A DNA stretch of 64,000 bases, from contig BPGK01000001.1 in NCBI GenBank assembly GCA_026002995.1, forward strand, positions 2,419,988 to 2,483,987, in the 5' to 3' direction. Within the stretch, counting starts at the first letter, position 1; each line of letters begins with the position of its first letter. The position numbers and the translations under genes were made by a program. Source of the DNA: Gaiellaceae bacterium (GTDB taxonomy: Bacteria; Actinomycetota; Thermoleophilia; Gaiellales; Gaiellaceae). Below, in pieces: positions 1-64,000 of this stretch. The notes below the pieces were generated by a model, which was not told the origin of the DNA, did no database searches, and worked only from the letters and a program-made list of their open reading frames with translations.

Positions 1-396
1 GTGCGTATCGAGGTCGAGCAACGCCCCCGACCCGATGCTGACGCCGACGAAGCCCTCACGCCAGCGCGAGGGCGAGAGCGCGACGAAGCGGCCGCCGCTC
101 TCGGCGACGACCTCGAGAGCCCCCTCGACCCACGCCTCCTCGAGCGCGACCCGCTCCGGGTCGGGGAGCCCGTCGAGGCCCAGCGTCGGCTGGAGCGAGA
201 GCACGGCGACGTCGATCCCATCGCGGTCGAGGAGGCCGATGCGCGCCTCGGGGTCGTGGCTCGCGAACGCGAGCGGGAACCGCCCCTCGCGGGTCACGAG
301 CTCCGCCCCGTCGAGAAACGGCGGAGCACGCCTCGCTCGAAGCTCCGCGAGGAAGGGCTCCGGAAAGAGGTGCTGGTGGACGTCGACGGCCTTCAT
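1..396 (-). CDS. Amidohydrolase (ACMSD/amidohydrolase_2-like), N-terminal part, cut by window edge
   Basis: The reading frame starts at ATG (396-394) and runs off the left edge, so only about 132 N-terminal residues are present. The start shows VDVHQHLFP, the Asp-x-His-x-His metal-binding strand that opens the TIM barrel of amidohydrolase_2 (PF04909-type) hydrolases and decarboxylases. The following text, with an LLDRDGIDVAVLS stretch, fits the same fold. The ATG overlaps the TGA of the upstream ammonia-lyase-like gene (ATGA), so the two are translationally coupled and probably act in one pathway. A HAL-type enzyme followed by a ring-opening amidohydrolase recalls histidine degradation, but this N-terminus looks like amidohydrolase_2 rather than HutI. 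The substrate cannot be told from the sequence. Confidence 0.8.
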   Translation of the reverse strand, partial: MKAVDVHQHLFPEPFLAELRARRAPPFLDGAELVTREGRFPLAFASHDPEARIGLLDRDGIDVAVLSLQPTLGLDGLPDPERVALEEAWVEGALEVVAESGGRFVALSPSRWREGFVGVSIGSGALLDLDTH

Positions 397-1817
397 GGCG
401 CGGCCTCCGCGAGCGCAGCCGCGAGCTCCTCCAGGCGCAGCGGCATCTGAGCGGGGTCGTCGAGGAACGGCACGTGCTCCCGCACGAGGGTGTGCGCCGC
501 CGCGGCCCCCGAGCCGAGCTCGAGCGGCGCCCGCAGGTCGACCGCCTGCGCTGCGACCGTGAGCTCGATCGCCAGCACGCGTCGGCCGAGCGCGAGCATC
601 TCGTCGAGCCGCCTCGCGCCGAGCGACGTGAGCACCGTGCGGTCCTCGACCCCCGACTCCTGCATCGTGGAGGCGAGCTCGAACGAGACGGGCTGCGCGA
701 GGAGGCGGGCCTCGGCGACGACGGCCTGGGCCGCGACGCCGAGCTCGGAGAGGCCGTCCTGCCACGATCCTTCCCGGGCGACGAGGCCCTCGGTGAGCCC
801 GCTGAAGCGCGGGCTCAAGAGCTTCAGGGCCCGCTCGACGGCGGCCGTCAGCGCCGGCGCGAGCGAGATCCGCACGAGGTCGAGCGCAGCCGCGAGCGGG
901 AGCGAGTCGAAGTTCCCGACGGAGACGATGCGCCGCTCCTCGGGAACGATCAGCGGGTTGCCCTGGTGCGCATTGAGCTCGACAGCCAAGCTCGACTCGG
1001 CGAACCGAAGCGCGTCGCGGAGGGCGCCGTGCACCTGCGGCACGCAGCGGAACGTGATCGGGTCCTGGAGGAACCGCGCGGAGCCGGGCATCCAGAGCGC
1101 GCTGCCCGAGAGGAGCGCGTGCAGGCGCTCGATCGTCTCGACGATCCCAGGGTAGGGGCGAGCGCGGCCGACCTCCGGGTGCAACGCCCCGACGTTGGCG
1201 CGGAACGCCTCGAAGTCGAGCGCGGCAGCGGCGTCGAGGCGATCGAGGAAGGCGCGCGTGTCCGTAACCGCGAGCGCCGCTTCCGCGGTCGAGTACGCGT
1301 TCGAGACGAGCAGCGCGCCTGCCTCGCCGGCCTCGAGCCCGAGGTCGCCGAGAGCACCCGCCGCGAGGTCGGCGTTCTGCGCGAGGTCGGCGAGGCCGAG
1401 CGAGCCGAGCGAGTGGACGACGGGCGTGCGACCGGCGTTGAGAGCCTCGACGAGCGCGAGCGCGAGCTCGGGACGGGCTCCTTGATGGCCCGCGACGAGG
1501 CCGTTCGCCATCCGCACGAGCGCCGCGCGAACGACATCGGCTCGGGCCGGCGGCCCGAGCCCGACGCGGTGTCCCGCGACCGCGCTGCGGTTGAACGCGC
1601 TCGCCTCGTCGCGAGAGACCCGCGCCTCCCGGCGCATCCCGACCCCGGTCGTGACGCCGTACACGCTCTCGCCGGAGGAGACCGCCTCCTCGACGACGCG
1701 GCGGCGCTCGCGCATGCGCTCGAGCGCCTCGGCGGCGACCGTCACCGGCTCGCCCTCGCGCGCGACGCGCACGAGGTTCGCGAGCGTCAGGCTCTCCCCG
1801 GTGAGCTCGACCGGCAT
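393..1817 (-). CDS. Aromatic amino acid ammonia-lyase (HAL/PAL) fold protein lacking the MIO Ser
   Basis: This 474-residue protein is colinear with histidine/phenylalanine ammonia-lyases. It has the tyrosine loop YGVTTGVG near residue 53, a helix resembling the family's NRSxxxGH segment, QDPITFRCVPQVHG (family form QDxYSxRCxPQVxG), ELNAHQGNP (family ExNxxxDNP) and SVGNFDS (family SGGNFHG). The catalytic MIO cofactor normally forms from Ala-Ser-Gly in GSVGASGDLAPL. Here the segment reads GSLGLADLAQ, with no Ser available, and the Tyr of QDPYS is Ile. Both were checked on the DNA. The protein is therefore either a MIO-independent enzyme or a non-lyase relative. It is coupled by ATGA overlap to the amidohydrolase downstream. 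It should not be annotated as a working HutH from similarity alone. Confidence 0.8.
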   Translation of the reverse strand: MPVELTGESLTLANLVRVAREGEPVTVAAEALERMRERRRVVEEAVSSGESVYGVTTGVGMRREARVSRDEASAFNRSAVAGHRVGLGPPARADVVRAALVRMANGLVAGHQGARPELALALVEALNAGRTPVVHSLGSLGLADLAQNADLAAGALGDLGLEAGEAGALLVSNAYSTAEAALAVTDTRAFLDRLDAAAALDFEAFRANVGALHPEVGRARPYPGIVETIERLHALLSGSALWMPGSARFLQDPITFRCVPQVHGALRDALRFAESSLAVELNAHQGNPLIVPEERRIVSVGNFDSLPLAAALDLVRISLAPALTAAVERALKLLSPRFSGLTEGLVAREGSWQDGLSELGVAAQAVVAEARLLAQPVSFELASTMQESGVEDRTVLTSLGARRLDEMLALGRRVLAIELTVAAQAVDLRAPLELGSGAAAAHTLVREHVPFLDDPAQMPLRLEELAAALAEAAP

Positions 1818-1835
1818 GCTGCGGACTCTACGGGG

Positions 1836-2291
1836 CTACACGGGCTCGGGCAGTCCCATGCCCGGCCGCACGCTCGCGTCCGGCTCGGACGCGGGGCGAA
1901 CCGGGAGACCGCGCGCTTGCCAGGCCTCGAAGCCGCCGTCGAGATCGGTCACACGAGTGGACCCGAGGTCGAGGAGCGTCGCCGCCGCCAGGCTCGACGA
2001 GTATCCGTGCTCGCACACGAGCACGAGCTGGTGCTTCAGACCGCCGACGTACGGGCTCCGGAGCTCGGGATCGACTGCGGGGTCGAGGCGCCAGGGAAGA
2101 ACCGACAAGGGGACATGGAGCGATCCGGGAATCACTCCGGAGCGCCGGCGCTCGTCGTGCGAGCGCGTGTCGATGAGCAGAGCGCCGTCGCGCTGAGCCG
2201 CAAGCGCCTCCTCCGGCGTCAGGCGCCGCAGGCGGCTCCGCGCCTCGGCCAGCAGCTCGTCGACGTCGTCCGCTTCACCTCGGCCACGCAC
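1836..2291 (-). CDS. Single-domain rhodanese-like sulfurtransferase
   Basis: This is a 151-residue cytosolic protein with one rhodanese domain from about residue 25 to 135. It shows ALLIDTRSHDERR at the first strand, HVPLS after the second, the active loop VCEHGYSS with the persulfide-forming Cys, and the closing DLDGGFEAWQARGLP. The family moves sulfur from donors such as thiosulfate to acceptors, or binds small oxyanions. The GTG start at 2291 sits directly after the TAG of the PAC2-family gene, so the two are cotranscribed. A role in sulfur relay cannot be assigned to a particular partner. Confidence 0.85.
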   Translation of the reverse strand: MRGRGEADDVDELLAEARSRLRRLTPEEALAAQRDGALLIDTRSHDERRRSGVIPGSLHVPLSVLPWRLDPAVDPELRSPYVGGLKHQLVLVCEHGYSSSLAAATLLDLGSTRVTDLDGGFEAWQARGLPVRPASEPDASVRPGMGLPEPV

Positions 2292-3188
2292 CTACGTCGC
2301 CGGGCCCGTCGTGCCCTCGCCACCCGACTCGCGCTCGCGCAGGAAGCGGGTGATCTCGGCGGCGAGCGCGTCGCCGGACGGGAGCCCACCCGACTCCTCG
2401 AGCCAGTCGAGCGAGTCCGCCCGGTGCTCGAGCTCCTCGACGTAGGCGGCAGTGTCCGCGTCGCTCGCGACCGCCTCCGAGACCTGCGCGACGTACTCGG
2501 CCTCCGCGGCGATGAGCTCGGCGACGGGGATCTCCACCCGCAGAACCGAGGCGAGGCGCTCGACGAGCGCCCGCGCCGCCCGGGGACTCGGCGCAAGCGA
2601 GACGTAGTGGGGAACCGCCGCCCACAGGCTCACCGACGGGATCCCTCCCCGACGACACGCGTCGAGCAGGACGCCGACGATCCCCGTCGGCCCTTCGTAG
2701 CGCGACAGCTGAAGGCCGAGCTCCTCGACGAGCAGCGGATCGGTAGCGGCACCCGTGACGGGCGCGGGACGGGTGTGTGGGACGTCGGCGAGCAGAGCGC
2801 CGAGCGACACGAAGAGCTCGACGCCGAGATCGCGGGCGAGGTCGACGACGATCTCGCTGAACGTCCGCCACCGGTAGTTCGGCTCGACCCCGATCAGGAG
2901 GACGGCGTCGCGGTCGGTCCCCGGGATGCGCGTCCGGTAGAACGCGTTCTCCGGCCACTCGATCCGGCGCGTCCGCCCCTCGTCCAGCGTGACGTGCGGG
3001 CGCGTCGCCTGGAAGTCGACGAAGAGCTCGGGATCGATGTCCGCGAACTTCCGCGCCCCCCACAGCCGCGCCAGGTACCCGGCCGCGAGCGTCGCTCCTT
3101 GGCCCCCGTCGTTCCACCCACGGAAGGCCGCGACGAGGACGGGTCGCTCGAGCTCGGGGCGCTCGTGGATCCGCAGCTCACGCGCCAT
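2292..3188 (-). CDS. PAC2 family protein (proteasome-assembly-chaperone-like)
   Basis: The 298-residue protein matches the actinobacterial PAC2 family. It opens with PVLVAAFRGWNDGGQGAT, carries LLIGVEPNYRWRTFSE in the middle and LGALLADVPHTRP after it, and has a long helical C-terminus (about residues 210-285) typical of the family. The archaeal and eukaryotic relatives help assemble proteasomes. In Actinobacteria the role is not settled. Its start overlaps the 3' end of ctaA by 11 nt, and its stop abuts the rhodanese gene, giving a ctaA-PAC2-rhodanese transcription unit. Confidence 0.85.
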   Translation of the reverse strand: MARELRIHERPELERPVLVAAFRGWNDGGQGATLAAGYLARLWGARKFADIDPELFVDFQATRPHVTLDEGRTRRIEWPENAFYRTRIPGTDRDAVLLIGVEPNYRWRTFSEIVVDLARDLGVELFVSLGALLADVPHTRPAPVTGAATDPLLVEELGLQLSRYEGPTGIVGVLLDACRRGGIPSVSLWAAVPHYVSLAPSPRAARALVERLASVLRVEIPVAELIAAEAEYVAQVSEAVASDADTAAYVEELEHRADSLDWLEESGGLPSGDALAAEITRFLRERESGGEGTTGPAT

Positions 3189-4116
3189 GCGCCGTACCTC
3201 CTCGATGGACGAGCGGCGCGGGCGGCCGCCAGAGCACGAAGGCGAGCGCCAGCGCGAGGGCGAAGATCGTGGCCGCGAGAACGACGTGGACGAGGACGAG
3301 GCCCCAGGGGAGGGCGTTCCGGTACTGCACCTCGCCGAGGATCGCCTGCGCGACCGTCACTCCGAGGAGGACGAGCCAGAGCGCGAAGACGCCGGGAGCG
3401 CGGTCGCGCAGCCGGTGGAGGGCCCACCCGAGCAGGAGGAGCGCGATGCCGAAGGCCGCTGCCGCGCGAACGTGGACGTACACGGTCTCCGTGATCGCGA
3501 CGCCGAGGCGCTTCACCTCCTCGCTCGACCCGGGATGCGGGCCCGAAGCCGTCGCCACCGCTCCCGTCACGACGAGGACCGCGGTGAGCGGAAGGCCGAG
3601 CCACGTCGTGATCCGGCGGATCCTCGACGGCCCTACGGGCGGTCCCAACCCGGAGACGGCGCTCCACGCCTCGATCGCGACGATGGTGGCGAGCCCGAGG
3701 ACGGTGAGCCCGAGGAGGAAGTGCATCATCACCGCGAGCGGGTGGAGCTCGACGAGGACGGTGATCCCGCCCATCGGGATCTGCGCGATCGCGACGCCGA
3801 ACGCCCCGAGCGCCGAGAGCCGGGCCCACCGGGAGAGCCCCGGAACACGCCGCGAGCCGATCCACGTCGCGCAGGTGAGGAGGATTCCGCCGAGCGCGAC
3901 GAGCCGGTTGCCGAACTCGACCCAGGCGTGGTACCCGGTCTCGGGGAGCGGCGAGTCACCACAGCGCGGCCAGTTCTCACAGCCAAGCCCGGAGCCCGTC
4001 AACCGGACGAAGGCGCCGGACGCGACGACGACGAAGACGGCGATGCAGGTTGCGAGCGCAAGCCGGAGGAAGCGGACGGGAGACAGGGTGCGCACGCGTG
4101 CAGCGACTGCCTCCAC
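3178..4116 (-). CDS. ctaA: Heme A synthase (CtaA/COX15 family)
   Basis: This is a 312-residue polytopic membrane protein with about eight hydrophobic segments. The first loop contains GAFVRLTGSGLGCENWPRC, the CtaA signature with a cysteine pair, followed by HAWVEFGNRLVA with a heme-ligand-type His. Further conserved His residues lie in LHPLAVMMHF and in VYVHVRAAAAF. CtaA oxidises the C8 methyl of heme O to make heme A for aa3-type cytochrome oxidase, so the organism respires aerobically. It is the first gene of a short operon with PAC2 and rhodanese genes and is divergent from the SDR at 4293. Confidence 0.92.
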   Translation of the reverse strand: MEAVAARVRTLSPVRFLRLALATCIAVFVVVASGAFVRLTGSGLGCENWPRCGDSPLPETGYHAWVEFGNRLVALGGILLTCATWIGSRRVPGLSRWARLSALGAFGVAIAQIPMGGITVLVELHPLAVMMHFLLGLTVLGLATIVAIEAWSAVSGLGPPVGPSRIRRITTWLGLPLTAVLVVTGAVATASGPHPGSSEEVKRLGVAITETVYVHVRAAAAFGIALLLLGWALHRLRDRAPGVFALWLVLLGVTVAQAILGEVQYRNALPWGLVLVHVVLAATIFALALALAFVLWRPPAPLVHRGGTAHGA

Positions 4117-4292
4117 GCCCCGAAGTGTATGGCTCCGGATCGAGCGCGTCCGGGAGGAGAACCGCGATGGGCGCCGAACCGAGACGGCGGAGAGTCCTTC
4201 CCTTCTCCTCTCCCCCTGACGACAGCGGCCGCCGCCCCCTCGGCGGCCGCTGCACCCTCCGCAGGCGACGCGCGAATGGGATACTCGCCGCG

Positions 4293-4973
4293 ATGCGCTC
4301 GGCGCTCGTGACCGGCGGCTCCGCGGGAATCGGCCTCGCGCTCGCGCGCATGCTGCGCGCGGAGGGCTACGCGCTCACGCTCGTCGCGCGACGTCCGGAG
4401 CCGCTCGAGGAGGCGGCACGGGAGCTCGATGCCCACGCGGTCGCGGCGAACCTCGCCGATCCGGACGCGTGCGTGCGGGTCGTCGCGGAGCACGCCGAGC
4501 GATACGGCGGCATGGACGTCCTCGTCAACAGCGCGGGCATCGGCATCGGCGGGAGCTTCGCCACGCAGGAGACGAAGCACATCGCGCTCCAGCTCGACGT
4601 GAACCTGCGCGCCACGCTCGTCGTCACGCGGGAGGCGCTCCCGCTCCTCCGCCGCACGCGCGGCCACGTCATCACGCTCGCGTCCATCGCGGGAACCATC
4701 CCGGCGCCCGGACTCGCCGTGTACGGGGCGACGAAGGCCGCGCTCATCGCCTTCACGCGCTCGCTGAACCGCGAGGAAGCCGAGCACGGAGTCCGGGCGA
4801 CGGCGATCTCGCCCGGGTTCGTCGCCACGCGCATGACCGACTGGACCGGGCTCGCCCCCGAGGAACAGATCCAACCCGAGGACATCGCCGAGCTCGTCCG
4901 GACGGTGCTGAAGCTCAGCCCGCGTGCCGTCGTGCCGAACATCGTCGTCGAGCGCGCCGGCGAGGTCGTCTGA
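4293..4973 (+). CDS. Short-chain dehydrogenase/reductase (SDR)
   Basis: This is a 226-residue classical SDR. The ATG at 4293 is chosen because the Rossmann motif TGGSAGIG begins six residues later; the longer upstream frame has no SDR homology. Other family marks are NSAGIG (NAG motif), the catalytic Ser in LASIAG and the YGATK active-site Tyr-xxx-Lys, plus SPGFVATRM near the C-terminus. It is an NAD(P)-dependent oxidoreductase of unknown substrate, most like the fatty-acyl or general SDR types with a short C-terminus. It converges with the sulfurtransferase gene at 4989. Confidence 0.88.
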   Translation: MRSALVTGGSAGIGLALARMLRAEGYALTLVARRPEPLEEAARELDAHAVAANLADPDACVRVVAEHAERYGGMDVLVNSAGIGIGGSFATQETKHIALQLDVNLRATLVVTREALPLLRRTRGHVITLASIAGTIPAPGLAVYGATKAALIAFTRSLNREEAEHGVRATAISPGFVATRMTDWTGLAPEEQIQPEDIAELVRTVLKLSPRAVVPNIVVERAGEVV

Positions 4974-4988
4974 CGGCGCCGCCCGGCC

Positions 4989-5853
4989 TCAGCGCTCGAT
5001 CGGGACGTCGACGAGGTTGCCCCACTCGGTCCACGAGCCGTCGTAGTTGCGCACGTTCTCGTAGCCGAGCAGCTCGTGGAGGACGAACCACGTGTGGGCG
5101 CTCCGCTCGCCGATGCGGCAGTAGGCCCGCACCTCCTTCTCGGGCACGACGCCGCGCGAGACGTACAGCTCGCGGAGCTCGGCGGCGCTGCGGAACGTCC
5201 CATCGTCCCGCACCGCCGAGGTCCACGGGATCGACTGCGCGCCCGGGATGTGGCCGGCGCGGGAGGCGCCTTCCTGCTCGTACCCGGGCGGGGCGATCAG
5301 CTCCCCTGCGTACTCCTGGGGGCTGCGGACGTCGACGAGCGCGATCCGGGGGTCGCGGAGCCCTGCGAGCACCTCGTCGCGTCGCACCCGAATCGACTCG
5401 TCTCGCTCGCGCGCGCGGTAGACGGCGGGCGCGCGCACAGTGGGTGCGGCCGTGAGCTCCATCCCTTCCTCGATCCACTTCTGCCTGCCGCCGTCGAGCA
5501 GCCGCGCGTCGCGGTGGCCGAAGAGCTTCAGAGCACCAGTAGGCGTACGCGGCGAACCAGTTGTTCTTGTCGCCGTAGAGGACGACCGTCGTCTCCTCGC
5601 TGATACCCCGCTCGCCCATGAGCTGCTCGAAGCGCTCCTTCGCGACGACGTCCCGAACCAGCGGGTCCTGGAGGTCGTCGCGCCAGTGCAGCTTCACCGC
5701 GCCCGGGATGTGGCCCTCGTCGTAGAGATCGGGATCCTCGTCCACCTCGGCGACGACGATCTCCGGCGCGCCGAGGCGCTCGGCGAGCCACGGGACGGTG
5801 ACGAGGACGTCCTTCGCGTACTCGGTCGAGCGCTCGGCTGAGGTGCGGGACAC
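4989..5853 (-). pseudogene. Two-domain thiosulfate/3-mercaptopyruvate sulfurtransferase, split by a frameshift
   Basis: The N-terminal rhodanese domain is read from the start at 5853 to about 5533 (VLVTVPWLAERLG, then [17 protein letters not shown]). The C-terminal domain continues in another frame ([12 protein letters not shown], then [10 protein letters not shown] and the active loop [12 protein letters not shown]). The join lies at about 5532, where one extra base separates TGGTGC from CTGAAG. Both halves are otherwise well conserved, including the catalytic Cys and the CRIGERSxHTW loop typical of actinobacterial CysA-type thiosulfate sulfurtransferases. An internal restart near 5462 could yield only the C-terminal domain. 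A single-base sequencing or assembly error is as likely as a real mutation. Confidence 0.85.
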
Positions 5854-5882
5854 GGCTCGACGCTAGCAGCCCGCCGGCGCGA

Positions 5883-6803
5883 CTACGTCCGCGCGAGGAG
5901 GTCGTTGACGGCGTTCTCGAGCTCGCTGACCGAGACGACGCCCTCGTAGCGCTCGACGAGCTTCCCCTCCGCGTCGACGAGGAAGGTCCACGGCTCCGTC
6001 TCGAGCCCCCACTCCCGCATCCAGCGGTTGTAGCCCTTGGCCGGGTCGTTGCCCTCGTACACCTCGACGTGGATGAACCGGATGCGCTCGCCCTGGAACC
6101 GCTTGGCGACCTCCTCGACGACGTCCACGACGGGGCCGCACGTCCTGCTCGCGCAGAACCTCGGCGTCGAGAAGGTCACGACGAACGGCACCCCCGCGCG
6201 GATCGAGTCGGCGACGGAGTGACGCAGGAGGAGCTCGTCGGGAGGGGTGCGCGTCGTGATCCGGGCGGCATCGCCGCCGACGGAGGCGAGCGTGGGCGTC
6301 TCCGACCGGGGGACGGCCTCGCCGACGTCGGGGACGGGATCGTCCGCGGCGACGACGACGTTCCCGAGCGCCTGCACGGGGTCGCCGCCCTCGGGCTCCG
6401 CGAGGAGCCAGTAGGTCCCCGGCTCCGTGAGACGGAGGTGTGCGACGTAGATGTGCGTGGCGTCGGCCTGCGAGAGGCCGGGCACGCCGATCCGCTCGAG
6501 CTGCGCCTTCGTCTCGAGGAACGGCGCCTCCTCGAGCGCGCGCGAGACCCAGACCCGCGCGGTCGGGAGCAGGACGGGAGCGCCCTCGGCGTCGAGGACG
6601 AGGAACGACACGCGGACGTCGCCGGGAACGTGCGTCAGCGTCCCCGCGACGACGGCGACGTCGTCGCCCGGGGCGCGCCAGAGCTCCTCGAGCGTCCGTC
6701 CGCCACCAGGAGCGGACTCGCTGGGCGCGGCGGTGTCGCTACCCCCACCGCACCCGACGAGCAGCGTCGAGAGCGCTGCGATCGCGACCGCTGCACGTCG
6801 CAT
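5883..6803 (-). CDS. Lipoprotein with thioredoxin-like domain
   Basis: This 306-residue exported lipoprotein starts at ATG 6803, because MRRAAVAIAALSTLLVGC gives a clean lipoprotein signal with lipobox LVGC; the longer frame has no such context. After a linker comes a beta-rich region (about 35-170), then a thioredoxin-fold domain with FCASRTCGPVVDVV (Cys-x4-Cys rather than CxxC) and EPWTFLVDAEGKLVERYEG, the cis-Pro-side and final strands. It is likely anchored on the outer face of the membrane and acts in thiol exchange or metal delivery. The altered cysteine spacing leaves redox activity unproven. Confidence 0.8.
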   Translation of the reverse strand: MRRAAVAIAALSTLLVGCGGGSDTAAPSESAPGGGRTLEELWRAPGDDVAVVAGTLTHVPGDVRVSFLVLDAEGAPVLLPTARVWVSRALEEAPFLETKAQLERIGVPGLSQADATHIYVAHLRLTEPGTYWLLAEPEGGDPVQALGNVVVAADDPVPDVGEAVPRSETPTLASVGGDAARITTRTPPDELLLRHSVADSIRAGVPFVVTFSTPRFCASRTCGPVVDVVEEVAKRFQGERIRFIHVEVYEGNDPAKGYNRWMREWGLETEPWTFLVDAEGKLVERYEGVVSVSELENAVNDLLART

Positions 6804-6809
6804 GACGCG

Positions 6810-6831
6810 AGCGAGTCTAGCCCGACTCGCT
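6810..6831. terminator. Hairpin between peptide gene and lipoprotein gene
   Basis: An 8-bp perfect inverted repeat (AGCGAGTC / GACTCGCT) with a 6-nt loop lies 100 nt after the minus-strand peptide gene and just upstream of the lipoprotein ATG. No T-tract follows. It could be a weak terminator or a leader hairpin. Confidence 0.35.
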
Positions 6832-6931
6832 CCTCGTCCGCGGGCACAGCGACCCCTCGGGTCGAGCACGCGCTCGCGGCGCGGCCGAGCGTCTCACGGG
6901 ACGACCCGGACGCGCCGCGAGCGGCGAGAGC

Positions 6932-7033
6932 CTAGAGGTGACCGTCCGACCAGGACAGGGGGGCGAGCACCTTCCCTGCCCAAGCCGCGACCAGCGCCAG
7001 GCTGACGAGAAGAACCATCAGGCGAGGCTTCAC
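6932..7033 (-). CDS. 33-residue hydrophobic peptide downstream of HTH-TPR regulator (candidate signalling peptide precursor)
   Basis: The GTG at 7033 follows the regulator's TAA by 16 nt and is preceded by a strong Shine-Dalgarno tract (AGAGGAGG, 5 nt spacing), so this very short frame is probably translated. The predicted peptide begins MKPR, has a hydrophobic core LMVLLVSLALVAAWAG, and ends KVLAPLSWSDGHL. That is the plan of a signal-sequence-bearing peptide pheromone precursor, with a positive N-terminus, a hydrophobic stretch and a polar tail. Regulators of the HTH-TPR (RRNPP) type in Firmicutes are paired with just such a downstream gene (Phr, NprX, PapR). In an actinobacterium this is only an inference. 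A simple small membrane protein is the alternative. Confidence 0.6.
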   Translation of the reverse strand: MKPRLMVLLVSLALVAAWAGKVLAPLSWSDGHL

Positions 7034-7049
7034 GGCGACCTCCTCTCTC

Positions 7050-8387
7050 TTAGAAGCGGATTTCAAGGAGCGCCTCTGCGGCGTTCCGGTAGAGACGCGC
7101 GGCCTCGCCCGCGTCACCGCGACGCGCAGCGAGGTCGCCCAGCGCGACCCAGGCCTCCGTTCGGTGGCTGAGCGACGCGAGCTGCTCGGCAGCCGCGTCG
7201 GCAGCCCGGAAGCACTCCTCCGCCTCGTCGAGGAGACCCTGCTCCATCAACGCCCGCCCCAGTACGAGCTGCGATGGAGAGACCTCGTCGAGGAAGTCCT
7301 CCCTACCCTCGAGCAGAGCGAGCGCCTTGCGCGCGCGCTCCTCTGCTTCCTTGTACTCGCCCCGGCGCAGGTGCACCTGGGCGAGACCTTCCAAGACCTG
7401 CGCGACGTCCGCCGGAGAGCCACTCTCGACGGCCCGCTCGAGCGAGGCCTCCAAGTGCTCGACGGCCTTCTCCTCGTCGCCGAGGAGCAGCGTGAGGCCA
7501 CCGAGGTTGAGCAGGAGCCGGCCGACGTTGCGCTCGTCGTTGAGCTCTTGGTAGAGCTCGCGCGCGCGGAGCGCATAGTTGCGCGAGAGCAGCCAGTGCC
7601 CCTCGCGCTGCGCGATGAGCGATGCCTGGAAGTACGTGTTCGCGATCGCCCGGCGATCGCCGACGGCCTGCGCGAGCTCCAGCGCGCGCTCCACGTCTTC
7701 CCGCGCCGCGACGTAGTCGCGCTGACGACGATGGCAGCGGGAGCGCCACCCCAGGATGTCCGCGCGCAGGAGGTCGCATGGGAGGCCGGAGCGCTCCGCG
7801 AGGGCGAGGGCCTCCCCGAGGAGCGCGAGCGCGGTGCCGATGCTCGAGAGCTTGTAGCGGGCGACGCCGAGTCGGAAGAGCACCTCCGCGCGCTCGAGGT
7901 CCGAGAACTGCTCCCCTTCGGCAAGCTCGCGCGCGTGCCGGAGGAGCTCGAGCGCCGCTCGGATGTCACCGAGCTGCTGGAGCGCCCACGACTCGCCGAG
8001 GAGCGCTCGGAGTCGGAGCTCGTCCGATCCCGCGGCCTCGACGGCCGCCCTCGCCTCGGCGAAGGCGTCGAGCGCGCCCTGGTAGTCGTGTGCCTCCGAG
8101 AGCGCCTCGGCGCGCGCGAGCTGCGCGTCCGCCCGCGTCTGCTCCTCGACCGAGACCCCGTGGGCGAGGAACGTCGCGTCGACCCCGAGCCGCTCGGCGA
8201 GCAACGCGATCGTCTCCTGCGTCGGGCGGGTCTTCCCGCGCTCGATCTGGCTGATGTACTCCTTCGAGAAGCGCCCGCCCGCGAGCTCGGTCTGCGTCAG
8301 CCCCGCGGAGAGACGAAGCGCGCGCAGGCGCTCGCCGAGCGAGGCGCCGGTCCGGACGGAGGCGGTCTGGGTGGCGGTCTCGGTCAT
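7050..8387 (-). CDS. XRE-family HTH regulator with TPR sensor region
   Basis: This 445-residue cytosolic regulator has an N-terminal XRE-type helix-turn-helix (about residues 15-75: LGERLRALRLSAGLTQTELA, FSKEYISQIERGKTRP) followed by roughly nine tetratricopeptide-like helical hairpins filling the rest (for example LGESWALQQLGDIRAALELL, GVARYKLSSIGTALALLGEA and LLNLGGLTLLLGDEEKAVEHL). HTH-TPR proteins switch DNA binding when a peptide or protein binds the TPR groove. The next gene is a tiny hydrophobic peptide 16 nt away, as in peptide quorum-sensing modules. The upstream region carries repeated ACTTGACT boxes that could be its own operators. The ligand is unknown. Confidence 0.88.
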   Translation of the reverse strand: MTETATQTASVRTGASLGERLRALRLSAGLTQTELAGGRFSKEYISQIERGKTRPTQETIALLAERLGVDATFLAHGVSVEEQTRADAQLARAEALSEAHDYQGALDAFAEARAAVEAAGSDELRLRALLGESWALQQLGDIRAALELLRHARELAEGEQFSDLERAEVLFRLGVARYKLSSIGTALALLGEALALAERSGLPCDLLRADILGWRSRCHRRQRDYVAAREDVERALELAQAVGDRRAIANTYFQASLIAQREGHWLLSRNYALRARELYQELNDERNVGRLLLNLGGLTLLLGDEEKAVEHLEASLERAVESGSPADVAQVLEGLAQVHLRRGEYKEAEERARKALALLEGREDFLDEVSPSQLVLGRALMEQGLLDEAEECFRAADAAAEQLASLSHRTEAWVALGDLAARRGDAGEAARLYRNAAEALLEIRF

Positions 8388-8424
8388 CCCTGCGTCGGAG
8401 TCAACACGGGTCGTGTCCGCGCGT

Positions 8425-8460
8425 GCTCCCCCGGGAGGGGGATTCGCGCGGCGCGAGTGC
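8425..8460. repeat. Short intergenic element, also found at 30806
   Basis: This stretch begins GCTCCCCCGGGAGG, continues with a CGCGCG core and ends GAGTGC. The same order of blocks, with a few base differences and a shorter centre, occurs at 30806-30837. Both lie in leaders near XRE-type regulator genes. The CCC/GGG part can fold into a hairpin. Confidence 0.4.
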
Positions 8461-8529
8461 AGTCAAGCACAGGCTAGTCGAAATCACTTGACTAAGCTAC
8501 TTGACTTTTCTGGACCTGGCTCCTATAGT
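8461..8529 (+). promoter_or_regulatory. Promoter with tandem ACTTGACT boxes
   Basis: On the plus strand TTGACT (8501-8506) and TATAGT (8524-8529) are separated by 17 bp, an almost perfect vegetative promoter, predicting a start near 8536. ACTTGACT occurs at 8486-8493 and again at 8499-8506 (13-bp period), with an inverted AGTCAAGC at 8461-8468. The second box contains the -35 element, so a protein bound there would block this promoter. The boxes also lie upstream of the minus-strand HTH-TPR gene, suggesting shared or autogenous control by that regulator (inference). Confidence 0.65.
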
Positions 8530-8535
8530 CAGCCG

Positions 8536-8708
8536 CACACCGCACCGACCGGACGCCAGGTCGGATGCGAGGGCACCACCGCCGGATCCGCAGGCGAGTG
8601 CAGGGAGTCCGTGGCTGGGCCGCAGAGCCACGAACACCGACTCGCCTCCCCCGGGAAGGGGTCGCCTCGAACGGAGAACGCCCCCGGAGCCGCAGCCGGG
8701 GGCGTTCT
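8536..8708 (+). ncRNA. Candidate structured small RNA, about 173 nt
   Basis: The interval runs from the predicted start of the promoter at 8501-8529 to a perfect 13-bp terminator-like hairpin at 8675-8708. No convincing reading frame on the plus strand lies inside it. Several helices can be drawn: GACC/GGTC near 8546; a long arm GGCGAGT/ACTCGCC around 8593-8646 enclosing GTGGCT/AGCCAC; and CCCC/GGGG near 8650-8661. The flanking genes are both on the minus strand, so the RNA stands alone. It does not match 4.5S, tmRNA, RNase P or a cobalamin riboswitch by eye. The class is unknown. Confidence 0.5.
8675..8708. terminator. Bidirectional terminator-like hairpin
   Basis: Perfect 13-bp arms (AGAACGCCCCCGG / CCGGGGGCGTTCT) flank an 8-nt loop. 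It ends the candidate small RNA on the plus strand and lies 39 nt after the TetR stop on the minus strand. There is no clear U-tract on either side, as is common in GC-rich actinobacteria. Confidence 0.65.
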
Positions 8709-8746
8709 GCGTCCGGGGCCTGCAGGAGCGCGGCAGCCGGCCGGGC

Positions 8747-9346
8747 CTACGCTTCCCCCGTGAGCCACCGGTGCCGCTGCGCCCGGATCGCCTCGATGTC
8801 GTCCGTGTCCAGTGGGCCGCCGAGCCGGTCGGCGACCGCCTGCAGGAGCGCGCCTCCGATGAACACCCAGGCCTCCGCGTCCGCGTCCCGGTCAGGGTGA
8901 ACCACACCGGCCTCCTGGAGCTTCCGCAGCATGTCGGCGAAGAAGTCGTGCACCTCGCGCATGTGCCGGCGGACGTGGCGACGGATCTCCGGATCCTCGC
9001 CCGCCTCGGTGATCGCCTGCATCCACAGGCTCGGGAGGAGGACCTTCATCTCCCGCATCGAGGCAGGGCCGAGGCTCCGCCAGCCCTCGACCGGCCCCCG
9101 CTGCGCGAACGTCCGCTCGAGAAGCGCACGCTTGCGCTGCCACACGTCGTCGAGGCAGGCGAGGTAGAGGTCGCGCTTCGACCGAAAGTGTCGGTACAGG
9201 ATCGGCTCCGAGACACCCGCCTCGCGGGCGATCTCGGCGGTCGTCGCCCCCGCGTAGCTCCCGCTCGAGAAGACGCGGAGCGCCGCGTCGAGCAGCGCGC
9301 GGCGACGCTCGGCGGCCGGCAGACGGGTCGCGGTTCGAGGGATCAT
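8747..9346 (-). CDS. TetR-family transcriptional repressor
   Basis: This 199-residue regulator starts at ATG 9346, giving MIPRTATRLPAAERR and then the TetR helix-turn-helix FSSGSYAGATTAEIAREAGVSEPILYRHFRSKRDLY (about 28-65). The C-terminal helical ligand domain resembles other drug-efflux regulators. Its ATG overlaps the TGA of the upstream MFS pump (ATGA), so pump and repressor are made together. The likely target is the GTTAGT/ACTAAC palindrome in front of the pump. The inducer is unknown. Confidence 0.88.
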   Translation of the reverse strand: MIPRTATRLPAAERRRALLDAALRVFSSGSYAGATTAEIAREAGVSEPILYRHFRSKRDLYLACLDDVWQRKRALLERTFAQRGPVEGWRSLGPASMREMKVLLPSLWMQAITEAGEDPEIRRHVRRHMREVHDFFADMLRKLQEAGVVHPDRDADAEAWVFIGGALLQAVADRLGGPLDTDDIEAIRAQRHRWLTGEA

Positions 9347-10773
9347 GCCGCCGGCTCCGGAGCGCTCGCGCGCGCCGACCGCCCCGCCCCCTCGTGCGGG
9401 CGGACGAGGAGGTAGGCGACGATCGCGCCGACGAGGGCGATCCCGGCCGCGGTCTGAAGCGCGTGCTCGAACCCCCGCATGAAGGCCTCCGGCGCGCGGA
9501 CGCTGCCGGCCTCGCGGGCCATGATCGCGCCCATGACCGCGATTCCGAGCGAGCCGCCCACCTGTCGGAAGGCGTTCAGCACCGCCGCCCCCACCCCGGC
9601 CTTCTCGACCGGCACCGCACGCGTCGCAGCGGCCGTGCTCGGCGTCATCGTGAGAGCCATTCCCACGCCACCGAGGAGGAAGCCGGGCAGGAGCTCGGCG
9701 TACGTCGCGTCCACTCCGAGCCGCGACAGGTAGGCGAGATGGAGGGCGACGAGGAGCATCCCGCCGGTCATGAGCGAGCGCGAGCCGATTCGGTCGGCTG
9801 TCCTCCCGGCGAGCGGCGCGACGACGATGATGAGGATGGTCATGGGCAGGAACGCGGCGCCTGTCCTCACCGCCGAGTAGCCGAGGATCCCCTGCATGTA
9901 TAGGGACATGAAGAAGAACACCCCGAACATCGCGAGCGCGGCGAGGAGCGTGACCGTGTTCGCCCCCGTGTACGTCCGGTTCCGGAAGAGATCGAGTGGG
10001 AGCATCGGCGCCCGTTGGACGCGCTCGAGGACGAGGAAGGCGGAGAGCGCGAGGGCGGCGAGCGCGAAGGAGCCGAGGATCCGCGTCGACGTCCAGCCGT
10101 ACGTGTTCGCCTCGATGAGCCCGTACGTGAGAGCGAACAGCCCGAGCCCGGAGGTCGCAAGCCCCGGGAGGTCGAGGCGCTCGTGCGTCTCGTCGCGTGA
10201 CTCTGGGACGAGCAGGTAGCTCGCGAGCACGCCGGCGACGCCGACCGGGACGTTGACGAAGAAGATCCAGTGCCAGCTCAGGTGCTCGGTGAGCAGGCCC
10301 CCGACGAGGGGGCCGATCGCGAGCGCGAGCGCGGAGACGCCCGCCCACACACCGACCGCGACCCCGCGCCGGGCAGGCGGAAAGGTGGCGGCGATGATGG
10401 AGAGCGTGGCCGGGCTCATGAGGGCCGCCCCGAGCCCCTGTACCACTCGCGCGGCGATGAGCGCCTCGCTCGAGCCGGCGAGGCCGCAGAGGAGCGACGC
10501 GCCGGTGAAGACGAGGATCCCGAGCACGAAGATCCGGCGCCGGCCGTACGCGTCCGCGACCTTGCCGCCGATGAGCATGAAAGCCGCGAAGGCGAGCGCG
10601 TACCCCGTGACGACCCACTGCAGCTCGGGGAGCGTCGCCTCCAGGTCGCGTTGGATCGCCGGCAGCGCGACGTTCACGACCGTGTTGTCGAGCATGATCA
10701 TGAAGAGCCCGACGGAGACGGCAGCGAGCGTCAACCACATGCGGTCTCGCTCTGCCAAGATGCGACCAGTCAT
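9343..10773 (-). CDS. MFS drug/proton antiporter, DHA2 (14-TM, EmrB/QacA) family
   Basis: The 476-residue protein has about 14 hydrophobic spans. It begins with the DHA2 motif LDNTVVNVALPAIQRDL in TM1 and GGKVADAYGRRR as motif A between TM2 and TM3. Antiporter motif C-like GPLVGGLLTEHLSWHWIFFVN follows. Members export hydrophobic drugs, dyes or metabolites using the proton gradient. It is cotranscribed with its own TetR repressor and divergent from an acyl-CoA synthetase only 24 nt away, so both promoters share the operator region. Confidence 0.9.
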   Translation of the reverse strand: MTGRILAERDRMWLTLAAVSVGLFMIMLDNTVVNVALPAIQRDLEATLPELQWVVTGYALAFAAFMLIGGKVADAYGRRRIFVLGILVFTGASLLCGLAGSSEALIAARVVQGLGAALMSPATLSIIAATFPPARRGVAVGVWAGVSALALAIGPLVGGLLTEHLSWHWIFFVNVPVGVAGVLASYLLVPESRDETHERLDLPGLATSGLGLFALTYGLIEANTYGWTSTRILGSFALAALALSAFLVLERVQRAPMLPLDLFRNRTYTGANTVTLLAALAMFGVFFFMSLYMQGILGYSAVRTGAAFLPMTILIIVVAPLAGRTADRIGSRSLMTGGMLLVALHLAYLSRLGVDATYAELLPGFLLGGVGMALTMTPSTAAATRAVPVEKAGVGAAVLNAFRQVGGSLGIAVMGAIMAREAGSVRAPEAFMRGFEHALQTAAGIALVGAIVAYLLVRPHEGAGRSARASAPEPAA

Positions 10774-10792
10774 GCCTCGCCTTTCCCTAGAA

Positions 10793-10823
10793 GTTAGTGA
10801 GCGCTAAGCTAGCAGATACTAAC
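10793..10823. promoter_or_regulatory. Probable TetR operator
   Basis: GTTAGT (10793-10798) and ACTAAC (10818-10823) form a 6-bp inverted repeat with a 19-bp interval, and a nested TTAG-N6-CTAA lies at 10794-10807. It sits 20 bp upstream of the MFS start on the minus strand and covers the first codons of the divergent synthetase gene. Position and shape fit the local TetR protein (inference). Confidence 0.5.
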
Positions 10824-12740
10824 CAGGGTCGGCGCTTCACGTGGACGCCGAGCCCCGAGCAGCTCGCGGCCGCGAACGTGACGCGGCTCGCGCGCACGCT
10901 CGGCTGCGCGACCTACGAGGAGCTCCATCGCCTCTCGGTCGAGGAGCCCGACCGCTTCTGGCGCGCCGTGCGCGACGACCTCGGGATCCCGTTCGCGCGG
11001 GACTGGGACGCCGTGCTGGACGACTCGCGAGGGCCCGAGTGGACGCGCTGGTTCGTCGGAGCGCGCCTCAACCTCGCCGAGGCGTGCGTCCACCGCTGGG
11101 CGCGCGAGCGTCCCGACGAGGAGGCCGCGATCTGGGCGCCCGAGGACGGAGCGCGACGGGCGCTCACCTGGCGCGAGCTCTCGGACGCGGTCACTCGGCT
11201 CGCGGAGGCGCTCGCGGAGCTCGGCGTCCAGGAGGGGGACACGGTCGGGCTCTACCTGCCGATGGCGCCGGAGGCGGCGATCGCCTCGCACGCCTGCGCG
11301 CACCTCGGCGCGATCCAGGTCCCGATCTTCTCCGGCTTCGCAGCGCCCGCCGTCGCCACGAGGCTCGCCGACGCCGAGGCGCGCGTCCTCGTCACCGCGG
11401 ACGGCTCGCTGAGACGCGGCTCGACGGTTCCCATGAAGGCGATCGCCGACGAAGCCGTGCGCGACGTCCCGTCGATCGAGCACGTCGTCGTCTGGCGGCG
11501 GCTCGAGATCGACGTGCCCTGGACGCCGGGACGTGACCACGACTGGGACGAGCTCGTCGCCGCCTCCCCGGGCACGCTCCCCCCACGCGAGGTGGGAAGC
11601 GAGGCTCCCTACCTCCTCGCCTACACCTCGGGGACGACGGGGAAGCCGAAGGGAGCGCTCCACGTCCAGGGCGGCTTCCTGCTCTCCATCGCCCGCGAGG
11701 CCGCCTACCAGGCCGACCTGAAGCCGGGCGACCGCGTCCTCTTCGCGACGGACATGGGGTGGATCATGGGGCCGTGGACCGTCGTGGGCGCGGGAGCGCT
11801 CGGCGCCGCGGTCGTCTACCTCGAGGGCGCGCCCGATCGTCCTCCGGATCGGATCTGGAGCCTCGTCGAGCGCGAGCGGGTGACGATGCTCGGCGTCTCG
11901 CCCACGCTCGTACGCGCGCTCATCCCGCATGGAGAGCCCGATGCCGACCTCTCCTCGCTGCGCGCCGTGACGACGACCGGAGAGCCCTGGAACCGCGGCC
12001 CCTACGAGTGGCTCGACGCCCACGTCTGCGGCAAGGGCCGGATTCCGATCATCAACATCTCCGGCGGCACGGAGGTGGGCGCCTGCTTCCTCTCGGTGAG
12101 CTGGCTCGCGCCGACGAAGCCGTGCTCGCTCGGCTTCCCGGCGCTCGGCCAGGACCTCGACGTCTTCGACGAGCAGGGACGTCCCGTGCGGGGGGAGGTG
12201 GGCGAGCTCGTCTGCAAGCGCCCGTGGCCCGGCATGACGCGCGGCATCTGGCGCGATCCGGAGCGCTACCTCGATACGTACTGGCGTCGCTTCCCCGGCG
12301 TCTGGACACACGGCGACTGGGCCTCGGTGGACGAGGACGGCTACTGGTACCTGCACGGCCGCTCCGACGACACGCTCAACATCGCCGGCAAGCGCATCGG
12401 CCCCGCCGAGCTCGAGTCGGCCGCCGTCGGGCACCCGGCCGTCGCCGAGGCGGCGGCGATCGGCGTGCCGCACGACGTGAAAGGGGAGGTGCCCTGGCTC
12501 TTCTGTGTGCTGCGGCCGGGAGCCGAGACGACCCCCGAGGACGTCGCGCGCGCGATCGCGGACGAGCTGGGGAAGGCGTTCAAGCCCGACCGTGTCGTCT
12601 TCGTCTCGGCGCTCCCGAAGACGCGGAGCGCGAAGATCGTGCGGCGTGCGGTGCGAGCGCGCGCGCTCGGTCAGGATCCCGGCGACCTCTCCACCCTCGA
12701 GAACCCCGAGGCGCTCGAGGAGATCGCGCGTGCCCTCTGA
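10797..12740 (+). CDS. Acetyl-CoA synthetase-like AMP-forming acyl-CoA ligase
   Basis: The 647-residue ligase has the adenylate-forming signature YTSGTTGKPKGALH (about 276-289), the ATPase motif GGTEVG, GDWASVDEDGYWYLHGRSDD (A8 hinge region) and the C-terminal catalytic Lys in PKTRSAKIVRR. Overall length and the N-terminal FTWTPSPEQLAAANV resemble acetyl/propionyl-CoA synthetase relatives. A true Acs lies at 42483, so this paralogue probably uses another acid. The GTG at 10797 is the first in-frame start but lies inside the presumed TetR operator and lacks a ribosome site. Translation may be leaderless. It is followed by an overlapping SDR gene. Confidence 0.85.
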   Translation: MSAKLADTNQGRRFTWTPSPEQLAAANVTRLARTLGCATYEELHRLSVEEPDRFWRAVRDDLGIPFARDWDAVLDDSRGPEWTRWFVGARLNLAEACVHRWARERPDEEAAIWAPEDGARRALTWRELSDAVTRLAEALAELGVQEGDTVGLYLPMAPEAAIASHACAHLGAIQVPIFSGFAAPAVATRLADAEARVLVTADGSLRRGSTVPMKAIADEAVRDVPSIEHVVVWRRLEIDVPWTPGRDHDWDELVAASPGTLPPREVGSEAPYLLAYTSGTTGKPKGALHVQGGFLLSIAREAAYQADLKPGDRVLFATDMGWIMGPWTVVGAGALGAAVVYLEGAPDRPPDRIWSLVERERVTMLGVSPTLVRALIPHGEPDADLSSLRAVTTTGEPWNRGPYEWLDAHVCGKGRIPIINISGGTEVGACFLSVSWLAPTKPCSLGFPALGQDLDVFDEQGRPVRGEVGELVCKRPWPGMTRGIWRDPERYLDTYWRRFPGVWTHGDWASVDEDGYWYLHGRSDDTLNIAGKRIGPAELESAAVGHPAVAEAAAIGVPHDVKGEVPWLFCVLRPGAETTPEDVARAIADELGKAFKPDRVVFVSALPKTRSAKIVRRAVRARALGQDPGDLSTLENPEALEEIARAL

Positions 12741-13494
12741 CGCGCTCACAGGCGTCGCCCTCGTCACGGGCGGCGGTCGGGGAATCGGGCGCTCGATCGC
12801 GCTCGAGCTGGCGGCGGCCGGGATGCGCGTCGCCGTCACCGGCCGTACGGCCGAGCAGGTCGAGTCCGTCGCGGCCGAGGTCGGCGGGCTCGGCCTCGTC
12901 GGGGACGTGTCGAGGCGCGAGGATGTCGAGCGCTGGGTCGCGCGCACGGAGGCCGAGCTCGGCCCGATCGACCTGCTCGTGGCGAACGCCGGCGTCGCCG
13001 GGCCCCGCGAGCCGACCTGGGAGGCCGACCTCGAGCGGTGGTGGCGGACGTTCGAGGTGAACGTCCTCGGCGTCCACCTCTGCTGCCGGGCGGTGCTCCC
13101 GGCGATGCTCGAGCGGGGATCGGGCCGCATCGTCATCACGGGGAGTGGCGCCGCGTACCTCCCCGGATCGCGCACGACGGCCTATCCGGCGAGCAAAGCC
13201 GCCGTCTGGCGCTACGGCGAGTGCCTGGCCGAGGAGCTCCGCGGACGCGTCCCGGTCTTCGTCATCAGCCCCGGTCTCGTACGGACCGCCATGACCGAGG
13301 ATTGGTTCCCCGAGGACGCGCCGTGGACTCCGCCCGAGCTCGCGCCAACGTTGGTACGCGTGCTCGCCTCGGGACGCGCCGACGCGCTCGCGGGCCGCTA
13401 CCTCCACGCCGAGCACGACGACATCGAGGACCTGATCCGGCGCGCGGACGAGGTCGTCGCGAGCGACCTGAACGCGATCCGGCTTCGACGCTGA
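12730..13494 (+). CDS. Short-chain dehydrogenase/reductase
   Basis: This is a 254-residue classical SDR. GTG 12730 is chosen because it overlaps the end of the synthetase gene by 11 nt and places the cofactor motif TGGGRGIG about 12 residues in. It shows VANAGVAG (NAG motif), ITGSGAAYL with the catalytic Ser, and YPASKAA (Tyr-xxx-Lys). ISPGLVRTAMTEDWFPED follows. It is probably cotranslated with the acyl-CoA ligase and may reduce or oxidise a hydroxyacyl-type compound in the same pathway. Confidence 0.87.
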   Translation: MPSDALTGVALVTGGGRGIGRSIALELAAAGMRVAVTGRTAEQVESVAAEVGGLGLVGDVSRREDVERWVARTEAELGPIDLLVANAGVAGPREPTWEADLERWWRTFEVNVLGVHLCCRAVLPAMLERGSGRIVITGSGAAYLPGSRTTAYPASKAAVWRYGECLAEELRGRVPVFVISPGLVRTAMTEDWFPEDAPWTPPELAPTLVRVLASGRADALAGRYLHAEHDDIEDLIRRADEVVASDLNAIRLRR

Positions 13495-13526
13495 CGTCCG
13501 CGTCGGCAACCGCCGCTTCGGGATCC

Positions 13527-13659
13527 GGGCGACCCAAGGGTCGCCCCTACGATCCCACCCCGACCGCGCCGTGGCTCCGGACGGACGCGCGCACCGATCC
13601 CGCCGCCCGTCGGGGCGAGGCTTGCCTCGCCCGCGTCCCTCGTCCTGCCGGGACGAGGG
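13527..13659. repeat. Cluster of three perfect 9-bp palindromes
   Basis: Three hairpin units follow one another: GGGCGACCC/GGGTCGCCC at 13527-13546, GGGCGAGGC/GCCTCGCCC at 13613-13632, and CCCTCGTCC/GGACGAGGG at 13637-13659. The first unit's second arm recurs as AAGGGTCGCCCCTGCGA near 13762. The cluster fills the gap between two convergent genes and looks like a REP-type intergenic repeat array. It may also end transcription from both sides. Confidence 0.65.
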
Positions 13660-13669
13660 CGACCCACGC

Positions 13670-13756
13670 GCAACAGGGGGTCAGGTCTCCCGTGTTGCAG
13701 CGAGGGAAGGCACCGAGCACGCGCGCAACGAAAGGGACCTGACCCCAGTGTTGCGC
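13670..13756. repeat. Inverted pair of REP-like elements (REPIN-like)
   Basis: Two units in opposite orientation: 13670-13698 has core GGGGTCAGGTCTCC bounded by GCAAC and GTTGC, and 13723-13756 has core GGGACCTGACCCC bounded by GCGCAAC and GTTGCGC. The cores are near reverse complements. The doublet form matches REPIN elements mobilised by RAYT transposases. No such transposase is in this window. With the palindromes just upstream they account for most of the 310-bp gap. Confidence 0.65.
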
Positions 13757-13804
13757 GGTACAAGGGTCGCCCCTGCGACGATCGACGAGTCGCCCTGCCG
13801 AGTC

Positions 13805-14479
13805 CTACGCGCGCGGGAGGATCCAGACCTGGCGCGCGACGGCGAGCGGCTCGCCGCTCTCGGCGAAGAGCGCCGTGCCCGCGTAGAGCTTCCGCCCGTC
13901 CTCGCCGAGCGGCCAGGCGACGACGACGCAGCGCTCGCCGAGCCGAGGGAGGCCCTCGACACGAGCGGTCATCCGCCCGAGCACGGCCTCGCCCCTCCCC
14001 TCGGCGCCGACGGCGTAGGCGCCCGGGCAGTCGATCGCCGCCCACACGATCGCCGGCGAGACCTCGCGCACGACCCAGGTCGCGGCATGCAGCGGCTCGC
14101 GGCCCGCCACGGGCCCGACGTGGACGGCGAGCCCGTCTCCCTCCGCCCGGGTTCCGCAGACGTAGCACTCGCGGAAGACCGGATCGCCGACCCTGACGTG
14201 ACGTCGCTCAGCCTCGAGCGCCGCCTCGTACGAGACGGGCTCCGGCGCGGAGAGCTCGACGGCCGCCGGCCTCGCCTCCGCGACGAGCTCCTCGGCGTCG
14301 AGGAGCAGGATGCGCTCGCCCTCGCGACGGACGTCGAGGGGGCGGTCGAGCGGGGGCGGGAGGCGCAGCGTGACCTCCACCTCGGGCGCGCCGACGAGCG
14401 AGGCGAGCCGGCCGCAGGCGTAGCCGCCGTTCGCAGAGGTGAGCGGGCCACGGAAGCGGCGAGGGAAGGTGATGCGCAT
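13805..14479 (-). CDS. Hotdog-fold thioesterase-like protein
   Basis: The start is taken as ATG 14479 (MRITFPRRFRGPLTSANGGY), which gives 224 residues; the longer frame adds only unrelated sequence. NGGYACGRLASLVG in the N-terminal half and the C-terminal ATWVVREVSPAIVWAAIDCPG to MTARVEGLPRLGE region fit two hotdog modules of the acyl-CoA thioesterase type. Between them, FRECYVCGTRAEGDGL holds a CxxC pair that might bind metal. It probably hydrolyses or binds a CoA thioester. It is divergent from nadE. Confidence 0.7.
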   Translation of the reverse strand: MRITFPRRFRGPLTSANGGYACGRLASLVGAPEVEVTLRLPPPLDRPLDVRREGERILLLDAEELVAEARPAAVELSAPEPVSYEAALEAERRHVRVGDPVFRECYVCGTRAEGDGLAVHVGPVAGREPLHAATWVVREVSPAIVWAAIDCPGAYAVGAEGRGEAVLGRMTARVEGLPRLGERCVVVAWPLGEDGRKLYAGTALFAESGEPLAVARQVWILPRA

Positions 14480-14552
14480 CCGCGCCAGCCTACGTCGTGG
14501 GCGGGCGGCCCGGCGAGGATAGACTGCGGTTTGTGACTGCGAGGCGAAAACC

Positions 14553-16265
14553 GTGAGGCTCGCCCTCGCGCAGCTCGACGTCGTCGTCGGCGACATCGAG
14601 GGCAACCGCGACCGGATCGTCGACGTGCTCGGGACGGCGCGCGAGGCCGACGCCGACCTCGTCGTCTTCCCGGAGCTCGCGGTCACCGGCTACCCGCCCG
14701 AGGACCTCCTCCTCCGACCGGCGTTCGTGCGCGCCGCGCACGCGGCGGTGGGCGAGATCGCGCGCGCGACCGAGGGGCTCGTCGCCCTCGTCGGCACGCC
14801 CTGGCTCGACCGCGACCTCGCCAACGCGTGCGCCGTCTGTGCCGACGGGGCGGTGCGCGCCGTCTACCGCAAGCACTTCCTGCCCAACTACGGCGTCTTC
14901 GACGAGCACCGCTACTTCGGAGAGGGTCGCGAGCTCGTGCTCCTCCGCCTCGGCGAGACGTACGTCGGCCTCACGATCTGCGAGGACGTCTGGCAGCCCG
15001 GCCCTCCCGCCACCGACCTCGCCCTCGCCGGCGCGCAGCTCATCGTCAACCTCTCCGCATCGCCGTTCCACGTCGGAAAGGCGGAGGAGCGGGAGGAGAT
15101 GCTCGTCACGCGCGCCCGCGACACGAGCGCGTACGTGGCCTTCTGCAACCTCGTCGGCGGCCAGGACGAGCTCGTCTTCGACGGCCACTCCGTCGTGCTC
15201 GACGACTCCGGCACCGTCGTCGCGCGCGCACCGGGGTTCGAGGAGCACCTCCTCGTCGTCGACGTCTCACCGGAGCTCGCGATCGGCCGGCGTCTGCGAG
15301 ACATCCGGCGGCGCGAGCTCGAGCGCTCGCGGGAGACGGCGCCCGAGGTGCGAATCGTCGAGCTCGCAGGAGCCCGCGGTGCCGGGCACCACCCCGCGAG
15401 CCACCCCGTCGCCCCGTTCGAGCCCGAGCTCGAGCAGATGCGACGAGCGCTCACCCTAGGGCTGCGCGACTACGTGGACAAGAACGGGTTCCACGACGTC
15501 GTCGTCGGCGTCTCAGGCGGCATCGACTCCGCGCTGACGGCGGCGCTGTGCGCGGACGCACTCGGGCCCGAGCGCGTCCACTGCGTCTCCATGCCCTCCC
15601 GCTTCACCTCCGAGGGGACACGCACGGACGCGCGGCGGCTCGCGGAGGCGCTCGGCTGCGACTTCCGAGAGATCCCGATCGAGGCGATGGTCGAGACCTT
15701 CCGTCGCGAGCTCGCCGAGGCGACGGGCGGGCTGCGCGGTCTCGCCGACGAGAACCTCCAGGCCCGCGTGCGGGGCGTCGTCGTGATGGCGCTCTCGAAC
15801 ACCTACGGCTGGCTCGTCGTCTCGACCGGGAACAAGTCCGAGCTCGCGGTCGGCTACGCGACGCTCTACGGCGACATGGTCGGCGGCTTCGCGCTCCTGA
15901 AAGACGTCTTCAAGACGGACGTCTTCCGGCTCGCCCGCTACCTGAACGAACGCGCCGGCCGGGAGCTGATCCCCGCGAGCACGATCGAGCGCGCCCCGAG
16001 CGCCGAGCTCCGCCCCGACCAGCGCGACGAGGACTCGCTCCCGCCGTACGAGCTCCTCGACCCGGTGCTCGAGGCGTACGTCGAGCGCGATCGCTCGCGA
16101 GAGGAGCTGCTCGAGGAGTTCGACCCCGAGGTCGTCGAGCGCGCGGTGGCGCTCGTCGACCGGGCCGAGTACAAGCGCCGGCAAGCGCCGCCCGGGGTGA
16201 AGCTCCGTCCGAAGGCGTTCGGCCGCGACCGGCGCACGCCGATCACCAACCGCTGGCGCGACTGA
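14553..16265 (+). CDS. nadE: Glutamine-dependent NAD+ synthetase
   Basis: This is a 570-residue two-domain enzyme that makes NAD+ from deamido-NAD+, ATP and glutamine. The N-terminal nitrilase-type glutaminase shows the Glu-Lys-Cys triad at E41 (FPELAVTGYPPED), K107 (YRKHFLPNYGVFDE) and C143 (TICEDVW). The C-terminal ATP-pyrophosphatase domain has the P-loop SGGIDSAL at 321-328 and TGNKSELAVGY further on. It starts at GTG 14553 with MRLALAQLDVVVGD, the usual N-terminus. A TAGACT -10-like box lies about 25 nt upstream. It converges with the Nudix gene 3 nt away. Confidence 0.95.
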   Translation: MRLALAQLDVVVGDIEGNRDRIVDVLGTAREADADLVVFPELAVTGYPPEDLLLRPAFVRAAHAAVGEIARATEGLVALVGTPWLDRDLANACAVCADGAVRAVYRKHFLPNYGVFDEHRYFGEGRELVLLRLGETYVGLTICEDVWQPGPPATDLALAGAQLIVNLSASPFHVGKAEEREEMLVTRARDTSAYVAFCNLVGGQDELVFDGHSVVLDDSGTVVARAPGFEEHLLVVDVSPELAIGRRLRDIRRRELERSRETAPEVRIVELAGARGAGHHPASHPVAPFEPELEQMRRALTLGLRDYVDKNGFHDVVVGVSGGIDSALTAALCADALGPERVHCVSMPSRFTSEGTRTDARRLAEALGCDFREIPIEAMVETFRRELAEATGGLRGLADENLQARVRGVVVMALSNTYGWLVVSTGNKSELAVGYATLYGDMVGGFALLKDVFKTDVFRLARYLNERAGRELIPASTIERAPSAELRPDQRDEDSLPPYELLDPVLEAYVERDRSREELLEEFDPEVVERAVALVDRAEYKRRQAPPGVKLRPKAFGRDRRTPITNRWRD

Positions 16266-16268
16266 GCC

Positions 16269-16748
16269 CTAGAGACCGACGTCCAGGAGCTCCGCGGGAG
16301 GCCCGTGCCGGAGCAGCTCGCGAAGGAGGAGCGGGAGGCGGCGCGGCGCGAAGCGCACGTCTGCCGTCTCCAGCTCCTCGAGCGTCCACCAGCGCACCGC
16401 CGTCATCCCCTCCTCCCGCAGCTCCGCCCAGCTCAGGCGCGGGGCGGGCTCGAAGGAGCGAACGCGGACGAGGTAGTAGCGCTCGCACTGTCCGTCGAAG
16501 CGCCCACCGTCGAGCGGCGCGTGCACCGTTCGCGTCCAGACGGGCGGGCCGAGCTCGAACTCCTCGAGACCCGCCTCCTCGAGGAGCTCTCGCCGGAGGG
16601 CACGCTCGTCCGACTCGCCCGTCTCGATGCCCCCACCGGTCGTCAGCCACACCGCGTGCTCGCCTTCCCCGAAGCGAACGAGCAGGATCCGGTCTCGCTC
16701 GTCGAGGACGAGCGCCCGCGCGGCGCGGCGCAGACGGAGGTCGCTCAC
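16269..16748 (-). CDS. Nudix hydrolase
   Basis: The 159-residue protein carries the full Nudix box GGIETGESDERALRRELLEEAGL (written here in outline: G-x5-E-x7-REL-x-EE-x-GL), preceded by ILLVRFGEGEHAVWLTTGGG. Such enzymes cleave nucleoside diphosphates linked to another group, often for housecleaning. GTG 16748 is used as start because it overlaps the uracil-glycosylase stop as GTGA. Pairing with a DNA mismatch glycosylase suggests nucleotide or DNA sanitation (inference). Confidence 0.88.
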   Translation of the reverse strand: MSDLRLRRAARALVLDERDRILLVRFGEGEHAVWLTTGGGIETGESDERALRRELLEEAGLEEFELGPPVWTRTVHAPLDGGRFDGQCERYYLVRVRSFEPAPRLSWAELREEGMTAVRWWTLEELETADVRFAPRRLPLLLRELLRHGPPAELLDVGL

Positions 16749-17251
16749 CCCACGAAGTCTCGCAGCGCCCGGAACCAACGCAGCCGCTCCTCCCAGGAGA
16801 CGGCCGCGTTCGCCGGCGAGGTCGAGGGAAGGACGAAGAGCGGCACGCCCGCGAGGCGGCGCCCCTGGAGCCCGTGCTCCGGACGCTCACGGAAGACGCC
16901 CTGGTAGGCGGCCTTGCCCACGAAGGCGATCACGCGCGGCACGTACGCGCGCGCGATCTCCTCGAGCCGCTCGGCGGCGCCCACGAAGTCGGCCTTGCGC
17001 AGCTCGCCCGCGCCCCGCGTCGTCCGCCGTGCCGCGTTCGTGAGACCGATCCCGAGGTCGAGCAGCGCGTGCTGCTCGTGCGGCGCGTAGAGCCGTGGCG
17101 TGAAGCCGGCGGCGTGCAGCAACCGCCAGAAGTCGTTGCGCGGGTTCGCGAAGTGCGCGCCCGCGGCAGCGCTCGCGCGGCCGGGGTTGATGCCGCAGAA
17201 GACGACGCGGACACCGGGCCCGAGGACGTCCGGGACCGCGGACGTGGTCAG
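16745..17251 (-). CDS. mug: G/U mismatch-specific uracil/thymine DNA glycosylase (MUG family)
   Basis: The core of about 168 residues begins VPDVLGPGVRVVFCGINPG, the MUG signature with the catalytic Asn of GINPG. NPRNDFWRLLHAAGFTP and LPSTSPANA (second motif near the C-terminus) follow. The enzyme removes uracil or thymine mispaired with G. The start is unusual: no ATG, GTG or TTG lies between GTG 17377, deep in the preceding gene, and the core. A CTG at 17251 overlaps the preceding stop as CTGA and is proposed as start. Longer GTG starts would add a low-complexity Arg/Ala extension. Confidence 0.85.
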   Translation of the reverse strand: MTTSAVPDVLGPGVRVVFCGINPGRASAAAGAHFANPRNDFWRLLHAAGFTPRLYAPHEQHALLDLGIGLTNAARRTTRGAGELRKADFVGAAERLEEIARAYVPRVIAFVGKAAYQGVFRERPEHGLQGRRLAGVPLFVLPSTSPANAAVSWEERLRWFRALRDFVG

Positions 17252-17448
17252 GCGGCTTCCGGCTCGCGCGCGTCGAGCCGCAACTCGAGCAGCGCTCGCA
17301 GGCGCTCGCCCGTCTCCGAGGGATCCTCGCGCGGATCCGGCTCCCGCCGAAGCACCCGTACGGAGTCGTCCGTCCACCGCCACCCGTAGCAGCGCGCGTA
17401 GCACTCGGCCTCGCTGAGCGTCCGGAGCCGCTCGTCCACGACCTGCAC
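17248..17448 (-). CDS. Small conserved-looking protein upstream of mug
   Basis: The 66-residue frame runs from GTG 17448 (MQVVDERLRTLSEAECYARC) to a stop that overlaps the proposed CTG start of mug. It is charged and has YARCYGWRWTDDSVRVLRRE in the middle and LRALLELRLDAREPEAA at the end, suggesting a beta strand followed by a helix. No named family was recognised. The composition is that of a real protein rather than an antisense shadow, and the tight overlap suggests cotranslation with the glycosylase. Confidence 0.6.
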   Translation of the reverse strand: MQVVDERLRTLSEAECYARCYGWRWTDDSVRVLRREPDPREDPSETGERLRALLELRLDAREPEAA

Positions 17449-17487
17449 CCTAGGCAACGCCTCGGACGACGGCGGTAGGCTGCCTCC

Positions 17488-17904
17488 GTGGCGATCAAGC
17501 CGCGTGTCCACGAGTTCGACGTCACGGTCGACCGCGACCGCGTCGCCCGAAGCTCGCTCGGCGGGAGCCCCCTGCCGCGCGAGGCCGAGTGGTGGGCCGA
17601 GCACTACGTGCTCGCGGGGCTCGTCCGCTGCACCCTCGCGAGCATGGACTATGCGGCCCGGCGGGCGGGCGCGAACTGCGTCGGCTCCGGCGCTGCGCAC
17701 GGCGTCGTCACGCGTCGCGAGGAGGACGGCCGCTACGCGTTCGTCGAGATCGAGGCGTCCTTCGACGTGCAGCTCGCGCCGGCGCCGCCGCGGGAGGAGC
17801 TCCCGGCGCTCGTCGAGAAGGCCGAGATCGGCTGCTTCGTCGGAAACTCGCTCACCGCGAAGCCCCGTTACCGCTGGACGATCAACGGCGAGGAGATTCC
17901 GTGA
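17488..17904 (+). CDS. OsmC/Ohr family protein
   Basis: This is a 138-residue OsmC-like protein. It has the two conserved cysteines that form the peroxidatic/resolving pair, Cys in LVRCTLASMDYAARRAG near residue 53 and Cys in EIGCFVGNSLTAKP near 117. REAEWWAEHYVLA precedes the first helix. These enzymes reduce organic hydroperoxides with thiol cofactors. GTG 17488 is the start. Its TGA overlaps the GTG of the aminotransferase gene (GTGA), so both are one operon. Confidence 0.87.
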   Translation: MAIKPRVHEFDVTVDRDRVARSSLGGSPLPREAEWWAEHYVLAGLVRCTLASMDYAARRAGANCVGSGAAHGVVTRREEDGRYAFVEIEASFDVQLAPAPPREELPALVEKAEIGCFVGNSLTAKPRYRWTINGEEIP

Positions 17905-19064
17905 GCACCGTCGCGCTCGACATCGAGGCCGTCCGCGCGCGCTTTACCGCCCTCGATCGGCGGCTGGCGTTCTTCGACGGGCCCGGCGGCACGCAGTGCC
18001 CGGACGAGGTGATCGACGCGATCGCCGACTACCTGCGCTACGACAACGCGAACATCGGCGCACCGTACGAGACCTCGCGACGGACGGTCGAGCTCGTCGA
18101 GCGGGCGCACGAGCGCGCGGCCTCCTTCCTCGGCTGCTCCGCCGAGGAGGTCGCCTTCGGCCCGAGCATGACCGCGCTCAACTTCCTCCTCACCCGCGCG
18201 CTCGGGCGGACGCTCCGCGCGGGGGACGAGGTCGTCGTGACGACCCTCGACCACGACGCGAACGTCTCGCCCTGGCTCGAGCTCGCCCACGACCTCGGGA
18301 TCGTCGTGCGCGTCGCGGGGGTGACCGAGGAGCTCGCGCTCGACTACGACGACCTGGCGGCGAAGCTCTCGGAGCGCACACGCGTCGTCGCCTTCCCCGT
18401 CGCCGCCAACTCGGTGGGGACGGCGCCCGACGTGCGCCGGATCGTCGAGCTGGCCCACGAAGCCGGCGCGCTCGCCTGGGCGGACGCGGTCCACTATGCC
18501 CCGCACGGCCCGATCGACGTCGCCGCCTGGGATGTGGACGTGCTCATCTGCTCTCCGTACAAGTTCTTCGGCCCCCACCTCGGCCTCGCCTTCGGCAAGC
18601 GCGACCTGATCGGCTCCTGGCGCCCGTACAAGGTGCGCCCGGCGGCGGACGAGCCCGTCGGGCACCGCTTCGAGCTCGGCACGGCCCAGCATGAGCTCCT
18701 CGCCGGCTTCCTCGCCGCTGTCGAGTACGTGGACTCGCTGGGCTGGGAGGCGATCCAGGGGCACGAGCGGGAGCTCGGCGCACGCTTCCTCGCGGGGCTT
18801 CCCGAGCGGATCGAGCTCTACGGCCTGCGGAGGATGGAGGGCCGCGTCCCGACCTTCTGCTTCAACGTGCCCGGACGGACGCCGGAGGAGGTCGCCGTCT
18901 TCCTCGCCGAGCGCGACCTCGCCGTCTGGCACGGGGACTACTACGCAGTCGAGACGATGCGTCATCTCGGGCTCGAGGACGGCGCGGTGCGGGCGGGCAT
19001 CGTCCACTACAACACCGCCGAGGAGGTAGACCGGCTGCTCGAGGCCCTCGGCGAGCTCGTGTAG
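17901..19064 (+). CDS. Class V aminotransferase, cysteine-desulfurase-like
   Basis: The 387-residue PLP enzyme starts at GTG 17901 within the OsmC stop. Motifs: FFDGPGGTQCPDEVIDAI at the N-terminus, FGPSMTALNF for cofactor phosphate, TTLDHDANVSPW, DAVHYAPHG, and SPYKFFGPH with the PLP-binding Lys. The pattern matches the cysteine-desulfurase-like family (TIGR01976 type) rather than IscS/NifS, which have a Cys loop near the C-terminus not seen here. It may release sulfur or act as a lyase or transaminase. Linkage to OsmC suggests redox or sulfur stress (inference). Confidence 0.87.
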   Translation: MSTVALDIEAVRARFTALDRRLAFFDGPGGTQCPDEVIDAIADYLRYDNANIGAPYETSRRTVELVERAHERAASFLGCSAEEVAFGPSMTALNFLLTRALGRTLRAGDEVVVTTLDHDANVSPWLELAHDLGIVVRVAGVTEELALDYDDLAAKLSERTRVVAFPVAANSVGTAPDVRRIVELAHEAGALAWADAVHYAPHGPIDVAAWDVDVLICSPYKFFGPHLGLAFGKRDLIGSWRPYKVRPAADEPVGHRFELGTAQHELLAGFLAAVEYVDSLGWEAIQGHERELGARFLAGLPERIELYGLRRMEGRVPTFCFNVPGRTPEEVAVFLAERDLAVWHGDYYAVETMRHLGLEDGAVRAGIVHYNTAEEVDRLLEALGELV

Positions 19065-19075
19065 CGGCTCTCGTC

Positions 19076-19963
19076 TCAGGGATCGAGGAAGCCCGTCGCC
19101 TTGCGGGCGCGGTCCCAGGGCTCCTCGTCCCAGCGGATGAGGTCGGGGTCGATCCCGCGCGCGTCCGCGAGGTCGACCGTCAGGCGCTGGAAGCGGACGA
19201 CGTCGACGACGGGATGGCTCGTGGGGACGAGCGTCGCCTCGCAGCCGAGCTCGGCGAGCGCCCGCATGGCATCGCGGGCGCGCTCGGCCGCCCGTCCTTC
19301 GCCCTCGAGCACGAAGCAGCGCACGGAGGGATCGACTGCGGCCAGGTGGCCGTGCAGGAGCTGCTCGGTGTGGTGCGCCTCGGCGGCCACGTGCGCACCC
19401 TCGCGGAGCTTGAGCACAGCCTCGAGCACGGTGGCCGTGTCGCGGCCCGCGCCGGCGACGAGGAAGCGCTCGTGCGGAGAGGCGGGAAGCGGCGGCGCGG
19501 CCAGCTCGCGCTCGACCGCCGCCGCCAGCCCGCTCACGTCCTCCCCGCGCAGCGCCCGCCCGGCGGCGACGGCGCAGGCGTAGCTCGCGGTGTGGCAGTA
19601 GCTCTGCTCGAGCGCCGGCGTGGCGACGACGACGTGGTCTACCGCCTGCGCGAGCGGACTCTCCGGCGCTCCGGTGACGAGCCAGGTCTCGCCGGGGAAG
19701 GCGCGCACGGCCTCCAGCGTCAGCGGCGTCTCCCCCTCGTGGCTGATCGCGACCAAGACGTCGGCTGCGGGCGCGTTGCCGAGTACGACCTCGAGCGCCT
19801 GGGCCGCCGGCCCGCAGGCCAGCGCCGCGTGGAAGGAGGTGCCGCAGCCCGTGAAGAGGACGCGCGCGCCCTCCGGCAGCCGGAGCCCGCCGACCCGCTC
19901 GGGCACCTGCCGGAGCCAGGCGGGCTGGGCGGCGATCGCCGTGCGGGTCAGCTCTCCCGGCAC
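19076..19963 (-). CDS. SIS-domain sugar isomerase/deaminase-like protein
   Basis: This 295-residue protein has two SIS modules. The first carries VLFTGCGTSFHAAL and ISHEGETPLT, the sugar-phosphate binding segments of GlmS/AgaS relatives, and the second carries FLVAGAGRDTATVLEAVLKLREG followed by EAHHTEQLLHG. It lacks the glutaminase half of GlmS. It is probably a phosphosugar isomerase or deaminase. The GTG start at 19963 faces the M16 peptidase start with 26 nt between, so the promoters must overlap the coding ends. Confidence 0.82.
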   Translation of the reverse strand: MPGELTRTAIAAQPAWLRQVPERVGGLRLPEGARVLFTGCGTSFHAALACGPAAQALEVVLGNAPAADVLVAISHEGETPLTLEAVRAFPGETWLVTGAPESPLAQAVDHVVVATPALEQSYCHTASYACAVAAGRALRGEDVSGLAAAVERELAAPPLPASPHERFLVAGAGRDTATVLEAVLKLREGAHVAAEAHHTEQLLHGHLAAVDPSVRCFVLEGEGRAAERARDAMRALAELGCEATLVPTSHPVVDVVRFQRLTVDLADARGIDPDLIRWDEEPWDRARKATGFLDP

Positions 19964-19989
19964 AGGATGCTCTCTATACCATCGCCCGG

Positions 19990-21258
19990 ATGCCCGTCTT
20001 CTCCAAGACGACGCTCGCCAATGGCGTCCGCGTGGTCACGGCCCCGAACCCGCAGGTGGGCTCGGTGTCGTGCTTCGTCATGCTCGCCGCCGGCTCGCGC
20101 TACGAGACGCCCGACGCGAAGGGGATCGCGCACTTCGCGGAGCACATGTTCTTCAAGGGCACCGAGCGACGCCCGACCGCGCGCGCGATCTCGGCCGAGA
20201 TCGACGCCATCGGCGGCGAGTTCAACGCCTTTACCGGCAAGGAGCTCACGGGGTACTACGTCCGCTGCGGCTCCGAGACCCGGGACATCGCCCTCGACGT
20301 CCTCACGGACATGCTCCGGAACTCCCGCTTCGACCCCGCAGAGATCGAGAAGGAGAAGGGCGTGATCCTCGAGGAGATGAACGTCTACCTGGACACGCCC
20401 CAGCGCTACGTCGGCTCGGTCTACGACCGCCTCCTGTACGGCGACCAACCACTCGGCTGGGACATCCTCGGCACCCGCGAGACGATCGAGGCGGCGACCC
20501 GCGAAACGTTCCTCTCCTACCTCGAGAGCTGGTACCGGCCCGAGCGCATGGTCGTCGGGGTCGCCGGGAGGATCGGAGACGGCTTGCTCGAGCGCCTAGA
20601 GGACCTCCTCGGCGGCCTCGAGCCCCGGCCGACCGGAGCGCCGGCCCCCGTCCAGCTCCCGTCCGCCGGCTCGTCGGTGGCGCTGCACACCAGGGCCTCC
20701 GAGCAGGCTCACCTCGTCCTGGGCGTCCGCGGCTACCCCATCGGGCACCCGGACCGCTACGCGCTCCAGCTCCTCACCGTCGTCCTCGGCGGAGGCATGT
20801 CCTCCAGGCTCTTCACCGAGATCCGTGAGCGGCGTGGGCTCGCCTACTACGTGCATGCTGGCAGCGCGGCCTACACCGACACGGGCACCGTGTACGCGAG
20901 CGCTGGCGTGGACGTCGACCGCGTCGACGAGGCGATCGCCACCATCCTCGGTGAGCTGCGGACGATCGCGCGCGAGCCCGTCCCGGCCGACGAGCTGGAG
21001 AAGGCGCGCGGCTACGCGAAGGGCCGCTTCGTTCTCCGGCTGGAGAGCCCGCAGGGGACGATCCAGTACGGCCTCCGGCGCGAGGTGCTCGAGGGCGAGA
21101 TCGAGGAGCCGGACGAGGTGCTGCGTCAGCTCGACGCCGTCAGCGCCGAGGACGTGCAGCGCGTCGCCCGCGACCTGCTCGAGGGGAAGCGGCTCTACCT
21201 GGCGCTCGTCGGGCCCTTCGACGACCCCGAGCGCTTCGAGCGGCTGCTCGCCGCCTGA
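19990..21258 (+). CDS. M16-family zinc peptidase (insulinase/processing-peptidase-like)
   Basis: This is a 422-residue single-copy M16B peptidase. The inverted zinc motif HFAEH lies at about residue 50 (IAHFAEHMFFKGTERRPT), with the third ligand region EKEKGVILEEMNVYLD about 75 residues on. GGGMSSRLFTEIRERRGLAYYVHA is the conserved C-half segment with the RGLAY motif. Such enzymes degrade short peptides or clip presequences. It starts at ATG 19990. Confidence 0.9.
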   Translation: MPVFSKTTLANGVRVVTAPNPQVGSVSCFVMLAAGSRYETPDAKGIAHFAEHMFFKGTERRPTARAISAEIDAIGGEFNAFTGKELTGYYVRCGSETRDIALDVLTDMLRNSRFDPAEIEKEKGVILEEMNVYLDTPQRYVGSVYDRLLYGDQPLGWDILGTRETIEAATRETFLSYLESWYRPERMVVGVAGRIGDGLLERLEDLLGGLEPRPTGAPAPVQLPSAGSSVALHTRASEQAHLVLGVRGYPIGHPDRYALQLLTVVLGGGMSSRLFTEIRERRGLAYYVHAGSAAYTDTGTVYASAGVDVDRVDEAIATILGELRTIAREPVPADELEKARGYAKGRFVLRLESPQGTIQYGLRREVLEGEIEEPDEVLRQLDAVSAEDVQRVARDLLEGKRLYLALVGPFDDPERFERLLAA

Positions 21259-21283
21259 CGCGCAGGCGGTAAGCTCGTGCGCC

Positions 21284-21526
21284 GTGCCACGTGTCACGGC
21301 AAACGGCGTGCAGCTCTACTACGAGGAGCGCGGCACGGGCACGCCGATCGTCGGCATCCATGGCGCCGGGAGCGCAGCGGTCTTCTGGGAGGACGCCGCG
21401 GAGCGGCTCGCCGGAGTCGGCCCAGACGGGCTCGCCGCCGACCCGCCGTCTCTGACTCCTCTCGCTGACCGGCCGAGGACCGAGCGAGCCGGATCAGCCG
21501 CCCGGCGTCGCCTCATGCAGACGTAG
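21284..21526 (+). pseudogene. Truncated alpha/beta-hydrolase remnant
   Basis: The first 45 or so residues from GTG 21284 read like the start of an alpha/beta hydrolase (VQLYYEERGTGTPIVGIHGAGS, with the oxyanion HGAGS loop, then WEDAAERLAGVG). The frame then drifts into unrelated sequence and stops at 21526. The nucleophile elbow and the rest of the fold are missing, and the next gene starts 11 nt later. A deletion most simply explains this. Any product would be inactive. Confidence 0.65.
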
Positions 21527-21537
21527 ACTCCGCGCCC

Positions 21538-22926
21538 GTGACAGACGAGCGGGAACTTCTGCGACGCACGGCCGAGATCGCCGCCGACTACCTCGAGTCG
21601 CTCGGCGAGCGGCCCGTCTTCCCCACGGCGCCCGTGGAGGAGCTCGCGGCCGCGCTCGGCGGCCCGCTCCCGGAGGAGCCGGCCGACCCGCTGGCCGTGG
21701 TCGAGGCGCTCGCGCGCGACGCCGACCCGGGCGTGGTCGCGACCGCGGGGCCGCGCTACTTCGGCTACGTGACCGGCGGCACGCTGCCCGCGACGGTGGC
21801 GGCTGACTGGCTCACCGCCGCCTGGGACCAGTGCGCCGGGCTCGGCGTCCTCGGCCCCTCGGCCGCGGTGGTCGAGGAGGTCGTCGGCGACTGGCTGAAG
21901 GAACTGCTCGGGCTCCCCGCCGGCGCCTCCTTCGCCCTCACCACCGGCTGCCAGATGGCGCACGTGACCGCGCTCGCGGCGGCGCGGCAGGAGGTGCTCG
22001 CGCGGGCCGGCTGGGACGTGCGGGAGCGCGGGCTCGCCGGGTCGCCGCCCATCGCCGTCCTCGTCGGGCGGCGGCGGCACGTCACCGTCGACCGCGCGCT
22101 GCGCCTGCTCGGGATCGGCGCCGCGCAGCTCGTCGTCGTCCCCGACGACGGCCGCGGCCGGATGGACGCCGCGGAGCTGCGCGGAGCGCTCGCCGGCCGG
22201 GAGGGCCCGACGATCGTCTGCGCCCAGGCCGGGGAGGTCAACACCGGCGCCTACGACCCGCTCCCGGAGATCGCCGAGGCCGCGCGCGAGGCGGGGGCGT
22301 GGCTGCACGTGGACGGCGCCTTCGGCCTCTGGGCGGCGGCGAGCCCGCGCCTGCGGCACCTCCTCGCCGGCGCCGAGCGCGCCGACTCGTGGGCGAGCGA
22401 CGCGCACAAGTGGCTCAACGTCCCCTACGACTGCGGGCTCGTCTTCTGCGCCCACCCCGCCGCGCACCACGCCGCCATGACCATGCACGCCGCCTACTTC
22501 GAGGGCCAGGGCAGGTGGCTCCGCGACGCCGTCGACTGGACGCCCGAGTCCTCCCGCCGCGCCCGCGCCTTCACCGTCTACGCCGCGCTCCGCTCGCTCG
22601 GCCGCCGTGGCGTCGCCGAGCTCGTCGAGCGCTGCTGCGACCTGGCGCAGCGCTTCGCCGCCGGCGTCTCCGCGCTTCCGGGCTGCGAGCTGCTGAACGA
22701 GGTCGTCATCAACCAGGTGCTCTTCCGCTTCGCCGACGACGAGACGACGAGCGCCGTGCTCGCGCGCGTGCAGGGAAGCGGCGAGGCCTGGATGGGCGGC
22801 ACCGAGTGGGACGGCCGGGCCGCGATCCGCCTCTCCGTCTCGGGCTGGCGCACGCGCGAGCCGGACATCGACCGCACCGTGGCCGCCTTCGAGCGCGCGC
22901 TCGCCGCGGTCTCCGGCTCCGGCTGA
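21538..22926 (+). CDS. Group II pyridoxal-phosphate-dependent decarboxylase
   Basis: This 462-residue enzyme is of the aromatic-L-amino-acid/glutamate decarboxylase family. It shows PRYFGYVTGGTLPATVAADW, the cofactor-phosphate segment FALTTGCQMAHVTAL, HVDGAFGLWAA and the PLP lysine in SDAHKWLNVPYDCG. The C-terminal domain ends with IRLSVSGWRTREPDID. It would remove the carboxyl group of an amino acid to form an amine. The substrate cannot be read from the motifs. It is the last housekeeping gene before the defence island. Confidence 0.88.
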   Translation: MTDERELLRRTAEIAADYLESLGERPVFPTAPVEELAAALGGPLPEEPADPLAVVEALARDADPGVVATAGPRYFGYVTGGTLPATVAADWLTAAWDQCAGLGVLGPSAAVVEEVVGDWLKELLGLPAGASFALTTGCQMAHVTALAAARQEVLARAGWDVRERGLAGSPPIAVLVGRRRHVTVDRALRLLGIGAAQLVVVPDDGRGRMDAAELRGALAGREGPTIVCAQAGEVNTGAYDPLPEIAEAAREAGAWLHVDGAFGLWAAASPRLRHLLAGAERADSWASDAHKWLNVPYDCGLVFCAHPAAHHAAMTMHAAYFEGQGRWLRDAVDWTPESSRRARAFTVYAALRSLGRRGVAELVERCCDLAQRFAAGVSALPGCELLNEVVINQVLFRFADDETTSAVLARVQGSGEAWMGGTEWDGRAAIRLSVSGWRTREPDIDRTVAAFERALAAVSGSG

Positions 22927-22946
22927 GCGAGGCGCGGCGACCTCGC
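22927..22946. terminator. Short hairpin between convergent genes
   Basis: GCGAGG (22927-22932) and CCTCGC (22941-22946) form a 6-bp stem immediately after the decarboxylase stop and before the 3' end of the island's last gene. It could serve both directions. There is no T-tract. Confidence 0.4.
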
Positions 22947-22969
22947 CCAGGCTGGACTGGCGGCCGCAG

Positions 22970-23764
22970 TCAGTGCTGCTCTCGGTCCGCGGCTCGGTGC
23001 GACTGGAGCCGGGCGATCCACTCCTCGGCCGATGCGAGCACGCCGACGAATCGCGCGAGATCGCCGTGGTCATTCACGAACCCGCTGGCGTGGGCGACCT
23101 TGTTCCGCAGGTCTTCGATTCTCCGAAGCTCATCGCGTGCCCTGCGGGATCCGATCTCCCAGTCGGCTATCGGGCCCGCAACGAGAAGCTCCTTATTGTC
23201 CGCGAACTCGGTCAGCTCGATGAGCGGCGGGTCGAGCTCATCCGCCCTCAGCGTCACGATCTTCTCGTTCACATTCTCGCGCCGCTTCGGCTTCAGTGCC
23301 TCGAGCCAACCGTCCTCGCCGTAGTGCTCGACGATCGCCTCGGCCATCAGCATCTCGAGGTGCGTGATCAGCGCGAACACGAGAAGCCTCACCGGCAGCT
23401 TGTGAACATCGCTCCAGGTGACGATCCCATCGATCTGGGCTCCTCTGACGACGAGCCGGTAGGGCGTCTCCTGGAGCTTGGGGATGAACCCCTTGATGGG
23501 TTCATCGAATGCGACGAGCAGCGAGTCATCGAGCGGGCGCATCGCCTCGCCTACTCGGCCTCTCGCTGCCGTTGGACGCTCGAGCACGCCTACGATCGCG
23601 CTGCTCCCGCGCACGGGGATGGCTGAGAAGAGCTCGAGGTCGCTCCTGTTCAGCACCTCTCTAACGTCGTCGTCCACGCTGCAGGTGCAGAGGTCGAAGG
23701 TGGCGATGTCGCCGACCTTGAGGCCGACCTCGAGTCCGCGAATCGTCCGTTCGAAGATGTCCAC
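22970..23764 (-). CDS. CBS-like protein with C-terminal HEPN-type RNxxxH motif, distal gene of DISARM operon
   Basis: GTG 23764 starts 2 nt after the drmC stop, giving 264 residues. Residues 45-135 look like CBS-type sensor modules (LELFSAIPVRGSSAIVGVLE, then LVVRGAQIDGIVTWSDVHKLPVR), which in other proteins bind adenosine nucleotides. Residues 125-250 are helical (ALITHLEMLMAEAIVEHYG) and contain RNKVAH at 220-225, the R-N-x3-H signature of HEPN ribonucleases. Position makes it part of the drmA-B-C transcription unit. It is not one of the standard DISARM proteins. A nucleotide-gated RNA-cutting effector is the attractive reading but is inference. The CBS assignment is motif-level only. Confidence 0.65.
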   Translation of the reverse strand: MDIFERTIRGLEVGLKVGDIATFDLCTCSVDDDVREVLNRSDLELFSAIPVRGSSAIVGVLERPTAARGRVGEAMRPLDDSLLVAFDEPIKGFIPKLQETPYRLVVRGAQIDGIVTWSDVHKLPVRLLVFALITHLEMLMAEAIVEHYGEDGWLEALKPKRRENVNEKIVTLRADELDPPLIELTEFADNKELLVAGPIADWEIGSRRARDELRRIEDLRNKVAHASGFVNDHGDLARFVGVLASAEEWIARLQSHRAADREQH

Positions 23765-23766
23765 CG

Positions 23767-24546
23767 CTACTGTCGTCGGTACGGAAGCGGCCGGAGCACG
23801 TTGCCGGCAATCAGCGCTTCCAAGTGGGACTGCACCCGCGCAGGCACGTCTCCGCCTTCGACGAGCAGGCCGAGCTCGATGTTCTTCGTGAACGCGTACT
23901 CGGTGAGGTTCGCGCTCGAGACGAGGAGCCGCACGCCATCCGCGACCGCGCACTTCGCGTGCAGCGACGCGCGCTTGCCGCCTCCGACGTCCGGACGTTG
24001 ATCCGAGGACCAGGTGTAGAGCGTCGCGTGCTGGGCGACCTCGCTCCCGAGCGCCTGTGACATCTCATATGTCACCCTGCCCCCGCTCTCCGCCTCCGAC
24101 TCGAGCACGATCGCTACCTCGCACTCCCGGCAAGCGGCCGCCAGCGCGGCCGCGACCTCCGGCACCTTGTACACCGCAAAGCTCACGACGATGAGCCGGT
24201 GGCGGGCCATTGCGATCAACTCGAGGAGCGCCTGATCTGTTCGGCGCATCGCGATCGCCGGCGTCTCCGGGCCTGTCCAGACCACGCTCACCCGCTGAGC
24301 GCGCGCCACTCGCTCACGGTCACGCGCCGCCGCGATCGCCAACGCGACCGCAGGCCCGTCCACTCCAGCCTCCTCCTGCGCGCGGACGAGCGCGCGTGCC
24401 CGCTCGCGGTACGCATCTGTGGGAACCGCCTCCAGCACCGCGCTCGCCGATGGCCCGTCGCGGAACGCGCGCTCGAGGGCATCGAGCGCCCCATCGGGCA
24501 GCGACTCGACGGCCCTCCCGATCGCTTCGACGAGCGGCTCGCTCAT
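23767..24546 (-). CDS. drmC: DISARM protein DrmC (phospholipase D-like)
   Basis: This is a 259-residue protein with a PLD-type nuclease/phosphodiesterase core. It has the HxK motif in SLHAKCAVAD (H196, K198), followed by LLVSSANLTEYAFTKNIELG with the conserved Asn and Glu. An N-terminal helical part (1-85) precedes it. Single-HxK PLD proteins act as dimers. Location directly after drmB with ATGA overlap and the matching length identify it as DrmC. In DISARM, DrmC is not always essential for defence. Confidence 0.88.
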   Translation of the reverse strand: MSEPLVEAIGRAVESLPDGALDALERAFRDGPSASAVLEAVPTDAYRERARALVRAQEEAGVDGPAVALAIAAARDRERVARAQRVSVVWTGPETPAIAMRRTDQALLELIAMARHRLIVVSFAVYKVPEVAAALAAACRECEVAIVLESEAESGGRVTYEMSQALGSEVAQHATLYTWSSDQRPDVGGGKRASLHAKCAVADGVRLLVSSANLTEYAFTKNIELGLLVEGGDVPARVQSHLEALIAGNVLRPLPYRRQ

Positions 24547-26396
24547 GGCCGGGGCAGGAAGCCGAGATCGAGCCCGGTGATGAGCTCGGTCAAGACGGCC
24601 CGATCGAGGTAGCGGTTACCCCGCTCGCAGGATGTTTCCGGCGCGAACAGGCAGGCATGGCAGGCCGCGCCGTGCAAGGTGATCCCCTCGTCGTCGGGTG
24701 CGTGCTCGGCGCAGAGCGGATCCGATGCGCAGAGACCCGCATCGCGAAGCGCCCCGCGGAGGTGCCGTCCGAGCTCCTCCGGCTCGCCGAGCCTGACCAG
24801 CCCACCCAAGGTCCCCTCGGAGTCGGGCGCCGCGGTATAGAGCAGGACGCCCGCCATCGGCCCATCGGGATCCTCGGGCGGAAGCGCGTACAGCCGCTCT
24901 CTGATCGAGGCCTGTGAATACCCGCACTCGAGCGCAAGCCGCCGCATGAGCGCGTGGGCGAAGGTGTGCACGAGGACGAGCCGCAGTCCGGGATAGCCCG
25001 CCGACGGATCGGGAATACGGCGACGCTCTCTCCATGCCGCATGCGCAGCCCGGAACTCGGCGTCACGCTCGCCGCTTCGGCTCACCCACTCGGAGACCGC
25101 CGACTCCACGAGCTGGACGAAGATCCCCTCTCCGTGCACCTCCGCAGCAGGGAGGAACGTCACTCGCCCGCGCCCGAGCGGAACTCGGCGCTCGTCGAGG
25201 TTGTCCTCGTCGAAGGGCGAGTCCACGCGGGTGAAGCCGAGCAGCGCTTGCACCTCACGCAACCTCTCGACGAGGACGACCCGCTCGATCACGTCCTCGA
25301 AGCCCGCAGGGGCGCCGACGGCACGTGCCGTGAAGTCGCGCCCCGTGCGCCTGAGGTCGCCGGTCAGGAGCTCCCACTCGGGAACGCGGATGTCCCTTGC
25401 CGCCACTCCTTCGTCGCTCTGTTCCCGATACCGCTCGAGCGCCGCGAGCAGCTGCTCGTCATCGAGATCAGCGAACGCCGCGAGCTCGCCTCGGCGTCTG
25501 AGTAACGCGATGTCCGACGTGCTCTCGATCGCTTCGAGCCCGCTCCAATGCGCGTGGATCCGCTGCATGAGCTCGTCCTCGTGCCGCGGGATGGAGAGCG
25601 CCGACTCCTTGACCGCGAACCAGGAGTTCGTCGCGCCCAGCAGCATCGCCCGCATGCGAAGCGTGCACCCCTCTCGCTCGCGCAGGTGCGGATGGGCGCC
25701 GCTACAGAGCGGCATGTTGTCGCGGTTCTTCTCGCCGAAGGCCTCCGAGAGCCTCCGTTTCGAGTCGCAGGTGAGGCACGTGACCTGGATGTGCGCGACC
25801 TCGCCCGAGGCGCCGATCTCGTCGAGCCGCAGGTTCCAGGCGCAGTCGACGTCGTCAGGTGACGTCTTGTAGTGGGCGAACGCAACCCAGGGAAAGTCGT
25901 CGAGGTGCCCGTTCTCGCAGGCGACGACGAAGCGTGCGGGCAACGCGGTGGGTGGGCTCTTGGCGCCCGCGCAGTTCGTGTGGACGTACCGGTTCTGGTC
26001 GGGCCGTACGGCGTTCACCCGCAGCTCGAAAAGCCCGGACTCGATCGGTGCGAGCTTCCTGCACACCGGGCAGAGAAGCCAGCGGGGGAAGGCCGCGACC
26101 GGCACGCCGATCAGGTTCGAGGATTCGAGGGCACCGGCCGTGAGGCCGCCGCGGTCATCGTTCTGCGGCGGGCCGTGCAGCCGCTCGACGTGCTCGAGCC
26201 CCTCCTGCTGCCGGATCGCGGCGAGCAGACGCGGCTCCTCGATCACGGGAGCGTTCTCGAGCCGCCAGTCGTCGAGCCCCATGACCATCGCCGAAAGCCG
26301 CGGGAGGTCGACGACGCTCCCGACGCCGAAGGTGTGGATGAGCGCGCTGGGGCGAAGCGCGCCGACGCGGGTGCGCCTCGTCTGCCTAGTCGCCAT
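24543..26396 (-). CDS. drmB: DISARM protein DrmB (DUF1998)
   Basis: This 617-residue protein begins at ATG 26396 (MATRQTRRTRVGALRPSALI), inside the last codons of drmA. The N-terminus LIHTFGVGSVVDLP is characteristic of DrmB. Several cysteine pairs (LLCPVCRKL, CLTCDSKRR) suggest zinc ribbons. The C-terminal DUF1998 part has LVLVHTFAHALMRRLALECGYSQ, LLYTAAPDSEGTLGGLV and late cysteines CHACLF and CERGNRYLDR. DrmA and DrmB form the DNA-translocating core complex of DISARM. Overlaps with drmA (11 nt) and drmC (4 nt) show tight coupling. Confidence 0.93.
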   Translation of the reverse strand: MATRQTRRTRVGALRPSALIHTFGVGSVVDLPRLSAMVMGLDDWRLENAPVIEEPRLLAAIRQQEGLEHVERLHGPPQNDDRGGLTAGALESSNLIGVPVAAFPRWLLCPVCRKLAPIESGLFELRVNAVRPDQNRYVHTNCAGAKSPPTALPARFVVACENGHLDDFPWVAFAHYKTSPDDVDCAWNLRLDEIGASGEVAHIQVTCLTCDSKRRLSEAFGEKNRDNMPLCSGAHPHLREREGCTLRMRAMLLGATNSWFAVKESALSIPRHEDELMQRIHAHWSGLEAIESTSDIALLRRRGELAAFADLDDEQLLAALERYREQSDEGVAARDIRVPEWELLTGDLRRTGRDFTARAVGAPAGFEDVIERVVLVERLREVQALLGFTRVDSPFDEDNLDERRVPLGRGRVTFLPAAEVHGEGIFVQLVESAVSEWVSRSGERDAEFRAAHAAWRERRRIPDPSAGYPGLRLVLVHTFAHALMRRLALECGYSQASIRERLYALPPEDPDGPMAGVLLYTAAPDSEGTLGGLVRLGEPEELGRHLRGALRDAGLCASDPLCAEHAPDDEGITLHGAACHACLFAPETSCERGNRYLDRAVLTELITGLDLGFLPRP

Positions 26397-29300
26397 CGCC
26401 CGCCGCGCCCCCACGGCCGTCGCCACCTGGGAAGAGTGGGCTGTCCGAGAGGATGAGGCCCACCGTCGGCTCCACGTCGCGCAGCGAGCTGAGAACGGTG
26501 AACGTCCCCCAGGGCTCCGTGCCCGGCCGGCGCAGGAGGCCGACAGTCTGCGAGTCCCGCTTCTCCTGGTAGCCGAGCCGGGCGCCCGTGTTCATCGCCT
26601 GTTGGGCGCGAGCGAGCCAGGCGTCGATGCGCGTGTCGAGCTCGTCTTCGACAAGACGCTCGAGCTGCCCGTCCACGCTCACCTCCGCCGCGCGTTTCTT
26701 GATCGCCTCAACTGCAGCCAAGACAAGCTCCTTGGTTCGATCGAGCTGCTGAGCCGCCTCATTCGGGTTCATCGCAAGCTCGGCATCGCGGATCAGCGAG
26801 ACGAGGAGCGCGCTCAGACCGCGGTCACGTGCACGCGGCGCGAAGGGTGTGACCGACAGTGCCTCGACGAAGCGGTAGAAGCTCGCGTGGTAGTGCTCGA
26901 AGCGCTCGTAGTGTGAGAGGTCGCGCGGGCGCGCCCAGTTGTAGACCGTGCACACGATCCCCGGCTTCGAGCGCCCGACCCGGCTCGTGGCCTGAATGTA
27001 CTCGGCGGTCGTCTTCGGCTGGCCGGCGACCACCATGAGGCCGAGCCGCCGAACATCGACGCCGACGGAGATCATGTTCGTCGCGAGCAAGACGTCGATC
27101 GGACGCGGTGCCGCGGTCTTGTCGCGCTTGCGCCGCTTCTCCTCCTCGGCGCGGCTAAACGTCCGCTCCATCGCGTCGAGCTTCTCCGGAATCTCGGTGC
27201 CTGCGAGCCGTGAGGTCAGCTCCTGGATGCTCTCTGGCCCGAGCCGGCGCTGCGCGAGGCCACGGCGATCCGTCTTGCCGAGCCGCGTTCGGATGTCGTC
27301 CTCGCACAGGCGCCGCATCCCGGCGAGCTCCTGCATCGCGTTGAAGTAGCCGACGAGCGTCATCCACGGATCGGCGTGGGTGTCGTACTCCTCGTACAGC
27401 TTCTGCGCCGCCGCGAGGAAGGCGACGTAGACACGGATCAGCACCGCCTTCAGCCGCCGCCCCGGCGCGCACACGCCGAGGTACAGACGCCCGAATGCCT
27501 CGCTGAGCGGACGCTCGCGGGCGAAGAAGGTGTCCTCCACATCGAGCCCCGGCGGCGGGAACACCCGCACTCGGCGGAGGAAGAGCCGATGCACCTGGTC
27601 GCCGGCCCGGCGAACGGTCGCCGTCGAGGCGATCACCTTCGGCCGCACGACGGTCCCGTCGAGCTCCCAGCTCGCAAGCTTGTCGATCGCCGTCTCGTAG
27701 AGGCCGACCATGGTCCCGAGCGGGCCTGAGATGAGGTGGAGCTCGTCCTGGATGATCAGATCGGGTGGGCGCAGCAGCACGCCGCGATCGACCGTCTTCG
27801 CCGCCGGGAGCGAGCCCCTCGCCGGATGGCTGTCGGCGTCCTCGAGCGTCGGCGTGCGGAAGCCGTGCCGCTCGCAGCGTCCGTCGACGATGCCGAAGAG
27901 CGTCTCGGTCGCGCCGTTCCAGGGGAGCTGCGCGAACTTGTCGACCGTCGCGATCAGGAGCGCCGGCAGTCGGCGGAAGATCTCCTCGTCCACGGTGAGC
28001 ACCGGGATCCCCTCCCCCGGCGCCCTCCGCGCCGAGAACTCGCACGTCCCCAGGCTGTCGCCGCAGAAGGTGAGAACGCGCGCGCGGCCCTTCTCGTAGG
28101 TCTCGACCTTCATGTACACGCCGGGGTCGATCCGCTCCCCACACCAGGGGCAGTGCGAGAGCTGATCGGGTCGGCCGCTTCCGGTCTTGCGCCAGCCGTC
28201 GCCGTGCAGGTTCTTGAGCGCCTCGGCGGCGATGTCGATCCGGTTCGGCGTCGTCGCCTGACCGACCCAGAGGCCGATGCGGAATGGCTCCTCGCCCCAG
28301 CGCTCGGGATCCTCGCGCCGGATCACCTCGCAGGCGCAGACGAGCGACGCCGCCCGCTGGAACTGCTGGAGCGTCAGCACGCGAAGCGTGTAGCGCATGA
28401 GCACCGCGACACCCGCATCCGCCCGTCGACCACCGAGCGGCCCCTGCAGCCGCCGCAGCGCGAGCACGTAGGCCGAGAGGCCGAGGTACGCCTCCGTCTT
28501 GCCGCCGCCCGTCGGATACCAGAGGAGATCGCAGATCGCCTCGGTCGGATGCGAGCGGTCGGGATGCGTCGGGTCGGTGACGCTCGGCAGGTTGAGAAGG
28601 ATGAAGGCGAGCTGGAATGGGTACCAGCTGCGGTGCTCGGGCTTCTCGAAGGCAGAGAGCGGCTGCGTCCCGCCGCGCCGGCGGTGCTCCGACCAGAGCG
28701 TGTGCGAGCGCTGCATCGCCATCGCCCGGTTCGCGAACCGGAAGGCATCGCGCGCCTGCTGGCTCTCGGCCAGGAGCGCGATGCCGTCTGCGATTCGCTG
28801 CCTGGCCTCCTCGGCCCGCTCGAGCAGTTCCCGGGCTGCGTCGGTGTGAGCGCCGAGTCCGTCCGCGCCCGCGTCCAGCCGCGCGGCCTGCCGCCTCAGC
28901 CACTCCCCGTAGGCGACGCCGAGCGGCTCGAGCAACGTGACGAGCTCGCCGTCAGCGGCCTCTCCGAGTCGCTGCATGTCGAGCTCGAGCGCGGCCAGCA
29001 GCGGCTCGTCCTCGGCGGTCGGCGGTCGCATCTGCGCGACCTCGTAGCGTGGGAACGACGTCGTCTCGAGCCGCAGCGCACGCGTCGGATCGGCGGGATC
29101 GAGCGTGGCGTGCACGGCAACGTTGTGGCCGACGGCGTGCTCGACGCGACGGCGGTACGAGACCGCGAGCAGCTGATCTTCGTGCTCGGGCAAGGTGAGC
29201 TCGTCCGGACGCGCGACGAACACCGCCGTCCCATCCACAGCCTCGACCGCGAGCCGCGCCTGGAAGAGCCACGCTCGATCCTTGTTCTCGTCCGGCTCCT

Positions 29301-29850
29301 GCTGGCCGTTTCGCAAGAAGAGCGTCACCGACCACTGGTCGTCGAGACGGCGAACGACCGCCTCGACTCGCACGTCCGGCACGTCTGGATCGGGCGCACC
29401 GACCTCGCGCCGTCCCACGCTGAGCGGCAGCTCCAGCTCGCCGCCGCAGGGAACACGCTTCCAGACCTTGCCCTCGCCGTCCTCGGCATCGACGCGCTCG
29501 TACCGTCCCCACGAGGCGCTGACCCCGAGCGCCCAGCACGCGCCGTCGACCCGGAAGCTCAACCCGAGCGAGGACGGGAAGAGCGACTGCTCCGCAGCCT
29601 CGGGCTCCGCATCCCCGTCCTCTTCGCTCTCGTCTCCCGACGCGAGCGGCTCGTCCAGGTCGGTCTCGAGCAGGTGTCCTCGCGAGGCAAGGATCCCGAG
29701 CAGGTAACGATCGCGGGGTTGCTCCTCGCGTGGGAGCACCTCCTCGTCTCCGCCCGCCGGCCCCAGGAGATCGCGCTCGACGAGCGAGACAAGTTGCTCG
29801 CGAAGCTCCTCTGGGCTCGGCGGCGAGAGGACCGACGACGGCTCGGACAT
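26386..29850 (-). CDS. drmA: DISARM helicase DrmA
   Basis: The 1154-residue superfamily 2 helicase has the DrmA layout: about 430 residues of N-terminal extension, Walker A PTGGGKT at 446-452 (LLWYPTGGGKTEAYLGL), CPWC at 568-571 suggesting a metal site, the Walker B box DELH at 702-705 (IIQDELHLISGPLG), and the motif VI region YIQATSRVGR with NMISVGVDVRRLGLMVV before it. In DISARM it forms the core with DrmB and blocks incoming DNA. In canonical class 1 loci it follows drmMI directly; here a 4.2 kb plus-strand cassette separates them, so drmA needs its own promoter in 29851-29957. Confidence 0.94.
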   Translation of the reverse strand: MSEPSSVLSPPSPEELREQLVSLVERDLLGPAGGDEEVLPREEQPRDRYLLGILASRGHLLETDLDEPLASGDESEEDGDAEPEAAEQSLFPSSLGLSFRVDGACWALGVSASWGRYERVDAEDGEGKVWKRVPCGGELELPLSVGRREVGAPDPDVPDVRVEAVVRRLDDQWSVTLFLRNGQQEPDENKDRAWLFQARLAVEAVDGTAVFVARPDELTLPEHEDQLLAVSYRRRVEHAVGHNVAVHATLDPADPTRALRLETTSFPRYEVAQMRPPTAEDEPLLAALELDMQRLGEAADGELVTLLEPLGVAYGEWLRRQAARLDAGADGLGAHTDAARELLERAEEARQRIADGIALLAESQQARDAFRFANRAMAMQRSHTLWSEHRRRGGTQPLSAFEKPEHRSWYPFQLAFILLNLPSVTDPTHPDRSHPTEAICDLLWYPTGGGKTEAYLGLSAYVLALRRLQGPLGGRRADAGVAVLMRYTLRVLTLQQFQRAASLVCACEVIRREDPERWGEEPFRIGLWVGQATTPNRIDIAAEALKNLHGDGWRKTGSGRPDQLSHCPWCGERIDPGVYMKVETYEKGRARVLTFCGDSLGTCEFSARRAPGEGIPVLTVDEEIFRRLPALLIATVDKFAQLPWNGATETLFGIVDGRCERHGFRTPTLEDADSHPARGSLPAAKTVDRGVLLRPPDLIIQDELHLISGPLGTMVGLYETAIDKLASWELDGTVVRPKVIASTATVRRAGDQVHRLFLRRVRVFPPPGLDVEDTFFARERPLSEAFGRLYLGVCAPGRRLKAVLIRVYVAFLAAAQKLYEEYDTHADPWMTLVGYFNAMQELAGMRRLCEDDIRTRLGKTDRRGLAQRRLGPESIQELTSRLAGTEIPEKLDAMERTFSRAEEEKRRKRDKTAAPRPIDVLLATNMISVGVDVRRLGLMVVAGQPKTTAEYIQATSRVGRSKPGIVCTVYNWARPRDLSHYERFEHYHASFYRFVEALSVTPFAPRARDRGLSALLVSLIRDAELAMNPNEAAQQLDRTKELVLAAVEAIKKRAAEVSVDGQLERLVEDELDTRIDAWLARAQQAMNTGARLGYQEKRDSQTVGLLRRPGTEPWGTFTVLSSLRDVEPTVGLILSDSPLFPGGDGRGGAAGDGD

Positions 29851-29909
29851 CGCTCAGAGGCTACGTAGACCGCGCACAGGTTGCACGAGATCGATACGGA
29901 TGTGCGCCA

Positions 29910-29951
29910 AACGCAAGGTTTGCAGGAACGCAAGGTTTCCAGCCGTAGAAT
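29910..29951. promoter_or_regulatory. Tandem 12-bp repeat and leaderless promoter between drmA and the cassette
   Basis: AACGCAAGGTTT occurs at 29910-29921 and 29927-29938 (17-bp period), in the 107-bp gap between divergent drmA and the cassette. A TAGAAT -10 box at 29946-29951 puts transcription start on or next to the GTG at 29958, so the first cassette gene is likely leaderless. The repeats lie over its -35 region and upstream of drmA, so one regulator could control both directions (inference). Confidence 0.55.
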
Positions 29952-29957
29952 AAGCCC

Positions 29958-30272
29958 GTGCAGACCATCGACGCAGAGCTGGAAGAAAAGCTTCAAGGGC
30001 TCAAGTCGGGCACGACCGAGGTTCTGAGCGCGAAGGTTCGCCATGAAGCGGATTCGGAAGGCGGGCCGGCGCTCTTCCTCGAGCTGACGCTCACGAACCC
30101 GCCGCCCGGCGAGGAGACGTGGCCAATCGACGACATCTGGGCTCTGCGCAGGAAGGTCGGCGACGTGGTCGCGAGCATCGGCGAGGTCACCGAGCCGTGG
30201 TTCATTCGGTTCTATCCGAAGGATCCGGGTGAGCTCGAGCCGAGCGACCTCGAGGAGCAGCTCGACCTGTAG
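29958..30272 (+). CDS. Unknown 104-residue protein, first gene of the DISARM-internal cassette
   Basis: It starts at GTG 29958, probably without a leader. The protein is acidic (ends EPSDLEEQLDL), with an N-terminal helix, a beta stretch ALFLELTLTNPPPGEETWP, a helix WALRRKVGDVVASIG, and WFIRFYPKDPGE. That alternation suggests a small alpha/beta fold. Its stop overlaps the HEPN-like gene start by one base (TAGTG), so the two are a coupled pair resembling toxin-antitoxin arrangements. No family recognised. Confidence 0.65.
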   Translation: MQTIDAELEEKLQGLKSGTTEVLSAKVRHEADSEGGPALFLELTLTNPPPGEETWPIDDIWALRRKVGDVVASIGEVTEPWFIRFYPKDPGELEPSDLEEQLDL

Positions 30273-30793
30273 TGCCGACGCCGGTTCCGATCGACCCGGC
30301 GAAGCTCCTCGAAGCGGCACGGCAGTTCGCCGACCACCACAGCGCCCAGGGCCGTCCACGGCCGATCTGGCTTCGTCGAGCGGTCTCCAGCGCCTACTAC
30401 GCGCTGTACCACGAGCTCTGCCGAGCCGCAGCCACCCATCTGCTCCCAAATGCGCCCCCCGCGGACCAGTTCCGCCTCGCGCGCTCGTTCACGCACCAGG
30501 CGCTGAGAGACACGTGCGAGTGGATCGCCGGACGAGGGAAGCTGCCCCAGCACGCCGGCACCTTGATCGCCCCGCTGCGCCACACCGCGATCGAGGACGT
30601 CGCGGCGGCCTTCCTCGATCTCCAGGAAGCGCGGCACGCCGCCGACTACGATCACCTCGCTTCCTTCGATAAGACCACGGTGCTCCAGCATGTTCGTGTC
30701 GCCGACCTGGCGATCGAGACCCTCGCCGGAGCGAGTCCACAGGACCGGCAGACACTCTTCGCGCTTCTTGCGCTGAAGACGCAGCTCCGTTAG
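30272..30793 (+). CDS. HEPN-like helical protein
   Basis: The 173-residue all-helical protein contains LRRAVSSAYYALYHELC, the second-helix pattern of HEPN-family proteins, and LQEARHAADYDHLASF, where R-x6-H with ADYD resembles the HEPN catalytic helix. HEPN proteins are often RNases in toxin-antitoxin and phage-defence systems. It is coupled to the 104-residue gene (one-base overlap), which may be its partner. RNase activity is not certain because the canonical RNxxxH is absent. Confidence 0.65.
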   Translation: MPTPVPIDPAKLLEAARQFADHHSAQGRPRPIWLRRAVSSAYYALYHELCRAAATHLLPNAPPADQFRLARSFTHQALRDTCEWIAGRGKLPQHAGTLIAPLRHTAIEDVAAAFLDLQEARHAADYDHLASFDKTTVLQHVRVADLAIETLAGASPQDRQTLFALLALKTQLR

Positions 30794-30805
30794 CCCCGTC
30801 GCCGC

Positions 30806-30837
30806 GCTCCCCCGGGAGGATCGCGCGATCCGAGTGC
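30806..30837. repeat. Short intergenic element, second copy
   Basis: GCTCCCCCGGGAGG followed by the perfect 14-bp palindrome GGATCGCGCGATCC (overlapping) and GAGTGC. It corresponds to the element at 8425-8460 with a shorter centre. Located in the 122-bp gap before the Lys-rich peptide gene. Confidence 0.4.
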
Positions 30838-30867
30838 CACCACCCAACCGGGAGCGGTCATAGATGC

Positions 30868-30909
30868 TACAATTGCATGGAAACTCCGGATTCTATGCAG
30901 AAGGAGGTG
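30868..30909 (+). promoter_or_regulatory. Promoter and strong ribosome site of the Lys-rich peptide gene
   Basis: A TACAAT -10 box at 30868-30873 is set in a partial palindrome (ATGC-N7-GCAT). The sequence AGGAGGTG at 30902-30909, 6 nt before GTG 30916, is a perfect Shine-Dalgarno and the best in this window, which decides the start of the small gene. Confidence 0.55.
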
Positions 30910-30915
30910 AAGAAC

Positions 30916-31053
30916 GTGGCTCACAAGCAGACGAGCAAGAAGGCGGCGTCGGCCGCATCTGACGTGCTCCGCGACAAGCGAACGAGCAAGAAGTCGAAGA
31001 CCGCCGCAGGCTCCGCGCTCTCCCAGCGTGAGAAGACCAAGAAGCGAAAGTAG
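30916..31053 (+). CDS. 45-residue Lys/Ala/Ser-rich basic protein upstream of XRE-ImmA
   Basis: Too short for standard gene callers but strongly supported: a perfect Shine-Dalgarno, and only 2 nt between its stop and the next gene. The protein has two similar halves, AHKQTSKKAASAASDVLRD and TSKKSKTAAGSALSQREK, each with TSKK followed by an Ala/Ser-rich helix, and a KKRK tail. Such a sequence could bind nucleic acid or serve as a helical degron or chaperoned partner of the ImmA-type protease that follows. The function is unknown. Its position suggests it is the antitoxin-like or regulated partner in the module (inference). Confidence 0.65.
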   Translation: MAHKQTSKKAASAASDVLRDKRTSKKSKTAAGSALSQREKTKKRK

Positions 31054-31055
31054 CG

Positions 31056-32207
31056 ATGTCGCTCACCCGTACCGATCTCGGCCGGCGGATCGCTAGCGCC
31101 CGCGAGGCGGCCGGCCTCTCGCAGACAGACCTGGCGCAGCAGATCGGGCTCAGCCAGTCGGCGATGTCGCGTATCGAGTCCGGCTTGCGTGGCGTGGACT
31201 CGATCGAGCTGGCCGAGATCGCCCGCGTGCTCGACGTCGCGGTTCTCGACCTCCTCGAGACGCGCCCGCTGGCGCAGGAGCTTCGGGTCGCCGCCCGCGC
31301 CCAAGGCATCGCCGACTCGGCGTCACTCGAGCGGGCCGTCGATCGCGTCGTCGAGCTCGTGCGTCTCGACGACCTGCTCGGGGAGCTGGGACTTCCGGAT
31401 GAGCAGGCGGCACCTCCGCGAATGCCCGTGCCTCGCGCCAACCTCGCGATCGATCAAGGTCGAGACCTCGCGCGCGCTGTGCGCGCCGACTGGAACCTCG
31501 GCGACGATCCCCTACCCGATCTCTTCAGCGTCATCGAAGAGCACGCCGATGTGGGAGTGCTGCTCGAGCCGCTTCAGCGCGGCCTCGATGGGCTCTGCGC
31601 CCGCACCGACGACGTCGCGCTCATCGTCGTGGACAGCTCCGCCCCTGTCGGCCGTCAGCGCTTTACCGCCGCGCACGAGCTGTGCCATCTCCTGCTCGGC
31701 GAGGGAGGCCTGGTGCTGATCGACGAGCGGATCGCGGCTCACGGTGAGCCGCCCGAGATCCGCGCCAACGCCTTCGCGTCGCACTTCCTCATGCCCGCAG
31801 AGGGCATCCGGCGCTACGTCGGCGGACGATCGGTGGGCGAGGAGGTCGTCGTGGAGCTCCAGTTCACGTTCGGCGTCAGCCTCGACGCTCTCCTGTGGCA
31901 CCTGGTCAACCTGGAGCACATCTCTGTCGATGAGCGCGACGTCATCTCCGGTCGCGGCGCCAAGGCCCTTGCCTACCGGTACGGCTACGGGAGCGAGTGG
32001 GAGAGCCAGGAGTCCCAGCGCGGTCTGCGCCGCCCACCTCGACCGCTGGTACAGCGAGCCCTCGCTGCTTACGAGCACGGCAAGGTTGGGATCGACGTGG
32101 TGGCACGCCTCATCGGCCGGGACGATGCTGACGCGCTTCGCGCCGAGCTCGAGGAGATCGGCATCGGCGGCGACTCTCGTTGGTGGGAATCATCCGAGCC
32201 GGCATGA
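31056..32207 (+). CDS. XRE HTH regulator fused to ImmA/IrrE-type metallopeptidase
   Basis: This 383-residue protein has an XRE helix-turn-helix at 7-63 (REAAGLSQTDLAQQIGLSQS, then MSRIESGLRGV) and a COG2856/ImmA-type zinc peptidase with HELCH at 207-211 (FTAAHELCHLLLGE). The downstream EIRANAFASHFLMPAE carries the third ligand region. ImmA proteins cleave repressors to switch on mobile elements or stress responses, and XRE fusions regulate toxin-antitoxin-like modules. Here it sits in the middle of the cassette with the Lys-rich peptide before and a PIN-like gene after, and is the best candidate for the cassette's controller. Confidence 0.88.
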   Translation: MSLTRTDLGRRIASAREAAGLSQTDLAQQIGLSQSAMSRIESGLRGVDSIELAEIARVLDVAVLDLLETRPLAQELRVAARAQGIADSASLERAVDRVVELVRLDDLLGELGLPDEQAAPPRMPVPRANLAIDQGRDLARAVRADWNLGDDPLPDLFSVIEEHADVGVLLEPLQRGLDGLCARTDDVALIVVDSSAPVGRQRFTAAHELCHLLLGEGGLVLIDERIAAHGEPPEIRANAFASHFLMPAEGIRRYVGGRSVGEEVVVELQFTFGVSLDALLWHLVNLEHISVDERDVISGRGAKALAYRYGYGSEWESQESQRGLRRPPRPLVQRALAAYEHGKVGIDVVARLIGRDDADALRAELEEIGIGGDSRWWESSEPA

Positions 32208-32210
32208 GGC

Positions 32211-32735
32211 GTGCAGACGCGGCCGCGCGAGTGGATCTTCGAGACGACGGTGGTCTCAGCGTTCGCGCTCGTCAGAAGGCTCGACCTTCTCGAGACTCGC
32301 TACTCGGGGCGCGCCCACTGGTGCATCGAGGTTCAGCGGGAGATCGTCGCAGGGCTTGCGGCGCATCCTCGACTCGGCGACGTCATCGGCTCCGCCTGGC
32401 TCGGTGCCCCGATCCACTCGTTCGCGGTCGACCGGATCGAGCGCATGCGGCAACGCCTGGGCGGCGGAGCAGGCGACGACCGGCATCGTGGCGAAGCCGC
32501 GACGATCGTGGTCGCGATGGACAACGACTGGATCGTCGCGACCGACGACCGTGACGCGACGCGCCTCGCGCGAGCCGAGGGTCTCCGCACGATAGGCACG
32601 CCACGGATTCTCCAGGCCTGCGTCAGAGGCGGGCAGCTCTCGGCCGCCGAAGCCGTCGGCCTCCTGGGCGAGATGATCGACGCGCACGGCCGGCGGCTGC
32701 CGCGGCTGACCGAGGAGTTCTTCGAGGAGGGGTGA
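32211..32735 (+). CDS. PIN-like nuclease domain protein
   Basis: The 174-residue protein follows the PIN plan: WIFETTVVSAFALVRRLDLL at the first strand, CIEVQREIVAGL holding the second acidic residue, and GEAATIVVAMDNDWIVATDDRDATRLA with the third and fourth, ending IGTPRILQACVRGG. The first acidic residue is Glu instead of the usual Asp (FETT for xDTN/S), which may weaken nuclease activity. It starts at GTG 32211, 3 nt after the XRE-ImmA stop. XRE-ImmA plus PIN is likely a toxin-antitoxin-like unit (inference). Confidence 0.75.
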   Translation: MQTRPREWIFETTVVSAFALVRRLDLLETRYSGRAHWCIEVQREIVAGLAAHPRLGDVIGSAWLGAPIHSFAVDRIERMRQRLGGGAGDDRHRGEAATIVVAMDNDWIVATDDRDATRLARAEGLRTIGTPRILQACVRGGQLSAAEAVGLLGEMIDAHGRRLPRLTEEFFEEG

Positions 32736-32854
32736 GCTCTGCTTGCACCAGGAGCGTTTGTACTTGGTCGCTGCAGACATCGCAGACGCGGAGACGAGAC
32801 CCGGCGTAGCCCCGCGCATCGTGGTCGGAGCTCTCCTCTCGAGGGGCGCCGGGC

Positions 32855-32860
32855 TATACT
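32855..32860 (+). promoter_or_regulatory. -10 box for a leaderless transcript
   Basis: An extended -10 GGC-TATACT ends 7 nt before GTG 32868, placing the transcript start at the start codon. No clear -35 element is present. The 132-bp gap before it shows nothing else recognisable. Confidence 0.5.
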
Positions 32861-32867
32861 CGCGCCG

Positions 32868-33074
32868 GTGTCGGTCGACAACACTGGAGACATGGAGTCC
32901 CGGCGCGACAGCGACCTCTCGACGATCGATCTCCTCGAGCAGCTTTCGGAGAGCCAGCGAGAATCCGCTGAGTACGCGTACAAGCTCGCCGAGACGTACG
33001 AGGTCATCCTCCAAGCCTCGGGCGCCGTCTGGGATCCCAGGACGTTCTCGGTGGCGGGGACGAACCAAGCGTAG
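32868..33074 (+). CDS. Unknown 68-residue protein upstream of the SDH_sah protease
   Basis: This is an acidic, mostly helical small protein (STIDLLEQLSESQRESAEY, then AYKLAETYEVILQASGAVWD). The start is taken as GTG 32868 because of the -10 box; an ATG at 32892 preceded by TGGAGA is a possible alternative. It ends 9 nt before the protease gene and may be a partner or adaptor for it. No family recognised. Confidence 0.6.
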   Translation: MSVDNTGDMESRRDSDLSTIDLLEQLSESQRESAEYAYKLAETYEVILQASGAVWDPRTFSVAGTNQA

Positions 33075-33083
33075 GCAGCTTCC

Positions 33084-34109
33084 TTGCCGGGCTGGGGCGA
33101 GATCCTGCGCGAGCTCACCGAGAGCTCCCAGGCGCGCGGCCCCCTCGGCCCCGACTACGACGGCATCCGCCTCAAGTACCTCGAGCGCCTGCACACGCTC
33201 ACCGGCCACGCGGTGATCAGCTACGCAAGCGGCTGGCTCAGCGGCAAGCGCGGCCCGGACACGCTCGTCGTCGGTGACGACGTGCATGCGTTCATGGAGG
33301 TCTGCCGCGGCGTCGAGGAGGAGAGGCTCGACCTGATCCTGCACAGCCCCGGCGGAGAGGCAGGCGCGGCCGAGCAGATCGTCGAGTATCTCCGCTCGCA
33401 GTTCGAGTACATCCGCTGCTTCGTGCCGCTCCAGGCCAAGTCGGCGGCGACGATGATCGCCCTCGGCTGTGACGAGATCGTCATGGGTCATCACTCGGAG
33501 CTCGGGCCCATCGACCCCCAGGTGACGCTCATGACGGCAGAGGGTCCACGGAGCGGGCCCGCCCACGCCATCCTGCGCGACTTTCGGCGAGCCCAGCAGG
33601 AGACGGGCCAGGACCTGAGCAAGCTCGCGGCGTGGACGCCCATCCTTCGGACGTACGCGGGTGGGCTGATCGAGTTCTGCACCCAGCAGGTTGCGCTCGC
33701 CATGGCGCTCGTGGAGGGCTGGCTCGAGCGCTACATGCTGCGACATCCGGACATGCACCTCCAAGATGCCGAGGAGCGCAGGGCAGTAGCGCAACGGATC
33801 TCCGAGCACTTCGGGTCCGAAGACTCCTACGATCGATTCCGGACGCACGAGCGTCCTATCCGCTTGCCGGAGCTCGAGCAGATTGGCCTGCGGGTTCGGC
33901 GGCTCGGCAGCGACGATGAAGATCTCCAAGACGCCGTCCTCAGCATCTACCACGCGACCGACCTGACGTTCAACGGCGGCGCGATCAAGATCGTGGAGAA
34001 CCACCTGGGGAACCGGAAGGTTCGGATGCAGCAGCAGATCGTCGTCCAGCCCCATCCGCCACCTCCTCCGGCGCGGCCCGAAGAGGGTCGCGATCAGAGC
34101 TCGAGCTGA
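33084..34109 (+). CDS. SDH_sah family serine protease-like protein (ClpP/SppA fold)
   Basis: The 341-residue protein matches the serine dehydrogenase proteinase family (PF01972), related to SppA and ClpP. LILHSPGGEAGAAEQIVEYL (SPGG at 88-91) is the oxyanion strand, LQAKSAATMIALGCDEIVMG carries the probable nucleophile Ser120, and HSELGPIDPQV follows as in the family. There is no signal peptide, so it acts in the cytosol. The start is TTG 33084. Its 3' end overlaps drmMI tail to tail by 16 nt. Proteases of other folds serve as effectors in defence systems. A role in DISARM is inference. Confidence 0.82.
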   Translation: MPGWGEILRELTESSQARGPLGPDYDGIRLKYLERLHTLTGHAVISYASGWLSGKRGPDTLVVGDDVHAFMEVCRGVEEERLDLILHSPGGEAGAAEQIVEYLRSQFEYIRCFVPLQAKSAATMIALGCDEIVMGHHSELGPIDPQVTLMTAEGPRSGPAHAILRDFRRAQQETGQDLSKLAAWTPILRTYAGGLIEFCTQQVALAMALVEGWLERYMLRHPDMHLQDAEERRAVAQRISEHFGSEDSYDRFRTHERPIRLPELEQIGLRVRRLGSDDEDLQDAVLSIYHATDLTFNGGAIKIVENHLGNRKVRMQQQIVVQPHPPPPPARPEEGRDQSSS

Positions 34110-37100
34110 GGGGCGGAGCCGCGCGAGGCGGACGAGCTGCGTCTCTTCCCCTTCTTCGTTTTCGCGCCCTTGGCGTGCAGGCCCTGGGCGACCTCGTCGG
34201 CGTAGCGGGCGTGGTTGAGCTCGAGGAGGCGGTCGAGGGCCTCCGTCTTCACCGCCTCGGAGATCGTGTAGCGAAGGCCGAGCGGGGTCTCGCGGAAGTC
34301 GTGGTCGAGCTCGAGGTCGGTCCAGCCGTACGCGTCCGCGACCGCGCGGTCGAGTTCGCGACGAAGACGGCGCAGCTCCTCGATCCGCTCGGAGGTGTCC
34401 TCGGGCTGCTCGTGGACGCGGTTGTAGACCTTCGTCAGCCCCTGGTTCTCCACGAGCAGCGTCTCCTTGCGGTAGCTCAAGTAGCGGTCGCCGATCTCCT
34501 CGAGGACTGAGACGTCCTCGGGGAAGGGGAAGTTCTGGAAGCAGTCGGTCGGGCTGTAGCGGAGACGAGTCTCGAGCGAGCCCGAGTACTTGCGCGCCCA
34601 CGCGTCGTGGAAGGTGGAGGAGAGGACGGCAGCATGGCCGTCGTCCTCGAAGGCGAAGACGTTCGTCGCGTGGGAGTACACCCATCCGTTCGGACACCAG
34701 ACGACGAACCAGTACTTGGCTGTCTGCGGGCCGACGAGGACGCGCTCGAAGCCGGCGATGGCTTCGTAGAGCGAATCGGCTCGTGCCGCGAACTGCCAGT
34801 ACAACTCGCGCCTCGAAGCGATTCGATTACGTGCCCGTTCAGGTCGAACTCTTGTCTCGACGATCTCCCAAGGGCCGGGGTACCTTCGCGCCTGATCCTC
34901 AGGTCTGTCATCGAAGTTGATGACCCACCGCAGAGCCTCCTGCCGAGGGTCTTGTGCCAACTCCTCGGCGATGAGATACGGCTGAAGGATGTCAGCGTTT
35001 GTGGCATCGAGAGCGATGAGGTCGTGGGCTTGCTCGGGCGTCAGCAGAAACCCTGATCCGAGGACGATCGAGCCCTGGAAGGCGCGCTCTGCGTTCGCCG
35101 CAAGCCGATGCGCCACTCCGGTCACACGACTCGCCGGCTCGAGCGAGGGGCCGATGCGGCGGACGACCTCGCCGTCGAGCACGGCCGGGCCGTCCCAGCC
35201 GTCTGCCGTCGCCCAGACGTGCGCGACGTAGACCGTCGCCTCGCTGGGCCACTGCTCGCTTCGGTTGGCTCGTATCAGGACGGTGCCGTCCTCGCAGATC
35301 GGCTCGAGCGCGACCTGTCGGGTGTCTCCCTGCCCGATCGTGTTGGTGGCGATGAGTCCGAACGTGCCGGTGGCCCGAAGGAGACCGTTCGCGCGGAGGT
35401 AGAAGTACGCCACGAGGTCGGCGCTGCCGCGCCGGCCGTCGGCAAGCCGCTCCACGAGGTACTCGCGGTAGGGCTCTCCGAGCGTGCCCGTGATCTTCTG
35501 GCCGCCCAGGAACGGCGGGTTCCCGACGATCGCGTCGAACCCTCCGTTCTCCCGCTGGAACACCTCGGGAAACTCGAGCACCCAGTGGAAGGGCTGCGGC
35601 GGATCGGGGGCAAGCGGCGCGCGACCGGCCAGGAGGGCGTCGCCTGCCCGCGCCTCGACACGCGCAAGCAGGGCGGCCCGGCGGTCGTCGTCCTCTGCCG
35701 CGAGCGCCTCGCGGATCTCGTCTGCGGCAGCCTCCACCGTCGTCTGCGCCTTGCCCTTGCCGGCCGCCTCCTCGAGCGCGGCGCCGACGACGAGGTCGCC
35801 CACGACCTTCAACGCATGCAGCTTCCGCTCGGCGCCGGCGAGGGCGGCCGCCTTCTGCTCGGCCTCGCGCAGGTCGACGGCGTCGGTCGCCTCGATCCGT
35901 TCGCGCACCGCCCGCACCTCTGCGAGCGTCGAGCGGATCGCCTCGCGCGCCGGCTCGAGGAGAACGGAGCCCGCCTCCTCGGGTTTCAGCGTGAGCGCCT
36001 CGAGCTGGTCGAGGCTCGTCAGGCCGAGGAGCGAGTCGCCGCAGCGAAGCGCGTGGTCGAGGAAGGTGAACGGCCGGTCGCGCCGGAGCGTCGTCAGCCA
36101 GAGCGAGACCTTGGCGATCTCGACGGCGAGCGGGTTGACGTCGACGCCGTAGAGGCAGCGCTCGGCCACGAGCCGCCGCGCGGTGAGGTCGCGCTCCTCG
36201 AGATCGGCGCCCGCGTCGGCCGGCGCCTCCTCGGGGTGGAGCTCCCAGGCTTCGACGAGCCGGGCGGCGAGGTAGCGGCAGGCGGCGACGAGGAAGGCAG
36301 CCGAGCCCATGGCGATGTCACACACCTTCAGCTCGAGGAGCTCCGAGGGGCGCTTCAGCTCCCACTCCTCCCTTAGCAAGCCCTCGGCGGGGCCGCGGTA
36401 GACGACGGGCTCGAGCGCGTACTGGACGATCGGCTCGGTCAGGCTCGGGGGCGTGTAGTGCGTGCCGGTCGAGCGCCGGAAGGGGCTCTGCGTGACGTAG
36501 ACGCGGCCCTCGCGGAAGACCATGGGGTCGCGGAAGACGTCGTCGCGGACGAGGCCGGCAAAGGGCAGGACGCGCTCGACGAGCTCCGCGTCGTGCCCGC
36601 AGGCGGCCCGGAGGCGGGCGAGGCGACCGGGCTCGAGCTCTGTTTCGAGACCCTTGCGAAGGGCCGAGACGCTTCGGCCTGTCAGCTCTTTGAGGAAGGC
36701 GAGCAGCGCCTCCTCGCCCTGGGCGCGCTTGGCCTCGAGCTCGGCCAGCGCGACCTCGGGCTCCTTCTTCTTCGTGCCGACGAGCCCGAGCGCCGGCGCA
36801 TCGGCGCGGAGCGCGGTGTGGTCGAGGAGACCCTCGTAGACGTGGCCGATCTGCTCGATCCCGAGGGCGCGGAAACTTAGGGGACGCCGCTCGCACCCGC
36901 CGGGGACCTCGACCTCGAGTGTCTGCAGCGCGTCGAGCACGTGCAAGACGGCCCGGTTCGAGATGCGCGGCAGCGCTCCGCCGTCGCCCTCGAGGAACGG
37001 GTAACGCTCGGGGTCGAAAAGCCCGCCGCCGTAACCCGGCATGCGCACGCGGCCGTGCTCGATGCCCGAGTGAACGGCCCGGAAGGTGGCGAGCAGCCGC

Positions 37101-38119
37101 GGCCAAGCGTCGAAGCGCCGCTCGAGCACCTCGATCCCGTGGCGATCGGCCTGCGCCTCGAGCTGGGAGCGAAGCGGGGTCAGCGCGTAGCTCTCTGCCC
37201 AGGGACCGTCGTCGGGGAAGAGGCCGCGCGCCTCGGCCGCGAGCAGGAAGATGACGCGCATGACGACCGCGAGCGCTGCCTCGTACAGGCGATGCTCGGG
37301 TACGTCCCTCAGCACGGCGCCACCCGCGTCGTGGTCGGCGCGGTCGAAGGCGGCGACGAGGAGCTCGACAGCTCTCCTTGCCTGGTAGCCGAGCTGGTCG
37401 GTGACCTCGCGCTCGTCGTCGCGCGAGCGCTCGAAGAGCCCGTCGAGCGTCTCCGGGTCGTCGACGCCGAAGAGCCGCCGCGTGCCGAGGAGCGAGACGA
37501 ACGAGCGCAGCACGACACGCTCCTCGACGAGGAGGTTCGCGTACCAGGTGACGAAGGTGGCGGTGCGCTCCCCGGGGACGTGCACGAGCGTCCACTCGGC
37601 GCCGTTCGTGACAAGGCCGGAGCGGACGCCCGTGTGCTTGAGCAGGATCCGCATGCGCTCCACGGGAGAGGCGTGCAGGCCGCGCTCGTCGAGCCGCTTG
37701 GACAGCGAGACGTCGGCGGAGTGGCGCGTGACGAGGAGTATCGGGGGCTCGCCGGTCCGGCGGATTGCGAGATCCGGGCGCAGCGTGACCCGGTGCTCGG
37801 GAAGCGTCGCCGTGTACGCGTCGCCGAGCGCCTGGGAGTCGGCGATCACCTCCTCCGGATAGCCGAGCACCTCGCGGAGCACGAAGTCGAGGAAGGCGGT
37901 GTGGATCGCCGGGTCGGGCCGGCGGAGCTCGCGGTTCACAAGCCACTCGGCATGCGCCTGCTTGAGACGTTCTGCGAGCTCGGGCTCGACGGCGTCCAAG
38001 CCCTGGGGGAAGACGTCGCTGAGCACCGAGAGGCTGAGGAAGGGGCCGCTGACGTCGAGGAGCTGGAGCCACTCGACGTGGTGCTGCGCGGAGGAGCTTC
38101 TACGGCGCCGTGGGCTCAT
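34094..38119 (-). CDS. drmMI: DISARM adenine methyltransferase DrmMI
   Basis: This 1341-residue class 1 DISARM N6-adenine DNA methylase has an N-terminal helical and nuclease-like region (PDLAIRRTGEPPILLV around 115-130), then a gamma-type methylase core. The SAM motif I is CDIAMGSAAFLVAA (600-613) and the catalytic motif IV NPPF is at 867-870 (IVGNPPFLGGQK), with a helical insertion between. A target-recognition-like region and Lys-rich tail follow. It resembles BREX PglX-type enzymes in build, but the drmD/A/B/C context assigns it. It marks host DNA as self. Its start overlaps the drmD stop (ATGA). Confidence 0.9.
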   Translation of the reverse strand: MSPRRRRSSSAQHHVEWLQLLDVSGPFLSLSVLSDVFPQGLDAVEPELAERLKQAHAEWLVNRELRRPDPAIHTAFLDFVLREVLGYPEEVIADSQALGDAYTATLPEHRVTLRPDLAIRRTGEPPILLVTRHSADVSLSKRLDERGLHASPVERMRILLKHTGVRSGLVTNGAEWTLVHVPGERTATFVTWYANLLVEERVVLRSFVSLLGTRRLFGVDDPETLDGLFERSRDDEREVTDQLGYQARRAVELLVAAFDRADHDAGGAVLRDVPEHRLYEAALAVVMRVIFLLAAEARGLFPDDGPWAESYALTPLRSQLEAQADRHGIEVLERRFDAWPRLLATFRAVHSGIEHGRVRMPGYGGGLFDPERYPFLEGDGGALPRISNRAVLHVLDALQTLEVEVPGGCERRPLSFRALGIEQIGHVYEGLLDHTALRADAPALGLVGTKKKEPEVALAELEAKRAQGEEALLAFLKELTGRSVSALRKGLETELEPGRLARLRAACGHDAELVERVLPFAGLVRDDVFRDPMVFREGRVYVTQSPFRRSTGTHYTPPSLTEPIVQYALEPVVYRGPAEGLLREEWELKRPSELLELKVCDIAMGSAAFLVAACRYLAARLVEAWELHPEEAPADAGADLEERDLTARRLVAERCLYGVDVNPLAVEIAKVSLWLTTLRRDRPFTFLDHALRCGDSLLGLTSLDQLEALTLKPEEAGSVLLEPAREAIRSTLAEVRAVRERIEATDAVDLREAEQKAAALAGAERKLHALKVVGDLVVGAALEEAAGKGKAQTTVEAAADEIREALAAEDDDRRAALLARVEARAGDALLAGRAPLAPDPPQPFHWVLEFPEVFQRENGGFDAIVGNPPFLGGQKITGTLGEPYREYLVERLADGRRGSADLVAYFYLRANGLLRATGTFGLIATNTIGQGDTRQVALEPICEDGTVLIRANRSEQWPSEATVYVAHVWATADGWDGPAVLDGEVVRRIGPSLEPASRVTGVAHRLAANAERAFQGSIVLGSGFLLTPEQAHDLIALDATNADILQPYLIAEELAQDPRQEALRWVINFDDRPEDQARRYPGPWEIVETRVRPERARNRIASRRELYWQFAARADSLYEAIAGFERVLVGPQTAKYWFVVWCPNGWVYSHATNVFAFEDDGHAAVLSSTFHDAWARKYSGSLETRLRYSPTDCFQNFPFPEDVSVLEEIGDRYLSYRKETLLVENQGLTKVYNRVHEQPEDTSERIEELRRLRRELDRAVADAYGWTDLELDHDFRETPLGLRYTISEAVKTEALDRLLELNHARYADEVAQGLHAKGAKTKKGKRRSSSASRGSAPQLEL

Positions 38120-41100
38120 ACGCGATCAAGGCTCCGCGGCACGAGAAACTCGACCGCGACCGGGAACACCCTCGGCTCGGGATCGGCGAAGCGGCGCCGG
38201 AGCGAGGCGGCCTCGCGCTCGATCTCGGCGGGGATCCCCTTGGCGCGCTCGCGCAGAAATTCGCGGTTCCACTCGAGCTGCTCGCGCTCGTCGTCGTCGA
38301 AGAGCGCGAGCTGCTCTGCCTCGGGCTCGGCGAGCTCCTCCAGGATCTGCTGCCGCAGCTGCTCGAGGACGGCGGTGATCTTTGCGATCTCCTCGTCGCG
38401 TCGCTCCCCGACGATGCGGGTCAGGCTTTCCGTCCGCTCCTTCGCGCGGGCGTCGATCGCCTGGGCGAGCGAGGTGGCGAGCTTCGGGTAGAGCGCGAGG
38501 AGCCGTGCCTCGGTTCCCTTCGAGACAGGTTCATCGAAGCTCTCGTAGCTCAGGACTTCCTTCAGCGCGTTGACGCCGAGGCGCTCGAGCTTGCCCTCCT
38601 TGATCACGCCGCCTGCCTGCACGACCTCCTCGTGCAGGCGGTGCCCATCGGCGCCTGTCACCACCAGGCGGGCATAGGCGACGGCGACCGGGTCCCGGAG
38701 GCGCGGATCGTCGACGATGCGCGCGGTCACTCGCTGGAGGCTGCGAGCCTCGGCCGTCTGCCAGATCTCAGCCCGCAGGAGCGCGAGGCTCATCTGCACG
38801 AGCGGGTGGCCGAGGTGGCAGTGGACGACGTCATCCCTGCCCTTCGCTGTCTCGGGGTCGAAGGTGAGCGGCCGGATCTCCCCGGTGAAGGGATGCGCGA
38901 GGCCGTCGGCGGCGCGTGACCAGGCGCCGGTGAGCGTCGGAAGCCGGAAGATCCCCTCGCCCGCGGGGACGAGAGCGGGCTGGCGGGCGAGCTCGAGCGC
39001 GGTCTCGACGACCGCCTGGATGTGGGCCGGCGTCAGGCGCTGCTCGGCGCGCGTCTCGTCGTAGGAGGCCTCGAGGCGCTTGAGCTCGCGCTCCAGGTCG
39101 CGCTCGAAGCGAAGCTGGCGGCGGACCGCCTCGCCGTCTGCCTCGGCCGCTCGCGTATCGAGGGTCTGCCGGCGGCCGAGCATGGCGTCGGCGACCTGGT
39201 CGGCGATGACGGGGCCGACCTTGCCGAGCATCTCGCGGATCTGCTCGACCTTGACCACGGCCCGTCGCAGGAACTCGAGATCGCCCTCGAGCTGGCCGAC
39301 CGGGACGGCCTCGACGTTCTCGAGCTCCTCCCAGCCGGCGGGCGCGAAGTGGTAGATCAGCACCTCGGGCGCGCGCTGGCCGTGGCGGTCGACGCGGCCG
39401 TTTCGCTGCTCGAGCCGGTTCGGGTTCCACGGGATCTCGTAGTGGACGATCCGGTGGCAGTGGTTCTGGAGGTTGATGCCCTCGCTCGCCGCGTCCGTCG
39501 CGAGGAGGATCCGCACCGGGGAGTGCTCAGGATCGGCCTGGAACGCCGCCTTGATCTGCGCCCGCTCGTCCGCGCTCATGCCTCCGAAGAGGAGCTCGGT
39601 GCGGCCGTTCTCGGTGAGGCCGCGGGCGGCGAAGAGGTCGAAAAGCCACTTCTGCGTGTCGCGGTATTCGGTGAAGACGATCAGGCGCTCGTCGTTCCAG
39701 GTGCCGCCGGGACGGCAGGTCGCCTCGACGAGGTCGAGGAGCGCTTGGGCCTTCGCGTCGGGGCGAGCCGAGGCGCGCTCCGCCCAGTTCGCGAGGCGGT
39801 CGAGGAGCTGCTCTTCGTCCGCGCTCAGCGGGTGGAAGAGCTTCGCGCTCGAGGCAAGCGCCTCATCCTCGGCCTCTTCGTAGTCCTCTTCGGTCTCGTA
39901 CGACTCGTCCACGCGGTCGACGAGGACGCGGAGGACGCCGAGCGAGGCGCGCGTTCTGGGCTTGGCCGCAGGTGCCTCCTGGATGGTCTGCCGGTGCTTA
40001 GCGAGCGTGCGCGCGAACGCCTGGGGCGAGGAGAAGAGGCGCTTCTTCAGCCGCTTGAGCACGAACTCGGTCGCGAAAGACTCCGCCCGCGTGGAGGCGT
40101 TCGCGACGCGGAGCTCGCTGTAGCGGGCGAGGTCGGCGTGCGCGGCGCGCTCCTCGTCCGAGTAGGTAACGGTGATCGGCTCGAGCTTGCGGACGGGGAA
40201 GCGCGGCGTGCCGTCGAAGTGCGGTGGGAGCTCGGGCTTCAGGCGCCGCACCATCACCTCGCGGAGGGCCTCCTCTCTCGGGCGGACGCCGCGGGCGAAG
40301 CGCTGGTCGTCGAGGAGCTCGAGGAGGGCGGTGAAGCTCTCCAGGTAACCGTTGTGCGGCGTCGCGGTCAGGAAGAGGCGGTGCTCGAAGTGCGGAACGA
40401 GCTCGCGCAGGAGGCTCGTGCACAGCGAGTCGGTCGCATAGCGGCCGCGGCCCGAGGGGGCGGCGTTGTGGGCCTCGTCCACGATCAAGAGGTCGTAGCG
40501 GCGTGGGTAGCGCGGCTCGTCCGGGCCCGGGAGCGTTTCTCGGAAGCGGCGCAACGGCGTCTCCCTCTTCAGGTAGTCGATCGAGGTGATGAGCCGGGGG
40601 AAGTGCGTCCACGGGTTGACGTGGATCCCGCGCTCCCGTCTGAGGCGGCGCACGAGCTCGCGGTCGACGATGCGGAACTCAAGCCCGAACTTGTCGCGCA
40701 TCTCGTCGCGCCATTGCCGTTGGAGGTCGGCGGGCGTGACGATGAGGATTCGGCGGGCGCGGTAGCGGAGGATCAGCTCCTGCGCGACGAGGCCGGCCTC
40801 GATCGTCTTGCCGAGCCCGACGTCGTCTGCGATGAGGAGCGAGACGCGCGGCATCCGGATCGCGCGCACGAGCGGGTCGAGCTGGTACCAGTCGATCTCG
40901 ACGCCCGACTGGAAGGGGGCGAGGTAGTGGCGCGGGTCGGCGTTCGAGGTCGCGCCCCAGCGGACGGCGTCGAGGAAGGCGTCGAAGCGCCGGGGGTCGT
41001 CGAGCTCGGTTGGGGTCGGGAGCGCGGAGCGCTCGAAGGCGCGAGCGCCAGGCTCGATCTCCCACACGACCTGGATCGACTCGTCCGGCTCGGCGTCGTC

Positions 41101-41253
41101 GTCAACGCAGCGCAGGGTCAGGAGGTGTTGGGGGCGAGCGGCGGGCTCAAGCGCGTCGGCGGGGAGCTCGTCCGCCTCAACCTCGGCAACGACCCAGCGC
41201 CGCTCGCGCACCTGCACGAGCTGTCCCTGCTGCGGAACATCGACGGCTGCCAT
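38116..41253 (-). CDS. drmD: DISARM SNF2-like helicase DrmD
   Basis: This 1045-residue SNF2/RapA-type ATPase has Walker A GLGKT at 146-150 (LLIADDVGLGKTIEAGL), DEAH at 259-262 (LLIVDEAHNAAP), FLTATPHNGYLESF, and the second RecA domain with LIVFTEYRDTQKWLF, ATDAASEGINLQNHCH and RLEQRNGRVDRHGQ (motifs V and VI). It is the first gene of class 1 DISARM. The N-terminal 120 residues form a small barrel-like region. Probably transcribed from a promoter within 41254-41800 together with drmMI. Confidence 0.92.
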   Translation of the reverse strand: MAAVDVPQQGQLVQVRERRWVVAEVEADELPADALEPAARPQHLLTLRCVDDDAEPDESIQVVWEIEPGARAFERSALPTPTELDDPRRFDAFLDAVRWGATSNADPRHYLAPFQSGVEIDWYQLDPLVRAIRMPRVSLLIADDVGLGKTIEAGLVAQELILRYRARRILIVTPADLQRQWRDEMRDKFGLEFRIVDRELVRRLRRERGIHVNPWTHFPRLITSIDYLKRETPLRRFRETLPGPDEPRYPRRYDLLIVDEAHNAAPSGRGRYATDSLCTSLLRELVPHFEHRLFLTATPHNGYLESFTALLELLDDQRFARGVRPREEALREVMVRRLKPELPPHFDGTPRFPVRKLEPITVTYSDEERAAHADLARYSELRVANASTRAESFATEFVLKRLKKRLFSSPQAFARTLAKHRQTIQEAPAAKPRTRASLGVLRVLVDRVDESYETEEDYEEAEDEALASSAKLFHPLSADEEQLLDRLANWAERASARPDAKAQALLDLVEATCRPGGTWNDERLIVFTEYRDTQKWLFDLFAARGLTENGRTELLFGGMSADERAQIKAAFQADPEHSPVRILLATDAASEGINLQNHCHRIVHYEIPWNPNRLEQRNGRVDRHGQRAPEVLIYHFAPAGWEELENVEAVPVGQLEGDLEFLRRAVVKVEQIREMLGKVGPVIADQVADAMLGRRQTLDTRAAEADGEAVRRQLRFERDLERELKRLEASYDETRAEQRLTPAHIQAVVETALELARQPALVPAGEGIFRLPTLTGAWSRAADGLAHPFTGEIRPLTFDPETAKGRDDVVHCHLGHPLVQMSLALLRAEIWQTAEARSLQRVTARIVDDPRLRDPVAVAYARLVVTGADGHRLHEEVVQAGGVIKEGKLERLGVNALKEVLSYESFDEPVSKGTEARLLALYPKLATSLAQAIDARAKERTESLTRIVGERRDEEIAKITAVLEQLRQQILEELAEPEAEQLALFDDDEREQLEWNREFLRERAKGIPAEIEREAASLRRRFADPEPRVFPVAVEFLVPRSLDRV

Positions 41254-41314
41254 GCCCGCTCCTGAACCTACTCGACGTGGCTTTCCGGTTCCAGGCAGTC
41301 GAAGCGATTCTGCG

Positions 41315-41671
41315 TCACGGCGAGGAGCCGAGCGGGACTCGGGTCAGAACTCCGACGACTCGCCAGGCCGCGACGGCACCAATGCGGATCAGAGCGCAGA
41401 TCGCGAGAAAGAAGATCGCGGCCTCGAGTACGGCGGGTGCCACCGGGCGAAAGTGTGGTGGGACGACCTGGACGACCGGAGCGTGCACGATGGAGTGGAA
41501 GCTCTCCTCGGCCAGCCATCCATCACTCGGGCGAGACGCTGATACCCGAAGCGGCGCTGGCATGAGCGCCGTTCCGGGACCGGTCGCACCGGTCGCACCG
41601 GTGACTCCGCCCGCATCGCCCGTCCGCCCAGTCGGGAAGGGTCCTGCCGGCCCGGTTGCAGACATGGTCAC
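41315..41671 (-). CDS. Possible small membrane protein with Gly-Ala-Thr repeats
   Basis: This weakly supported 118-residue frame has a collagen-like start (GDAGGVTGATGATGPG) and one hydrophobic segment EAAIFFLAICALIRIGAVAAW. Starts are GTG 41671 or ATG 41665, and it ends 61 nt before drmD. No family or ribosome site was recognised. It lies in the 550-bp stretch between drmD and the toxin-antitoxin genes, which otherwise shows no gene. Confidence 0.3.
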   Translation of the reverse strand: MTMSATGPAGPFPTGRTGDAGGVTGATGATGPGTALMPAPLRVSASRPSDGWLAEESFHSIVHAPVVQVVPPHFRPVAPAVLEAAIFFLAICALIRIGAVAAWRVVGVLTRVPLGSSP

Positions 41672-41762
41672 AGCGTAGGGTCACGAGGAGACAAGGGGGT
41701 CACAGACGCTGGTCACGACTCTCCGGCCAACGTCTTACGATCGCCTGCGCCCGCTTTGGGCC

Positions 41763-41804
41763 ATGTCGCTACAAGACGAGCGTCCGATGTAGCTACAATG
41801 CGAG
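41763..41804 (+). promoter_or_regulatory. Tandem operator repeats and leaderless promoter of the antitoxin gene
   Basis: An 18-bp direct repeat, ATGTxGCTACAAxxCGAG, lies at 41763-41780 and 41787-41804 (24-bp period, three differences). The second copy contains the TACAAT -10 box (41794-41799), so an antitoxin complex bound there would shut the promoter, the usual autoregulation of type II systems. The predicted transcript begins at the ATG 41807. Confidence 0.6.
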
Positions 41805-41806
41805 GC

Positions 41807-42064
41807 ATGGAGGTCGGGATCCGGGAGTTGCGCGCGCACCTGAGCCGCTACCTCGAGCGCGTCCGCGAGGGCGAGGAGATCACCGTCACCGACCGCGGGA
41901 GGCCGATCGCGCGCATCACACCGGCCAACGGACGCTCGAAGCTCGACGAGCTGATCGCGGCCGGCGTCGTGACCCCCGCGCCGAACCGCGGCCCACGAGC
42001 GGTACCGAGGCCGGTCAAGATCAAGGGAACCATCAGCGACCTCGTGGCCGAGCAACGACGCTGA
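41807..42064 (+). CDS. Phd/YefM-type antitoxin
   Basis: The 85-residue antitoxin has the Phd N-terminal DNA-binding fold: MEVGIRELRAHLSRYLERVREGEEI, then VTDRGRPIARITP. Its C-terminal tail (KIKGTISDLVAEQRR) would wrap the toxin. ATG 41807 is preferred over ATG 41798, which lies within the -10 box; the message is probably leaderless. Its TGA overlaps the toxin start region. Confidence 0.85.
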   Translation: MEVGIRELRAHLSRYLERVREGEEITVTDRGRPIARITPANGRSKLDELIAAGVVTPAPNRGPRAVPRPVKIKGTISDLVAEQRR

Positions 42065-42482
42065 TCGCCTACTTCGACACCTCGGCGTTCGTGAAGCTGT
42101 TCGTGGACGAGGTGGGCTCGGACGAGGCGGCGGAGATCTGGTCGCGTGCGCAGGTGAGCGTGTCGAGCAGACTTCTGTATCCCGAGGCACGAGCTGCGCT
42201 CGCAGCAACGACACGAGCCGGGCGCGTGTCCAAGAAGCGCCTTCCGGCACTCCGTGACGACCTCGACCGCCTTTGGCGGGATGTCGTGCGCATCGAGGTC
42301 ACAGCGTCCCTTGCCGCGCGCGCCGGCGACCTGGCCGAGGAGCACGGGCTGCGCGGCTACGACGCCGTGCACCTCGCGTCTGCGCTCGAGGTCGAGGCCG
42401 ACGACCTCGTTCTCGTAGCAGCAGACGGACGCCTCGGGCGCGCTGCCCACACACTCGGCATCGCAACGCTCCGGCTTCCCCC

Positions 42483-42501
<19 letters not shown>
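42061..42501 (+). CDS. vapC: VapC-type PIN-domain toxin RNase
   Basis: The 146-residue PIN RNase carries all acidic residues: IAYFDTSAFVKLF (Asp near 5), LLYPEARAAL (Glu), GYDAVHLASALEV (Asp) and VAADGRLGRAA (Asp). VapC toxins cut tRNA or rRNA. No ATG, GTG or TTG exists near the conserved start; the first usable codon is CTG 42061, overlapping the antitoxin stop as CTGA. Translation is therefore probably coupled and initiates at CTG. The 3' end overlaps acs tail to tail by 19 nt. Confidence 0.85.
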
Positions 42502-44441
<1,940 letters not shown>

Positions 44442-44443
44442 GG

Positions 44444-45577
44444 TCACACCTCCAAGTCGTAGGGGCAGTCTGTCAGCCGCTCGCAACCCTCGTCGGTCAC
44501 GAGGAAGAGATCCTCGACGCGCACGCCACCGAAGCCGTGGCGGTAGAGGCCGGGCTCGATCGTGATGACGTCTCCCGCGACGAGCTCCTCGCCGAGCAGC
44601 CCGAGGCTGGGCGCCTCGTGCACCTCGAGCCCGACCCCGTGACCGAGGCCGTGGTAGAAGCCGTCCCGCAGCACCTCGCCCTCCGCCTTCGTGAGCTGCG
44701 TGGGGAAGCCGTGCCGGGCGAAGAGCTCGCAGACGAGGCGGTGGAGCTCGCGGCCGCTCACCCCCGCTCGCACCTGCGCTGCGGCGAGCTCGAGCGCCTC
44801 GCGGCAGAGCGCGTACCAGGAGCGGATCTCGTCGGGCGGCTCGCCGAGGACGAGCGTCCGCGTGAGATCCGCGTAGCAACCGGATTCGAGGTCCATCGGC
44901 CACAGGTCGCAGATGACGACGTCACCCGGCTCGATCGCGCCGGAGCCCATCTCGTGCCCGATCGCCGTCTGCGGCCCACGCGACACGATCATGTCCTCGG
45001 CGACGGCGCCGTGCTCGAGGAACGTCGCCTGGATGCGCCGCTTCACGAGCTCGCACGTCAGCGCTGCCCCGTCCACCCCGAGGCCGCCGTGCACCGGCTC
45101 GGCGCGCCGCAGGAGGTCGCGCGCGACCGCCAGGCCCGCCTCGGCGGCGCGCTCGGCGCGGCGGATCCCCTCGAGCTCGCGCTGCGTCTTGCGGCGGCGC
45201 CGGTCGTCGAAGAGCTTCTGGTCAACCGTCAGCTCGACGCCGTCGGCGCGGAGCGCGTCCGCGACGGCGAGCGGGAAGCGCGCGGGCACCGTCGCCGACC
45301 CGATCCCCAGGCCGCGGGCGACCCGCACGACGAGCGCCGCCTCGTACGCGCGCGGGTCGATCCCGCTCCGGCGGAGCTCGTCGGCCCCGAACTCCTCCGT
45401 CGCGTGCACCTCGAGCCCGCCCCCGAGCGCCTCGAGCCGCATCGCCTCCATGGAGCTGATCGCGACCACGCGCCGTCCGTCGAGCTCCGCGTAGACGAAG
45501 GGGTCGGGGATGCCGAGAGGCACCTCGTGTCGGAGCTCGGGCACCCGCAGCGTGTCGCCGACCACGAGGACGTTCAC
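44444..45577 (-). CDS. M24 family aminopeptidase (Xaa-Pro peptidase-like)
   Basis: This 377-residue pita-bread metallopeptidase has an N-terminal creatinase-like domain (1-140) and a C-terminal M24 domain. Metal ligands are seen in VVICDLWPMDLESGCYADLTRT (two Asp), HGLGHGVGLEVHE (His), ITIEPGLY (Glu) and GVRVEDLFLV (Glu). It cleaves N-terminal residues, probably before Pro. It is divergent from the M32 carboxypeptidase, 38 nt away, pairing two peptidases with complementary ends. Confidence 0.9.
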   Translation of the reverse strand: MNVLVVGDTLRVPELRHEVPLGIPDPFVYAELDGRRVVAISSMEAMRLEALGGGLEVHATEEFGADELRRSGIDPRAYEAALVVRVARGLGIGSATVPARFPLAVADALRADGVELTVDQKLFDDRRRRKTQRELEGIRRAERAAEAGLAVARDLLRRAEPVHGGLGVDGAALTCELVKRRIQATFLEHGAVAEDMIVSRGPQTAIGHEMGSGAIEPGDVVICDLWPMDLESGCYADLTRTLVLGEPPDEIRSWYALCREALELAAAQVRAGVSGRELHRLVCELFARHGFPTQLTKAEGEVLRDGFYHGLGHGVGLEVHEAPSLGLLGEELVAGDVITIEPGLYRHGFGGVRVEDLFLVTDEGCERLTDCPYDLEV

Positions 45578-45615
45578 GGTCGCCGATCCTATCGGCGCCG
45601 GTAGAGTCCTCCTCG

Positions 45616-47112
45616 GTGAACGCCGACTTCGTCGCCCTGCGGGAGCGCCTGGCGGAGATCTCCGACCTGCACCGCGCGCTCGGAGTCCTCGGCTGGGACC
45701 AGAAGGTCACGATGCCGCCCGGGGGAGCCCCCGCGCGGGCCGAGGCGATGGCCACGCTCGGCCGCCTCGCGCACGAGCGCTTCGTCGACGACGAGCTCGG
45801 CCGCCTGCTCGAGCGCCTGCGCCCGTACGAGGAGTCGCTCCCCTACGACTCCGACGAGGCGAGCATCATCCGCGTCACCCGCCGCGACTGGGAGAAGGCG
45901 CGCAAGGTTCCGACCGAGCTGCGCGCCGAGATGATCCGCGCCGGCGTGCTCGGAAACCAGGTGTGGGTCGAGGCGCGGGCGAACAACGACTTCGCGAGCT
46001 TCCTCCCCGTCCTCGAGCGGAACCTGGAGCTGAAGAGGCGCTACGTCGAGTGCTTCGAGTGGGACGACTCGCCGTACACCCCGCTCCTCGACGACTACGA
46101 GCCGTTCATGACGACGACCGAGGTCGCGGAGGTCTTCGACGCCATCCGGCCGGTGCTCACGGAGCTCGTGCGCGAGGCGCCGGCGGTGGACGCCTCCTTC
46201 CTCCAGGGGTCGTTTCCGGTCGAGCGCCAGCAGGCATTCGCGGAGCGCGTGCTCGAGACGGTCGGCTTCGAGCCGGGCTCGTGGCGGCTCGACACGACCG
46301 TCCACCCCTTCTGCACGTCCTTCTCGAACCGCGACATCCGTCTCACGACCCGCTACGACGAGCGCCACCTCGACTCGCTCTGGTCGACCATGCACGAGGC
46401 GGGACACGGCCTGTACGCGCACGGGATCGCCCAGGGGCTGGAGCGCACGCCCCTCGCGACCGCGCCCTCGCTCGGGCTGAACGAGTCGCAGAGCCGCACC
46501 TGGGAGAACCTCGTCGGCCGCTCGCAGCCGTTCTGGACGCACTGGTACGAGCCGCTGCAAGCGACCTTCCCCGAGCAGCTCGGCGACGTGTCGCTCGAGA
46601 GGTTCGTCGCCGCGATCAATCGCGCCGAGCCGGGGCTCATCCGGGTCGAGGCAGACGAGACCACGTACAGCCTGCACATCATCCTCCGCTTCGAGCTCGA
46701 GCGGAAGCTCATCGAGGGGGCGCTCGCGCCGAAGGACGTCCCGGAGGCGTGGAACGCGGGCATGCGCGAGCTCCTCGGTGTCGAGGTGCCCGACGACACG
46801 CACGGCGTCCTCCAGGACATCCACTGGTCGTACGGTGGGATCGGCTACTTCCCGACGTACGCCCTCGGGAACGTCATCTCGCTCCAGATCTGGGCGGCGG
46901 TGAAGCGCGCGCTCCCGGACGTCGAGGAGCAGATGGCGGCGGGCGAGCTCGGCGAGCTCTCGACGTGGCTGCGCGAGAACCTCTACGCGCTCGGCCGCAA
47001 GCTGACGCCGAAGGAGACGATCGAGCGGATCACGGGGGCTCCGCGGATCGATCCCGAGCCGTACCTCGCGTACCTGCGCGACAAGCTCGCGGCTCTTCCG
47101 GCAGGTGCCTGA
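45616..47112 (+). CDS. M32 family carboxypeptidase (Taq type)
   Basis: The 498-residue helical metallocarboxypeptidase has the zinc motif HEAGH in [15 protein letters not shown], with the third Glu region [36 protein letters not shown] and [18 protein letters not shown] are also hallmarks of family M32. It trims C-terminal residues from peptides. It starts at GTG 45616 and ends 8 nt into the next gene, though the function looks unrelated to the following molybdenum hydroxylase. Confidence 0.93.
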
Positions 47113-47578
47113 CCGGGAACGCGTCGGCCTCGTCGTCAACGGCGAGCCGCGGCTCGTCGAGGTGGAGCCGCGCACGCTGCTCGTCCACGCGCTCCGCGAC
47201 GGGCTCGGGCTCACGGGCACGCACGTCGGCTGCGACACGAGCCAGTGCGGGGCGTGCACGGTGCTCGTCGACGGGAAGGCGGTGAAGAGCTGCACGCTGC
47301 TCGCTCTCCAAGCGGAGGGGTCGGAGGTGACGACGATCGAGGGGATCGCCGACGAGGCCGGCCTCCACCCCGTGCAGCAGGCGTTCGTCGAGCACCACGG
47401 GCTCCAGTGCGGCTTCTGCACGCCGGGGATGATCCTGACCGCGCTCGACCTCCTCTCCCGCGACCCCGACCCGGACGAGCGGACGATCCGGCACGCGCTG
47501 CGCGGGAACCTCTGTCGCTGCACGGGCTACCAGCCCATCGTCGAGTCCGTGCGCGCGGCCGCGGAGGCACTTCGGTGA
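47105..47578 (+). CDS. Molybdenum hydroxylase small subunit, two [2Fe-2S] clusters
   Basis: This 157-residue subunit is of the xanthine dehydrogenase/CO dehydrogenase type. The plant-ferredoxin domain has [11 protein letters not shown] with a fourth Cys in SCTLLAL, and the C-terminal four-helix domain has [10 protein letters not shown] and [11 protein letters not shown]. It passes electrons from the molybdenum centre to the FAD subunit. GTG 47105 overlaps the M32 gene by 8 nt and its stop overlaps the medium subunit start (GTGA). Confidence 0.92.
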
Positions 47579-48375
47579 TCCCGGCGCCGTTCCGCTACCA
47601 CCGCGCGACCTCGCTCGAGGACGCGCTCGACGCGCTCGCAGAGCCCGACGCCAAGGCGCTCGCCGGCGGGATGTCGCTCCTCCCGCTCCTGAAGCTGCGC
47701 ATCGGGCGGCCCGAGCTCGTCGTCGACCTCGGACGGCTCGACCTCGCAGGCATCGAGCGGGCGAACGGCTCGCTCGAGATCGGGGCGCTGACGACCTGGG
47801 ACGCGCTCTCCCGCGCGGAGGAGCTCCGCGGCGGGGGGCTCGACGCGATCGCCGACTGTGCGGCGGGAATCGGCGACCTCCAGGTGCGCAATCGGGGGAC
47901 GATCGGAGGCGGGCTCGCGCACGCCGACCCCGCCGCCGATCTCCCCGCGGTCGCGGTCGCGCTCGGGCTCGAGCTCGTCGTCCGCTCCGCGAACGGAGAG
48001 CGGACGATCCCCGCGTGTGACTTCTTCCAGGGCCCGTTCGCGACAGCGCTCTCCGACGGCGAGCTCGTCACGGCCGTGCGGGTGTCGACGCCGCCGACCG
48101 GGTCCGGATCGGCGTACGTCAAGGTCGAGCACCCGGCATCGGGCTTCGCGCTCGCCGGGGCAGCGGCGCTCGTGACCCCTGCGGGCGACGTCCGCATCGG
48201 GATCACCGGAGTGGGCGGCGCGCCCGCGCTCGTCCACGGCGAGGACGAGCTCGTGGAGCTCGAGGTGTACGGAGACCGCTTCGCGGGGGAGGAGTACCGC
48301 CGACACCTCGCACGCGTCGTCGTGCGCCGGGCCCTCGAGCGCGCGCGCTCCCGTGCGGAGAGGAGCTCCGGATGA
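47575..48375 (+). CDS. Molybdenum hydroxylase medium (FAD-binding) subunit
   Basis: The 266-residue CoxM/xanthine-dehydrogenase FAD subunit has the FAD motifs [14 protein letters not shown] (about 31-44) and [17 protein letters not shown] (about 111-127), ending with the CO_deh_flav_C-type region. GTG 47575 is chosen from the GTGA overlap with the small subunit; the longer frame upstream is a shadow of that gene. It oxidises the reduced iron-sulfur chain and passes electrons onward. Confidence 0.92.
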
Positions 48376-50643
48376 CGGAGGTCATCGGCGTCCCCCGGCC
48401 ACGCCTCGAGGCCCCCGAGAAGGTAAAGGGGGCGACGCGCTACGCGGCCGACCTGCCCGTGCTCGGGCTCCTGCACGCGCGGCTAGTTCTCGCGACCGAG
48501 GCCCACGCGCTCATCCGCGGGATCGACGCCGACGCCGCGCGCGAGGTGCCCGGAGTCGTCGCGGTGCTGACGGCTGCCGACCTCCCGACCGCGAGCACGG
48601 CCTCCGACCGCACCGCGGAGCCGCTCGCCCGCGAGGAGGTCGTCTTCGCGGGCCAACCGGTTGCGATCGTCGTCGCGGAGAGCGAGGCGGCGGCAGAGGA
48701 CGCGGCGGAGCTCGTCGCCGTCGACCTCGAGCCGCTGCCGGCCGTCGTCGACCCGGAGGCGGCGATGGAGCCCGGAGCGCCGCTCGCGCGCCGTCCGACC
48801 GACGAGGCGGGCGGCGACCTCGAGTCGATCCACGCTGGGGTCGACCACGGCGAGGAGGACGACGACGCCGAGCAGCTCTCGGCGAACGTGGTCGGTCGCG
48901 TCCGCCGCGCGGCAGGAGACGTCGAGGCGGCCTTTGCCGCGAGCGCCGCGGTGGTGGAGGGAACCTTCCGCACGCCATGGGTCTACCAGGCCTACCTCGA
49001 GCCGCAGGTAGCGACCGCCTGGCAGGAGCCGAACGGCACGCTCGTCGTCTCCACCGCGACGCAGGGCTCCTTCGTCACGCGGAGCGAGCTGGCGCGCGCG
49101 TACGGGCTCCCCGAGGATCGCATTCGGGTGATCGCGGAGCCGCTTGGTGGCGCGTTCGGCGGCAAGTTCGCCATCGTCGAGCCGCTCGCGGCCGGAGCGG
49201 CGCTCGCGCTCGGTCGACCCGTGCGCCTCGCGCTCACGCGCACCGAGGACTTCCTCTCGATGAACCCCGTCTCCGCTCAGGTGACCCGCCTGCGAATCGG
49301 GGCGCGCGCGGACGGCACCCTGACCGGGCTCGAGGCGCGCATGGTCGTCGACCGGGGCTCGAACGCGGGTTGGGGGCTCGAGGGGATCACCTCGTCCCTC
49401 GTCGCGGGGCCTTACCGCTGGGAGGCGCACGACGTCCTCGCGTACGGCGTCCTCACGAACCGCGTCACCTTCGGCGCCTACCGTGCCCCCGGGGCGCCAG
49501 CCGGCCGCGTTCGCGCTCGAGACGCTCCTCGACGAGCTGGCCGAAGCGCTCGGGCTCGACCCGATCGAGCTACGGCTCCGAAACGCCGTCGTCGAGGGCG
49601 ACCTCGCGATCAGCGGAACCCCGTACCCGACGATCGGCGCCGTCGAGGTGCTCGAGCGCATCCGCGAGCATCCGCTCTGGGCCGTCCGCCACGAGCTGCC
49701 CGAGAACGAGGGCGTCGGGATGGCCGCGGGCTACTGGCCGGGCGGGAACGAGCCGGCCGCGGCGGTCTGCCGCGTGAACAAGGACGGCACGATGACCGTC
49801 GTCACCTCGGCGGTCGACATGAGCGGCGTGAGCACGGGCTTCGCGGCCATCGCCGCAGCCGCCTTCGGGCTCGATCCGGCGCAGGTGCAGGTCGTCGTCG
49901 CCGACACCGCGACCGGTCCCTACGCGGGCGCGAGCGGCGGCTCGAAGATCACGTACACCGTCGGCACGGCCGTCCTCCGGGCCGCCGAGGCAGCCCGGGA
50001 GAAGCTCCTCGCCGCCGCGTCCGAGGAGCTCGAGATCGCCCCCGACGACCTCGAGGTCGTCGACGGCGTCGTCCGCGCGATCGGGGCGCCCGATCGCTCG
50101 ATCACCGTCGCGGAGATCGCGAGCAAGGCGCTCCGCTTCGGGGGCCGCTACGAGCCGATCGAGGGGCACGGCGGCTCCGCGCAGACGAGCGGGGCGCCCT
50201 CCGTCGCCGCACACCTCGCCCACATTCGCGTCGATCCCGAGACGGGAGAGGTAACGCTCCTCCGCCACGTCGTCGCGCAGGACGTCGGCCGTGCGCTCAA
50301 CCCCGCACTCGTCGAAGGACAGATGCGCGGCGGGGTAGCGCAGGGCGTCGGCTGGGCGCTCTTCGAGGAGCTCGCCCACGACGAGGAGGGAAGGCTCGTG
50401 ACGACGTCGTTCCTCGACTACGCGATCCCGAGCGCCGAGCGGGTGCCGGAGATCGAGACGCTCATCGTCGAGGTGCCGGCTCCCGACGGGCCGTTCGGCG
50501 CGAAGGGCATCGGCGAGGCGCCCGTGGTCGGCGCGCCCGCGGCGATCGTGAACGCCGTGGCCGCGGCGACCGGTGTGCGGATGCGAGAGCTGCCCATGAC
50601 CGCCCCCCGCGTGTGGGCGGCGCTCCACGAGCGGTCGCGATGA
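48372..50643 (+). pseudogene. Molybdenum hydroxylase large subunit, interrupted by a one-base frameshift
   Basis: The first part (48372 to about 49496) shows a/b hammerhead sequence, EPLGGAFGGKFA (Mo-cofactor loop) and TFGAYRAPGA. The protein then continues in the +1 frame from 49498 (QPAAFALETLLDELAE) through GGSKITYTVG to FGAKGIGEAPVV, with the active-site Glu, and stops at 50643. Near 49497 one base is surplus next to a C5G4 run, so an indel error is quite possible. If real, the enzyme is dead. AYRAPG rather than the AYRCSFR loop excludes form I CO dehydrogenase; a xanthine/aldehyde-type or other hydroxylase is likely. The two subunit genes upstream overlap in series. Confidence 0.88.
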
Positions 50644-51788
50644 CCCCTTTCGAGAAGGCGCAGGCTCTCCTCGAGGAGTACGAGCGCCAGCTGCGCGCCG
50701 AGCTGCCCGAGGGCGCCTATCTCTTCGACGCGCACACGCACCTCGGCCATGACATCGACGGGATGGTCGGCGACTACGACGAGCTCATGGGGATCCTCGA
50801 CCGGCACGGGATCGCGAGAGCGTTCGTCTTCTGCATGGACGAGCACGACCGCGAGCCGGCGTTCACGGTGCCGAACGACCGCACGCTCGCGTACGCCAAG
50901 CGCTCGGGTGGCCGTCTCGTCCCCTTTGCCCGGCTCGACCTCAGGCAGCGCCCCCTCGAAGAGGCACGGCGCTGCCTCGATCGCGGCGCGCGGGGCATCA
51001 AGCTGCACCCCCGCGCGCAGGCGTTCACGCTCGACGACGAGCGGCTGCCGCCGATCTTCGAGCTCGCCCGCGAACGCTCGGTTCCGATCCTCATCCACGG
51101 CGGGCGCGGGCTGCCGCCCATCGCCGAGCACCTCGAGCGCCTCGTCCGACGCTATGAGGGCGTGCGCCTGATCATCGCGCACGCCGGCATCGCCGACATG
51201 GGGAACCTCGCCGGTCGGCTACGCGGCCTGCCGGGTGTCTTCTTCGACACCTCCGTCTGGAGTGCCGTCGACCTGCTCGACCTGTACCGGCAGGTCGCGC
51301 CGGAGCAGGTCGTTTTCGCGACGGACTACCCGTACGGGCGGCTGCCGAACGCGCTCCTCACCGCGCTCCGCACCGCACGCGCCGCCGGCTTCGACGAGGC
51401 GCAGCTCCGCGGCCTGCTCGGCGAGAGCGCGCGGCGGATCGCCGACGGCGAGCCCCAGCTCCCGCTCAGCGAGCCGAAGGAGCTGAGGGCGCTCAGCCAG
51501 CCACTCACCTTCGCGCGGATCCACCAGTACATCTCGATGGCCGTGCCGATGCTGTGGATGCGCCAGCGCGACGGCATCGGCGCGCTCGGGCTCGCAGTCA
51601 ACGCCTCGCGGGAGCGGAACGGGTACCTGGAGGAGGCCGAGCGGATCGAGGAGCTCCTCGTCACCGCGGAAGAGCTGTGGCGGGAGGGCGCCGAGGTCGT
51701 CTCGGACGACGAGCGCGTGGCGGCGATGCGGCGCGCCATCCAGCTCGTCAACCTCGCCGACCTGATTGCGATCACGACCAAGGCGTAG
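50640..51788 (+). CDS. Amidohydrolase-type metal-dependent hydrolase
   Basis: This 382-residue protein opens with FDAHTHLGHDIDG, the Asp-x-His-x-His strand of amidohydrolases. ARGIKLHPRAQAFTLDD follows (carboxylated-Lys/His region), then PILIHGGRG, LIIAHAGIADM and the catalytic Asp in VFATDYPYGRLP. It is an amidohydrolase_2-type TIM barrel with a C-terminal helical tail of about 120 residues. ATGA overlap with the molybdenum hydroxylase large subunit suggests it acts on the product, for instance by ring hydrolysis of a hydroxylated heterocycle (inference). Confidence 0.85.
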   Translation: MTPFEKAQALLEEYERQLRAELPEGAYLFDAHTHLGHDIDGMVGDYDELMGILDRHGIARAFVFCMDEHDREPAFTVPNDRTLAYAKRSGGRLVPFARLDLRQRPLEEARRCLDRGARGIKLHPRAQAFTLDDERLPPIFELARERSVPILIHGGRGLPPIAEHLERLVRRYEGVRLIIAHAGIADMGNLAGRLRGLPGVFFDTSVWSAVDLLDLYRQVAPEQVVFATDYPYGRLPNALLTALRTARAAGFDEAQLRGLLGESARRIADGEPQLPLSEPKELRALSQPLTFARIHQYISMAVPMLWMRQRDGIGALGLAVNASRERNGYLEEAERIEELLVTAEELWREGAEVVSDDERVAAMRRAIQLVNLADLIAITTKA

Positions 51789-51814
51789 CCCGGCCCCCGC
51801 TAGCATCGCACGCC

Positions 51815-52456
51815 GTGCGCACCTTCTCGCTCACCCTCACCCTCGCGCTGCTCGTCGCCGGCTGCGGAGGCGGTGACAAAGGCGGGGAGGCGGCCGCGCC
51901 GGTCGACGAGTGCCGTGACGTCGAGGCGCCCGCGCCCCGCGAGCCGGAGACACGGAAGGCGCCGACGGAGCCGCTCGCCGAGGGAACGACGTACACGCTG
52001 ACCTTCGAGACGAGCTGCGGCGCCTTCTCGGTCGAGCTCGACCCCGAGCTCGCCCCGCAGACGACGGCGTCGCTCGTCGCGCTCGCGCGCGACGGGTACT
52101 TCGACGACACGACCTTCCACCGCGTCGTCCCCGGCTTCGTGATTCAGGGCGGCGATCCCACGCAGACGGGAAGCGGCGGCCCCGGCTACTCGACGGTCGA
52201 CGTCCCGCCTTCGGACGCGCGCTACACGAAGGGCGTGGTGGCGATGGCGAAGGCGGGCTTCGAGCCGCCGGGAACCGCGGGGAGCCAGTTCTTCGTCGTG
52301 ACGGGCGAGGACGTGGGCCTGCCGCCCGACTACGCGATCGTGGGCTCGGTGAGCGAGGGCCTGGACACCGTCTTGCGCATCGATGCCCTCGGTGCGGGCG
52401 ACGGGCCGCCCACCCGCCCGGTCGTCGTCGAGCGGGTCACCGTCAGCGAGAGCTGA
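51815..52456 (+). CDS. Cyclophilin-type peptidyl-prolyl isomerase lipoprotein
   Basis: This 213-residue exported lipoprotein has signal LTLTLALLVAGC with lipobox VAGC. The cyclophilin domain (about 60-213) shows TTFHRVVPGFVIQGGDPT, GPGYSTVD, KGVVAMAKAG and GSQFFVVTGED, with the catalytic Arg in FHRV and Gln in VIQGGD. It assists folding of secreted proteins. It sits 26 nt after the amidohydrolase and overlaps the next gene by one base (TGATG). Confidence 0.9.
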   Translation: MRTFSLTLTLALLVAGCGGGDKGGEAAAPVDECRDVEAPAPREPETRKAPTEPLAEGTTYTLTFETSCGAFSVELDPELAPQTTASLVALARDGYFDDTTFHRVVPGFVIQGGDPTQTGSGGPGYSTVDVPPSDARYTKGVVAMAKAGFEPPGTAGSQFFVVTGEDVGLPPDYAIVGSVSEGLDTVLRIDALGAGDGPPTRPVVVERVTVSES

Positions 52457-53001
52457 TGCCCAGCAGGCTCGCCGCGGTCGTCCTCGCCGCCGGCGAGGCG
52501 TCGCGCTTCGGCGCACCCAAGCAGCGCCTCCTCCTCCCCCGCGTCCTCGAGCGGGTCGCGTCGAGCCCGGTCGACGAGATCGTCGTCGTCGAGGGCGCCT
52601 ATCGGCTCGACCTCGGTCCTGACCGTCTGTCGCAACGTCCCCCTGTGCGCGTCGTCCGCTGCCCCGATTGGGCGAGAGGCCCTGGAGCTTCCCTGCGGTG
52701 CGGGCTCGACGCCCTCGGGAGCGACGTGGAGGCCGCCGTCGTCGTCCTCGCGGACGGCCCGGAGCTCTCGACGGAGGCGATCGAGCGCGTCGTCGACGCC
52801 TGGCGGGCGGAGGGCGGAGTCGTCGCCGCCTCGTACGGAGGAGGTCGCGGCCACCCGCTCGTGCTCGGGCGAGAGGACTGGAGCGACATCCCCGACGAAG
52901 GTCTCCGCGGACGAGACGTCCGCCTCGTCCCCTGCGACGACCTCGGCAGCCCAGGGGACATCGACACGCCGGCGGATCTCGAGCGCCTGGGGCTGGAGTA
53001 G
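52456..53001 (+). CDS. MobA/MocA-like molybdopterin nucleotidyltransferase
   Basis: This 181-residue protein has LAAVVLAAGEASRFGAPKQRLLL, the nucleotide-binding start of MobA/MocA-type enzymes, then DWARGPGASLRCGLDAL, VVVLADGPELS and GRGHPLVLGRE. MocA-type members attach CMP to molybdopterin, the cofactor form used by xanthine-dehydrogenase-family enzymes. Its place at the end of the molybdenum hydroxylase gene set supports cofactor maturation for that enzyme. It is shorter than full-length family members (about 190-200). Confidence 0.8.
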   Translation: MPSRLAAVVLAAGEASRFGAPKQRLLLPRVLERVASSPVDEIVVVEGAYRLDLGPDRLSQRPPVRVVRCPDWARGPGASLRCGLDALGSDVEAAVVVLADGPELSTEAIERVVDAWRAEGGVVAASYGGGRGHPLVLGREDWSDIPDEGLRGRDVRLVPCDDLGSPGDIDTPADLERLGLE

Positions 53002-53012
53002 GAGGGCGGCGG

Positions 53013-53252
53013 CTACGCCGTCGCGTCGATGCCCCGGAGCTCCTGGAGCTTGTCCATGAGCCCGGGCGGCATGCGCTCGGCTGCGGTCGTCCGCACGTAG
53101 CGCCGGAGGGTCTCCTCGAAGCGGTACCGGCGCCGGCAGTAGTCGCAGCCGGCGAGGTGCGACTCCGCCTCGCGCCACTCGGCGTCCGAGAGCGTCCGGT
53201 CGAGGAAGTCCTGGAGCAGCTCCTCGCAGCGATCGCACGGGTCGTGGGTCAT
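53013..53252 (-). CDS. Anti-sigma factor, zinc-binding RsrA-type
   Basis: This small protein of 79 residues has PCDRCEELLQDFLDRTLSD and the ZAS motif HLAGCDYCRRR (H-x3-C-x2-C). In this group oxidation of the cysteines releases zinc and frees the sigma factor, as in the SigR/RsrA oxidative response. Its ATG overlaps the sigma gene's stop (ATGA). Confidence 0.88.
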   Translation of the reverse strand: MTHDPCDRCEELLQDFLDRTLSDAEWREAESHLAGCDYCRRRYRFEETLRRYVRTTAAERMPPGLMDKLQELRGIDATA

Positions 53253-53833
53253 GGCAGCGCTTCCTCCGCGAGCTTCGCCTTCAGCGCCCTCCGTCCTCTG
53301 TGCAGGCGCGACATCACGGTACCAATCGGGATGTCGAGGATCTGCGCGGCGTCGGCGTACGTGAAGTCGCCGATATCGACGAGCACGACGACGTCGCGGA
53401 ACTGGGGAGGGATCTCGGAGAGCGCGTTGACGACCGCGTCCTGCGAGAGCCGCTCGACGACGACGTCCTGCTCGAGCGCCTCCTCGCCGGCGGCGGAGGC
53501 CAGCCTGTTCGCGAGGTAGTAGTCGGGCTCCTCGAGCGCCCGGGTCTGCGGTGTCCGCTGGGCACGCCGTCCCCGATCGACGTTGAGGTTCGTGAGGATG
53601 CGCAGGAGCCAGGCCCGCATGTTGGTGCCCGGCGTGTAGGAGCGCCAGCTCCGGAATGCCCTCGCGTACGTCTCCTGCACCAGGTCCTCCGCCTCCTCGC
53701 GCGTGCCGACGAGCCTCCGTGCGACCCGGTAGACCTGGTCGGCGAGCGCGAGCGCCTCTTCCTCGAAGCGCACCCGGTCTCGCTCCCGCGTTGCGATGCG
53801 CTGCGCTTCGGTCGTGGGCTCCGGCTCGGTCAC
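53249..53833 (-). CDS. ECF sigma factor, SigR/SigH-like
   Basis: The 194-residue sigma factor has region 2 (YRVARRLVGTREEAEDLVQETYARAFRS, in outline, with GTNMRAWLLRILTNL) and region 4 (IPPQFRDVVVLVDIGDFTYA, then IPIGTVMSRLHRGRR). The closing LHRGRRALKAKL is typical of SigR/SigH. It directs transcription in thiol-oxidative stress with the overlapping anti-sigma factor. GTG 53833 is the start; the longer frame adds no conserved sequence. Confidence 0.9.
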   Translation of the reverse strand: MTEPEPTTEAQRIATRERDRVRFEEEALALADQVYRVARRLVGTREEAEDLVQETYARAFRSWRSYTPGTNMRAWLLRILTNLNVDRGRRAQRTPQTRALEEPDYYLANRLASAAGEEALEQDVVVERLSQDAVVNALSEIPPQFRDVVVLVDIGDFTYADAAQILDIPIGTVMSRLHRGRRALKAKLAEEALP

Positions 53834-53882
53834 CGGGCTACCGTACCGCGTTCGAGTCTGCGAAACGCGAGCCTGACGAAAC

Positions 53883-54107
53883 CTATTCCGGGTCGGAGCC
53901 GAGCTCGCGGAAGCCGGCTCGGGCGAGCACACCGATGATCTCGGCTCGGGACGTCACCTCGTCGTCCCACGAGAGCGTGACCTCGCCGAGGAGGTTCGCG
54001 TGCGCCTGCTCGAGCCCGTCGTGGCTTCGGAGCGCGGCAGCGAGCCGCCCGATGCAGCGCTCACAGCGCACGCCGCTCACGCGGATCGTCTCCGACCGAA
54101 CGGCCAT
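53883..54107 (-). CDS. Heavy-metal-associated (HMA) domain protein
   Basis: This 74-residue CopZ-like protein has SETIRVSGVRCERCIGRLAAALR with the metal-binding CxxC, and VTSRAEIIGVLARAGF in the final helix. It would carry copper(I) or a similar ion in the cytosol. No copper ATPase is next to it. It lies 3 nt downstream of the hypothetical 54111-54479. Confidence 0.85.
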   Translation of the reverse strand: MAVRSETIRVSGVRCERCIGRLAAALRSHDGLEQAHANLLGEVTLSWDDEVTSRAEIIGVLARAGFRELGSDPE

Positions 54108-54110
54108 AGC

Positions 54111-54479
54111 CTACGTTCGCGCCTTTCCGCGCACACCGTGCACGGGCCGGCCTGCGGCCTCCCAGGCGTAGTAGGACGCGCTCGGCCCGAACGACGGCTC
54201 GTACGGGACGATGCGCGGGTTGCGGCCGACCTCCTTCGCGCGTTGGGCGTGCCAGAGCAGGTTGGGATCGTCGCGCTCCTGCCAGACGAGGACGAGGTGC
54301 ACAGCGGTCATGAACTCCGCGACGAAGGTGCATCCCGGCGCGGGGCAGGGGAAGGGATCAGTCCGCACGCAGTACCACCCCGACCGATCGGCGCCGTCGT
54401 CGTCGCGCCAGAGCTCCTCGTCCGTGTCGTCGACCTGGTCGGGGACGACGACCGCTCCACGCCGGATCTCCGCAGCCAC
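54111..54479 (-). CDS. Hypothetical 122-residue protein with Cys pair
   Basis: No family was recognised. The protein is acidic at the N-terminus and has CVRTDPFPCPAPGCTFVAEFMTAVH, where a Cys pair and a spaced His suggest a small zinc-binding site. WQERDDPNLLWHAQRAKEVG and a Tyr/Trp-rich C-terminus follow. It is tightly packed with the HMA gene and divergent from the patatin gene 17 nt away, so it is likely expressed. Confidence 0.65.
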   Translation of the reverse strand: MAAEIRRGAVVVPDQVDDTDEELWRDDDGADRSGWYCVRTDPFPCPAPGCTFVAEFMTAVHLVLVWQERDDPNLLWHAQRAKEVGRNPRIVPYEPSFGPSASYYAWEAAGRPVHGVRGKART

Positions 54480-54496
54480 AGCGTCACAATAGCCGC

Positions 54497-55738
54497 GTGG
54501 CCGACCCTGCCACCCGCGACCTCGCGATCGTCCTCTCGGGCGGAGGGATCAACGGCTTCCTGCTCGAGCTCGGCTTCCTCCGCAGGCTCCGCGAGTCGTC
54601 GCTCTGGCCGAGGCTCGGCTGGATCTACGGGACGTCCGCCGGAGCCCTCGCCGGCGCGATGGCCGCGCTCGACCGCTTCGAGGACCTCGAGCGCTTCCTC
54701 ATCGACCTCCAGCCCCACGACGTCTTCCGCCCGCGCCGCGTGTGGCAGCTCGCCGGAGGGCTCCACGACTACGCGCTCCCAAAGACGGTCGCGGCCCGCC
54801 TCGGCCCCCCGGAGGAGATAGCGGCCGCGCTCACCGAAGCGGAGATCGAGCTGACCGTCTTCGCGACCGACGTCTCGAGCTACCCCCACCTCGACGGCAC
54901 GCAGCACTTCGAGCTCGTCTACCCCGCGCACTCGACCGCCCCCCGCACGCTCGCCGAGGCGCTGCTCGCGTCCGCCGCCATCTCGGCCCTCGTCCTCCCC
55001 GTGACCGTGGACGGCGTGGTGGCGACGGACGGGAGCTGGGTGCGCAACTTCCCCCTCGAGCACGCGCACCGCAACCCCGAGGTTGGCGCGATCGCCGCCT
55101 TCCGCTACCTCGCAAGCTACCGCCCGACCGACGTCGCGCTCCTCGCGCGCATGCGCGAGCGGCTCGAGCGCTTCCGCGCCGTGCCGCCGGTGCGGGGGTT
55201 GCTGACGGAGCTGCGCCTCGCCGAGGCCCGCGTGGCCCGTGGCGAGCCGGCCCACTACGCGGAGCTCATCGTCCGCCTCATGCGCGTCGCGATCGCACGA
55301 AACACCGTGCTCGAGGAGCGGCTCGCCTCCGAGCGCGAGCTCTCGATCGTGGAGCTCGCCCGAGTCCGCGAGGCGGTAGTCGCGACGGCGCTCGCCGCCG
55401 CCCCGCGACGAAGACGGGCCGCGCTGCGCGCCGAGCTCGACGCGATCTTCGCCAACGCACGCTTCCCCTTCCGGCACGACCGGACGATCCCGACCCTCGT
55501 CGTCCGCGGCGCTCCGGGAGAGGACGCGCTCGACCCTTCGTTCCGCGGCGACGAGCCCTGGCCCGAGGAGCGCAAGTGGGCGCTCATCGACCGCGGCTAC
55601 CGCCTGACCGACGAGGCGCTCGAGACCGCGCCGCCGGAGCTGAGGGACGAGCACAGCGCGGAGCTGCGGGACGAGCAGGGGGCGGCTCACAGAGGGCAAT
55701 CGGGCCCCGGAGTCCCCGGGGCCCGATCCGGCGACTAG
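54497..55738 (+). CDS. Patatin-like phospholipase
   Basis: This 413-residue protein has the glycine-rich oxyanion loop LSGGGINGF near the start, the nucleophile elbow GTSAGAL at about residue 49-55 and the catalytic Asp in ATDGSWVRNFPL. A Ser-Asp dyad of this type cleaves acyl esters of lipids. Residues 200-330 are helical, and the C-terminal 60 are charged. The last codons include a terminator-like palindrome. It converges with and overlaps htrA by 4 nt. Confidence 0.88.
   Translation: MADPATRDLAIVLSGGGINGFLLELGFLRRLRESSLWPRLGWIYGTSAGALAGAMAALDRFEDLERFLIDLQPHDVFRPRRVWQLAGGLHDYALPKTVAARLGPPEEIAAALTEAEIELTVFATDVSSYPHLDGTQHFELVYPAHSTAPRTLAEALLASAAISALVLPVTVDGVVATDGSWVRNFPLEHAHRNPEVGAIAAFRYLASYRPTDVALLARMRERLERFRAVPPVRGLLTELRLAEARVARGEPAHYAELIVRLMRVAIARNTVLEERLASERELSIVELARVREAVVATALAAAPRRRRAALRAELDAIFANARFPFRHDRTIPTLVVRGAPGEDALDPSFRGDEPWPEERKWALIDRGYRLTDEALETAPPELRDEHSAELRDEQGAAHRGQSGPGVPGARSGD
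55699..55727. terminator. Bidirectional terminator-like hairpin inside patatin 3' end
   Basis: Perfect 12-bp arms (ATCGGGCCCCGG / CCGGGGCCCGAT) with a 5-nt loop lie at the very end of the patatin coding sequence, 8 nt before the 3' end of the convergent protease gene. It probably stops both transcripts, and it encodes the odd Gly/Pro-rich tail of the patatin. Confidence 0.6.
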
Positions 55739-56910
55739 CCCTGGGGGGAGGGGGGCTGTCGCCCGAGCGTGACGGTCACGCTCGTCTTCTTCCCGTCACG
55801 ATAGATCCCGAGCCGCACGCTGTCGCCGGGCTTCCGCTCGGCGATCGCGTCTCGGAGATCCTCGATCGAGGAGACCTGCTTCCCGTCGAAGGAGACGATG
55901 ATGTCGCCGCCGAGGACGTACGTCTCACCGGCGACGACGACCGACGAGTCGCCCGCGCGGAGGCCCGCCTTCGCCGCACCGCTTCCCTCCGAAACCGACT
56001 GGACGATGACGCCCTTCTCCACGGGGAGCTTCACCATCTCGACGAGGTCGGGCGTGATCGTCTGGCCCACGATGCCGAGGTAGGCGCGGTCGACGCGACC
56101 CGTTTTCAGAATCTGGGCGACGACCTCCTTGACCGTGTTCGAGGGGACAGCAAAGCCGATCCCGACGTTCCCCTGCGAGACGCCGCCGGTCTCGATTTGG
56201 GTGTTGACGCCGATGACCTCGCCGCGCGCGTTGAGGAGCGGCCCGCCGGAGTTGCCCTTGTTGATCGGCGCGTCGGTCTGGATCACGTGGTCGATCGCGA
56301 AGCGATTCGGCGCGGTGATGAAGCGCTGGAGCGCGCTGACGATGCCCGCGGTCGCGGTGCGCGTCAGCCCGAACGGGTTCCCGATCGCGACGACCGGATC
56401 CCCGACCCGTACGGTGTCGGAGTCGCCGAGCGGCAGGGGCGTGAGCGCGCTCGCGTCGGTGTCGACCTTCAAGACGGCGAGGTCGGTAGACGGGTCGACT
56501 CCCACGAGCTTCGCCTCGACCGTGTCCCGGTTCGAGAAGCTCACGCGAATCTCGGAGGCGTCGCGGACGACGTGGTAGTTCGTAACGATGTGGCCGGCCT
56601 TGTCGACGACGAACCCAGAGCCGAGGGCGCTCGACGGCGGCCCTCCGAACGGATCGACGCTCAGCGGGGCGCCGCTCGTCGAGGTGATCTGCACGACGCC
56701 CGGCGCGGCCCGCTCGTACACCTCGGCGACGTCCATCGCTGCAGTCGGCGGCGCGGACGCCCGCTCGGCCGAGGTCGTGACCGTCTCCGTGACCACCGTC
56801 GTCGAGTTCTCGAAGCCGCCGAGGAGCGCGACCGCCCCCACGGCGGCCCCCGCGCCGAGCGCGGCTGTCAGGAGGAGAGCAACCGCGGATCGGAGCGTGG
56901 AGGGAGTCAT
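55735..56910 (-). CDS. HtrA/DegP-type trypsin-like serine protease with PDZ domain
   Basis: The 391-residue envelope protease has an N-terminal signal/anchor segment (8-32), the catalytic triad H113 (VTNYHVV), D143 (STDLAVLK) and S221 (NKGNSGGPL), and a PDZ domain from about 285 to 385 (YLGIVGQTITPD, then GGDIIVSFDGKQV). Such proteases degrade or refold damaged exported proteins. It lies downstream of the PRC-like genes on the same strand and converges with the patatin gene. Confidence 0.92.
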   Translation of the reverse strand: MTPSTLRSAVALLLTAALGAGAAVGAVALLGGFENSTTVVTETVTTSAERASAPPTAAMDVAEVYERAAPGVVQITSTSGAPLSVDPFGGPPSSALGSGFVVDKAGHIVTNYHVVRDASEIRVSFSNRDTVEAKLVGVDPSTDLAVLKVDTDASALTPLPLGDSDTVRVGDPVVAIGNPFGLTRTATAGIVSALQRFITAPNRFAIDHVIQTDAPINKGNSGGPLLNARGEVIGVNTQIETGGVSQGNVGIGFAVPSNTVKEVVAQILKTGRVDRAYLGIVGQTITPDLVEMVKLPVEKGVIVQSVSEGSGAAKAGLRAGDSSVVVAGETYVLGGDIIVSFDGKQVSSIEDLRDAIAERKPGDSVRLGIYRDGKKTSVTVTLGRQPPSPQG

Positions 56911-56959
56911 GCGCCCATCCCTTATAGCCGCGGGCAGGTAAATCGCGCGTTAGTGACGC

Positions 56960-57340
56960 TTAAAGATCACGTTCGCCGCGGCCATCGGGCCGGGCCGTGA
57001 GCTCGATGGTGCCATCCGCCCTCAGCACTGCATGGAAGTCATCGAGGTCGGCGTCTACGACGACGAACCGTCGGGAGCGTGAGATCGCGGTCACGAGCGC
57101 GCCGGGGACGTGGTAGACGAGCCCACGCGAGACGCCTCCGCAGATGACCAGAACGAGCGAGGCGGGCCCCGTCCGAGAGACGCCGACAACCACACCGAGC
57201 GCGCCGTGCCGACCCCGCGCTTCGAACCCGATCGACGCCTCGAGATCGACGTCGTGGGAGTCAGACGTCGGTCGAGACTCAGATCGCCAGCGGGAGCGTC
57301 TCCGGAAGCCGCTCGAGCGATCTCCGCCGACACCGGACAT
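56960..57340 (-). CDS. PRC-barrel-like hypothetical protein (downstream paralogue)
   Basis: The supported part is GALGVVVGVSRTGPASLVLVICGGVSRGLVYHVPGALVTAISRSRRFVVVDADL, given here as a description of a run of beta strands at about 57010-57190, resembling a PRC-type barrel. The start is unclear: ATG 57340 overlaps the upstream gene by 62 nt, and no nearer ATG, GTG or TTG exists. It probably forms a pair with the 57279-57713 protein. Function unknown. Confidence 0.5.
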   Translation of the reverse strand: MSGVGGDRSSGFRRRSRWRSESRPTSDSHDVDLEASIGFEARGRHGALGVVVGVSRTGPASLVLVICGGVSRGLVYHVPGALVTAISRSRRFVVVDADLDDFHAVLRADGTIELTARPDGRGERDL

Positions 57341-57713
57341 AGATACGCCGTCGAGCACGGTCGACGCGTGAGACGAGTGACCACGGAGCGACCGGGTAAC
57401 GCCGGCGAAGCCTATGCCCGACCGCAACGACGATGTACATCGGAGAGCGACCCTCCGAGCAGACGATGTGATCGATCGTGCCGACGACACCGTCCCTCGC
57501 GACGACCCGATCGCCGACCCTTGGAAACGGTCGAGCTCCGCCTCGCAACTCGCCGAGATGACGACCACGGGGAGCCTCCTGTTCGACGCGACGAGCCATG
57601 TCGAGCCACAATCGCATCAGCGGGTGAGCGACGTGTCTCGGGATCGGTGCGTCGTGTTCGCATGCTGTGAGAATCTCCTCACAAACCGCCAGCCGCGCCC
57701 ATACTCGTGACAT
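57279..57713 (-). CDS. PRC-barrel-like hypothetical protein
   Basis: The 144-residue frame has an N-terminal helical part and a barrel-like half: FPRVGDRVVARDGVVGTIDHI, then YIVVAVGHRLRRRYPVAPWSLVSRV and RRIYVRCRRRSLERLP. That order of strands matches PRC-barrel/DUF2171-type modules common in actinobacteria. ATG 57713 shares the bases CATG with the start of the divergent histidine kinase; an AAGGAG 10 nt upstream supports it. An ATG at 57617 would leave the regulatory palindrome outside the gene and is the main alternative. Confidence 0.6.
   Translation of the reverse strand: MSRVWARLAVCEEILTACEHDAPIPRHVAHPLMRLWLDMARRVEQEAPRGRHLGELRGGARPFPRVGDRVVARDGVVGTIDHIVCSEGRSPMYIVVAVGHRLRRRYPVAPWSLVSRVDRARRRIYVRCRRRSLERLPETLPLAI
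57666..57705 (+). promoter_or_regulatory. 18-bp palindrome and -10 box of the two-component operon
   Basis: TGTGAGAATCTCCTCACA (57666-57683) has perfect 6-bp arms TGTGAG/CTCACA. A CATACT -10 box at 57700-57705 follows 16 bp later, so the palindrome covers the -35 region, as for an activator or autorepressor. The predicted start lies at the kinase ATG (leaderless). The reverse complement of 60138-60155 matches this site in 16 of 18 positions. Confidence 0.65.
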
Positions 57714-59439
57714 GACCTCGAGGCTCCTTAGCATGCGCTGGTGGCTCGCGCTGGCGTTCGCAGCGATCGCTGCCGTCACCGCCTTCTCGGTGGCGGAGGT
57801 CTTCACCTCGAGAAGCGAGGAACGGATTCGGGAGCGGAGTCGCGAGCTCGCAGCGGGCGAGGCGCTGACGGCCGCAGTCGAGCTCTCGGCCATCGAAGAG
57901 GGGGCAGCGATCAGCGCGGCTGCGCGAGCTCTGGGCGCCGAGCGCAACATGGCGCTCTTCGTTCTCGATCGACGCGGTCGCCTGCTCACGAGAGCCCGGG
58001 TCGACGGGATCTCCGTGCGAAGCCTGAGCAACTTCGACGAGCTCCGTAGCACCGCGCTCGCGGGACGGCGGCTGGTCGACACGATCGACGGGGGCCAGCT
58101 GGTGACCGTTGCGCTTCCGCTTCGCGGGGAGGACCGGGCGGCACTGATCGCGGTAGCACCTCGATCCGATCTGGAGGATGCGCTCGGTATCGTCCGCGCC
58201 GAGATCGCACGGTCGGCTCTGCTCGCGATCGGTATCGGCGCTGCGGTCGGGCTCATCGTCGCGTCGTTGATCACCCGACGGCTGTCGCACATCGCCGCCG
58301 CCGCACGAGAGATCGAGCAGGGCAACTTCGACCTTCGGCTCCGACCACGGTTTAGAGACGAGCTCGGCCTCCTCGCCGAGACGATCGACACCATGAGTGG
58401 GCGGCTACGCGCATCGTTCGCGCAGCTCGCCGACGAGCGGGATCGTGTCCAGCGACTCCTCGAGCAGCTCAATGAAGGAGTGATCGCGGTCGACGACGAT
58501 CTCGTCGTGGAGTTCGTCAATGCACGTGCACGGGCGCTGGTCGACGGAGAGCTCGAGCCGGGACAGCGACTTCCGGATCCGTGGCCAGGATTCTCGCTGC
58601 CGCGCGCGGCACGGGCACTCTTTCGCCCGGACGCTTCGTCGCTGACGACTCGGATCGAGCCCAGATCCGGCGCGTCCTACACGGTCGCTCTCCTGCCCCC
58701 GTCGGGGATGTCTCGCTCAGGTGTGATCGTGATCACGGACGACACGGAACAGGAACGACGAGAACGCGCAGAGAGAGAGTTCGTCATGTTCGCGGCGCAC
58801 GAGCTCCGGACGCCACTCGCCGCGATCGCCGGGGCAGTCGAGGCGCTGCGAGCTGGTGCGAGTGAGGAGCAGCTGCAGCGCGACCGGTTCCTCGCGGTGG
58901 TCGACCGACAGACACAGCGGCTTACTCGTCTCACGCGCTCCCTCCTAACTCTTGCGCGCGCGCAGACCCGCTCGGAGCAGGTGCAGCTCCAGCCGATCGA
59001 GCTCGCTCCGGTCTTCCGCGAGGTGGCCGCCGAACTCCCGACCACACCGGAAATGCACGTGTGTTGCCGAGACGTTGCCGCGCACGCACATCCAGAGCTG
59101 CTCCGGCAGGCTCTGGAGAACCTCACCACGAACGCGCTGAAGCATGCCGGCGGGAAGGATCTCGCGTTGCGGGCATCGCACACGGACGGCGGACGCTACG
59201 TCCGCATCGAGGTCGCAGACGGTGGGCCGGGAATCCCGTTCTCCGAGGCCGGCCGCGCCACCGATCGCTTCTATCGTGGCAGGGACGCCGGGTCAGATGG
59301 GTTCGGGTTGGGACTCGCGATCGTGCGCGAGGTCGTCGCCGCGATGGATGGCTCGCTCGCTTTTCGAAGCACGCCCGGCTCCGGCACTACTGTGTCGGTC
59401 ATGCTGCGGTCGGCTTCCCGACAACGGGGTTGTCTATGA
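57712..59439 (+). CDS. Membrane sensor histidine kinase
   Basis: The 575-residue kinase has TM1 at about 10-30, an extracytoplasmic sensor (31-165), TM2 at about 166-186, a HAMP linker (RRLSHIAAAAREIEQGNFDL), a degenerate PAS region (about 245-345) and HisKA with H363 in FAAHELRTPLAAI. The ATPase domain has NLTTNALKHA (N box), DGGPGIPF and GFGLGLAIVREV (G boxes). ATG 57712 fits the -10 box of the palindrome promoter; ATG 57733 is an alternative. The response regulator follows with ATGA overlap. Confidence 0.92.
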   Translation: MTSRLLSMRWWLALAFAAIAAVTAFSVAEVFTSRSEERIRERSRELAAGEALTAAVELSAIEEGAAISAAARALGAERNMALFVLDRRGRLLTRARVDGISVRSLSNFDELRSTALAGRRLVDTIDGGQLVTVALPLRGEDRAALIAVAPRSDLEDALGIVRAEIARSALLAIGIGAAVGLIVASLITRRLSHIAAAAREIEQGNFDLRLRPRFRDELGLLAETIDTMSGRLRASFAQLADERDRVQRLLEQLNEGVIAVDDDLVVEFVNARARALVDGELEPGQRLPDPWPGFSLPRAARALFRPDASSLTTRIEPRSGASYTVALLPPSGMSRSGVIVITDDTEQERRERAEREFVMFAAHELRTPLAAIAGAVEALRAGASEEQLQRDRFLAVVDRQTQRLTRLTRSLLTLARAQTRSEQVQLQPIELAPVFREVAAELPTTPEMHVCCRDVAAHAHPELLRQALENLTTNALKHAGGKDLALRASHTDGGRYVRIEVADGGPGIPFSEAGRATDRFYRGRDAGSDGFGLGLAIVREVVAAMDGSLAFRSTPGSGTTVSVMLRSASRQRGCL

Positions 59440-60128
59440 GCCCGCGCGTGCTCGTAGTCGACGACGAGCCCGACATTCTGGAACCGATCGCCTATTCGCT
59501 CGAGCGCGAGCATTTCGAAACCGTCTGCGTGAACAACGGAACAGCGGCGCTCGATCTCGCTCGGCGCGAGCGCTTCGACGTCATCGTTCTCGACGTGATG
59601 CTCCCCGGTCTCTCCGGGATGGACGTGTGCCGGACGCTCCGGAGCGAGAGCGATGTCCCCATCATCATGCTCACCGCGCGCGACGCCGAAGTCGATCGCG
59701 TGCTCGGGCTCGAGCTCGGCGCCGATGACTACATCACGAAGCCCTTCTCGACCGCCGAGCTCGTGAGTCGGATCCGGTCGATCCTCCGACGCAGGGAGCT
59801 CGATCGGGCACCCGCTCGTGGGAGTGCCGAGATCCGCGTCGGCGGAATCGTGATCGATCTCTCGAAACACTCCGTCAGCGTCGATGGACGCGACGTCGAG
59901 CTCACGCCCTCGGAGTTCCGCCTCCTCCTCCTGCTCGCAGAGGAGCCGGGGCGTGCGTTCACGCGCGATCAGATCATGGAACACCTCTGGCGCACACCGT
60001 ACGTCGGAGACACGCGTGCCTGCGACGCGCATATCTCGAACCTCCGGGGCAAGATCGAGCGCGACCCGGCGCACCCCGAGCGCATCCTGACTGTGCGCCA
60101 CGTGGGCTACAAGCTCGTTGCGGCATGA
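59436..60128 (+). CDS. OmpR/PhoB-family response regulator
   Basis: The 230-residue regulator has a receiver domain with acidic pair VVDDEPD, phosphorylation site D53 (VLDVMLPG), LTARDAEVDRVLGLELGADDY and K102 in ITKPFS. The winged-helix DNA-binding domain (about 130-228) has LTPSEFRLLLLLAEEPGRAFTR, VGDTRACDAHISNLRGKIE and a final VRHVGYKLV. It is paired with the kinase upstream. The shared palindromes at 57666 and 60138 are its likely targets (inference). Confidence 0.94.
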   Translation: MSPRVLVVDDEPDILEPIAYSLEREHFETVCVNNGTAALDLARRERFDVIVLDVMLPGLSGMDVCRTLRSESDVPIIMLTARDAEVDRVLGLELGADDYITKPFSTAELVSRIRSILRRRELDRAPARGSAEIRVGGIVIDLSKHSVSVDGRDVELTPSEFRLLLLLAEEPGRAFTRDQIMEHLWRTPYVGDTRACDAHISNLRGKIERDPAHPERILTVRHVGYKLVAA

Positions 60129-60137
60129 GAACGCCCG

Positions 60138-60179
60138 TGTCAGGAGATCCTCACACGGTGCGTACAGGGTCGGCATAGA
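60138..60179 (+). promoter_or_regulatory. Second copy of the palindrome, upstream of the Ig-repeat gene
   Basis: TGTCAGGAGATCCTCACA (60138-60155) is the 16/18 reverse-complement match to the site before the kinase gene. A CATAGA -10-like box at 60174-60179 follows 18 bp later, nearly the same geometry as the first site. The gene start at 60271 would have an 85-nt leader ending in GAAGGAGGT. Confidence 0.6.
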
Positions 60180-60270
60180 GCCGGGTTCCCGCTGAAGACG
60201 CGCCACCTACCGTGGAAGTCGTCACTCTCGACGACGGAACCGGCCGGAGGGCCGGTCGAAGGAGGTATCG

Positions 60271-61698
60271 ATGCTCCCTGCTCGAATTCACCGACGTCCA
60301 GCACGTCCCGGGTTCCGAGCCGGTCGGGCTGCGCTCTTGGCCGCGAGCGCACTCGCGCTCCTGGCACCCCTGAGCGGATCGGCGAGGACGCAGGTCGCTC
60401 CAGCGAACACCGCGCCGCCGACCATCACGGGGTCAGCGGTCAAAGGTGAGACCCTCGTGGCGAACACTGGGTCCTGGTCCGGGACGACTCCGATCAGCTT
60501 CGCGTTCGAGTGGCTTCGCTGTAACTCCGAGGGAGCAAGCTGCTCGACGATCTCCGGAGCGAGCGGGACGACGTACGTGGTGGCAAGCGCAGATGTGGGG
60601 AACCGCATCCGGCTACGGGTCACTGCGACGAACAGCGACGGCTCGGCTGCCGCGGTGTCGGATCCGACGGCCGTCGTGACCGAGACTGCGGGACCTGTCA
60701 ACAGAGGCGAGCCGGCGATCTCCGGGACCCCGGCCGTCGGCCAGCGTCTTCAGGCGACGCAAGGCTCATGGGAGGGGGCGCAGCCGATCACCTTCACCTA
60801 CCAGTGGGTTCGCTGCGGAGCGGACGGCGGCCTCCCAGACGGGAGCAACTGCGCGTTCATTCCCGGCGCTACCGGCACGAGCTACGTGCTCACCCAGCAG
60901 GACGTCGGCTTCCGACTCCGCGTTCGGGTCACCGCTACGAACGCGTCGGGATCGACGACCGTCGCGTCGAACGCGACCGAGGCCATCCGCGGCCAAGCGC
61001 CGGTGAACACGCGTCTTCCGCGCATCACGGGTTCTATGGTCGAGGGACAGACCGTCACCCTCGACCGCGGCACGTGGACCGGAGCGACACCCATCACCTT
61101 CACGTACCGGTGGCTGCGGTGCAATGCCGCCGGGGGCGCGTGCAGCGCGATATCGGGAGCCACAGGCACGCAGTACCGACTGACGTCCGAGGATGTGGAC
61201 AGGAAGATTCGGGTCGACGTCACCGCGCGGAATGCCTTCGGCGCGACGACCGTCCGCTCGGGCGAATCGGCCACGGTCGCCGCCTCCGGACCGGCAGGGA
61301 TCATCACTCTGCCGTCGGGTGAGCGCTCGATCCCCGTGACGAGCGTGCCGAAGGATCAACGACTCGTCGTCGCTCAGGTTCGGTTCGACCCGAACCCTGT
61401 GCGTTCGCGAACCGCTCCGATCACCGTCCGCGTGCGAGTGACAGACACGCGTGGCTTCGTCGTCAGAGACGCGATTGTGTTCGCGCGCTCGACCCCTCTC
61501 GTTACGCAAGCCACGCAGCCGCGCCGAGTCACCGCAGCGGACGGGTGGGTGACGTTCGTGATGCAGCCTCGCTTCTCGTTCCCGCAACCGCGCAACGGCT
61601 TCAACGTCCAGTTCTTCATCAAGGCGTACCGGGCCGGCGATCCGCCGCTCGCCGGTGTCGCTGCATACCGACTCGTGCAGGTGCGCCTGGCCGGCTGA
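60271..61698 (+). CDS. Secreted protein with three Ig-like repeats
   Basis: This 475-residue exported protein has signal peptide region RAALLAASALALLAPLSGSA with cleavage near residue 40. Three repeats of about 95 residues follow (about 46-137, 139-235, 237-330). Each shows the order GxxVxGxxLxxxxGSWxG, PIxFxYxWxRC, a Cys pair, SGATGTxYxLxxxDVGxxxRVxVTA and xNxxG. A C-terminal beta domain (about 345-475) follows. Strong ribosome site GGAGGT 4 nt before the ATG. Likely a surface or matrix protein controlled by the adjacent two-component system. Confidence 0.8.
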   Translation: MLPARIHRRPARPGFRAGRAALLAASALALLAPLSGSARTQVAPANTAPPTITGSAVKGETLVANTGSWSGTTPISFAFEWLRCNSEGASCSTISGASGTTYVVASADVGNRIRLRVTATNSDGSAAAVSDPTAVVTETAGPVNRGEPAISGTPAVGQRLQATQGSWEGAQPITFTYQWVRCGADGGLPDGSNCAFIPGATGTSYVLTQQDVGFRLRVRVTATNASGSTTVASNATEAIRGQAPVNTRLPRITGSMVEGQTVTLDRGTWTGATPITFTYRWLRCNAAGGACSAISGATGTQYRLTSEDVDRKIRVDVTARNAFGATTVRSGESATVAASGPAGIITLPSGERSIPVTSVPKDQRLVVAQVRFDPNPVRSRTAPITVRVRVTDTRGFVVRDAIVFARSTPLVTQATQPRRVTAADGWVTFVMQPRFSFPQPRNGFNVQFFIKAYRAGDPPLAGVAAYRLVQVRLAG

Positions 61699-61717
61699 CA
61701 CTTCCGGAGCCCGCTTC

Positions 61718-61755
61718 GACTGCCCGGCAGGTGCCATCGGCGCTGCCGGGCAGTC
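61718..61755. terminator. Bidirectional terminator hairpin
   Basis: Perfect 12-bp arms GACTGCCCGGCA / TGCCGGGCAGTC with a 14-nt loop lie between the Ig-repeat gene and the convergent metal transporter operon. Confidence 0.7.
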
Positions 61756-61771
61756 GCCGCGTCGGCGGAGC

Positions 61772-62881
61772 TCAGAACGTGATCGCTTGCCGAGCGAGGC
61801 GGCGACCGCGCTCGGTCAGGGCGAGAACGCCCGCCTGTTCGACCACGAGACCCCGGCGTTGTGCGGCCGCGACCACGTGTGCGATTCGACCCTCGTCCCA
61901 GCGCAGGTGCGCTCCAAGCCGGTCGAGCCGGCTCTCTTCCTCGGCCTCCGGCCTCCCTTCGTGCGTGGCGAGGTGGATCGCGAGCATGGCGAGGGCGAAG
62001 TCGACCCGCTGCCGCGCCCGGCGCCTGGCGCCGGCGAGGATCCCTCGCCCCGGCGCGAAGGCCCAGGCGAGCGCGAAGGCGGCACCGCAGCAGGCGGCGA
62101 TGCAGCCCGCGATCGAGGCGTCGAGCACGAACGCGAGCCAGTAGCCGGCGACCGCGCACCCCACGCCAATCGCCGCCGCTAGGAGTGTCACCCGCCAGAG
62201 CCTGTCGCTCAGGAGGTAGGCCGCCGCCGGCGGCGCAACCATGAGCGCGACGGTGAGGATCGATCCCACGGCATTGAAGGCGCCTACCGCCGTCAGCGAG
62301 ACGAGGGACATGAGCCCGTACGTGACTGCAGTCGGCGCGAGTCCCAGCGAGAGGGCGAGCGCCGGATCGAAGGTCGTCAGCTTGAGCTCCTTCCAGAAGA
62401 GCGTGAGCGCGGCGACGTCGACCGCCAGCACGACGGCCATGGTCACGAGCGCAGCCGGGCCGAGGTCGACTCCGCCGACGTGCACGCGGTCGAAGGGCGC
62501 GAACGCGAGCTCGCCGAGCAGAACCGTGTCGATGTCGAGATGCACGCTGCCCGCGTAGCGGGAGACGAGGATGACGCCGATCGAGAAGAGCACCGGGAAG
62601 ACGAGTCCGATCGCCGCGTCCTCGCGCACGAGCCGGGTCCGCGTCACGAGCTCGACGAGCGCCACGGTCACCACCCCCGTGAGCGCCGCGGCGACGAGGA
62701 GCAGCGGCGAGGTCGTCGACTGGGTGACGAAGAACGCGAGCACGATCCCGAGGAGCACGGAGTGCGTGATCGCATCCGAGACGAGCGACATCCGACGGAG
62801 CACGAGGAACACGCCGACGAGCGCGCAGGCCGCGGAGGTCAGGGACGCGATGGCGATGATCTCGAGCTGGCCCGACGTCAC
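61772..62881 (-). CDS. Metal (Mn/Zn/Fe) ABC transporter permease with C-terminal winged-helix-like tail
   Basis: This is a 369-residue ABC-3 family permease. GTG 62881 overlaps the previous stop (GTGA). It has eight or nine membrane spans with the family's SDAITHSVLLGIVLAFF, FWKELKLTTFDPALALSLG and GAFNAVGSILTVALMVAPPAAA. Permeases of this family usually end near residue 290; here about 80 more residues form a soluble tail (VDFALAMLAIHLATHEG, IAHVVAAAQRRGLVVEQ, LALTERGRRLAR) that reads as a winged-helix domain of the DtxR-like layout. A cytoplasmic sensing or regulatory role is possible. Confidence 0.85.
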   Translation of the reverse strand: MTSGQLEIIAIASLTSAACALVGVFLVLRRMSLVSDAITHSVLLGIVLAFFVTQSTTSPLLLVAAALTGVVTVALVELVTRTRLVREDAAIGLVFPVLFSIGVILVSRYAGSVHLDIDTVLLGELAFAPFDRVHVGGVDLGPAALVTMAVVLAVDVAALTLFWKELKLTTFDPALALSLGLAPTAVTYGLMSLVSLTAVGAFNAVGSILTVALMVAPPAAAYLLSDRLWRVTLLAAAIGVGCAVAGYWLAFVLDASIAGCIAACCGAAFALAWAFAPGRGILAGARRRARQRVDFALAMLAIHLATHEGRPEAEEESRLDRLGAHLRWDEGRIAHVVAAAQRRGLVVEQAGVLALTERGRRLARQAITF

Positions 62882-63972
62882 GCGCGCGACACCTCCGAGC
62901 GGCCGCGGTCGGTGAGGAGCCAGCGATCGTCGGGCGTGCGCTCGACGAGGCCGCGGCGCTCGAGCTCGACGAGCGCGGGGAGGACGTCCGCCTGCTCCAT
63001 CGCACCCACCGTGGCGGCGTGGTGGCCGCGCGCAGGCCCTTCGTGCACCTGCTCGAGCTGTGCGAGATCGGCGAGCACCTGAGCGAGACCGAGCCGCTCC
63101 CGCGCTCGACGGGAGCGGACGGCGCGGGCGACGAGCCCGCGCCGTGGCGCGGCGAGCAGGGAGACGGCGACGAGGGCGGTCGCGACAACCACGATCGTAG
63201 GCCCGGTCGGAAGCCGCGAGACCTCGGCCGACGCGACCGCGCCGAGAGCGCCGGCGAGCGCGCCGAAGGCGGCCGCGAGGACGGTCATCGCGCCGAGCCG
63301 GTCGGTCCACTGCCGAGCGGCGGCGGCAGGGGCGACGATCATCGACGCCATCAGCACCGCGCCGACGGTCTGGAGCCCGATCACGATCGCCACCACGAGT
63401 AGCCCGACGAGGACGACGTCCACGAGTCGCATCCGCAGCCCGAGCGTCGCGCCGAACTCGTGGTCGAACGCGAGCACCTTCAACTCCTTCCAGAGGGCGA
63501 GCAGGACGAGGAGGGCGAGCGCGCCGGCTGCGGCCATGGTCACGACGTCCTCGCGGAGCAGCGTCGCCGCCTGGCCGAACAGGAAGCGGTCGAGCCCGGC
63601 TTGCGACGCGTCCGGGCGCCGCTGGAGCCAGGTGAGCAGGACGAGCCCGACCCCGAAGAAGACCGAGAGCCAGATGCCGAGCGCCGCGTCCTGCTTCACG
63701 CGGGTGGTCCGGACGACGGCCGTCACGAGGAGTACGGCCGCGAACCCCGTTAGCGCGGCGCCGATCATGAGGAGGAGCGAGCTCTTGCTGCCGGTCAGGA
63801 GATAGGCGAGCGCGACGCCGGGCAGGGCCGCGTGCGAGATCGCATCGCCGACGAGAGCTTGCCGCCGGAGGACGGCGAACGTCCCGAGCGCTCCCGCGAC
63901 GACGCCGAGCGTCGCGGCCCCGAGGACGACGACTCGGAGCGTGTAGTCGTCGAGCGGAAGGAGCGCCGTCAC
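62878..63972 (-). CDS. Metal ABC transporter permease, paralogue with C-terminal winged-helix-like tail
   Basis: The 364-residue ABC-3 permease has GDAISHAALPGVALAYLL, LWKELKVLAFDHEFGATLGLR and GAVLMASMIVAPAAAA, all family hallmarks. The tail after residue 290 (LGLAQVLADLAQLEQVHEG, VLPALVELERRGLVERTPDD, WLLTDRGRSEV) again resembles a winged helix. With the downstream paralogue it probably forms a heterodimeric channel. GTG 63972 overlaps the stop of an upstream gene that continues beyond the window. Confidence 0.87.
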   Translation of the reverse strand: MTALLPLDDYTLRVVVLGAATLGVVAGALGTFAVLRRQALVGDAISHAALPGVALAYLLTGSKSSLLLMIGAALTGFAAVLLVTAVVRTTRVKQDAALGIWLSVFFGVGLVLLTWLQRRPDASQAGLDRFLFGQAATLLREDVVTMAAAGALALLVLLALWKELKVLAFDHEFGATLGLRMRLVDVVLVGLLVVAIVIGLQTVGAVLMASMIVAPAAAARQWTDRLGAMTVLAAAFGALAGALGAVASAEVSRLPTGPTIVVVATALVAVSLLAAPRRGLVARAVRSRRARERLGLAQVLADLAQLEQVHEGPARGHHAATVGAMEQADVLPALVELERRGLVERTPDDRWLLTDRGRSEVSRA

Positions 63973-64000
63973 GGGCCGTTCCGACGCCCGAACGCCGCTG
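63969..64000 (-). CDS. 3' end of an upstream gene, probably the transporter ATPase
   Basis: Only nine codons and TGA are in the window (residues AAFGRRNGP), overlapping the permease start as GTGA. In such operons the preceding gene encodes the ATP-binding subunit, but nothing in these codons proves it. Confidence 0.4.
   Translation of the reverse strand, partial: AAFGRRNGP

Follow-up and report, generated by a model that had tools for sequence, protein, structure and literature searches.

A conserved regulator-peptide gene pair and a divergent structured RNA as a candidate RRNPP-like signalling module in Gaiellaceae

The regulator and the small gene behind it

The window, a 64,000-nucleotide stretch of a Gaiellaceae genome, codes on its minus strand for a regulator with an XRE-type DNA-binding domain and TPR repeats. 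A very short gene follows directly downstream of it. The features of this gene pair are the following.

7050 to 8387, minus strand: XRE (HTH_3)-TPR regulator of 445 residues, a putative peptide receptor (open reading frame, Pfam, AlphaFold and structure matches)
7038 to 7044, minus strand: ribosome-binding site AGGAGGT, 4 nt ahead of the GTG (sequence reading)
6932 to 7033, minus strand: propeptide gene of 33 codons, MKPRLMVLLVSLALVAAWAGKVLAPLSWSDGHL, with a GTG start (open reading frame and downstream conservation in 86 of 95 homologues)
6935 to 6955, minus strand: conserved C-terminal motif SWSDGHL, putative mature signal (conservation of the aromatic-x-D-G-x pattern; tandem repeats in L017, L019, L020, L021 and L062)

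The TAA stop codon of the regulator gene is followed by a spacer of 16 nt (GAGAGAGGAGGTCGCC) and then by the GTG of the peptide open reading frame (ORF). The initial annotation had described a 445-residue XRE-TPR gene with a 33-codon ORF 16 nt further on and a strong ribosome site, and both the coordinates and the content are borne out.

Pfam analyses assigned an N-terminal HTH_3 domain (E-value 9e-13) and TPR_12 repeats (6e-31) to the regulator. Its AlphaFold model (pLDDT 92.5) comprises the HTH domain and a TPR superhelix, whose helices pair as about eight to nine repeats. RRNPP/RRNPPA receptors are cytoplasmic and combine an N-terminal HTH domain with 5-9 TPRs in a right-handed superhelix; this architecture is necessary for, but not sufficient to establish, such an assignment, as unrelated TPR proteins match equally well. 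The top matches in structure comparisons with VIA-align include NprR (Z 30.8 over 353 residues, with 14% identity), RapF (30.3), phage and Bacillus Rap proteins (28.8-30.4), PlcR (3u3w; Z 23.4, with HTH and TPR parts aligned together) and AimR (22.9). Eukaryotic TPR proteins score about as high as NprR and the Rap proteins, and the latter matches therefore support the fold and not common ancestry. Similarly, PlcR, ComR, RapJ and RapH were found in profile searches at E-values of 4e-6 to 2e-5, ranked under many generic TPR proteins. The top NCBIfam match is the NsdA family, TPR regulators from Streptomyces and thus also actinobacterial, but the score of 32 bits lies below the cut-off of 75, and a signal peptide partner of NsdA is absent from the literature searched.

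Conserved polar residues of the regulator (R208, R215, R217, R221, Q254, S256 and R261) cluster in two adjacent central repeats of the model, on their inner helices, an arrangement compatible with a peptide-binding groove. For L002, a fused chain was made by reading through the stop codon between regulator and peptide; in its AlphaFold model the tail has a pLDDT of about 58 and is not confidently docked.

Conservation of the gene pair

A collection of regulator homologues, drawn from GTDB contigs as well as 151 related genomes, comprised 95 distinct proteins, and a downstream ORF was counted if its ribosome site matched over at least 5 nt. Conservation of a small ORF after homologous regulators had been set beforehand as a test of the initial annotation. 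Such an ORF with a ribosome site is present 3' of the regulator gene in 86 of the 95 homologues, and in 80 it starts at most 40 nt away. In contrast, among 18 readable genes for other XRE-TPR proteins of the same families, approximately 30% identical to the regulator of the window, none has a comparable ORF, with the exception of one weak match.

Several of the nine remaining homologues do hold a peptide ORF that the automatic rule missed and that we identified by eye. These ORFs, which are outside the count above, include one that ends in GIGDGGSI (L069) and one with GFVDGS approximately 190 nt from the regulator gene (L103). In L111, the gene for a GGWFDGS peptide is inverted relative to that of the regulator with the motif retained, which suggests that selection acts on the pairing and not on the operon. 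The peptide ORFs evolve as coding sequences, with pN/pS values of 0.38 in the genus of the window and 0.47-0.64 in other clades, thus well below 1 in all seven clades. A chance ORF is ruled out by the conservation, the pN/pS values and the control XRE-TPR genes.

A wider spread was considered and rejected. Among 346 sampled genomes from the phylum, close relatives were confined to the class of the window, apart from one distant match (32%) in another family (G277). Two homologues at class level (G119 and G129) are devoid of such a small ORF. We also considered a phage origin and rejected it, as the only two matches in a viral collection are distant and to HTH sequences (40% over 66 residues).

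The propeptides and their C-terminal motif

The initial annotation had proposed that the peptide consists of a charged start, a hydrophobic core and a polar tail. This plan recurs across the peptides of the homologues: all 85 of 85 have a basic N-terminus, and the hydrophobic core begins around residue 5. A subset has AxA sites, with textbook Sec signals, e.g. in L017, L048 and L087 and also in members with motif repeats and in paralogues with GFSDGR tails. Many short members, the hydrophobic peptide of the window included, have no clear AxA cleavage site. In several members, 15-40 residues lie beyond the Sec signal and would be set free.

A DG pair is found within the last 10 residues of 64 of the 86 peptides, compared with 2.9 +/- 1.7 expected from residue shuffling. 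The most common form of the tail is aromatic or Met-x-D-G-x, e.g. WSDGH, WPDGN, FWDGP, FFDGH, MYDGA, GMSDGG or GFSDGR, and two deep clades have the other tails KGHGGGHMNW and RGFHEW. Tail types are distributed in line with the phylogeny of the regulators, and where a genome has two regulators, their peptides differ in the tail. The polar tail APLSWSDGHL that had been singled out at first is conserved in part, as the conserved stretch is shorter and corresponds to SWSDGH(L).

Conservation of the tail exceeds that of the remaining peptide in six of the seven clades and is about equal to it in the last one. The expectation that the hydrophobic part varies around a constant tail holds across the family, where hydrophobic parts differ wholly between clades and the C-terminal motif persists. 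It holds less clearly within the genus of the window, where the hydrophobic part is almost as constrained as the tail (pN/pS of 0.40 for the hydrophobic part and 0.33 for the tail). In L023, the hydrophobic core has been lost and SWTDGH kept.

These observations bear on the possibility that the small ORF codes for a membrane-bound micropeptide, which would be retained in the cell and would tether or tune the regulator. The position of the gene in the operon of the regulator, the short hydrophobic members without clear cleavage sites and the similar conservation of both parts in the genus would all be in keeping with such a role. However, the motif alone is found in tandem in five genomes, with three to five copies in L017 (...SMFDGGSAFDGGSAFDGGSMFDGGSMFDGH) and, in similar form, in L019, L020 and L021; in L062, GM(H/Q)DGHG is present four times. 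Multiplication of the motif alone is unexpected for a small membrane protein. The members with a classical Sec signal and a releasable segment, as well as the constancy of the motif next to wholly different hydrophobic parts, also argue against retention in the membrane, and we regard this explanation as distinctly unlikely. Internally repeated propeptides have been documented for NprR, PlcR, AimR and Rap pheromones (PMC9765709). In RRNPP/RRNPPA systems, a propeptide of 10-100 residues is encoded next to the receptor and has its mature signal at or near the C-terminus; in the peptides described here, the C-terminal motif is the putative mature signal.

The peptide might also be an exported product, i.e. 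a modified peptide or bacteriocin under the control of the XRE-TPR protein, with the motif as the core of the product rather than as a signal. It is small and predicted to be secreted, and its aromatic-x-D-G motif, repeated in some members, recalls certain modified peptides. The spacing of the aromatic residues resembles that of cyclophane-type cores, which would favour this possibility. Nevertheless, no modification, immunity or export gene was found among the typed neighbours in the window, the regulator is the sole constant partner of the peptide across clades, and the pairing was kept in L111 when the orientation was flipped. An exported product is thus highly unlikely in our view, and we favour a signal peptide that acts on the regulator.

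The divergent RNA and its putative operator

The region between the regulator gene and the next gene harbours additional elements, absent from the initial annotation, on the plus strand.

8461 to 8467, plus strand: operator half-site AGTCAAG upstream of the following two and opposite to them in orientation (sequence; position kept in most genus-level relatives)
8485 to 8505, plus strand: putative tandem operator CACTTGACTAAGCTACTTGAC (exact match in 35 of 91 genomes, a single one in each)
8501 to 8529, plus strand: predicted sigma-70 promoter TTGACT-17-TATAGT of the divergent RNA (sole promoter match in 2 kb, 0.0 expected)
8531 to 8711, plus strand: conserved structured non-coding RNA, single copy, with no Rfam match (model R1, Rfam negative, fold z -3.5)
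8675 to 8708, plus strand: GC-rich 3' terminal hairpin with a loop around GAGCCGCAGCC, likely an intrinsic terminator (fold; 39 of 39 RNAs examined)

The RNA is approximately 180 nt long and divergent from the regulator gene. Its predicted fold is more stable than those of shuffled sequences (z -3.5, with the same median of -3.5 across 37 relatives), and 7 of 11 pairs of the consensus are changed on both sides. The motifs ACGCC, CCGCAG(A/G) and CCGCAGC are located in hairpin loops in 33, 29 and 37 of the 37 relatives, respectively, compared with 14-22% with shuffled flanks. The terminal hairpin of the copy in the window lacks a clear T run after it. Some of the RNAs of L051-L056, L042 and L043 carry a pair of consecutive hairpins at the 3' end, both with the GCCGCAG loop; this doubling might give a protein or a target RNA more than one site to bind. 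In a GC-rich genome, short stretches complementary to GCCGCAG would say nothing about targets.

With the covariance model R1, a full copy was detected in 76 of 151 relatives, never more than one per genome, and copies were detected in 71 of 299 genomes of the class; all of them belong to the family of the window. A known Rfam family was excluded, as nothing scored above the gathering threshold and searches of the RNA strand with permissive filters were negative, both for the window and for five relatives.

A comparison of positions showed that the RNA adjoins and diverges from the regulator gene in nearly all genomes. Among 91 genomes, 74 have both, 6 the regulator alone, 2 the RNA alone and 9 neither (Fisher 3e-7). 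At least two of the six regulator-only genomes (G043 and G068) contain diverged versions of the RNA recognizable by eye. In the two RNA-only genomes, G069 and G041 (RNA at L158 3079-3263 and L159 1897-2071), both regulator and peptide are lost, and the RNA is found beside a gene for a thioredoxin-like lipoprotein. An RNA that persists without the regulator has some role, or some lag, of its own.

The sequence upstream of the RNA is CACTTGAYNNNNNNACTTGAC, in which the second ACTTGAC box holds the -35 element. The exact pattern of the tandem boxes occurs in 35 of the 91 genomes, once in each and always 25-26 nt ahead of the RNA. As a control, the reversed pattern was searched for and turned up a single time in the 91 genomes together. 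The genome of the window has no second site at one mismatch and three unrelated ones at two mismatches. The boxes have decayed in G069 and G041, where the regulator has been lost, which points to the regulator as their user and to the tandem boxes as its putative operator.

The signalling pair could be real and the RNA have nothing to do with it, as a housekeeping RNA that happens to be encoded in the same intergenic region, a possibility compatible with the peptide half of our preferred explanation. The persistence of the RNA in G069 and G041 speaks for it, and so do paralogous regulators that have a peptide and no RNA. The overlap of the boxes with the -35 element, their single occurrence and their decay after loss of the regulator speak against it, as do the co-occurrence of RNA and regulator and the fact that a sister family has another RNA-like element in the corresponding divergent position. 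We consider an unrelated RNA rather unlikely and favour an RNA controlled by the regulator.

The paralogous pairs (L087, L089, L091, L094, L097, L102 and L105) have the tail GFSDGR and a clear Sec signal, and in the three upstream regions read (L160-L162) they lack both a divergent RNA and the TTGAC boxes of the operator. As for the sister family, its order-level members L151-L155, with GFHEW or GFHQW peptides, have TTGAC boxes in the first ~620 nt away from the regulator. They also share a mutually similar but different divergent RNA-like stretch that ends in a long GC hairpin and that model R1 does not match.

The combination of a small hydrophobic peptide and a neighbouring RNA also calls to mind a toxin-antitoxin-like unit, in which a toxic peptide would be kept in check by the regulator or by the RNA. 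Type I systems typically consist of small hydrophobic peptides and nearby RNAs. Here, however, the RNA is encoded divergently, beyond the opposite end of the regulator gene, and is not antisense to the peptide gene, the conserved part of the peptide is its polar C-terminal motif, and the system is inherited vertically as a single copy across a family. Such a unit is therefore scarcely credible.

Other elements of the locus also drew our attention. A hairpin (CTCCCCC...GGGGGAT on the plus strand) in the leader of the regulator gene, at about 8427-8444 of the window, is found upstream of the start codons of most homologues and is a possible leader control element. Downstream of the peptide gene, at 5883-6805, a gene codes for a Thioredoxin_2 lipoprotein. 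This neighbour is present in genus-level relatives, and a thioredoxin-like lipoprotein gene is also what adjoins the regulator-less RNA in L158 and L159; the lipoprotein may be functionally linked to the module. A gene for a two-domain rhodanese (sulfurtransferase) at 4915-5853 is apparently split over two reading frames around 5460-5500, which appears to be a frameshift or an assembly error.

A proposed circuit and related systems

Sequence analyses revealed a conserved gene pair, a motif with repeats, a predicted receptor fold, the RNA and an operator of single occurrence. Together they make it probable that the locus codes for an RRNPP-like module, in which the peptide acts on the regulator and the regulator on one ~180-nt RNA as its main direct output. 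The propeptide of 33 residues would be translated together with the regulator and exported by means of its basic and hydrophobic N-terminus, and cleavage near the C-terminus would free a short peptide around SWSDGH(L). This peptide would build up outside and re-enter through an oligopeptide (Opp-type) transporter to bind the concave face of the TPR superhelix. The XRE domain would bind the tandem ACTTGAC boxes between the divergent genes, with its grip altered by the peptide. The single dedicated RNA, which may have targets in its turn, would be the main direct output, and autoregulation of the regulator-peptide operon is likely. As the -35 element of an apparently strong promoter coincides with the second box, we lean slightly towards repression of the RNA by the regulator, modified by the peptide, over activation. 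The initial proposal of RRNPP-type peptide signalling is thus supported, with binding, secretion and re-import as its predicted steps.

An importer is available in the genome, which encodes five SBP_bac_5 binding proteins and ten matches to oligo_HPY ATPases, both common in bacteria. One group of Opp-type transporter genes (G000:C1:2412493-2417599) is located about 2-8 kb before the start of the window, approximately 10 kb from the regulator gene; its proximity may be a coincidence.

Among known systems, NprR-NprX of the Bacillus cereus group shares with this one an HTH and TPR regulator, a propeptide gene directly downstream and a repeated mature motif in some propeptides, and NprR is the best bacterial structure match. 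The system of the window differs by its phylum, its aromatic-x-D-G-x peptide, the low identity of the regulators and the divergent RNA as apparent target. PlcR-PapR similarly combines an XRE-TPR transcription factor with a short exported propeptide encoded downstream and a C-terminal signal, but PlcR has a large regulon, whereas the exact operator found here occurs once per genome. The phage arbitrium system AimR-AimP-aimX (PMC6536502, PMC6458997) is made of a receptor, a peptide and one dedicated target transcript. Our system has a similarly compact composition but is chromosomal and vertically inherited, and its putative target is a conserved structured RNA that is divergent rather than downstream. 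Rgg-SHP of streptococci also has very short hydrophobic propeptides with no obvious signal-peptidase site. In contrast with the degenerate repeats of Rgg, the TPRs of the window's regulator are canonical, and the order of the regulator and peptide genes is Bacillales-like. The module would work like RRNPP systems and may or may not share their ancestry.

The surveys of RRNPP-type systems that we read deal with Firmicutes only and place almost all of the systems in Bacilli (PMC10075063, PMC9765709, PMC12700828), and reviews mainly attribute actinobacterial signalling to small molecules. The open-licence papers that we searched describe no RRNPP-type or XRE-TPR-peptide system in Actinomycetota, and within that literature we read RRNPP-like peptide signalling as new to this phylum. 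A bolder proposal has about even chances of being correct, namely that this is a chromosomal, family-wide peptide quorum-sensing circuit of Actinomycetota whose sole direct transcriptional output besides itself is one conserved, structured and hitherto undescribed small RNA and whose peptide code (x-x-D-G-x) co-diversifies with the receptor by clade.

The circuit is largely testable with synthetic peptides and purified regulator, with no need to culture the organism. If it is confirmed, the divergent RNA would represent a new RNA family with a single predicted controlling operator, and the co-evolution of specificity could be studied in dozens of natural receptor-peptide pairs, some of them with multi-copy propeptides. 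Peptide signalling would then extend to a soil lineage that is known largely from metagenome-assembled genomes.

Follow-up and report, generated by a model that had tools for sequence, protein, structure and literature searches.

A conserved HTH-TPR regulator, short peptide gene and structured RNA suggest a peptide-signalling switch in Gaiellales

Introduction

Quorum-sensing systems of the RRNPP type are recognised by a TPR receptor of 250–500 aa encoded beside a secreted precursor of 10–100 aa (PMC10075063, available in part). One large survey covered complete genomes of Firmicutes and of viruses, and another places the family in Firmicutes genera, as far as the accessible portions of these papers go (PMC10075063, PMC9765709). 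The same portion of the former gives small molecules as the typical signals of Actinomycetota, and assigns RRNPP systems to Firmicutes (Bacillota) together with their phages and plasmids (PMC10075063). Neither an RRNPP-type system in Actinomycetota nor an RNA of the kind reported here was found in the literature searched, outside of which most subscription papers remained.

The locus analysed here resembles the RRNPP (or RRNPPA) systems, among them Rap, Rgg, NprR, PlcR, PrgX, AimR and ComR, in that it encodes a putative receptor of typical size with HTH and TPR parts and a predicted fold near those of NprR and Rap. Next to it lies a short putative precursor gene with a ribosome-binding site, whose product has a basic start, a hydrophobic core and a short C-terminal motif. 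In contrast to the known systems, the host is an actinomycetote (Thermoleophilia, Gaiellales), the operator has three boxes, and a stand-alone RNA is the only evident target.

The arbitrium system (AimR-AimP-AimX) likewise combines a TPR receptor and its peptide gene with one small transcript as main target. Its operator consists of long-spaced inverted half-sites, ATCACT with a 25-bp spacer in the case of AimR (excerpt of PMC6458997), whereas in the present locus about 16–17 bp separate the 7-mers of the inverted arm and box 1, and a third, direct box is added. The present RNA is divergent, has its own promoter and is non-coding and structured, whereas AimX of phage phi3T is a peptide (PMC10769878, of which a part was available). 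Moreover, the present system is spread over a bacterial family, and viral sequences that match its promoter pattern have no RNA match.

The PrgX/prgQ/anti-Q system of pCF10 also unites an RRNPP receptor, two operators and an RNA regulator in one switch (PMC6540685, accessible in part). There, however, the RNA is the antisense of a conjugation operon, and it is the controlled transcript that encodes the inhibitor peptide. RNAs of the CsrB/RsmZ and 6C types carry a short recognition motif repeated in hairpin loops. So does the present RNA, but with GCCGCAG in place of GGA or a run of C, and it has no Rfam match.

We interpret the locus as a peptide quorum-sensing cassette whose output is a small RNA. 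This reading is probable, and within it binding, signalling, the direction of control and the RNA targets are inferred. Comparison between genomes establishes, at the level of sequence, that the regulator, the peptide gene, the boxes and the RNA exist and are conserved.

Results

Three boxes lie between the regulator gene and the RNA

The window, that is the whole stretch of 64,000 nucleotides analysed, contains the features listed in Table 1. An earlier note on this DNA had described three related boxes between the gene of an HTH-TPR regulator and a small RNA, two of them direct copies with a 13-bp period, one including the -35 element of the RNA promoter, and the third inverted. Checked against the sequence, all three are where the note had placed them. 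ACTTGACT occurs on the + strand at 8486–8493 and again at 8499–8506 (starts 8486 and 8499, hence the 13-bp period), the second copy including the -35 element of a near-consensus promoter (TTGACT at 8501–8506, 17-bp spacer, TATAGT at 8524–8529). GCTTGACT, which has one mismatch as an 8-mer, lies on the - strand at 8461–8468 (8462–8468 for the 7-mer).

Table 1. Features of the locus and their positions in the window.
Feature	Position	Strand	Remarks
Putative signalling-peptide precursor VKPRLMVLLVSLALVAAWAGKVLAPLSWSDGHL, 33 aa, GTG start	6932–7033	-	C-terminal xDGx motif
GGAGG ribosome-binding site of peptide gene	7039–7043	-	Near-invariant in alignments A5, A6
HTH-TPR regulator, 445 aa, putative peptide receptor	7050–8387	-	HTH_3 + TPR
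Inverted box	8462–8468	-	GCTTGAC on - (GTCAAGC on +)
Box 1 ACTTGAC	8486–8492	+	Inside conserved AAATCACTTGAC
Box 2 ACTTGAC	8499–8505	+	Overlaps -35 element
Sigma-70-type RNA promoter	8501–8529	+	TTGACT, 17 bp, TATAGT
Structured small RNA with intrinsic terminator	8534–8711 (ends approximate)	+	~175 nt
P1 hairpin, loop GGACGCCA	8545–8564	+	Covariation
P2 tip TGGCT / AGCCA, loop GCCGCAG (8619–8625)	8612–8630	+	Helix 5
Terminator hairpin, loop repeats GCCGCAG (8689–8695)	8677–8706	+	Helix 6

Single 8-mer boxes are not rare (6 matches with at most one mismatch in the window, versus 14.8 expected). The genome-wide search for paired boxes proposed in the earlier note, however, found the exact pair ACTTGAC-N6-ACTTGAC only once in the 2.62-Mb genome, at this locus. 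When up to three mismatches were allowed, 29 genome sites were obtained, one exact and the next best with two mismatches, versus 22 for the reversed-pattern control. It is also the sole exact ACTTGAC pair at any spacer from 4 to 30, and the exact palindrome GTCAAG-N15–20-ACTTGAC is likewise the only one in the genome; both reversed-pattern controls gave 0. A chance origin of the boxes was rejected on the uniqueness of pair and palindrome, although single 8-mers are not enriched.

The boxes are conserved in the best-scoring regulator loci

Relatives of the regulator were collected in a first search of 61 genomes (match at E<=0.001 in 44) and a second of 53 further family genomes (match at E<=1e-40 in 48). 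The 30 best-scoring regulator loci of each search (L001–L030 and L085–L114) make up a set of 60 that includes the window and is not random; their upstream regions were aligned as A1, A2 and A9. Box 2 was ACTTGAC in all 60. Box 1 was exact in 44, read ACTTGAT in 7 and ACTTCAC in 5, took rarer forms in the others (GCTTCAC in 2, ACTTAAC in 1, ACTTCGC in 1), and retained at least five of its seven bases, i.e. had at most two mismatches, in every locus. Absence of the boxes from relatives that keep the regulator would have refuted the proposed link; it was looked for in these loci, and the link was not refuted.

The geometry is equally constant. The period of boxes 1 and 2 was 13 bp in 59 loci and 12 bp in one, the -35/-10 spacer 17 bp in 50, 16 in 8 and 18 in 2, and the -10 element TATAGT in 39, TACAGT in 10, TAGAGT in 8 and of another form in 3. 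For the 50 loci with period 13 and spacer 17, information was high in the block AAATCACTTGACCGAGCTACTTGAC and weaker in its flanks. The conserved unit is the 7-mer ACTTGAC within this block, the eighth base (T) after box 2 not being conserved. The inverted copy is looser than the direct boxes and is best written GTSAA; such an arm was present 22–25 bp upstream of box 1 in 55 of the 60 loci. When the best match within 18–29 bp upstream of box 1 was taken, its start lay 23 bp upstream in 39 loci and 24 bp upstream in 15. With arm and box 1 starts 23–24 bp apart in 54 of 60, the 25-bp spacer of arbitrium is not matched.

The pattern ACTTSAY-N6-ACTTGAC-N16–19-TATAGT was then scanned over 84,980 species and gave 56 matching stretches, 48 in this bacterial group and 8 unrelated; a hand calculation with equal base frequencies predicts about 7.5 chance matches. 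The unrelated ones were L142, L144, L157, L158, L169, L170 and L188, which had no RNA match, and L173. Twenty-one of the 56 were searched again with the RNA model described below, and 13 matched (L151 and L190 weakly, cut by contig ends) and 8 did not; the other 35 were taken as family genomes whose locus had been aligned or model-searched. None of the five matches on viral contigs had an RNA match, and a phage-borne module was rejected for this reason. All but one of the 48 related records bear the name Actinobacteria, Actinomycetes, Actinomycetota, Thermoleophilia or Gaiellaceae in their title. The exception is L163, labelled Acidobacteriota, a contig with the promoter and RNA of the window's family and probably a mislabelled assembly.

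The predicted regulator fold fits a peptide receptor

HTH_3 occupies residues 21–74 of the regulator and is followed by TPR repeats, including TPR_12. With an N-terminal HTH, a C-terminal TPR superhelix and 445 aa, the protein meets the RRNPP receptor definition (about 250–500 aa). The genome of the window has a single regulator match; 75 of 82 family genomes have one at E<=1e-45, partial genes and at least one paralog without boxes (G262) included.

An AlphaFold model (mean pLDDT 90.1, 28 sequences) aligned with apo NprR over 353 residues (Z 29.6, rmsd 5.0) and with Rap in complex with competence and sporulation factor over 348 residues (Z 29.2, rmsd 4.5). AimR and PlcR were not among the structural matches listed. 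TPR superhelices are common folds, and TPR domains of the eukaryotic LGN scored equally (up to Z 31.0). As LGN ranks with NprR and Rap, the fold alone does not prove RRNPP membership; what can be said of the model is that it fits the peptide-binding type. In a profile search of solved chains, ComR and PlcR (for the HTH) and RapJ and RapH (for the TPR part) gave matches that were weak and partial and ranked lower than many unrelated TPR and HTH chains; no clear match to a named RRNPP subfamily resulted.

A short peptide gene follows the regulator

Directly behind the stop codon of the regulator, the window has a strong ribosome-binding site and a short ORF, a gene overlooked previously, whose putative product ends in SWSDGHL. 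Downstream regions were compared in 60 best-scoring loci, 58 of them shared with the upstream set (L126 and L128 replace L028 and L030). A ribosome-binding site and a peptide ORF followed the regulator in 58, window included, so that the adjacent-precursor definition of RRNPP systems (10–100 aa with a ribosome-binding site) is met in these loci. The ORFs were 26–58 aa long as read; where several starts were possible, the ORF of highest hydrophobicity was chosen, and some lengths are affected by the end of the fetched stretch. In the two remaining loci, L015 and L094, there was no peptide ORF of at least 18 aa with an ATG, GTG or TTG start. Read by eye, L094 apparently has a precursor of some 15 residues, with the SWTDGH end kept and the hydrophobic part gone.

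All 58 precursors have K or R near the start and a hydrophobic stretch, on which the ORFs had been selected. [DEN]G was present within the last 14 residues in 51 and missing there in 7, some of which are cut by the end of the fetched stretch. The ends include SWSDGHL, SWPDGH, GFFDGH, GMSDGGGF, FWDGPG and MYDGAD, and tandem copies of the motif occur in L089, L091, L092 and L019, with FDGGS-type repeats in some relatives. Among ten genus members, differences by codon position numbered 305/138/487, and the G+C content of the peptide gene in the genus was 0.69/0.34/0.83. To judge from these coding signatures, the ORF behaves as would a real gene.

The earlier note had called the regulator peptide-responsive. 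This finds support in the conserved secreted-peptide-like gene behind it and in the predicted TPR superhelix that aligns with NprR and Rap; peptide binding, on the other hand, is not shown. The regulator might instead sense another ligand, such as a protein partner, a metabolite or an RNA, and the small ORF might encode a membrane micropeptide rather than a signal. We regard this as unlikely. The precursors do resemble short peptides of membrane or secreted type, TPR folds accommodate many ligands, and in the distant relatives described below regulator and boxes occur though no peptide gene is evident. A short C-terminal motif nevertheless recurs after the hydrophobic stretch, L094 seems by eye to retain it without that stretch, and its tandem copies are as in multi-pheromone precursors (PMC11343458, seen in part). 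The genome also encodes five SBP_bac_5 proteins, possible importers of the peptide, of a family so widespread that it was found in 11 of 14 control genomes.

The divergent transcript is a structured non-coding RNA

A covariance model was built from 23 loci (alignment A3). Model R1 matches the window at 8534–8707, where the segment folds better than its own shuffles (z -4.14) into three main hairpins: P1, a long P2 and the terminator. Rfam had no match in the window. At E<=5 only mir-H2 appeared, on both strands and far below the gathering score, and a known RNA family was ruled out, there being no match at that score.

Under strict filters, 69 of the 299 class genomes searched with the covariance model had the RNA. 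All 69 belong to the 82 genomes of one family, f1, inferred to be Gaiellaceae or a close family, with one match each; there was none in the 217 class genomes outside it. The RNA was divergent from the regulator in 67 of the 69, on the opposite strand and 88–301 bp away, the two exceptions being a contig edge (G012:C80) and G182. In its position, and in lacking a conserved ORF, it does not meet the arbitrium arrangement of an AimX-coding target behind aimP. For the 13 family genomes without a match under strict filters, the RNA was later found in G021, G028 and G239, and a weak partial match in G212 (E 0.14). G241 and G266 have partial regulators, the regulator match of G262 is a paralog without boxes, and G014, G022, G115, G169, G279 and G289 had neither RNA nor regulator at the thresholds used.

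Covariation was examined in 64 chosen loci, which include the 23 model loci and one RNA twice (63 distinct). Aligned to the model, 84.6% of cells pair, and changes on both sides of a pair occurred in 404 cells, versus 138.9 (sd 9.5) in shuffles and 65–98 with slid partners. This alignment leans towards the model; the MAFFT alignment A3, from which the structure was itself derived, agrees (107 such cells versus 36.7). In helix 5, the P2 tip, 89.8% of cells are paired and all seven pairs have changes on both sides; in helix 6, the terminator hairpin, 91.8% are paired. RACGCCA occurs inside the first 60 nt in 50 of the 64 rows and GCCGCAG occurs twice in 56, at 1.91 copies per RNA versus 0.07 in shuffles, mostly unpaired in single folds (104 of 122). 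The RNA is real: covariation is strong and no ORF is conserved. In the window the next gene, of the TetR type, is convergent, and the RNA is therefore a stand-alone transcript.

That the transcript acts by encoding a small protein must be weighed, since AimX of phi3T was initially taken for an sRNA before it proved to be a peptide (PMC10769878, the accessible part). Here it is very improbable, and a coding RNA was ruled out: 35 of the 64 RNAs lack any ATG, only 5 combine a closed ORF of at least 10 aa with a Shine-Dalgarno-like site, and the helices covary. The repeated GCCGCAG loop suggests a seed or a protein-titrating site. For predicting targets, seven bases are too short a motif to be informative in a genome rich in G+C.

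Boxes decay without the regulator and follow it at other spacings

In G182 (97% complete), the regulator was not found at E<=1e-40 or E<=1e-45. A recognisable remnant of the RNA (L134, G182:C5) there adjoins a gene for a thioredoxin-like lipoprotein (48% identity; PF13098), which in the window follows regulator and peptide genes; both of these therefore seem to have been deleted. Read by eye, the boxes have decayed to ACCCGAC and ACTTGCC and the -10 element is altered. This apparent natural deletion serves as a built-in control.

A sister family, f2, comprises five genomes whose regulators are 42–44% identical. All five have the boxes at a 23-bp period (box 1 of G040 being GCTTGAT), three have an inverted GTCAAGT 22–23 bp upstream of box 1, and each has its own peptide gene behind the regulator, ending in RGFHEW, RGFHQW or HGFHQWFGF. 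Downstream of the -10 element these loci (L071–L075) carry an RNA-like segment that differs from the RNA of f1, is well conserved and includes a hairpin around GCGGTGGGGACTGGAGCCCC or related sequences. The period is thus shifted by 10 bp, about one helical turn, while the distance from arm to box 1 is kept, which suggests that the geometry of the protein is conserved.

Three genomes outside the order (f7) have regulators 34–37% identical. Upstream of the 34%-identical regulator of G075 lies ACTTGAC-N7-ACTTGAC (14-bp period), and its genus mate G064, also at 34%, has ACTTGAC-N7-CCTTGAC at the same place; the paired boxes are at L195 963–983 (-) and in L193. No -10 element is evident for either pair. 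In G131, of another genus, there is no such pair, and seven single ACTTGAC-like sites were counted versus 2.4 expected. Inspection by eye of the sequence directly behind the regulator revealed no peptide-like ORF in G075, G064 or G131, and the class-wide model search gave no RNA match in f7. Box pairs without evident peptide or RNA strengthen the tie of regulator and box, which needs neither, and are perhaps the ancestral unit; they weaken the tie of box and peptide, the two being not always linked.

Within f1, ACTTSAY-N5–7-ACTTGAC was absent from the upstream regions of eight paralogs of the regulator (L076–L080, L129, L130, L199). Of seven whose downstream side was aligned, four have a short peptide-like ORF of their own (29–52 aa) and three have none. 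Differences in the HTH were tried as proof of which protein binds and failed: the recognition helices of box-less paralogs are similar to those of box-bearing receptors, and several are near-identical. Another paralog could therefore bind the boxes in those genomes. Separately, the box-less paralogs L120, L122 and L125 (in G015, G013 and G126) have their own secreted-peptide-like genes, ending FSDGRFQ, FADGR and FSDGRD, which we read as a second receptor-peptide system without an RNA.

These comparisons bear on whether the boxes are merely elements of the promoter or of a global regulator, unbound by the HTH-TPR protein, with the RNA simply adjacent. The -35 element lies inside box 2, which could be conserved partly as a promoter element, and box-bearing and box-less paralogs cannot be told apart by their recognition helices. 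Yet box 1 and the inverted arm are conserved though outside the promoter hexamers, a pair unique in the genome argues against a global factor, the boxes decay on loss of the regulator in G182, and in f2 and f7 box pairs accompany the regulator, at other spacings. Such elements are thus an improbable explanation.

Discussion

That the regulator controls the RNA directly, as the earlier note had suggested, is supported by the conservation of the boxes and the 67 of 69 divergent RNAs; its binding and the direction of control are inferred. In the cassette that we propose, the precursor would be exported and trimmed to a C-terminal oligopeptide (here around SWSDGHL), which an oligopeptide permease would re-import and the TPR groove of the receptor would bind. 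The receptor would occupy a three-site operator: an inverted pair of the GTSAA arm and box 1, with starts mostly 23–24 bp apart, and box 2, direct and 13 bp further on, over the -35 element of the RNA promoter. A dimer may sit on arm and box 1 and a further subunit or dimer on box 2. Binding of the peptide would alter the occupancy and so switch transcription of the dedicated, stand-alone non-coding RNA, and probably that of the receptor itself, autoregulation being likely because the inverted arm is on the regulator side. The RNA might then act in trans on mRNAs or an RNA-binding protein, by way of its two exposed GCCGCAG loops. Against this cassette stands the lack of binding, expression or peptide data behind it.

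We lean, though not strongly, towards repression by the apo-receptor, relieved by the peptide, in view of a near-consensus promoter whose -35 element is covered by box 2. Activation is still possible, if doubtful: the receptor of the same cassette would bind boxes 1 and 2 beside RNA polymerase, and the peptide would toggle it on or off. Activation is the mode of several RRNPP regulators, switched on by the peptide in PlcR or ComR and off in AimR. An activator site over or beside the -35 element is possible, and the decay of boxes after regulator loss in G182 fits activation equally. The near-consensus -35 and -10 elements with 17-bp spacing in 50 of 60 loci, and the position of box 2 on the -35 element in all 60, speak for repression instead.

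If the proposed cassette holds, the locus is a conserved actinomycetote counterpart of RRNPP systems in which receptor, precursor, operator and output are delimited. As the output is apparently one structured RNA, the circuit is compact and directly testable in vitro, and it adds a new family of RNAs, marked by its repeated loop motif, to a clade that has been little studied. The data suggest that these bacteria of soils and sediments have an undescribed cell-to-cell signalling switch with an RNA as its direct output. A wider claim can be made only with a confidence slightly above even: that this is chromosomal RRNPP-type peptide quorum sensing of Actinomycetota (Thermoleophilia, Gaiellales) with a single direct target, a non-coding RNA of a new class that carries two identical loop motifs, that population density is read out post-transcriptionally, and that receptor, peptide, operator spacing and RNA have co-diversified in at least two families.

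Some further elements surround the regulator. A palindrome, CTCCCCCGGGAGGGGGA, lies upstream of it at 8426–8442 of the window, perhaps as a further operator or as a hairpin in the regulator's leader; at its position ATCCCCCnAAAGGGGCAT is kept in many relatives outside the genus (alignments A2, A9). Many family members have an element TACTTCACcaaa.GCAA near the regulator start (alignments A2, A9), and all five f2 genomes an extra ACTTGAC or GCTTGAC there; these perhaps serve autoregulation. On the far side of the RNA, and convergent to it, are a TetR-type regulator and an MFS transporter (8747–10773). Finally, box 1 reads ATCACTTGAC, a six-base coincidence with the AimR box that is merely to be noted.
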